Source: a virus
DNA: 23,971 bases
IMG/VR virus record: IMGVR_UViG_3300032241_000305
Location: 1 to 23,971 of that record
Reading direction: 5' to 3' (one strand)
The translations under genes were made by a program, and so were the position numbers. Positions 1-23,971 of this stretch are shown piece after piece (positions within the stretch are counted from its first letter, which is position 1; each line of letters begins with the position of its first letter). The notes beneath the pieces are model-generated. The model had not been told where the DNA came from and searched no databases. It was given only the letters and a program-made list of their open reading frames with translations.

Positions 1-1197
1 ACGCTTTCTTCTATCAGCCGTAAGTTTTCCTTTTGAGTCGCCTTTACTAGAGATACTACCATAACCCCAGTTCTCAGGATCATTGTGATGCTTAGGTAAA
101 TTACTTCTAGTATCTAATGGATCCGTCCATACAGTATCTCTATCAAATGTAGAGCGTTTTTGTCCTGGATCTTTTTTAGGTCTTTCTTTTATACCGTATC
201 CATAATCTATGCTGTCGTAATCGTCACTGTCGCCTTTCTTTTGAGTAAACAATTGGCCTTTGTATTTAGGATCACGCCATTTAGCAGATTCTTCCATGTC
301 TTCATAATCTTTAGGATCATGTTCCTCGTAGTGGTAGTACTCTAATGCCTCTTGATGACTCCAACCGTATTTTCGCATTAAGTGTCGAATTTTTTTCTCT
401 TCGTCGTCCTCGTGATGAGCATTTTCTTTTACGTCTTTCTTAGACATTTTTTCACTTTCACGTCGAGCTTTATCGCTCATATGAGTTACTTTACCGCGAC
501 TATCTTTCTTTTCGGCTTTTTTCCACTCGCCTTCTTCCTTCCAACGAACTACATTGCCATGTTCATCTTTTTCTTCTGTACGCTCTTCTTTTATAGTTTC
601 GTACATAGTTGTCAACTTATCAACTAACGATTCATGCATTGGATGTTGTAGTGCATTTGTTCCTGGAGCGCGAGCTAAAGGACTTACTTTGCCTTTGCTA
701 TTCATATCATCGCCGCTGAAAGTAACAGCATCAATACCGTGTGTATGATGACCTATATCACTGTGAGCACTGTTGCCCCAAGTTTCGCTGTCATCGCCCA
801 TTTCTTCTTCCATGCCAGTATAACACTCTTCTTCATCTTGAGCATGTGACATTGCCTTAACCATATCACCCATAATAGGTTCTTCTGTATCACCATCGTG
901 TGGTTCGCCAAACAATGCGTGACCGCTATCGCTGTCTTCACCGTCTTCGATGTCTTTAAGAATATTCATTAGACTACGAACACCACCTGCACCTGAGCCA
1001 TTTAGGCTAACGTTCATTGTAACATTGTCTTGTTGCTTAGGCGGCTCTTGATGACCCATCATACCTGGCAAGCCCATTGGGCCGCCGATAATTTCGATAC
1101 CTTCTTCATTGGCAGGACCATCTGTGTGCACAGGAGCAACTGGCTGTGCGTTTTCATCTATTGCTCTGATTGTTTTATATAGGTCGTTAAAATTCAT
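1..1197 (-). CDS. Uncharacterised acidic virion-type protein, 3' end cut by window edge
   Basis: An open frame of 399 codons starts at ATG 1197 and runs without a stop off the left edge, so the C-terminus is missing. I do not recognise a functional domain. The N-terminus (MNFNDLYKTIRAID) is followed by a Gly/Met/Pro-rich stretch at about residues 37-52 and a segment reading MNVSLNGSGAGGVR at about 61-74. Residues about 80-160 are strongly acidic with many His and Met. The distal part is charged and rich in Lys, Glu, Asp, Tyr and His, including a probable short helix (LMRKYGWSHQEALEYY). Its ATG overlaps the TAA of the upstream 209-residue gene by one base (TAATG), so the two are probably translationally coupled and transcribed together as late genes. 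I recall similar Gly/Met-rich proteins in aquatic T4-like phages, annotated only as hypothetical or structural. A disordered or scaffold-like virion protein is possible, but that is inference. Confidence 0.8.
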   Translation of the reverse strand, partial: MNFNDLYKTIRAIDENAQPVAPVHTDGPANEEGIEIIGGPMGLPGMMGHQEPPKQQDNVTMNVSLNGSGAGGVRSLMNILKDIEDGEDSDSGHALFGEPHDGDTEEPIMGDMVKAMSHAQDEEECYTGMEEEMGDDSETWGNSAHSDIGHHTHGIDAVTFSGDDMNSKGKVSPLARAPGTNALQHPMHESLVDKLTTMYETIKEERTEEKDEHGNVVRWKEEGEWKKAEKKDSRGKVTHMSDKARRESEKMSKKDVKENAHHEDDEEKKIRHLMRKYGWSHQEALEYYHYEEHDPKDYEDMEESAKWRDPKYKGQLFTQKKGDSDDYDSIDYGYGIKERPKKDPGQKRSTFDRDTVWTDPLDTRSNLPKHHNDPENWGYGSISSKGDSKGKLTADRRKR

Positions 1198-1826
1198 TAT
1201 CTTGCTCCGTGCATTGGGTCTGGAATCTTGTTATGGTGTGTACCAATTGCACTGGTTGTACCAAATTTTGTTCCTATGGTCTTGGTTTTATATTCTTTAG
1301 CAGCACCTGGTACACTGTCAGCTAACAACTTATCATTGATGCCTTTTACCTGTGTGCCATGATGGTGTTCTTTATTCAGTTCTTTCAAAAAATTCATATT
1401 GTACTTTTCACCGTACATACTACTGTTGTCACTAGGTTCGTAGTCAGTTCCTACAATTGCTTCATGTGTTCGTTCGTCGTGTTGATGATTAATTACATGT
1501 TCTGCTTCTTCACCAAGGGTTTTTACTTTAACATTGGCTTGTGCCATGCCCAACCCGCTAGCAACACGTTCGCGAACTTGCATACTATTTGCTGGATAAT
1601 TAAGCGTGACATCAAAAATTGTCATGCTAATATTTTTGTGTTCAGGAAATTCGTTGTGACGTTCTTGAATTGGAGTACGACGTGCAGCACTAACACTGGC
1701 CACGTGAAATTCTGCTAGTGCGCCTTTGATTTGTGCTTGGCAATCTTTAGGACATTCGCCAGCAATTTTTACTTTAAATTCGTAAACTTTTTTGCTTTCT
1801 GTTAAGTATTCTTTAAATGATTTCAT
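1197..1826 (-). CDS. Conserved uncharacterised T4-like phage protein (MKSFKEYLTES N-terminus)
   Basis: A 209-residue protein whose first residues, MKSFKEYLTES, resemble the short N-terminal segment seen on several T4-like capsid-associated proteins. Residues about 14-110 look like a compact alpha/beta domain, with a VKIAGECPKDC segment, a TPIQE motif followed by FPEHKN, and IFDVTLNYP. The C-terminal half is low-complexity and His/Asn/Gly-rich. I recall this domain as a conserved hypothetical in aquatic T4-like phages; no function is known to me. A late-promoter octamer lies 18 nt upstream of the ATG and overlaps the end of the terminase small subunit gene, so this gene can be transcribed independently of those before it. 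The ribosome-binding site is weak (GGGA). The stop overlaps the start of the next gene by one base. Its place after head and packaging genes suggests a virion role, which is inference. Confidence 0.85.
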   Translation of the reverse strand: MKSFKEYLTESKKVYEFKVKIAGECPKDCQAQIKGALAEFHVASVSAARRTPIQERHNEFPEHKNISMTIFDVTLNYPANSMQVRERVASGLGMAQANVKVKTLGEEAEHVINHQHDERTHEAIVGTDYEPSDNSSMYGEKYNMNFLKELNKEHHHGTQVKGINDKLLADSVPGAAKEYKTKTIGTKFGTTSAIGTHHNKIPDPMHGAR

Positions 1827-1844
1827 AGTGTAATCCCAGTATTG

Positions 1845-1852
1845 TATTTATT
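1845..1852 (-). promoter_or_regulatory. Late promoter octamer AATAAATA upstream of the 209-residue gene
   Basis: AATAAATA matches the T4 late consensus TATAAATA at 7 of 8 positions. It lies 18 nt before the ATG at 1826, leaving a predicted leader of about 12 nt. It overlaps the last codons of the gp16 gene, so it is an internal promoter within the head/packaging series. Confidence 0.55.
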
Positions 1853-2330
1853 TCAAATTCTTTAATTTTTCCAGTAGGCTGTTGCGATCTGTAATGATTA
1901 CGCCGTCACCTTGCAAGGTCACACCTTCATCTGCAGTATTTGCATCTTGATCTAGTTTTTGTTTTTTCAATTGCAAATCAATCATTTTTAATTTTTTATC
2001 TAACTTAGCACTTTTTGCATCAATAGCATTTTTAAGCATGCTGGCCGCAACTTCAAACATACGTGCACTATATCTAGCTTCAACATTCATTCCTAGATCC
2101 ATAATATCATCGTAGGCTTCTGTAGCTTTTTTAGCAAGTTCATCTAGTTCAGCGTCGCCTGCATCTCCTAGACCTTTTACCTGTGGAAGTGCCGCAGATA
2201 TTTTATCAAATTCAGAAATGTCTCGGATAAAAGGTTCTGCTAGTTCTGCTTTTTTAACTCGCTTTTCTTCTTCCTTAACAATTTTCTTGCTTTCAGGTAA
2301 GTTTAAAATTTCTTCAAGTCTTTTGGTCAT
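1848..2330 (-). CDS. 16: Terminase small subunit, gp16-like (DNA packaging)
   Basis: A 160-residue protein, close to the 164 residues of T4 gp16, the regulatory small subunit that assembles into rings and directs the gp17 ATPase/nuclease to concatemeric DNA. The N-terminus contains an LxxILNLPES segment of the kind found in phage gp16 proteins. Residues about 85-125 form a long predicted coiled coil (RYSARMFEVAASMLKNAIDA, then a Lys/Leu-rich helix), corresponding to the central antiparallel helical pair of gp16 where T4 has an MEVFATLM-type segment. The C-terminus has a short beta-like segment GDGVIITDR. The gene follows gp4 by 14 nt, with only a weak TATAAACA element and no clear Shine-Dalgarno sequence. 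The large subunit gp17, normally next door, is not adjacent here and does not appear anywhere in the window. Function is assigned from resemblance and context. Confidence 0.8.
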   Translation of the reverse strand: MTKRLEEILNLPESKKIVKEEEKRVKKAELAEPFIRDISEFDKISAALPQVKGLGDAGDAELDELAKKATEAYDDIMDLGMNVEARYSARMFEVAASMLKNAIDAKSAKLDKKLKMIDLQLKKQKLDQDANTADEGVTLQGDGVIITDRNSLLEKLKNLK

Positions 2331-2344
2331 ACACTTACTTATGT

Positions 2345-2773
2345 TTATACTTGACTGAATATATCATTTTCGTTTAGCACACGGAATTTTAATCCCTGTT
2401 GTTGGCACCAGAAATTAGCAGCTTTCCACTTAGCTTGATTTTTAACGTATTGCGCTTGATTATACTTGTTCTTGCCTACACGCTCTAGAATAGTTTGACT
2501 AGCTGGTTTTATTTCGATTAATTCTGTTAGAATTCTATTATTCTTATCAAGATACTGTATAAAAAAATCTGGCACATATACTGTTTGTCTACCAGTCAAT
2601 GGGTCTTTGTAAGGAATTTGTATTGCTTCACTAGCCCATTTGAGTATAGATTTGTTAGTATCGCAGAAATTCATAAATGTAAGCTCCCAACTAGAACGAT
2701 AGGTGGGCTGTTTAGTTCCTACATATTTTGCAGGATTTTTCATTACAAATTTTCCGCGAGCAAATTTTGCCAT
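2345..2773 (-). CDS. 4: Head completion protein, gp4-like (PD-(D/E)XK fold)
   Basis: A 142-residue protein matching the T4 gp4 head-completion family (T4 gp4 is about 150 residues). This family acts after DNA packaging to make the head competent for tail joining. Visible features in order: a basic N-terminus with GKFVMKNPAKYVG, the YRSSWE motif (E30), a WASE segment at about 46-49 followed by IPY, then PDF (D69) and ELIEIKP with E87 and K89. E30, D69 and E87-x-K89 have the spacing of a PD-(D/E)XK nuclease core, a fold this family is thought to share, so a DNA-end activity is plausible. The start lies 1 nt after the TAA of the previous gene (TAATATG), implying coupled translation. Together with gp16 downstream it forms a head-filling and completion pair. 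Confidence 0.88.
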   Translation of the reverse strand: MAKFARGKFVMKNPAKYVGTKQPTYRSSWELTFMNFCDTNKSILKWASEAIQIPYKDPLTGRQTVYVPDFFIQYLDKNNRILTELIEIKPASQTILERVGKNKYNQAQYVKNQAKWKAANFWCQQQGLKFRVLNENDIFSQV

Positions 2774-2774
2774 A

Positions 2775-3146
2775 TTAGATTAAAATGTTTCTAGCTTCAA
2801 ATGTATTATCTACTGTAGCCGTTCTATAACCTAACAAACTTGTCTTATCTCTGCTGGCATTCATAACTTGTGCAACCACTTGACTAAGTTGTACATCTGT
2901 GAGACTTTTTAGTGTATCTAATAAAGTAAAAACATCGACATTTTCTTGCCTTGCTTGATTAAGCATTACTACAGCAACACTTCCTGCACCTAATTGATCA
3001 AAGCCACGTTTTGTGAAAAATGCAATAGTTGCATCAATTTGCGCAGCAGGAAAACTTACAGGGTGTGCATTACTTTTATAAAAAAAAGATTTAACACTTT
3101 CTGTTGTATTATTTTTGGTTGTACTTGGTAAATTGGTTGTGGTCAT
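2775..3146 (-). CDS. Small conserved structural-type protein of unknown function
   Basis: A 123-residue protein with a Thr/Asn-rich start and a mostly helical core. The notable stretch, about residues 30-108, has a KRGFDQLGAGSVAVVML helix, a VDVFTLLDTLKSL helix, LSQVVAQVMNASR and a terminal LLGYR motif. I recall this pattern (a RGF helix, LLDTLK, then an NxxR and LGxR ending) as a conserved hypothetical protein beside tail-tube genes in aquatic T4-like phages, without assigned function. It lies 2 nt after the upstream gene and 1 nt before gp4, so it is part of a tightly coupled operon that probably depends on the late promoter at 4414-4421. A role in head-tail joining or tail assembly fits the position but is inference. 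Confidence 0.8.
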   Translation of the reverse strand: MTTTNLPSTTKNNTTESVKSFFYKSNAHPVSFPAAQIDATIAFFTKRGFDQLGAGSVAVVMLNQARQENVDVFTLLDTLKSLTDVQLSQVVAQVMNASRDKTSLLGYRTATVDNTFEARNILI

Positions 3147-3148
3147 AA

Positions 3149-4408
3149 TTAAAAGTCAAAACTGTAATCGTCTGTGCTACCAGAATCAAAATTGCTGCTA
3201 GGATTATTATCAGTGCCTGTGCCTGCATCTTGATTCCATGGCCCTGCTTCATCAAATCCGCCAGCATTATTTTCTGACTGTGCCGCAGCAATTTGATCTT
3301 GTGTGTTTGCATCTTCAACTGCTTGTTGATTTGCATCTTCAGTAGATTGTGTTGTATCCTCTTCTTCAGATGATGGATCGTCTCCTTCGTTAGCTGAGTC
3401 TGTTCCAGTTGTGCCAGCTTCAGTATTGCTAGAATCAGTTTTATTAGCGCCTGGGAAGGAGAATCCTGAAAGTCCGCTGACAGCACTGCCTATTAGACTA
3501 GCAACACCTTTAATTGCTGCACCTATCAATGGAGCAGCGGCCGCGCCCACAGCTGCACCCACTACCAGACCGTTTGCACTTTGATAATTGTTCACTGTAT
3601 TAAGTGCATTTCCTAGTATACCTGGTCCTAGTAAATTGCCAATACTTATGCCAGCAAGACTAGGACTGTTGCCGCTTGTGCCGCCACCTAGTGGACTAGG
3701 ATGATGATCGTAGTGACTTTGTGCAAATCCTTCTGGATTTCCATCTTCCACAGCTCCTGTTTCGTAACTGATAGCTTCGTATTCAATTTTCATGTCTACA
3801 TCGTGCACGCCGGGTCCTGCATAATCGACTCGATTATGATTAAAACTTTTTACAATTGGATTCCATACTTGATACATTACGTATTCGTGGCGAGCCATTT
3901 GATAAATCTTAATATAATTTAAAAATGGAGTTGTGCTACCGTTATCTAACCCATAAGGCACCGGCATGGCTAGGCTATAAGACTTAGTTGCATTTCTAGA
4001 ATAGGCACCTGGCGCGGTTGCACTCAAAGGATCGGCATAATAATAACTATAGTAGGATTGCCATAGTTGGTTAATTAATCCCATGTTATCGTCATGAAAT
4101 TTAATACCTATTTCTCCGCCTTTATGACGATACTGTGTTACTTTTCTTCGATTATATTGATTTAGTGTTTGTGTTTCTACAGTATAACTTGGTAAATCAA
4201 TACTCTTGACCAACATGCCTATTTCTTCTCCATAGGCTTGCACTAGCTGTGCATTTTGCAATGCAGCACGATTTATACCAAACGCCACGTGAAATAAGAA
4301 CTGGTGCTTAGGTGCTAGCCTAAATTGATCAACATTGAACAAATGATCAGCATGTTGCTGATCTCGTAAAATAGTCGATCCTGTATTATTAAAATTGTAT
4401 GAGGCCAT
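3149..4408 (-). CDS. Tail-tube-fold structural protein (gp54/gp19-type) with long acidic tail
   Basis: A 419-residue protein. Residues about 30-220 look like the beta-barrel fold shared by T4 tail tube gp19 and the tube initiators gp54/gp48: a membrane-free strand FLFHVAFG, then VKSIDLPSYTVET, a basic strand pair ending KFHDDN, a YYSYYYADP loop, IKIYQMARHEYVMY, and the closing strand EYEAISYETGAVE. The last recalls the FAYRVMQAGAVD element of gp54. Residues about 275-318 are Ala/Gly/Val-rich and hydrophobic. Residues 324-419 are Asp/Glu/Ser/Thr/Asn-rich and contain no Lys or Arg, so they are almost certainly disordered. It follows the gp19 terminator and has its own late promoter, whose octamer ends 5 nt before the ATG with no Shine-Dalgarno sequence, predicting a leaderless mRNA. 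A baseplate tube-initiator role is my best guess; other tube-like roles are possible. Confidence 0.75.
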   Translation of the reverse strand: MASYNFNNTGSTILRDQQHADHLFNVDQFRLAPKHQFLFHVAFGINRAALQNAQLVQAYGEEIGMLVKSIDLPSYTVETQTLNQYNRRKVTQYRHKGGEIGIKFHDDNMGLINQLWQSYYSYYYADPLSATAPGAYSRNATKSYSLAMPVPYGLDNGSTTPFLNYIKIYQMARHEYVMYQVWNPIVKSFNHNRVDYAGPGVHDVDMKIEYEAISYETGAVEDGNPEGFAQSHYDHHPSPLGGGTSGNSPSLAGISIGNLLGPGILGNALNTVNNYQSANGLVVGAAVGAAAAPLIGAAIKGVASLIGSAVSGLSGFSFPGANKTDSSNTEAGTTGTDSANEGDDPSSEEEDTTQSTEDANQQAVEDANTQDQIAAAQSENNAGGFDEAGPWNQDAGTGTDNNPSSNFDSGSTDDYSFDF

Positions 4409-4413
4409 AACTT

Positions 4414-4421
4414 TATTTATC
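4414..4421 (-). promoter_or_regulatory. Late promoter octamer GATAAATA, leaderless spacing
   Basis: GATAAATA matches the T4 late consensus at 7 of 8 positions. Exactly 5 nt (AAGTT) separate it from the ATG at 4408. Since T4 late transcription starts about 6 nt after the octamer, the first transcribed base would be the A of the start codon. No Shine-Dalgarno sequence is present. Confidence 0.7.
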
Positions 4422-4461
4422 GGAAAAAATAAAGTACGTAGTTAACTAATTGAGATAATAA

Positions 4462-4479
4462 AACCCACCTAAGTGGGTT
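4462..4479 (-). terminator. Intrinsic terminator after the tail tube gene
   Basis: A perfect 7-bp stem (AACCCAC / GTGGGTT) with a 4-nt loop begins 6 nt after the gp19 stop. On the minus strand it runs into an AT-rich stretch (TTTTATTAT). It lies between gp19 and the next gene's own late promoter, so it would terminate or attenuate the abundant gp18-gp19 transcript. Confidence 0.72.
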
Positions 4480-4485
4480 CTACTA

Positions 4486-5115
4486 TTAACTACCTAGAAC
4501 ACTAGTTCCGCCTGGGAATTTCTGTACTGTTTGAACTGCACCAACACCATTACTTGGAGTTGTTTGTAGTGCATTGTCATATCTGATACTTAAATCAATC
4601 ATAACTGGACCATTTTCACTATATTTTAGATCGTTATAGTTAGATGATTCAATGTAGCAACCATAAACTTCCCACACTTCTAAACTTGTAGGAGTTGTTG
4701 AGCCGTTGCCACCGTCTAGCATTTCAATACGCATAGTAAACTTGTAATCCAAGCCACTAGCTGCACTACTTTGTTCGAAGAAGTCAAATTGTTTCTGAAT
4801 TTGTTCGCCGACTAAGGTAGTAACTGCATTAGTAGCATCGTCACGTAGTTTAACTGTGATTGGTTGCCATTCTGGTTTACCGGCATAGTTGATTTTACTG
4901 TTGTAAACGTCAATAACTGTGTTTGTAAACTTAACGTTTGGACGGACAGTTTCTTGAACTTGTTTTGTTAGTTCAGTAGTGCTGCCGCTTGTGCCAAAGT
5001 TTTCAAAGCTGAGTCTGAAACGATACTTCAGTTTAGGCATTAACATACCCTGACTGCTTGCGCTTTGGTCAGATGCTAATGGTACTGTAAAATTTGATAG
5101 AGCTGCGATTGCCAT
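4486..5115 (-). CDS. 19: Tail tube protein gp19
   Basis: A 209-residue protein, somewhat longer than T4 gp19 (163 residues), which stacks as hexameric rings to form the inner tail tube through which DNA passes. Recognisable elements are the LMPKLKYRFRLSFENFG strand (residues about 25-41), KFTNTVIDVYNSKINYAGKPEW (about 61-82), the ITVKLRDD strand, a central helix region VGEQIQKQFDFFEQ, EVWEVYGCYIES, and the closing strand IDLSIRYDNA. The first and last match the tube-fold signature strands. Translation should be efficient: AGGAG lies 7 nt before the ATG. The gap after gp18 is 14 nt, and a terminator hairpin follows immediately. Sheath and tube are therefore co-expressed from the TATAAATA promoter upstream of gp18, as expected for the two major tail components. 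Confidence 0.93.
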   Translation of the reverse strand: MAIAALSNFTVPLASDQSASSQGMLMPKLKYRFRLSFENFGTSGSTTELTKQVQETVRPNVKFTNTVIDVYNSKINYAGKPEWQPITVKLRDDATNAVTTLVGEQIQKQFDFFEQSSAASGLDYKFTMRIEMLDGGNGSTTPTSLEVWEVYGCYIESSNYNDLKYSENGPVMIDLSIRYDNALQTTPSNGVGAVQTVQKFPGGTSVLGS

Positions 5116-5129
5116 TTATATTCTCCTAA

Positions 5130-8100
5130 TTATTTTCCAAGACCTTTAATTGCGCCAGTGTTTTCTAAACGCAATGGAATATAGATAAATTCAACAGCTT
5201 TCACTGGTTCAATAGCTATATCGACATGGAGTTCGTTCGCATCAATTCTGGCTGGTGTGTTGTTGCTTGAGTCACAAACTACTAGGTAGTCGTACAAAGC
5301 ACGTTGGCCAACTAGTTCTAACAAGAACTTCTCAATTTGTTGTTTGATCTCATTACGAGTAATGGTATCATTTGGTTCAAAGATGAACGGTTTAGCAATT
5401 ACATTCAATTGATAACGCATGTAAATTACTAAACGTGCTACGTTGATACGATCTAAGCTGCTAGCAACTAATTGACGTGTCTTTTGACCGTATGCAACTA
5501 GACCTGTACCAGCTAGATATGTAATTGGATTAACATGAACAGCTGCTAGTGTATCACGTTGGCCAACATTCAATGCTATAGTCTTGAATTCGCCTGTTGC
5601 ACCGTCTACATAACCTACGCTGCTTGCGTTAGTTACACCACCGCGACGTACACCAGCTGGTGCAAACCATGGATATGAAACATTGTCGCTTAGAGCAATT
5701 GTACGCAACATAATGTGGCTTGGAGGGACAACAATATAGTTACCTGTTAAGTCACTGGTATAGCCCCATGGATAATAAACAGCGCTGTAGGCATAATTTT
5801 CAATTAGGCCTTGCTCGCCATCTACTGCTGCACCCGCTGTATTGTTACCCCAGTTGCTTAGTGTTGTAGCATCTGATTTCAAACGAGCTGGTGTGTCAGC
5901 AACAATAAATGCTGACTCGCCGTTGTCTGTATTCAAGCTGATTAAAGCACTTGTTGTTTCTAGATATCCTGGGCAACTTAACAAATTAAAGATAACTGTT
6001 TCTGGTTGACGGATATTTTGATTTTCGTTGATTGTGGCCAACAAGGCTTTTAATACAACAGCACGTTGAGCCTTACGTCCAAATTGTCCAACGCCATTCA
6101 AATCATTAGGTGCATCACTGACCCAACGATCTGGATAGAAATAAGTCATTGGTTGACCTTCTGGATAATCTCCGTTATGTGTATAACGTGTATCGTTAGC
6201 ACCAGTGTCTACATAACCAGCAACATATTTCTTAACGTTAAATCCGCTACGACGTAGATTCCATAACAATGTACCTTTTGGATATAGTGCAGGATCTGGA
6301 CAATCAAAGTCAACAAAATTGCTTACAAGTAAGTCTGTGATTGCACTCGGTGTACCACCTAATGTTACACCGCCGTCTATGTTCCAACGTGCGTCAGCAA
6401 AAATAATGCCTTCGTTTGTCAAGTGATCTGTATTGTCAACTAATACCCACTTATTAGTTACACCGTTGTACTTGTAAATTGTTGGGAAGTTTTCAGTATC
6501 TTGTGGATCAATCCACAAATCACCGTTAGCTAAAGGTGCTCCACTGCTTTGTAATGTAGGCTGTGTTGCACTAATAATTGGACCATTAGGATCTGTTGGT
6601 AATCCGCCGCCAACTGAATAAATCTGTTGATAGTATGCAGCTGCTGTTGTATCTTTGTAGCCTACCCATTCGGTACCATTATTAAACATGATATCAATTT
6701 CTTCTAAGAATGTATCATACCACAATGTACCGTCTGCAGGAGTTGTAGTTATAGCAGTAACTGATGGTTTAGCAAATCCTACCGCGCCAACAGTACTTGA
6801 CCATAGACTTGCAACATATGTGTCTTCATTGCCCCATGTAATACCACTTTCTTCACCTATATCTATAATTGCAGCTGTTACATTATAGTTAGCTGTAGTT
6901 CCGACAGTAAACAATTCACTTAATGTGTTGTTATCGTAGAAATACATATCACCACCGTTGGTGTGTGTAATTGTAATAGAATTATTGGCATTACGTACTG
7001 CTGTGACTGCTGTGCCAGCTACAGTTTGTAGAATAGCTGCCACCAATGCTTGCGAATCGACCACTGCATTACCTACTGCTGTAAACGAAACAACACCTGG
7101 ATCTCCTTCTGCGCCGCCCATGAACTCTGCTGATAAGTTTTTGCTTCCAGTTTCTGAGCTAGCAATGAAGAACTGATACAATGTTTCAGCTGTGAATGTA
7201 TTATTAAGGATAATACTACTAGTAATAGCTGTTTCACCTGTTCCTGTACGACGATATAGTTTAAAATCGGCATATGGAGTACTTGGATGTTCGTCATCGT
7301 TGTATTTTACAAATACTGTATCAGTCGGCAAGTTAATGCCGCCGCCAATAGGATCTAGTGCAGCTAATGCTTCATATGTTGTTGCAAACAATTTAACAGG
7401 TTGTGATACCCATGTTTCAGAAGTAGCATTATAGCGTTTAACGATCCAATCTGCTCCTAGATTTACTGGAGTTGTTTTAACCCAAACACTGCCAGATGGG
7501 TAACCATTTGCTGAACCTGCTGTTGCAAATGTACCGTACTCTGGTGGTTGATAATGTGGGCTGATTGTTAATGCAAGCGGCATGTAGAATTTACTTTGTA
7601 AACCTACTTTAGCTACAGTTGAACCAGAAAGTGTAATACTTCCTGTTGGATTGCTATTAAACCCTTCTGCTGTACCGTCAGAATATAAATTCAAATAACC
7701 GTTGATAGCGGCCGCTGTGATTAAACCAGCTGAACCGCCAATATTTGCTGCATTGATCGCTGTGGCCAAATCAGCCACGTTTGTTACATTGCCAACTGGA
7801 ACACCATTGATGAAGATGTAGTCACCTGCTGGAGTTAATTCACCGCTAAGACCGTTCAATGAAAGATCTAATCCAGAAATAATTAAACCGTTAGGGCCGT
7901 TATGACCAGTAATTGTACGTCCGTCTAGTGCTGTGCCAGTACCGGTAACAACCCAATTGTTAACTAATAAGCTAGAACCATCGTACATGCTGGAAAAGTT
8001 TCCGCTAGAAATATGTAGTGTAGTTCCTAAGTCTCCTGATCCGCCCCAACTAGAGCCGCCAGGAGTACCGTCGACGTAACCAGTAAATGCCAATGGGCTA

Positions 8101-8849
8101 CCGGAAGCTGCTAATAGTGTTGGATTAGCAGCTGAACCTGTTGCTGCTGGTTGGCTTAGTGACCACTCTGGACTACCTACTTTAACCCATGTACCAGCGG
8201 CTGTATCAGTTTGTGGTTTTTTGTACCATAAAATGTTTAGTGTAGTTACGCTAACCATTGCATAATCGCCAACAGCGCCGACGCTGTCTAATGGAGCATA
8301 AGTGCCACCTTCTACGTCAACTAATGTTGCGTTTGTAATAGTTGTAACTTTTTGATGTGCAAATGTTTGGCCGCCTTTTATTTTAACAGAATCACTGTTC
8401 CATTCAAATACGCCGAAGTTAGAACCACCTAGGTCCAACCACCATGTGCCATCTGTAGGCAACCCTGTAGGAATAGTTGCACTACCTACTAGTTGTCGTG
8501 TATCTATGTCAGCACGTACTACATACGCACGGTTGCTTACGCCTAACAAGCTATATGCAGCTTGCAAGCCGTATTCGTTCAATTCACCTGCGTGAACTGG
8601 ATTGTTTTCAGCATCAGTTTGGAAGTAAGGAATACCAAAAGTATTACCGAGATCCATTTGACTTGTTAGCAAGTATACTTTACCTGCATTTGCTTGTAGT
8701 GTACCAGGAGCGACGCCAGTACCTGCAGCATTTAGTTTGTCTTGTTGACTTGCGACAACGATTAAAGGAACGGTTCCTGGGGCGCCAGGAGTGTAGAAAC
8801 TTTCGTCTACTACTGTTACGCTTACGCCGGGTGAACTAAGTTGAGCCAT
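5130..8849 (-). CDS. 18: Giant tail sheath protein gp18 with inserted surface modules
   Basis: A 1239-residue contractile sheath subunit, nearly twice T4 gp18 (659 residues). The N-terminus (residues 1-120; SPGVSVTVVDESF, then EYGLQAAYSLLGVSNRAYVVRAD) and the C-terminal third (from about 915; ending in RLVIYMRYQLNVIAKPFIFE and a helical FLLELVGQRALYDY segment) are the conserved sheath regions that interlock around the tube. The extra mass is roughly residues 125-900. It contains at least five short look-alike modules with a Gly-x-x-Trp strand followed by a Trp-Val or Tyr-rich strand (around 132-152, 195-230, 447-485, 703-735, 774-806). These are probably domains on the outer sheath surface. 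GGAGA lies 7 nt before the ATG, and a perfect TATAAATA late promoter lies 32 nt upstream. gp19 follows. Confidence 0.93.
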   Translation of the reverse strand: MAQLSSPGVSVTVVDESFYTPGAPGTVPLIVVASQQDKLNAAGTGVAPGTLQANAGKVYLLTSQMDLGNTFGIPYFQTDAENNPVHAGELNEYGLQAAYSLLGVSNRAYVVRADIDTRQLVGSATIPTGLPTDGTWWLDLGGSNFGVFEWNSDSVKIKGGQTFAHQKVTTITNATLVDVEGGTYAPLDSVGAVGDYAMVSVTTLNILWYKKPQTDTAAGTWVKVGSPEWSLSQPAATGSAANPTLLAASGSPLAFTGYVDGTPGGSSWGGSGDLGTTLHISSGNFSSMYDGSSLLVNNWVVTGTGTALDGRTITGHNGPNGLIISGLDLSLNGLSGELTPAGDYIFINGVPVGNVTNVADLATAINAANIGGSAGLITAAAINGYLNLYSDGTAEGFNSNPTGSITLSGSTVAKVGLQSKFYMPLALTISPHYQPPEYGTFATAGSANGYPSGSVWVKTTPVNLGADWIVKRYNATSETWVSQPVKLFATTYEALAALDPIGGGINLPTDTVFVKYNDDEHPSTPYADFKLYRRTGTGETAITSSIILNNTFTAETLYQFFIASSETGSKNLSAEFMGGAEGDPGVVSFTAVGNAVVDSQALVAAILQTVAGTAVTAVRNANNSITITHTNGGDMYFYDNNTLSELFTVGTTANYNVTAAIIDIGEESGITWGNEDTYVASLWSSTVGAVGFAKPSVTAITTTPADGTLWYDTFLEEIDIMFNNGTEWVGYKDTTAAAYYQQIYSVGGGLPTDPNGPIISATQPTLQSSGAPLANGDLWIDPQDTENFPTIYKYNGVTNKWVLVDNTDHLTNEGIIFADARWNIDGGVTLGGTPSAITDLLVSNFVDFDCPDPALYPKGTLLWNLRRSGFNVKKYVAGYVDTGANDTRYTHNGDYPEGQPMTYFYPDRWVSDAPNDLNGVGQFGRKAQRAVVLKALLATINENQNIRQPETVIFNLLSCPGYLETTSALISLNTDNGESAFIVADTPARLKSDATTLSNWGNNTAGAAVDGEQGLIENYAYSAVYYPWGYTSDLTGNYIVVPPSHIMLRTIALSDNVSYPWFAPAGVRRGGVTNASSVGYVDGATGEFKTIALNVGQRDTLAAVHVNPITYLAGTGLVAYGQKTRQLVASSLDRINVARLVIYMRYQLNVIAKPFIFEPNDTITRNEIKQQIEKFLLELVGQRALYDYLVVCDSSNNTPARIDANELHVDIAIEPVKAVEFIYIPLRLENTGAIKGLGK

Positions 8850-8881
8850 ATTTTTATCTCCATGAGTGCATGTTCTTAATG

Positions 8882-8889
8882 TATTTATA
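8882..8889 (-). promoter_or_regulatory. Perfect T4-type late promoter TATAAATA for gp18-gp19
   Basis: An exact match to the T4 late-promoter octamer, 32 nt upstream of the gp18 ATG. The predicted leader of about 27 nt contains GGAGA at 8857-8861, 7 nt before the start. It is the only exact 8/8 match of the seven late octamers, and it drives the two most abundant tail proteins. Confidence 0.8.
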
Positions 8890-8905
8890 GCATTTTGAAT
8901 TTTCT

Positions 8906-8920
8906 GGTGTGTTATACACC
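8906..8920. repeat. Small inverted repeat between gp18 promoter and HNH gene
   Basis: GGTGT and ACACC form a 5-bp inverted repeat around a 5-nt loop in the 114-nt divergent gap between gp18 and the zinc/HNH gene. It could be a small operator or RNA hairpin, or chance. No T-run follows it, so it is not an obvious terminator. Confidence 0.25.
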
Positions 8921-8963
8921 TATGAAAAGGTTTTAAAAGGCCAGGTTTTCGTTAAATATATGC

Positions 8964-9299
8964 ATGAGACCACTATGCAGTTGCGGTATGCGCCCTACCG
9001 CTGTTAACTACAAAAAGAATGGAAAAACATTCTACAGAAGTATGTGCAACACTTGTTTAAAGCAAGGTGTTAATGCTGGAGTGCCTAAATGGTTCTTGTC
9101 AGGGTATAGGCCCAAGAGCCAATGTGATAAATGCGGATTTAAAAGTCCGCATAGAGAAGTGTTTACTGTGTTTCATGTGGACGGCGAACTGAATAATTGC
9201 CGTCCTGCTAATTTAAAAACTGTATGTGCGAACTGTGCTCGTGTTCTGCACAAGGAAGGTATTAAATGGCGACAGGGAGATCTCGTTCCAGATTTATAA
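8964..9299 (+). CDS. Zinc-binding HNH-endonuclease-like protein
   Basis: A 111-residue Cys-rich protein. The N-terminal half carries Cys pairs (C5-x-C7 and C28-x2-C31); the C-terminal half has C54-x2-C57 and C88-x2-C91. Between the latter lies VFHVDG (H71, D73) followed by NNCRPANL (N83). This is the layout of an HNH/His-Me-finger nuclease, in which H71 would be catalytic and the four C-terminal cysteines would hold a structural zinc. The final His normally next to the last CxxC is not in the usual place (CARVLH), so activity is uncertain. I recall close relatives as small conserved proteins in cyanophages. It lies alone on the plus strand between gp18 and dNMP kinase, and its 3' end overlaps the convergent kinase gene by 38 nt. 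No clear promoter is visible; AAAGG-type sequences lie about 25-35 nt upstream. Confidence 0.8.
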   Translation: MRPLCSCGMRPTAVNYKKNGKTFYRSMCNTCLKQGVNAGVPKWFLSGYRPKSQCDKCGFKSPHREVFTVFHVDGELNNCRPANLKTVCANCARVLHKEGIKWRQGDLVPDL

Positions 9300-9918
9300 C
9301 TTTCTGTACCTTAGCGTAGAGGTCATCGATACTGGTATCATTAGTCAGTACATGATCAAAATTAGTGCCTACCCAAGCTGTTTCGCTAGCATGAATCTTG
9401 AGTTTATCCATTCGAGTCTTGGCCAATAACCAGTTGATATGATGATCGCCTGCGTTCATATCTATAGCATCTTGATACCATTCAGGTTCATCACCGCGTC
9501 GTACACGGATAACAATACCACCGGCATTTTTAATTGATTTAATTTCGTTAGGAAATCTACAATCGCTGATAACAATGTCATCTAGACTGTTGCGTAGTTT
9601 ATTTTCTAGTGCAGCAATCCACATGTCATCATGAAACCCGTTACGGCATACTTCTGTACCCCATTGTTGTAGAATCCAACGGGGCGTTAGTTCAGGCATA
9701 TTAAGACGATTAGCCCACCAAGTGTCCACTTGTTCTCGCCACTCACGGGCTTGTTTTGTGCGGCCTTCGAGCATAGTACGGTCCCAACCGAATACCACAC
9801 TGACAGCATCCTTTAGGCTATTGGCAAAACTTTCTCGTCTATAACCATGGAAATTAACTAGATAATCAGCAATAGTATCTTTGCCAGAACCGATGAAACC
9901 GCACACGCCTATGATCAT
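9262..9918 (-). CDS. 1: Deoxynucleoside monophosphate kinase (T4 gp1-like)
   Basis: A 218-residue P-loop kinase. The Walker A motif is GFIGSGKDT (residues 7-15), with K13 expected to bind ATP phosphates. WGTEVCR and DDMW segments at about residues 86-100 and the ISDCRFPNE motif (about 117-125) match the T4 gene 1 dNMP kinase family, which phosphorylates dGMP, dTMP and hydroxymethyl-dCMP for phage DNA synthesis. It is the only clear nucleotide-metabolism enzyme among structural genes here. It has its own promoter (TTGACC, 17 nt, TATACT), consistent with early expression by unmodified host polymerase, and an AGGGGG ribosome-binding site 5 nt before the ATG. It lies downstream of gp13 on the same strand and overlaps the convergent HNH gene by 38 nt. 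Read-through from the gp13 late promoter is also possible. Confidence 0.9.
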   Translation of the reverse strand: MIIGVCGFIGSGKDTIADYLVNFHGYRRESFANSLKDAVSVVFGWDRTMLEGRTKQAREWREQVDTWWANRLNMPELTPRWILQQWGTEVCRNGFHDDMWIAALENKLRNSLDDIVISDCRFPNEIKSIKNAGGIVIRVRRGDEPEWYQDAIDMNAGDHHINWLLAKTRMDKLKIHASETAWVGTNFDHVLTNDTSIDDLYAKVQKVINLERDLPVAI

Positions 9919-9939
9919 AGAGCCCCCTAAGTTAGCTCT

Positions 9940-9968
9940 AGTATATAACAGTTATATTACAAGGTCAA
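9940..9968 (-). promoter_or_regulatory. Sigma70-like promoter for dNMP kinase
   Basis: On the minus strand, TTGACC (9968-9963) and TATACT (9945-9940) are separated by exactly 17 nt, a near-consensus housekeeping promoter about 22 nt before the ATG at 9918. The -35 box lies just beyond the gp13 stop codon. It contrasts with the NATAAATA late octamers elsewhere and suggests early transcription. Confidence 0.72.
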
Positions 9969-9978
9969 GAAATTTCTT
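9967..9978. repeat. 12-bp perfect palindrome at the gp13 stop / dNMP kinase -35 box
   Basis: AAGAAATTTCTT is a perfect palindrome overlapping both the gp13 termination codon and the edge of the -35 element of the dNMP kinase promoter. It could be an operator, but AT-rich palindromes of this size also occur by chance. Confidence 0.3.
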
Positions 9979-10762
9979 AGCCAAGAACAAAATAATAGCC
10001 CGAACCGCCAGCAGTATAGTCCATTAATTCTTTGTCTAATTTTTCAATTTCTTCTTTACCGGCACTTAAGAGTGCTGTACCATTTAGTGTAATTGGGCTT
10101 TGCGGACCTGCTATGCTTGCAAACTTACTACGTGCTTCGCCTAGAATCAGTTTAGTTGTTGCCAATGTATAATCTTTGAGCCATTGCTTGGCATAAACAT
10201 CTTGTAGCAATACCCAATCTGGGCGGAAGTTGTAGCATTGTACTAGTATTTGTTCGCCTTGGGCAAACGGACGTTGTAGTATAGTTAAGATATGGCTAGT
10301 AGGTTTCCATTTAAATTCAATATAACTACCAAACATACGGCCTACTAGTTTTTGATATCCAGCAAAAGCGTCGTACGTTGCCAAGCCGCCCATCATGCTT
10401 CCACTCATTAGATAAGTGTTAGTATAAGCTAGATTAAACGGTTCAAATAGCGTACCACCCGCACCAATTCCACTTCTTGAGCCAATAGCTCTACGAAATA
10501 CTTGACGCACTTCGATAACTTCATCAGGTAATCTATATTCATTTTGATCCTGTATTAGCTCAAGGAACATGTAGCTTTCTTCTACACTGTTAGGACTACG
10601 TTGACGATAACGATTTAGTGCACGATCTAATGCTGTTTCAACGTGTATAGGATCTAGTTCTAGATCAATCATACCGTCGCCCAGCATGGTTTTTACATAC
10701 TGAAATACATGATTTCGTTCAGCTGTACTATTGCTTTGTGTACTTGGTGCCTTATCGTCCAT
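9977..10762 (-). CDS. 13: Neck protein gp13-like (head-tail connector)
   Basis: A 261-residue protein matching T4-like gp13, one of two neck proteins joining the portal vertex to the tail. Family features include an N-terminal helical part with a VETALDRALNRYRQRSPNSVEE pattern, a strand EYRLPDEVIEVRQVFRR, a PF-containing loop, the WLKDYTLATTKLILGEARSKF helix near residue 200, and the GPxxPITLNGTALL segment. I chose the ATG at 10762 over one 33 nt upstream because AGAGGAAC precedes it at good spacing, and a GATAAATA late promoter lies 17 nt upstream. The upstream ATG would begin before the promoter octamer. The gene is transcribed divergently from the gp14-like gene, whose promoter lies only a few bases away. 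A 12-bp palindrome covers its stop codon. Confidence 0.87.
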   Translation of the reverse strand: MDDKAPSTQSNSTAERNHVFQYVKTMLGDGMIDLELDPIHVETALDRALNRYRQRSPNSVEESYMFLELIQDQNEYRLPDEVIEVRQVFRRAIGSRSGIGAGGTLFEPFNLAYTNTYLMSGSMMGGLATYDAFAGYQKLVGRMFGSYIEFKWKPTSHILTILQRPFAQGEQILVQCYNFRPDWVLLQDVYAKQWLKDYTLATTKLILGEARSKFASIAGPQSPITLNGTALLSAGKEEIEKLDKELMDYTAGGSGYYFVLG

Positions 10763-10779
10763 AATTAGTTCCTCTATGA

Positions 10780-10787
10780 TATTTATC
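10780..10787 (-). promoter_or_regulatory. Late promoter octamer GATAAATA for gp13
   Basis: GATAAATA lies 17 nt before the chosen gp13 ATG. The predicted short leader contains GAGGAAC as ribosome-binding site. It lies 5 nt from the opposing octamer on the plus strand, forming a compact divergent late-promoter pair. Confidence 0.72.
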
Positions 10788-10792
10788 TGTAC

Positions 10793-10800
10793 CATAAATA
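10793..10800 (+). promoter_or_regulatory. Late promoter octamer CATAAATA, leaderless spacing
   Basis: CATAAATA ends exactly 5 nt (CTAGT) before the ATG at 10806, and no Shine-Dalgarno sequence can fit. If transcription starts 6 nt beyond the octamer, as at T4 late promoters, the mRNA begins at the start codon. It drives the gp14-like, gp15 and Nudix genes. Confidence 0.72.
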
Positions 10801-10805
10801 CTAGT

Positions 10806-12266
10806 ATGCCACGCTTATCACTTTATAAACCCGAAAAAGGGCAAGATTACAAATTTATTGACAGACAAGTGTCTGAAATGTTCCAAGCTGGAGGTACTGA
10901 TCTCTACTGGCACAAGTATCTTGGATCCAACAACGATCCTTCAATGGCCACAGCAGATAAACCTGCTTATGCCAATACCAATCCAGCCAATATACAAGAT
11001 TTGTTGTTGTTGGAAAATCGTGATAGAACCTACGATAAGGAAATTTATCGTATTCGTGGAATCTATAATGTACAAAATATTGACTTTAATCTTAGCCAGT
11101 TTGGCCTGTTTATTGACAACGATACTCTGTACATGGAAATACATATTAATGATTTTGTCAAATATGTAGGCCGCAAACCTATAACTGGAGATGTTATAGA
11201 ATTACCGCACCTACGTGATGAATTTGCCTTAAACGATTATAACATTGCTTTACCACGTTACTATACTGTAGAAGATGTAGGGCGTGCTAGCAACGGGTTT
11301 AGTGTTACTTGGTTTGCACACATATATCGTTTAAAACTTAAACGTATCTTTGATAGTCAACAGTTTGCTCAGATATTTGATGCGGCAGCAACTGACGAAA
11401 ACGGTGATCCAACTAATCAAACACTACGTGATGCTCTAAGTATGTATAATCAAGAGTTGGCTATTAACGATCAAGTAGTAGCACAAGCTGAAGCTGATGC
11501 GGCCAAAAGCGGCTACGAAACTCGTCAGTTTTATACACTGGCTGTAGATGACACTAATGGTAGAACTGTTATTCAAACAGCTGATCAAGATACTATAGAT
11601 GCTAGTGTCGCTAGTCAGCTAGCTTCAGGTACTTACGGTGTAGGACAAAAAACAGGCTATCAAGGTTATCTAGTAGGTGATGGATATCCTGTTAACGGCT
11701 TGGCGTTTGGTTTTGGGGTTAACTTTCCTGCCAATCCAGGTGCAGATGATTTCTTTCTAAGATTAGATTTTTTACCTAATAGATTATTTAGATTTGATGC
11801 AACACTCAATACATGGATTGCTGTAGAAGATGCTGTACGCATGACTATGACACAGACTGATACAAGAGCTACGCAGAAAACAGGATTTATTAACAATACC
11901 AATTGGACATATAACGATGTTGTTGCTACTGATTATATCACAGCTACATCAGGACAAACTGTTATAAGAACACAAATTGATAGCGGTATTACAGCACCGT
12001 ATCTTGTGTTTAAACTCGACTCATCGGTTCCTGGTGTAACATTGATAGATTTTGAAACTGCATTATATCAAACATTGTTTTCAACGTATGTATACACAGA
12101 TGGTAACGGTGTTACTAGTAATAAATTACAAATTAATTTACCTGTAATTGATCAAATTCAACAGATATTACCATATGATGGTCAATGGGCAATAACTCTC
12201 TATAACTACAGAGAAGCACAACGTCAAAGTCTTAGCAAGGCTCTTAGACCTAAAGCAGATTTTTAA
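10806..12266 (+). CDS. Neck/connector structural protein, probable gp14 equivalent
   Basis: A 486-residue protein starting MPRLSLYKPEKGQDY. An upstream ATG in the same frame (10731) would begin inside the oppositely oriented gp13 gene and before the promoter, so I reject it. Conserved-looking stretches are FIDRQVSEMFQAGGTDLYWHKYLG (16-39), NIQDLLLLENRDR (62-74), IRGIYNVQNIDFNLSQFGLF (83-102) and GDVIELPHLRD (128-138). I recall these from aquatic T4-like phage proteins placed next to gp13 and gp15. GDVIELP parallels a GDLIYFP-type motif I recall in T4 gp14 (256 residues). Residues about 301-345 hold a DDFFLRLDFLPNRLFRFD / WIAVED module. Position between gp13 and gp15 supports a neck role, but identity with gp14 is inferred. 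The late promoter ends 5 nt before the ATG, predicting a leaderless mRNA. Confidence 0.72.
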   Translation: MPRLSLYKPEKGQDYKFIDRQVSEMFQAGGTDLYWHKYLGSNNDPSMATADKPAYANTNPANIQDLLLLENRDRTYDKEIYRIRGIYNVQNIDFNLSQFGLFIDNDTLYMEIHINDFVKYVGRKPITGDVIELPHLRDEFALNDYNIALPRYYTVEDVGRASNGFSVTWFAHIYRLKLKRIFDSQQFAQIFDAAATDENGDPTNQTLRDALSMYNQELAINDQVVAQAEADAAKSGYETRQFYTLAVDDTNGRTVIQTADQDTIDASVASQLASGTYGVGQKTGYQGYLVGDGYPVNGLAFGFGVNFPANPGADDFFLRLDFLPNRLFRFDATLNTWIAVEDAVRMTMTQTDTRATQKTGFINNTNWTYNDVVATDYITATSGQTVIRTQIDSGITAPYLVFKLDSSVPGVTLIDFETALYQTLFSTYVYTDGNGVTSNKLQINLPVIDQIQQILPYDGQWAITLYNYREAQRQSLSKALRPKADF

Positions 12267-12277
12267 GGATAAAGAAA

Positions 12278-13774
12278 TTGGAATTTTTTTATGATGGTCA
12301 AATAAGACGTTACATTTCACAAACAATTCGTGTGTTCAGTAACTTTGTAGTTCAGTACGGCGATGGTAGACTAGTGCGAGTACCAGTACTTTATGGAGAT
12401 CCTGATAGGCAAGTTGCAAACATCATGGCTAACAACAGCATGGGCAACAAGGTCAACAGTATTCCTAGAATTAGCGTGTATGTTACTAGCTTTGCACTAG
12501 ATCGCGAACGGCTATCCGATGCTACATTTATCAGCAAGATACATGTACGCGAACGTGACATGCAGATCGATAATACACCTGGAAGTCCTACATTTGGACA
12601 ACCTGTATATAACCAAGATCAAGGCCGTAACTATACGGTAGAGCGACTAATGCCTACTCCATTTAAACTAACCATGAAAGTAGATATATGGTCTAGCAGC
12701 ACTGAACAAAAATTACAGTTACTAGAACAAATACTAGTCTTGTTCAATCCTAGTTTAGAAATACAAACTACTGACAATTATATTGATTGGACCAGTTTAA
12801 GTGTGCTAAATCTTAACGATATTAATTGGAGCAGTAGACAAGTACCTGTTGGCAATGACAGTCCAATTGAAGTGGCTACACTAACTGTAGAAGCACCTGC
12901 TTGGATCAGCCCGCCAGTCAAGGTCAAACGTCTTGGTGTTATGACCAAGATTGTTGCCAATGTTTGGAATACCACACAACAAAGCAACGATTCTTATATA
13001 GAAGGTCTAGCATATGACCCAATCGGTCCTACTCAGTTGTTTAGTAATACTATAACAACTCTAGCTGGCACTACACAGAACAACAGTATAGAAGTTTATG
13101 CCAATCAAGTTATACTATTGCACCACGGTGAAAGTGTGTATCCTAACGAACCTAGTTTAGATGTTGAGCCAGTACGACGCGGAACACCGTTAAGTTGGTT
13201 AGAGTTTTTATCTACTGGCCCTGGCAAGTATGTTGCAGGTGCCAGTATGATTTATCTCACACAGCCTAACGGAACCTATGTGGTAGGAACATTTGCTATC
13301 AACCCACTAGACGAAACAATCTTAACTGTAGACTGGAATCCAGATACACTTACAAGTAACACTGGTATAGATAGTGTTGGCAAACTAGAAGGTTATCCTG
13401 GTTATAATCCATCTGCTGGTTATAGACCTAATAGTCCTGGTACATTTGACGCTATTATTAATCCACAGAGTTTTAATCCTACAACCAACGGTACACCTGC
13501 TGTAGGTACTAGATATCTTATCATAGAAGACATAGGTGCACCTGGCACTGAAAATCACACACTAGCTTGGGGTGCACTGGTAGCAGGAGCTAATGATATC
13601 ATCGAATGGTCAGGATCTGAGTGGTATGTGATCTTTACCGCTAGTCAGAATACCACAACTATGGTATGGCAGACTAATATATACACTGGAGTTCAGTATC
13701 TATGGGACGGTGTCCAATGGAAAAAGAGCTTTGAAGGAGAATATACGCCTGCCTTATGGAAAATAGTACTGTAA
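12278..13774 (+). CDS. 15: Tail terminator / sheath stabiliser gp15-like, with C-terminal extension
   Basis: A 498-residue protein. Residues 1-220 match the order of T4 gp15 (272 residues), the ring that caps the completed tail and joins it to the neck: FFYDGQIRRY and VFSNFVVQYG, RVPVLYGD (34-41), IPRISVYVTSF (62-72), MPTPFKLTMKVDIWSSS (125-141), KLQLLEQILVLFNPSLEIQT, and WISPPVKVKRLG (209-220). The rest is an extension absent from T4. It ends in about 90 residues with ANDIIEWSGSEWYVIF and QYLWDGVQWKKSFEGEY, a Trp-rich module. The start codon is TTG, chosen because AAGGAT lies 7 nt upstream, the frame opens exactly at the conserved FFYDG motif, and no suitable ATG exists. It follows the gp14-like gene by 11 nt and overlaps the Nudix gene by 19 nt. 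Confidence 0.85.
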   Translation: MEFFYDGQIRRYISQTIRVFSNFVVQYGDGRLVRVPVLYGDPDRQVANIMANNSMGNKVNSIPRISVYVTSFALDRERLSDATFISKIHVRERDMQIDNTPGSPTFGQPVYNQDQGRNYTVERLMPTPFKLTMKVDIWSSSTEQKLQLLEQILVLFNPSLEIQTTDNYIDWTSLSVLNLNDINWSSRQVPVGNDSPIEVATLTVEAPAWISPPVKVKRLGVMTKIVANVWNTTQQSNDSYIEGLAYDPIGPTQLFSNTITTLAGTTQNNSIEVYANQVILLHHGESVYPNEPSLDVEPVRRGTPLSWLEFLSTGPGKYVAGASMIYLTQPNGTYVVGTFAINPLDETILTVDWNPDTLTSNTGIDSVGKLEGYPGYNPSAGYRPNSPGTFDAIINPQSFNPTTNGTPAVGTRYLIIEDIGAPGTENHTLAWGALVAGANDIIEWSGSEWYVIFTASQNTTTMVWQTNIYTGVQYLWDGVQWKKSFEGEYTPALWKIVL

Positions 13775-14205
13775 AAGAATCGATAGTTTGTAGCGGAGCA
13801 TTGTTCTACGCTAAGAACACACGACGATTTTTATTGTTACAGAAAGCTCACGGTAAACATGAAGGTACTTGGGGACTTGTTGGCGGTACTAATGTACAAG
13901 GTGAAAGTCCATGGGAAGGTCTAACAAGAGAAATTCGTGAAGAAATTGGATTTATTCCTAGCATTGTTAAAACTATTCCTTTAGAAACTTTTGTCAGTAA
14001 CGATCGTGTGTTTAATTTTCACACTTATCTTTGTGTTATAAACAGCGAATTTGTTCCTACACTTAGCGACGAACACTATGGTTGGGCTTGGGCAACAATA
14101 GATCGAGCGCCAAAACCTTTACATCAAGGACTTAGAAATAGTTTTTCAAATAAAATTATTCGCACTAAATTGCAAACAGTTTTTGATCTAGTTGATCTGA
14201 TATAA
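13756..14205 (+). CDS. Nudix hydrolase
   Basis: A 149-residue protein with a perfect Nudix box, GX5EX7REUXEEXGU, at residues 44-66 (G44, E50, R58-E59, E62-E63, G65). E59, E62 and E63 are the expected Mg-binding catalytic residues. The preceding GTWGLVGGT and the FNFHTYLCVI strand fit the Nudix alpha/beta/alpha fold. Such enzymes hydrolyse nucleoside diphosphates linked to another moiety, for example oxidised dNTPs, nucleotide sugars, NAD or RNA caps. The substrate cannot be told from the sequence. The start overlaps the end of gp15 by 19 nt with no well-spaced Shine-Dalgarno (AAGGAGA lies about 15 nt upstream), so translation is probably coupled. It ends at a bidirectional terminator. Late co-transcription with neck and tail genes is unusual for a metabolic enzyme. 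Confidence 0.92.
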   Translation: MENSTVKESIVCSGALFYAKNTRRFLLLQKAHGKHEGTWGLVGGTNVQGESPWEGLTREIREEIGFIPSIVKTIPLETFVSNDRVFNFHTYLCVINSEFVPTLSDEHYGWAWATIDRAPKPLHQGLRNSFSNKIIRTKLQTVFDLVDLI

Positions 14206-14230
14206 AAAAAGCACCTTGCGGTGCTTTTTT
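14204..14230. terminator. Bidirectional intrinsic terminator between Nudix and tail-structural genes
   Basis: A GCACC/GGTGC stem with TTGC loop (14211-14224) is flanked by seven A on the left and six T on the right, so each strand ends in a T-run. It overlaps the Nudix stop codon and ends 3 nt before the convergent 1429-residue gene's stop. It serves both transcripts and insulates the two opposing late operons. Confidence 0.9.
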
Positions 14231-14233
14231 ATT

Positions 14234-17200
14234 TTACGCTTGAGCTTCACCCCAACGTAGAACCAAGTTAGCCAACACCGGTGTACCCTGTGTTAGATAC
14301 ACGTTAACAAACAGTGTGTCTGGACCATTTGGATAACAACCGCGTCCACCTATCGGAGTAGCTGTTAGTTCTTTCAATGGTGTTAGATCCAATGAGTCCT
14401 TGTTTGCTGGACTGGAAATAAACGAAAATACCGTTTCGCCTGGAACCGCATAAGTGTATCGGCTAAAGTTGAATGTAGTACCGTTAGGAATGTTAACCAG
14501 TAGTGCGTTACTGATTGTTACCAGCGCAGGACTAGTCTGCACGAATGTAACTTTAGTGTTACCGTAAACAGCACTAGTTGCACCTGGAATAAACACGTCA
14601 TCACCTACTTGTACACCTGCTGCAATTGGGTCGCTGTTTAAGAAAATTGTTATAGAACCAATGTTAGCACCAGTTGTATATAAGGAACTTACAGTATTTT
14701 GACTGTCAAATATAATTCCTGGTCCAGGAGCTATTTGACTAAAACTTGGCTGACCAGATCCAATTAGGTTACCTGAATATGTTGTACCGTATAGGTTATT
14801 CCATGTAATATTACTTGGATTAGTTGGGAAATTTTGCGGATTCAATACCGCTTCAACTACAGTTGCAGAATTAATGTTTGTTGTACCACCTGATGTAATT
14901 TCAATGGTTTGTAACAATAACTGCGCTCTGTTAATCAAATCTTTGATACCTAAGTCACCTGTTAACCCGTTACTGACACTAGGCGCTAGACGAATAGCAA
15001 ACGCACAGGTTTTCTTAGTTGAAATAGTAATGTTCGGAGCTTGATAGTTAAAAATGTAACCACGGTCAGAATCAAACCCGCCATCTTGTAAGTATGCACT
15101 ACCCCAGTGCTGAATAAGTGGAGTAGCAGTTTGTGCGGTTAACACTATACCAGTACCAGCAGCATGACTAGTCGATGGTCCGCCTGTGAATGTCCTGCTT
15201 TGTCCCGCTGTAAACTCACTGTAAGAAATACCACGAGCTACACCAGTGACTGCTGGGTAGCTGGTTAGTGTCATGCTGCCACTTGGTACTGTTGTTAATG
15301 TGATTACGCTACCGGCATAGCTGGTAGCTAGTTGGATTGTACCATTGACACCACTTGTTGGAATTGACGAAATAAAATATGTTTGTCCTGCACTGATTCC
15401 ACCGAATACAGTGCCTGTGAACACAACAGCTTGGTTCACTGTAAGGTTAGCTGTAGTAGCAACTGTAACTGTATTGTTTGTACTGTTAGTAGCAGTAGCC
15501 AACATAATAGTTGCTTGAGTTATACCAGTATAAGTTACTAATTCGCCATCTAACCACATGGTTACACCTGCTGGTGGAATTAATGAACCGTATGGAAGAC
15601 CTAGTGAACTGCTAAGATTTAAAACAGTATCGGTAGCACCACAAGCAGCAGCTAGACTTAATCTACTGATACCATCATTTTGTACTTCGTATCTAGTAGG
15701 TTGATTACCAGAACGCATGTAAGCCAGGGTATTAACGTTGCTATTTTTAATTCTGTGGAATACCATGTAGTTACCATCTGGGCCACGTAGCATATAATCA
15801 ATAAATCCTGCACCATACCAAGTCCATTGCAAGCCAATCATCTGTGCTTTGTTAACAACTAAGTTATAGCCACTTGGGTTAAACACACTGTTCGATCCGT
15901 CGCAACGATCCACGTTCCATTGATTTTGTGGAACAATAATTTCTAGTGTTTTGGTAGCAACAATACCTGCATAGGTAGTGGTAAAATTAATGATACCGCT
16001 TACAGCACCACTGTTGACCACACTGAGTGTAATAATGTAAGGATCAGTGAATACAATATTTTGGCTGGTAATAGTGTTTGTGTAGTTTGCACTCAATACC
16101 AAAGTTGTTCCGCTAATACTTACGACACTGGTGTTACCTGGAATATTTGTCTGAGTTGCAATTGAACCAACAATAATACCAGTTGTGCTTGACACTGTAA
16201 TTGCATTGCCACCAACTGTTAGACTGGTTGAACTTAGCTGTGCTGTAACGTTTTGGCTAATACTGATAGTGTTTAATATAGCATCAACAGCAGTAATAGT
16301 TGTACCAGTAGGAATACTTGTACCAGTAATATTCATACCTACAGTAATACCAGTAGGAGCTGCTGTTAAGCTAATTAAACTTACACCAGTTGCTGTGGTA
16401 TTACCAGTAAAGGATAAAGATACACTACTGCCAGTAGTGGTAATTGTGCCGCTGGTCAAACTACTAATAACTGCATTAGTACCAATACCAGTTCCACTTA
16501 CGTTCATACCTACTGTTAGACCAGTATAACTGGCTACAGTGATAACGCTTTGTCCTGATGTACCTGTTGCTGTTGTACTAGTAGATCCAAATCCACGATA
16601 ATCCGGAGCCATGTACAATAATGTATCGCTTACGACAGATGTGACCACATGAGTCATACCTTTAATAACAATCTTATCACCAGCAGTTAGTTGGCTGGTA
16701 AATCTAGTACTGCTACCAACTACTGTGTTTGAGTCAGTAGTAACTGTAATTGTTCCTGCAATCTGGAATGTGGAGTAACGCAGGCCTGCGTACATAGTCT
16801 GCCCGTCATAGGCAATATAGATACCGTTTTGATCATCAAATGTACCAGCACGCACTGTAGACCCATACCAGTTGATCAAACTAACTTGGCAAGGATCGGT
16901 AAATGTAGGTGTTGTGGTTTGTAATGACTGTGTAGCTAGTACTGTGAAATTTCTTTCGTCAATAATACTAGCAACATAATAATAACCGTTATAACCAGTA
17001 CTAGTAACACCGTAAATGTTTATATAAGCATTTACTTGAAATCCATGGTCAACGTTATCTGTAGTAACAGTAATAACAGAACCTATACCAGTTCCGCTGG
17101 CACTTATTGCTCTAATATCGTAGCTAGGAGAAAATAGCGCAGCTGTATTATAGTTAATCGCTTTACCTGATTGATAACGAATATATTTTTTACTCATACG

Positions 17201-18523
17201 CACAGCCAAAGAACCATACGCTGGGCCGCCTGTACTTAACATCACACCGCCATCAAATGGCCTGTGTAGATAAAAACAATCTGGACGAACATATATGTTG
17301 GCTACTAGTGTGCCGGTCATCACATAAGCAGCTCTTGCTGTATATGTAATTGTAAGATTATTTGGAACTGTTTCAACGAAAAATGCGCCATTGGCCACAA
17401 GATTATTACTGTAGACAAATGTTCCAGTACCACTTACTGTACCACTATTAGCCACGCTTAGTGTAACAGTTGTACCTGCAATACTGGTAATAACTGCACC
17501 TGAACCAATACCAGTACCAGTTACACTCATACCGCCAATTAAACTAGCATTAGATCCAACCACAATAGTAAATTGACCTGTAACTCCAGATATAGTTGGA
17601 GTCACTGTGGTTGTATTACCAGTTGAAGTTACTTGTACATTGATCGTTTGTCCTGGAATAAGTCCGTGCGGAGTAGTAAATGTGGCTGTAATAACCGGAG
17701 TTGTTGCACTGTTGTATGTTAATGTCGGATAACCAATTGCAGATCCTGTGTACAAGCCGCCTTTTCTCAACACAGTATAAACTGTATTTAAAATTTGTCC
17801 GTTGTATGAACCTACTTGAGCTTTAGCATAGTAAGTTAGTGTTGTAGGACTAGGTACACTGGTAATCAAAAACGAACCTTCAGCACGACTAAATCCGCTA
17901 ACAGTGGTCAAATAACCTTTAACAATGATCGGATTACCTGCTATAAAACCGTGAGCTACTGTTGTGGTAATAGTAATCAAACTAGCACCAGTTCCACTAA
18001 CATTACCAGTACTGGCATCAGTGACAACTGTTAACACGTTTTGATCAGTCCCTGGAACTTCGTAGATTGATGGATAACCGCGCATTAGGTCGTAAGTCTG
18101 CCACTTGGTTGTTTGTAGTCCATACTCAAAGTCAGCGTCAAGCATACTTTGTGGAGGGCTAACACGAATACGTTCAAAAGCATCAGTACCTACGTTTGGA
18201 ATCTTAACATTCATGTAGGGTTGTTCATACAACACTTGTAGTGTATCACTTGCACTCATTGAACTAGTGTCTGTTGGCAAAACTACAGTGGTATAACCGT
18301 CAGTATTTTGCAGTGCTGTTGGGAAATTAATGCTATTACTGCGTGTAAATGTTACAGCGGTTCCAGCAAATGTACTGTCTGCAAAATTGTAGATGATAAC
18401 ATTTTTAGTTGTGTTAGTGATTAATAAAATCTGTGATAGATCTACTTTACCTGGAAGTTGTACTGTACCAGCGCCTGCTGTGCCAGGTGTAAAAATGTAG
18501 GTTCTTAATTGTGCTTTTGCCAT
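14234..18523 (-). CDS. Large virion structural / tail-fibre-like protein with beta-repeat modules
   Basis: A 1429-residue, Ser/Thr/Gly/Val-rich protein. Residues 1-150 include ARTYIFTPG-like LRTYIFTPG and a DFEYGLQTTKW / GYPSIYEVPGT segment that I recall from large structural proteins of aquatic T4-like phages. Three AHGF/PHGL/DHGF beta-modules follow at about 190, 285 and 492. Residues about 413-471 (RPFDGGVMLSTGG, KKYIRYQSGKA) and 900-949 (TWYGAGFIDYMLRGPDG, AYMRSGNQPTRYEV) look like two halves of one conserved virion domain. Between them lie several copies of a GMxVTGTGI-xG-xxxxS-xxG-T-xTLS repeat (about 318-370, 655-720, 722-765, 785-830). The first copy lies nearer the N-terminus. Such repeats are typical of extended fibres. 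GGAAAT lies 11 nt before the ATG, after the 201-residue gene. Receptor binding or fibre function is inferred. Confidence 0.82.
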   Translation of the reverse strand: MAKAQLRTYIFTPGTAGAGTVQLPGKVDLSQILLITNTTKNVIIYNFADSTFAGTAVTFTRSNSINFPTALQNTDGYTTVVLPTDTSSMSASDTLQVLYEQPYMNVKIPNVGTDAFERIRVSPPQSMLDADFEYGLQTTKWQTYDLMRGYPSIYEVPGTDQNVLTVVTDASTGNVSGTGASLITITTTVAHGFIAGNPIIVKGYLTTVSGFSRAEGSFLITSVPSPTTLTYYAKAQVGSYNGQILNTVYTVLRKGGLYTGSAIGYPTLTYNSATTPVITATFTTPHGLIPGQTINVQVTSTGNTTTVTPTISGVTGQFTIVVGSNASLIGGMSVTGTGIGSGAVITSIAGTTVTLSVANSGTVSGTGTFVYSNNLVANGAFFVETVPNNLTITYTARAAYVMTGTLVANIYVRPDCFYLHRPFDGGVMLSTGGPAYGSLAVRMSKKYIRYQSGKAINYNTAALFSPSYDIRAISASGTGIGSVITVTTDNVDHGFQVNAYINIYGVTSTGYNGYYYVASIIDERNFTVLATQSLQTTTPTFTDPCQVSLINWYGSTVRAGTFDDQNGIYIAYDGQTMYAGLRYSTFQIAGTITVTTDSNTVVGSSTRFTSQLTAGDKIVIKGMTHVVTSVVSDTLLYMAPDYRGFGSTSTTATGTSGQSVITVASYTGLTVGMNVSGTGIGTNAVISSLTSGTITTTGSSVSLSFTGNTTATGVSLISLTAAPTGITVGMNITGTSIPTGTTITAVDAILNTISISQNVTAQLSSTSLTVGGNAITVSSTTGIIVGSIATQTNIPGNTSVVSISGTTLVLSANYTNTITSQNIVFTDPYIITLSVVNSGAVSGIINFTTTYAGIVATKTLEIIVPQNQWNVDRCDGSNSVFNPSGYNLVVNKAQMIGLQWTWYGAGFIDYMLRGPDGNYMVFHRIKNSNVNTLAYMRSGNQPTRYEVQNDGISRLSLAAACGATDTVLNLSSSLGLPYGSLIPPAGVTMWLDGELVTYTGITQATIMLATATNSTNNTVTVATTANLTVNQAVVFTGTVFGGISAGQTYFISSIPTSGVNGTIQLATSYAGSVITLTTVPSGSMTLTSYPAVTGVARGISYSEFTAGQSRTFTGGPSTSHAAGTGIVLTAQTATPLIQHWGSAYLQDGGFDSDRGYIFNYQAPNITISTKKTCAFAIRLAPSVSNGLTGDLGIKDLINRAQLLLQTIEITSGGTTNINSATVVEAVLNPQNFPTNPSNITWNNLYGTTYSGNLIGSGQPSFSQIAPGPGIIFDSQNTVSSLYTTGANIGSITIFLNSDPIAAGVQVGDDVFIPGATSAVYGNTKVTFVQTSPALVTISNALLVNIPNGTTFNFSRYTYAVPGETVFSFISSPANKDSLDLTPLKELTATPIGGRGCYPNGPDTLFVNVYLTQGTPVLANLVLRWGEAQA

Positions 18524-18540
18524 TTTATTTTATTTCCATA

Positions 18541-19146
18541 TTAGTTGAGAGCTACAGCCATTGCTACAGCTCTCGCATCTACATATCGTTTGTTTGTCAA
18601 ATTTGTACTAGCTGTTGGGTTTGCAGCTACATTAACACTACCAGAAACTGTTAGTGTAGTTAATGTACCAACTGATGTTAAACTGGATGCTGTTATACTA
18701 CTATTTAGTGTAGTGCCAGTTAGGGTACTTGCCGATGCTGGCACAGTTATACTGGCACTGCCGTTAAAACTGATACCGTTTATTGTTACCGGAGTAAGTA
18801 AAGTTGTAGCTGTGCTGGCATTACCGATTACGTTGCCTGTTACACTACCTGTTACACTACCTATTAAATTACCAGTGATGTTGCCACTTACGGTCAAACT
18901 ACTTAGTGTACCTACACTGGTTAAATTACTACTGACAATACTGGAACCAAGTGCATTTTGAGTTAACAAAACAGCTGCACCGTTTGTAATATTACCAGAG
19001 GTAAGTGTGATATTGCCTGCTGAAAGAGTGATATTGCCTGCTGATAATACAATATTTCCAGTAGAATCTACTGTATATCCTGGACTTAGAAACCCGGTAG
19101 CAGATTGTAACGGATCGATTGTAAACGGACTAACTAGGTTGGCCAT
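18541..19146 (-). CDS. Repeat-rich tail-fibre-type structural protein
   Basis: A 201-residue, low-complexity protein of Ser, Thr, Gly, Asn, Val and Leu with almost no charged residues until its end. Residues about 28-55 are tandem seven-residue units of the LSAGNIT type. Residues about 89-110 contain four-residue GSVTGSVTGN units. A LTSVGTLxxLTVSG block occurs twice (about 76-89 and 156-169). The C-terminus TNKRYVDARAVAMA resembles the NKxYVD ending common in phage tail-fibre proteins, where it precedes a trimer or chaperone segment. This points to a thin beta-helical or trimeric fibre. A CATAAATA late promoter lies 22 nt upstream of the ATG, and AAGGAAAT provides the ribosome-binding site. 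It heads the operon containing the 1429-residue protein and follows the glycine-rich gene pair. Confidence 0.82.
   Translation of the reverse strand: MANLVSPFTIDPLQSATGFLSPGYTVDSTGNIVLSAGNITLSAGNITLTSGNITNGAAVLLTQNALGSSIVSSNLTSVGTLSSLTVSGNITGNLIGSVTGSVTGNVIGNASTATTLLTPVTINGISFNGSASITVPASASTLTGTTLNSSITASSLTSVGTLTTLTVSGSVNVAANPTASTNLTNKRYVDARAVAMAVALN
18839..18862 (-). repeat. Two tandem copies of a 12-bp unit inside the fibre gene
   Basis: GTTACACTACCT occurs twice in direct tandem (18839-18850, 18851-18862), encoding GSVTGSVTG-type repeats. Exact identity at DNA level suggests recent duplication by slippage. Confidence 0.75.
18986..19069 (-). repeat. 21-bp tandem repeats inside the fibre gene
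   Basis: Two near-identical 21-bp units (19007-19027 and 19028-19048; GTGATATTGCCTGCTGA core) are flanked by diverged copies at 18986-19006 and 19049-19069. In the minus-strand gene they encode the seven-residue LSAGNIT-type units, so the array is in frame and can change length without breaking the gene. Confidence 0.7.
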
Positions 19147-19168
19147 GTGTGAGATTTCCTTATCGTTG

Positions 19169-19176
19169 TATTTATG
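19169..19176 (-). promoter_or_regulatory. Late promoter octamer CATAAATA for the fibre operon
   Basis: CATAAATA lies 22 nt before the ATG of the 201-residue fibre gene; the predicted short leader carries AAGGAAAT. It lies in the 42-nt gap after the glycine-rich gene. Confidence 0.7.
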
Positions 19177-19188
19177 CTTGCATTATTA

Positions 19189-19419
19189 TTAATTAACTGT
19201 GAAATTTATAAAGCCGTTGCCTGAATTTGAGCCGTCTGAATTGCTAAAAGTTGAAATATAAGTTGAGTTATAATAGCTACTTCCGCCGCCATTCCACCCT
19301 GTATTAGTATCGTTATAGCCTCCGTAGCCGAGCCCTCCTAATGTTCCTGCTCCTGTTCCGCCTGAAGTTTGTGTTCCGCCGCCGCCAGGTGTATTTGCAT
19401 TTGGATTAGGTGCCGCCAC
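19189..19419 (-). CDS. Glycine-rich protein, distal part of a probably frameshifted gene
   Basis: A 76-residue frame of Gly, Ser, Asn, Thr and Tyr with GGGG and GGLGYGGYN clusters, ending in GNGFINFTVN. It opens at a GTG with GGAG directly abutting it, leaving no spacer for a ribosome-binding site, and it has no internal Met. It overlaps the end of the preceding 59-residue frame by 14 nt in the +1 frame. Both frames are glycine-rich, and both end in a similar G-x-G-[YF]-[VI]-x-[IF]-T beta-strand. I therefore think this is the C-terminal half of one protein rather than a separate gene. Poly-glycine clusters recall the glycine-rich adhesin tips of T-even phages (gp38), and it follows a fibre-like gene, but that comparison is inference. 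A late promoter for the next fibre gene starts 13 nt downstream. Confidence 0.55.
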   Translation of the reverse strand: MAAPNPNANTPGGGGTQTSGGTGAGTLGGLGYGGYNDTNTGWNGGGSSYYNSTYISTFSNSDGSNSGNGFINFTVN

Positions 19420-19585
19420 CTCCAGCTGTAATGGTCACATAACCAGTTCCTATATTACTAGCCGTTGCTGAACTAAATGATCCGGATGACGAATATGATC
19501 CTCCTCCGCCACCGCCGGTACTAGGTTTTAGTGTATCTCCAAACTCTTTGATAGACCCTGATCCAAAATGCTGTAATAAAGGCAC
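19406..19585 (-). CDS. Glycine-rich protein, proximal part of a probably frameshifted gene
   Basis: A 59-residue frame starting at GTG 19585 (VPLLQHFGSGSIKEFGDTLK), then a run of six Gly, a Ser-rich segment and the strand GTGYVTITAGGGGT before TAA. The start is well supported: CGGAGA, overlapping the stop of the 615-residue fibre gene, lies 6 nt upstream. It was too short to be listed with longer frames. The reading frame ends inside a Gly codon run (GGAGGTGGCGGCACC) and the +1 frame continues with the same composition for 76 residues. A combined product would be about 130 residues. This could be a genuine +1 recoding site at a stop codon, an indel in this strain, or a sequencing/assembly error. 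The N-terminus resembles short glycine-rich phage tail proteins that I know only generally. Confidence 0.6.
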   Translation of the reverse strand: MPLLQHFGSGSIKEFGDTLKPSTGGGGGGSYSSSGSFSSATASNIGTGYVTITAGGGGT

Positions 19586-19596
19586 GCTAGTCTCCG

Positions 19597-21444
19597 TTAT
19601 GCATATTTAGACAAGCCGGCCAGTACTGTAAATACACTGACTCCGGTTTTAACTATAGTCAGTGTGTAGGCATCTATGCTGTTGGCATTGCCTGAACTAG
19701 GAGCAGTGCCGCCGAGCCATTTTGGAATTATAGTTACATTATCTATAAAATAAGTCAGTGCATAATAGCCGGTTCCACCGTTTTGATTTAGAATAACTAC
19801 GCTGACACTCTGTCCAATATTCATCAAACTATTAAGAGAAATATTAGATCCGCCTGTTATATTTAAGGTAAAATTACCCGTTGATATTTGATTGAAATAG
19901 GTAATGCCGCCTGATAACACATTTATGGTCAAATTGCCTACAGTTCCTGAGTTAGTCACATTTATCTGTTCAAGCATTGGACCAAAGGTTGTTAGCCCAC
20001 TTACAGTAAGAGTACTACTCATTGTAACTGATGATGCAAATGTAGCACTAGCACTGACACTTAAATTAGTAAACTGTCCAGAATTTTGAGTAATTTGTCC
20101 TACCGGTAAGTTGACTGATCCTGCACTAGAATTAATTATATTAACTAAAGAATTAGATGTAATATCGCCGGTAGTTCCGCCAATGCTAGTCACGCCAGTA
20201 TTGGTTACAACTAGACTATCACCGTAGGTCGGCGCTTGGGCTGTGACTACAGCTGATATACCATTGCCTGCTACTATTTTAAAACTGCTGTTTGCCAAAG
20301 TAGCTGAACTGGTATTACCGTTGTTATCAGTGAACGTACTGTATACATTATAAGTAGGTGTGTTAATAATGATATTACCGTTGCTAGTACTTGTAGTGAC
20401 GCCGCCGGTTCCATAGATACCAAAACTGTTACTGGTTGTAGTGATTGAATCGCTAGTAGTTGTAGAAATACCTTGACTTGCTATAGTTACTTGATTATTT
20501 GCAGCATTGGTAGTTAAAACAATATTGCCACCTGCTACTAGATTAAGTGTTGGTATACCACTAGTAACTGAATTAATAGTAGTTTGCCCGCGAACAGCTA
20601 CCTGTGTAAGAGCTTGATTGGTAATAGTTAAAGTGTTTGTACTGGCTTGTGCTGTTGCTGTTAGTCCTGTACCTACTACAACATTTAAATTTTTTGACAA
20701 ACTAGACGAATTAATACTGGGTTGTCCAGAAACACTGACAGTACTAAATCCTGGTGTAGGTTGTGCAACTACTGTATTTGTAACTTCGCTTATGCCTAAA
20801 ATAAATTTAAGTTGTTGTGTTGTTTGAGCTGAGACTGTTTGCGATGTAAAACCGCCAAGAATTAAAATTTTTGTAACAGGGTTCCATGATGTTACTTTAG
20901 CTAAACTGGGAATATGACTATTTTCTACAATCTGTCCAACTAGTATATTTCCTTGTAATTCGCCGTTGACTGTAATAGTTAAACTAGTACCGGTAGTTGT
21001 AGACCAAGAACAATTATTAGCAACTGCTGGCGAGTTTATAGGTACTAGAGGTTGGCTTGCTTTTGCATAGATAGCAAAGAATGATACAATAATGCCTTGT
21101 ACTTGTGTACTGGCTGGTTCCACAATCAATTGTGCATACGAGTTAGCGGCATTGCTGCGAACATTTAACAATTGCCTAGTTAGACTAGTACGGCCATGTA
21201 TATTAACAGTAGTTTGCCCAGGCATGGCCACTAGAGTAACATTTATAGTTTCTCTTTCATTTAGGCCGTATTCAGCATTGATTATATATTCAGCACTGAT
21301 AAAATCACCAATAGCCCACTGGTCGATCTGAGTACTGGTATAGATGGCTACATTGGTACTTTGGTATGATAAATTAGTACCTCTACTTAACTGAGCTGTA
21401 GAATTGGGTCCTTTAGTAAAGAACATGTTTGTTGGTTGCGCCAT
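19597..21444 (-). CDS. Tail-fibre-like structural protein with conserved C-terminal domain
   Basis: A 615-residue protein starting MAQPTNMFFTKGPNS. An upstream ATG (21501) would begin before the promoter octamer, whereas ATG 21444 has ACAGGAAA 5-8 nt upstream and a GATAAATA late promoter 20 nt upstream. Residues 1-130 look like a mixed alpha/beta N-terminal domain (DQWAIGDFISAEYIINAEYG, NIHGRTSLTRQLLNVR). The middle is Thr/Ser/Val/Asn-rich beta repeats (for example LNVVVGTGLTATAQASTNTL, then LNLVAGGNIVLTTNAANNQV). About the last 100 residues hold a distinct domain: GNFTLNITGG, GQSVSVVILNQNGG, IPKWLGGTAPSSGNANSIDAY, TLTIVKTG and FTVLAGLSKYA. I recall this pKWxGGTAPxxGNxxSIDxY ending from many aquatic T4-like virion proteins, probably a trimerising fibre tip. 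The glycine-rich gene pair starts 12 nt after its stop. Host-recognition role is inferred. Confidence 0.83.
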   Translation of the reverse strand: MAQPTNMFFTKGPNSTAQLSRGTNLSYQSTNVAIYTSTQIDQWAIGDFISAEYIINAEYGLNERETINVTLVAMPGQTTVNIHGRTSLTRQLLNVRSNAANSYAQLIVEPASTQVQGIIVSFFAIYAKASQPLVPINSPAVANNCSWSTTTGTSLTITVNGELQGNILVGQIVENSHIPSLAKVTSWNPVTKILILGGFTSQTVSAQTTQQLKFILGISEVTNTVVAQPTPGFSTVSVSGQPSINSSSLSKNLNVVVGTGLTATAQASTNTLTITNQALTQVAVRGQTTINSVTSGIPTLNLVAGGNIVLTTNAANNQVTIASQGISTTTSDSITTTSNSFGIYGTGGVTTSTSNGNIIINTPTYNVYSTFTDNNGNTSSATLANSSFKIVAGNGISAVVTAQAPTYGDSLVVTNTGVTSIGGTTGDITSNSLVNIINSSAGSVNLPVGQITQNSGQFTNLSVSASATFASSVTMSSTLTVSGLTTFGPMLEQINVTNSGTVGNLTINVLSGGITYFNQISTGNFTLNITGGSNISLNSLMNIGQSVSVVILNQNGGTGYYALTYFIDNVTIIPKWLGGTAPSSGNANSIDAYTLTIVKTGVSVFTVLAGLSKYA

Positions 21445-21464
21445 GTGAATTTCCTGTTCTTCAT

Positions 21465-21472
21465 TATTTATC
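21465..21472 (-). promoter_or_regulatory. Late promoter octamer GATAAATA for the fibre gene
   Basis: GATAAATA lies 20 nt before the chosen ATG of the 615-residue fibre-like gene, and ACAGGAAA lies in the predicted leader. It marks the right boundary of the structural block; no comparable octamer is visible for the accessory genes to the right. Confidence 0.7.
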
Positions 21473-21544
21473 AGAATATAGTACCAGATTTCTGTGAGCA
21501 CTAGTGTATCTAAAGATAATTATATTGCACACTTAAAGGTTATT

Positions 21545-22075
21545 ATGAACAGATACGCTTATGCTTTGAACACTATGGATCTAGCCAAAACTAACAAATT
21601 CATAGGCTTGTTTCCGTGGGGAACAGTAGTAGATCCGTCCACTACAGATCATAAAAAAAGCCAAATCAGTTTTTATGAGCATGGTGTTGAATTTTTAAAT
21701 CAACTAGCTGTAAAAAATATCTCGGTAGTATTATTTTTGAATCAGTTCAAACCGCATCCCTTACCTATGGATGATCTTAAAAACTTTGCAGATTCTGTGG
21801 AACAGTTTGTAATCGGTCAAGGTGTCAGTGTCATGGGCATGTATTGGTGTCCCGGCTATGACAAGAAAGATCCGTTTGTTGTGCCTAATCCTGGTATGTT
21901 TGTGCGTGTAACAGAAAATCTAGGAGTAAATTGGGCAGATATTCCGGTACTATCTACTAGCGAAGTTGATCTAAGTGCTGCAAATAAGGTAAAAGCTACA
22001 CCTGTTATGATTGGCACTAAACATAACAAATATACTAGTTATGCTAGTTTAGCTGACTGGATTTCTAGCATATAA
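21545..22075 (+). CDS. GmhB/HisB-like HAD-fold protein with all catalytic motifs lost (pseudoenzyme)
   Basis: A 176-residue protein resembling D-glycero-D-manno-heptose 1,7-bisphosphate phosphatase (GmhB) and the HisB phosphatase group: GVEFLNQLAVKNISVVLFLNQ, GVSVMGMYWCPG, PNPGMF, and a closing DLSAANKVKAT. Every HAD motif is altered. In the DxDGT site, GLFPWGT has F23 and W25 instead of the two Asp. The Thr of VTNQ is L65, the Lys of RKPxPGM is V113, and the VGD Asp is T138. The GmhB zinc loop keeps only C102. It is therefore unlikely to be a phosphatase and may bind a sugar phosphate or a protein. I prefer ATG 21545, with AAAGG 5 nt upstream, over an in-frame GTG at 21494. It overlaps the convergent SGNH gene by 37 nt. 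No late octamer precedes it. Confidence 0.72.
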   Translation: MNRYAYALNTMDLAKTNKFIGLFPWGTVVDPSTTDHKKSQISFYEHGVEFLNQLAVKNISVVLFLNQFKPHPLPMDDLKNFADSVEQFVIGQGVSVMGMYWCPGYDKKDPFVVPNPGMFVRVTENLGVNWADIPVLSTSEVDLSAANKVKATPVMIGTKHNKYTSYASLADWISSI

Positions 22076-22806
22076 TTATAAAGTACATTTGCCCAGTCGG
22101 CATGATCTTCGGCCGTAGGATGGGTCGGTAAAATGCCGCCATTCTGTATCTTTTGATATGTTCTCCAAAAAGTCTTTGATTCGTCTACTGGACAATAGTA
22201 TTCGGATCCAATTAAATTGAATATGCTAGTAGCATGTAAGGGTATTTGTGTAGGATTAATAGCATCTATACCGTTAAATTGCAATACAGTTACACCTAGT
22301 TTGTTAGCTAGACTAGTTAATGCTACGCTATAATTAATCAATAATTCTATTTGATAAAATTCGTGTGCCCAGTGGTTTAAAAAATAATGATACAAACCTG
22401 TAAATTGCTTTTGTACTGAAGGATCAGAAATTTCAGCAGGACCTAAATTTAGATAAGGTCCAGATTCTTGTCCTGGATGATTTTTTTGATTGTAAATTTT
22501 ATCAACTTGAAATTTAAAAGGATTTACAATTTCTATTCTAGCACGACCGCTCCATTGAACAACTACGACTCCATTAGTGCCTAGTTCGTCGACATACTTT
22601 GCCATATCTTCCATGGCTATACGAAAAATGCTACTGTTACTTCTGCCAGGCCAGCCGCGGTTAATTAACTGTTTTGCATTGAGTAATTTTCCAAACTGTG
22701 CCGGATATGCTAGTAATTTGTCTTCGGGGAGGCTTTCTCCTAGTTCGGTTATCTCGCTGCCCCAGGTCAAACTGCATCCGACAGCTAATACCCAATCTTT
22801 AGTCAT
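22039..22806 (-). CDS. SGNH-hydrolase-like protein
   Basis: A 255-residue protein of SGNH/GDSL type. Block I is VGCSLTWG with nucleophile candidate S12. Block II is NRGWPGRSNSS (about 49-59, Gly and Asn of the oxyanion hole). Block III is VVVVQWSGRAR, replacing the usual GxND. The C-terminal block is LPTHPTAEDHADWA, where the HP pair is present but the Asp normally three residues before that His is Leu, so the catalytic triad may be incomplete. I recall similar GCSxTxG proteins in cyanophages and relatives, of unknown substrate. Members of the wider superfamily are esterases or carbohydrate acetylesterases. The start lies 5 nt after the oxygenase gene stop, with a TATAAATG-like element but no Shine-Dalgarno sequence. 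The 3' end overlaps the convergent HAD-like gene by 37 nt. Neighbouring carbamoyltransferase and oxygenase suggest a modification pathway. Confidence 0.78.
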   Translation of the reverse strand: MTKDWVLAVGCSLTWGSEITELGESLPEDKLLAYPAQFGKLLNAKQLINRGWPGRSNSSIFRIAMEDMAKYVDELGTNGVVVVQWSGRARIEIVNPFKFQVDKIYNQKNHPGQESGPYLNLGPAEISDPSVQKQFTGLYHYFLNHWAHEFYQIELLINYSVALTSLANKLGVTVLQFNGIDAINPTQIPLHATSIFNLIGSEYYCPVDESKTFWRTYQKIQNGGILPTHPTAEDHADWANVLYNYMLEIQSAKLA

Positions 22807-22811
22807 TACAT

Positions 22812-23558
22812 TTATACTGTTAGTGATCTATCTTTAAGATACATTTCATATCCTTCCATAGTGTCGGGATCGTCTAATAAGTGATGTGGTCGCCATGGAT
22901 TAGATAATGTATTACTTTCCATAGACAAGTCATATGCAATACTAATTCTCAAATCGTCTCCGGTATACATTGAGCTTTCGTGAGGAATGTAGCTAGGAAA
23001 AAATATCATGCTGCTTGCCTTGGTGGCAAATGCTTCGCTTTGATCGACACGAATAGGACTATTAAGTTTTAGTGTAGTGTCATTTGTAGTAAGATAATAA
23101 GTACCACTTAGATAAGCTGTTTCGTCCGCCATGTGATGGTGCAAACTGATCCATTCACCTTTTCTTAACACATTGGCCCACGCATGAATATAAATTTTTA
23201 CCCTAGGATAGTTTAACTCTTTTAAAAACAACAAATAGTTTTTTCGAACAATATGAAACAATTTCTCCATCTCGGGAGTCATAACAAAACGTTCAAGCTG
23301 ATCTCCGCCTTTAACGTTTTTATCCCAGAACAAGCTGTGCTGTTTCCAATGCTGAGTATAAGCATAAGGATCTTTTTCACCTTTTGGAACTTCGCTGACT
23401 AACTTTTCTGTAGTAATCTGTTGTTCATAAACTAACACTTGTTCTGTTAGTTTTTTAATCAGTTCCGGAGACCCTTCTTTTGCCGAGTATATAGGCATTT
23501 TAAGATTTGGGGCAAAACGATTTTGAGGTTTTACTGAATTAAACCAAATGACTGCCAT
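22812..23558 (-). CDS. 2-oxoglutarate/Fe(II)-dependent oxygenase family protein
   Basis: A 248-residue protein starting MAVIWFNSVKPQNRF. I chose ATG 23558 because GAGGAA lies about 7 nt upstream, while the ATG 48 nt earlier lies inside the upstream gene. The C-terminal half has the double-stranded beta-helix signature of the TIGR02466/PF13759 group: WANVLRKGEWISLHHHMADE (128-146), then YLSGTYYL, and FFPSYIPHESSMYTGDDLRISIAYDL (187-211). Candidate iron ligands are H140 or H142 with D145/E146, and distal H193; R204 would bind 2-oxoglutarate. Proteins of this group are common in T4-like cyanophages and their substrates are mostly unknown; protein prolyl hydroxylation is one suggestion. The N-terminal 100 residues are Lys/Glu-rich and helical. 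It lies 4 nt after the carbamoyltransferase stop and 5 nt before the SGNH gene, so the three form one operon. Confidence 0.85.
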   Translation of the reverse strand: MAVIWFNSVKPQNRFAPNLKMPIYSAKEGSPELIKKLTEQVLVYEQQITTEKLVSEVPKGEKDPYAYTQHWKQHSLFWDKNVKGGDQLERFVMTPEMEKLFHIVRKNYLLFLKELNYPRVKIYIHAWANVLRKGEWISLHHHMADETAYLSGTYYLTTNDTTLKLNSPIRVDQSEAFATKASSMIFFPSYIPHESSMYTGDDLRISIAYDLSMESNTLSNPWRPHHLLDDPDTMEGYEMYLKDRSLTV

Positions 23559-23562
23559 AGTG

Positions 23563-23971
23563 TTATTCCTCGGAATTGCCCATTTCCTGCAAGTTGTAAG
23601 GTACACTAATCAATTTACCAATTTCTGGCAAGTACAGATAGTTTAAATTGCTATTTCTCAGTGTGTTTAGTGCATCATCGATAGTTTCAACTAACGGGTC
23701 TCCACCAAGATTGAAACTTGTATTAAACAAAATAGGAACATTCGTTAGTTTGTAAAACTCATTAATCAACCTATAATAGTTTTTATTTTCTTCTTCTGTC
23801 ACTGTTTGTATACGACAAGTACCATCTACGTGAATAATGTTAGGAATCTTGTCTTCGACACCTGGTTGACAATTAACTGCGTACATCATGAATGGGCTGG
23901 CTTCCATACCTCTGAGATCAAACCAATCATGCACATACTCTTTCATAATTGTGCCGGCAAATGGACGGAAC
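23563..23971 (-). CDS. Carbamoyltransferase (NodU/CmcH family), C-terminal part; 5' end cut by window edge
   Basis: A partial gene: the frame is open through the right edge (codons for FRPFAGTI precede the first Met in view), so the true start lies outside. The 136 codons seen match the C-terminal domain of NodU/CmcH/TobZ O-carbamoyltransferases: RPFAGT...DWFDLRGMEASPFMMY, HVDGTCRIQTV, a YYRLINEFYKLTNVPIL segment, the signature NTSFNLGGDPLVET and a DALNTL helix. These enzymes transfer a carbamoyl group from carbamoyl phosphate, via an adenylate, to a hydroxyl on a sugar, antibiotic or nucleoside; the N-terminal catalytic domain (with its metal-binding His residues) should lie just to the right. 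In phages the acceptor could be a modified base or a glycan. It is followed 4 nt later by the oxygenase and then the SGNH gene. Confidence 0.9.
   Translation of the reverse strand, partial: FRPFAGTIMKEYVHDWFDLRGMEASPFMMYAVNCQPGVEDKIPNIIHVDGTCRIQTVTEEENKNYYRLINEFYKLTNVPILFNTSFNLGGDPLVETIDDALNTLRNSNLNYLYLPEIGKLISVPYNLQEMGNSEE

Follow-up and report, generated by a model that had tools for sequence, protein, structure and literature searches.

Leaderless late mRNAs as a probable conserved class in a clade of large freshwater T4-like phages

Introduction

In E. coli and related bacteria, leaderless mRNAs are usually regarded as rare or stress linked. Among phages, the lambda cI mRNA starts at its AUG, as we infer for the late mRNAs described here; in lambda, however, this concerns one regulatory gene, whereas here late virion genes throughout a clade are predicted to be involved. 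A larger supply of initiator tRNA strongly favors the lambda cI mRNA (PMC9031893). The Thermus phage phiYS40 makes leaderless middle and late mRNAs, described as aided by changed levels of IF2 and IF3 (PMC3594737). In the Deinococcus-Thermus genes with a "-10 region adjacent to ORF," the start codon follows immediately on a -10 element, which gives a leaderless mRNA (PMC12340547); these genes are cellular and use host promoters, whereas the clade studied here uses a phage late octamer.

In phage T4, late promoters depend on gp55, gp33, and gp45 and carry the octamer TATAAATA, the first base of which is numbered -13 in a review of T4 late transcription, so that the octamer spans -13 to -6 (PMC2988020). 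The octamer and the logic of its position are common to T4 and our clade. T4 has no late gap of 4 to 5 nt between octamer and ATG (its gaps were at least 12 nt in the present analysis), whereas about a third of the late promoters in the clade leave no room for a leader. Like phiYS40, the clade appears, judging from sequence, to express late phage genes from leaderless mRNAs; phiYS40, however, infects Thermus, whereas the clade has a gp55-type promoter and leadered and leaderless late mRNAs that coexist by gene family. We know of no T4-type late octamer in phiYS40. A search of the open-access literature, outside which most subscription papers lay, returned no prior report of a leaderless class in gp55-type phages.

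Results

Late promoters of the window and its relatives

The window, i.e., the whole 24-kb viral record that was analyzed (IMGVR_UViG_3300032241_000305), is a member of a clade of large freshwater T4-like phages with a gp55-type late sigma factor. The gp55 homologue (phrog_234, E ~1e-25) is encoded by its relatives G001, G003, G007, G008, and G009 rather than by the window. No close DNA relative of the window was found among cultured phages; by protein, the closest cultured relatives are Agrobacterium phage Atu_ph07, Sinorhizobium phage Phosso, PA5oct, and RaK2-type jumbo phages. We fetched 53 relatives for the gp14-like gene and 80 for the tail-tube paralogue. Spacing was counted in G001 (a 345-kb relative), in G007 (a 364-kb relative kept as a hold-out and unused until its own spacing was counted), and in seven outgroup phages (T4, Syn9, Atu_ph07, Phosso, RaK2, P-SSM2, and PA5oct).

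The initial annotation had picked out two octamers that end 5 nt before an ATG, one at the gp14-like gene and one, on the other strand, at the tail-tube paralogue, and the sequence bears this out (Table 1). It also bears out the placement of the other five octamers (NATAAATA) 17 to 32 nt upstream, with measured gaps of 17, 18, 20, 22, and 32 nt. The gene at 8964 is an additional short-gap case that the annotation did not contain; its 111-aa cysteine-rich product had no Pfam match. The label "gp14-like" is based on phrog_11591 and on gene order, the flanking genes being a gp13-type adaptor and a gp15-type sheath stabilizer; a direct match to T4 gp14 was not found. The gp13 and gp14 octamers lie back to back at 10780 to 10800, 5 nt apart, and abut (TATTTATCGCTAAATA) in some relatives. 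The gp13 member of this pair is leadered with a Shine-Dalgarno (SD) sequence and the gp14 member is in the leaderless position; simultaneous occupancy of the two octamers is hardly possible.

Table 1. Late-promoter octamers and associated features of the window, in order of position
Feature	Position	Strand	Basis or remark
Octamer AATAAATA, gene 1197-1826; leadered, gap 18, weak SD	1845..1852	-	40/40 homologues gap 12-21, 34 at 18
Tail-tube paralogue gene, predicted leaderless; first ORF past terminator-like hairpin	3149..4408	-	
5-nt spacer AAGTT, predicted transcription start at A of ATG 4408	4409..4413	-	Sequence; base before ATG
Late-promoter octamer GATAAATA, tail-tube paralogue	4414..4421	-	Sequence; kept in 51 distinct homologues
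Terminator-like hairpin after upstream tube gene, just before the predicted leaderless promoter	4453..4490	-	Folding: -18.3 kcal/mol, z -5.3; T-rich tail
Octamer TATAAATA, tail sheath gene; leadered, gap 32, SD	8882..8889	-	43/43 homologues leadered
Variant octamer GTTAAATA of third predicted leaderless gene	8951..8958	+	Then TATGC, ATG 8964
111-aa cysteine-rich protein gene, predicted leaderless, gap 5	8964..9299	+	Homologue conservation
gp13-like head-tail adaptor gene (phrog_211), leadered contrast	9977..10762	-	
Octamer GATAAATA, gp13-like gene; leadered, gap 17, SD GAGGA; divergent from gp14-like promoter	10780..10787	-	Sequence
Late-promoter octamer CATAAATA, gp14-like gene	10793..10800	+	Sequence; kept in homologues
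5-nt spacer CTAGT, predicted transcription start at A of next ATG	10801..10805	+	T4 numbering, octamer -13..-6 (PMC2988020); pyrimidine before ATG
gp14-like neck/virion structural gene (phrog_11591), predicted leaderless	10806..12266	+	Atu_ph07, Phosso homologues start at aligned ATG

Genome-wide spacing

How are late octamers spaced across whole genomes? The gaps between octamer and ATG in G001 are bimodal, with 13 at 4 to 5 nt, 2 at 6 to 8, none at 9 to 13, and 34 at 14 to 32 nt. The held-out G007 has 14, 2, 1, and 21 gaps in the same four ranges, and the spacing in smaller contigs of the clade agrees with G001. No gene with a gap of 4 to 5 nt was found in T4, Syn9, Atu_ph07, Phosso, or RaK2; P-SSM2 has one and PA5oct two. 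Pooled, short gaps make up 27/82 in G001 and G007 vs. 3/157 in the seven outgroups (3 short against 154 leadered; Fisher P ~2e-11). Roughly 28 to 40% of late promoters in the clade are without room for a leader. An octamer at gap 0 before a 220-aa gene of G001 and G003 (MNVQLLSYSQPT) was left out of the leaderless count.

The placement of the octamer near ATG exceeds chance. Across the window and four relatives, ATAAATA occurs at a gap of 4 to 5 nt before ATG 26 times, whereas each of 20 rearranged versions of the motif gives 0 to 8 occurrences at that distance, though these versions are commoner overall; the highest of these control counts, 8, belongs to TAAATAA, which overlaps the real motif. 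Predicted 5' mRNA folding did not separate the classes, leaderless and leadered starts being about equally unstructured.

Leaderless and leadered gene families

At what level is the trait partitioned? Based on 279 distinct octamer-headed genes of the clade, the leaderless or leadered class is, as far as sequence can tell, inherited by gene family. The families predicted to be leaderless are the gp14-like neck gene, the tail-tube paralogue, a ~820-aa virion protein, and the 111-aa Cys-rich protein. Nearly all relatives of the gp14-like gene, to ~45% identity, have the octamer or GCTAAATA 5 to 8 nt before the ATG, and the gap is 4 to 8 nt in 22/22 distinct genes. The same range holds for the tube paralogue in 51/51 distinct genes; the starts examined have NATAAATA or a near variant almost abutting the ATG, mostly at exactly 5 nt. 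The 822-aa virion protein is at a gap of exactly 4 in 16/16. At the 111-aa gene, NNTAAATA lies at gap 4 or 5 in 42/42 distinct homologues of a first set and in 49/51 of a second, partly overlapping one, the remaining two homologues being without the motif. The identical 5-nt spacing stressed by the initial annotation is right for its two genes but is not invariable: the gap is 4 or 5 nt, and 4 to 8 in homologues of gp14. On the leadered side, the sheath gene is leadered in 43/43 distinct genes, the MKSFKEYL protein in 40/40, and gp13 in 16/18. Genes do switch class: the gp13-like and MKSFKEYL-like genes at G007 40677 and 32243 (-) have a gap of 5, although their counterparts elsewhere in the clade are leadered.

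The initial annotation had named homologues with freely varying spacing or an SD as its refuting condition; none were seen within the clade, except at three loci where gp14 is preceded by a strong SD and begins with ATT: L004, L006 (upstream of gp14), and L171:11480-12199 (G002). In G002, an ORF of 239 aa, weakly matching HNH/NUMOD3, lies between the promoter and gp14, and this ORF is itself at an octamer gap of 4. In Atu_ph07, Phosso, and PA5oct, the gp14 homologues share the aligned ATG, but an SD precedes it and the gap is 19 to 28 nt; therefore, the leaderless state looks derived in the clade.

A conserved element with a consensus of about TTCATTAACTACGCACTTTAT abuts the octamer on its upstream side in tube-paralogue promoters (window 4422-4455, -) and was not seen at gp14; possibly it is a regulator site. 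The idea that the leaderless set consists of low-copy virion parts found no support: genes in the leaderless position include enzymes (a metallophosphoesterase, a methyltransferase-like protein, and a metal-dependent hydrolase), and the leadered set includes low-copy baseplate proteins.

Predicted start of the RNA

Base composition downstream of NATAAATA at late genes points to a start at position 5 to 6, and under the T4 numbering (PMC2988020) a 5-nt gap therefore puts the A of AUG at +1; from these two lines we infer that transcription starts exactly there. At the fifth position past the octamer, 117/156 leadered promoters have a purine, presumably the initiating base, vs. 0/69 gap-5 genes; in gap-4 genes this position is the A of ATG. 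Because homologues share kinship, such counts are not independent and the per-family tests are weaker; by family, the purine is present in 35/50 leadered vs. 0/9 gap-5 cases (P 1e-4). Most simply, this may reflect avoidance of a rival start at the base just before the AUG. Homologues with a gap of 7 to 8 nt mostly have an A ~3 nt before the ATG, for an estimated leader of 3 nt. Among the genes examined at gap 4 to 5, none has a non-ATG start codon, and the longest exact SD match is 3 to 4 nt in short-gap genes vs. up to 7 nt in leadered ones.

Discussion

We consider it very likely that the gp55-type late mRNAs of the clade include a class that is leaderless and conserved. Where the octamer ends 4 to 5 nt before the ATG, RNA polymerase would start at the A of AUG; gaps of 7 to 8 nt would yield a leader of ~3 nt. 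An mRNA of this kind, without an SD, would presumably take the leaderless route, in which 70S ribosomes or an fMet-tRNA complex bind the 5'-terminal AUG directly. The octamer of the ~820-aa gene overlaps the upstream stop (TGATAAATA), so that reinitiation on read-through mRNA is possible there; many homologues of the 111-aa gene have AAAAGG ~12 nt before the ATG, which could be a poor SD on a longer transcript. The most likely benefit would be compact, self-contained expression cassettes, with translation tied to initiation at the gene's own promoter. Low output and altered ribosomes, which the initial annotation offered as purposes, are conjectural; the leaderless set is a mixture of structural proteins with enzymes. 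The earlier suggestion that this placement is under selection gains support from homologue conservation, from bimodal spacing that recurs in the hold-out genome, from purine avoidance, and from the leadered, SD-bearing genes of the outgroup, which together suggest that selection has kept it.

Is the position functional? It is possible, though in our view unlikely, that it is real but functionless: deletions between promoter and ATG would be tolerated, the host would translate 5'-AUG mRNAs adequately, and the state would merely be inherited. The functionally mixed nature of the leaderless set and the class switching of gp13-like and MKSFKEYL-like genes in G007 would fit this reading. Near-perfect retention by family and strict 4 to 5 nt spacing across ~50% protein divergence argue against it, as does the complete avoidance of purines before the ATG, which together with retention points to selection for exact placement once acquired.

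Improbable is a reading in which the octamer near the ATG is not the main start and longer, leadered transcripts from upstream are translated independently of an SD. Conserved extra elements upstream of the octamer at the tube-paralogue and 111-aa genes would fit it; homologues of the latter have AAAAGG repeats just upstream of the octamer. Read-through is, however, unlikely to supply a leader to the two genes first noted, and little upstream transcript is expected there, because gp13 and the gp14-like gene point away from each other, the latter having no nearby same-strand upstream gene, and the tube paralogue is preceded by a strong hairpin with a T-rich tail. A pattern scan for sigma-70 promoters and terminators found nothing at the tube gene (the 4453-4490 hairpin, which folding showed, went unlisted), and no SD lies at the proper distance.

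It is highly improbable that the true start codon lies elsewhere, upstream or downstream, making the short gap an annotation artifact: although a TTG at 10731 could lengthen the gp14-like frame on its upstream side, the aligned ATG is also the start, preceded by an SD, in the homologues of Atu_ph07, Phosso, and PA5oct, third codon positions are most variable right after the ATG and vary most from the first codons on, and the tube-paralogue ORF of the window is without an earlier start codon. The chance fall of two AT-rich octamers near an ATG has a negligible probability, for although ATAAATA-like words are common at 39% G+C, conservation, bimodality, the motif controls, and the hold-out genome refute it.

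Might the phages equip the host for leaderless translation? Both G001 and G007 encode bS21 and ~30 tRNAs plus tmRNA each, and G001 also encodes an initiator-like tRNA with a C1xA72 mismatch; a phage-encoded IF3 was looked for and none was found. Loci noted for the initiator-like tRNA, tmRNA, and bS21 are L158:8400-8474 (-), L159:3032-3475 (-), and L270. The bS21 of G001 is most like beta-proteobacterial bS21, a weak hint, from this similarity only, that the host may be a beta-proteobacterium. More initiator tRNA strongly favors leaderless mRNAs in E. coli (PMC9031893), and a link between the initiator-like tRNA of the phage and the leaderless class is therefore possible. We regard as rather doubtful a scheme of two-channel late translation, in which phage bS21 (G001 and G007) and the initiator-like tRNA (G001) would shift ribosomes toward 5'-AUG mRNAs late, with a fixed gene subset leaderless and the rest translated from SD sequences.

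T4-like late transcription appears to yield a stable, gene-specific leaderless class, with virion proteins among its products, while other late mRNAs of the same genome are led by an SD. Such genes would be misjudged by gene callers and expression models built on the presence of an SD. With both kinds of late mRNA side by side, the clade is a natural setting in which to study the benefits of leaderless translation.
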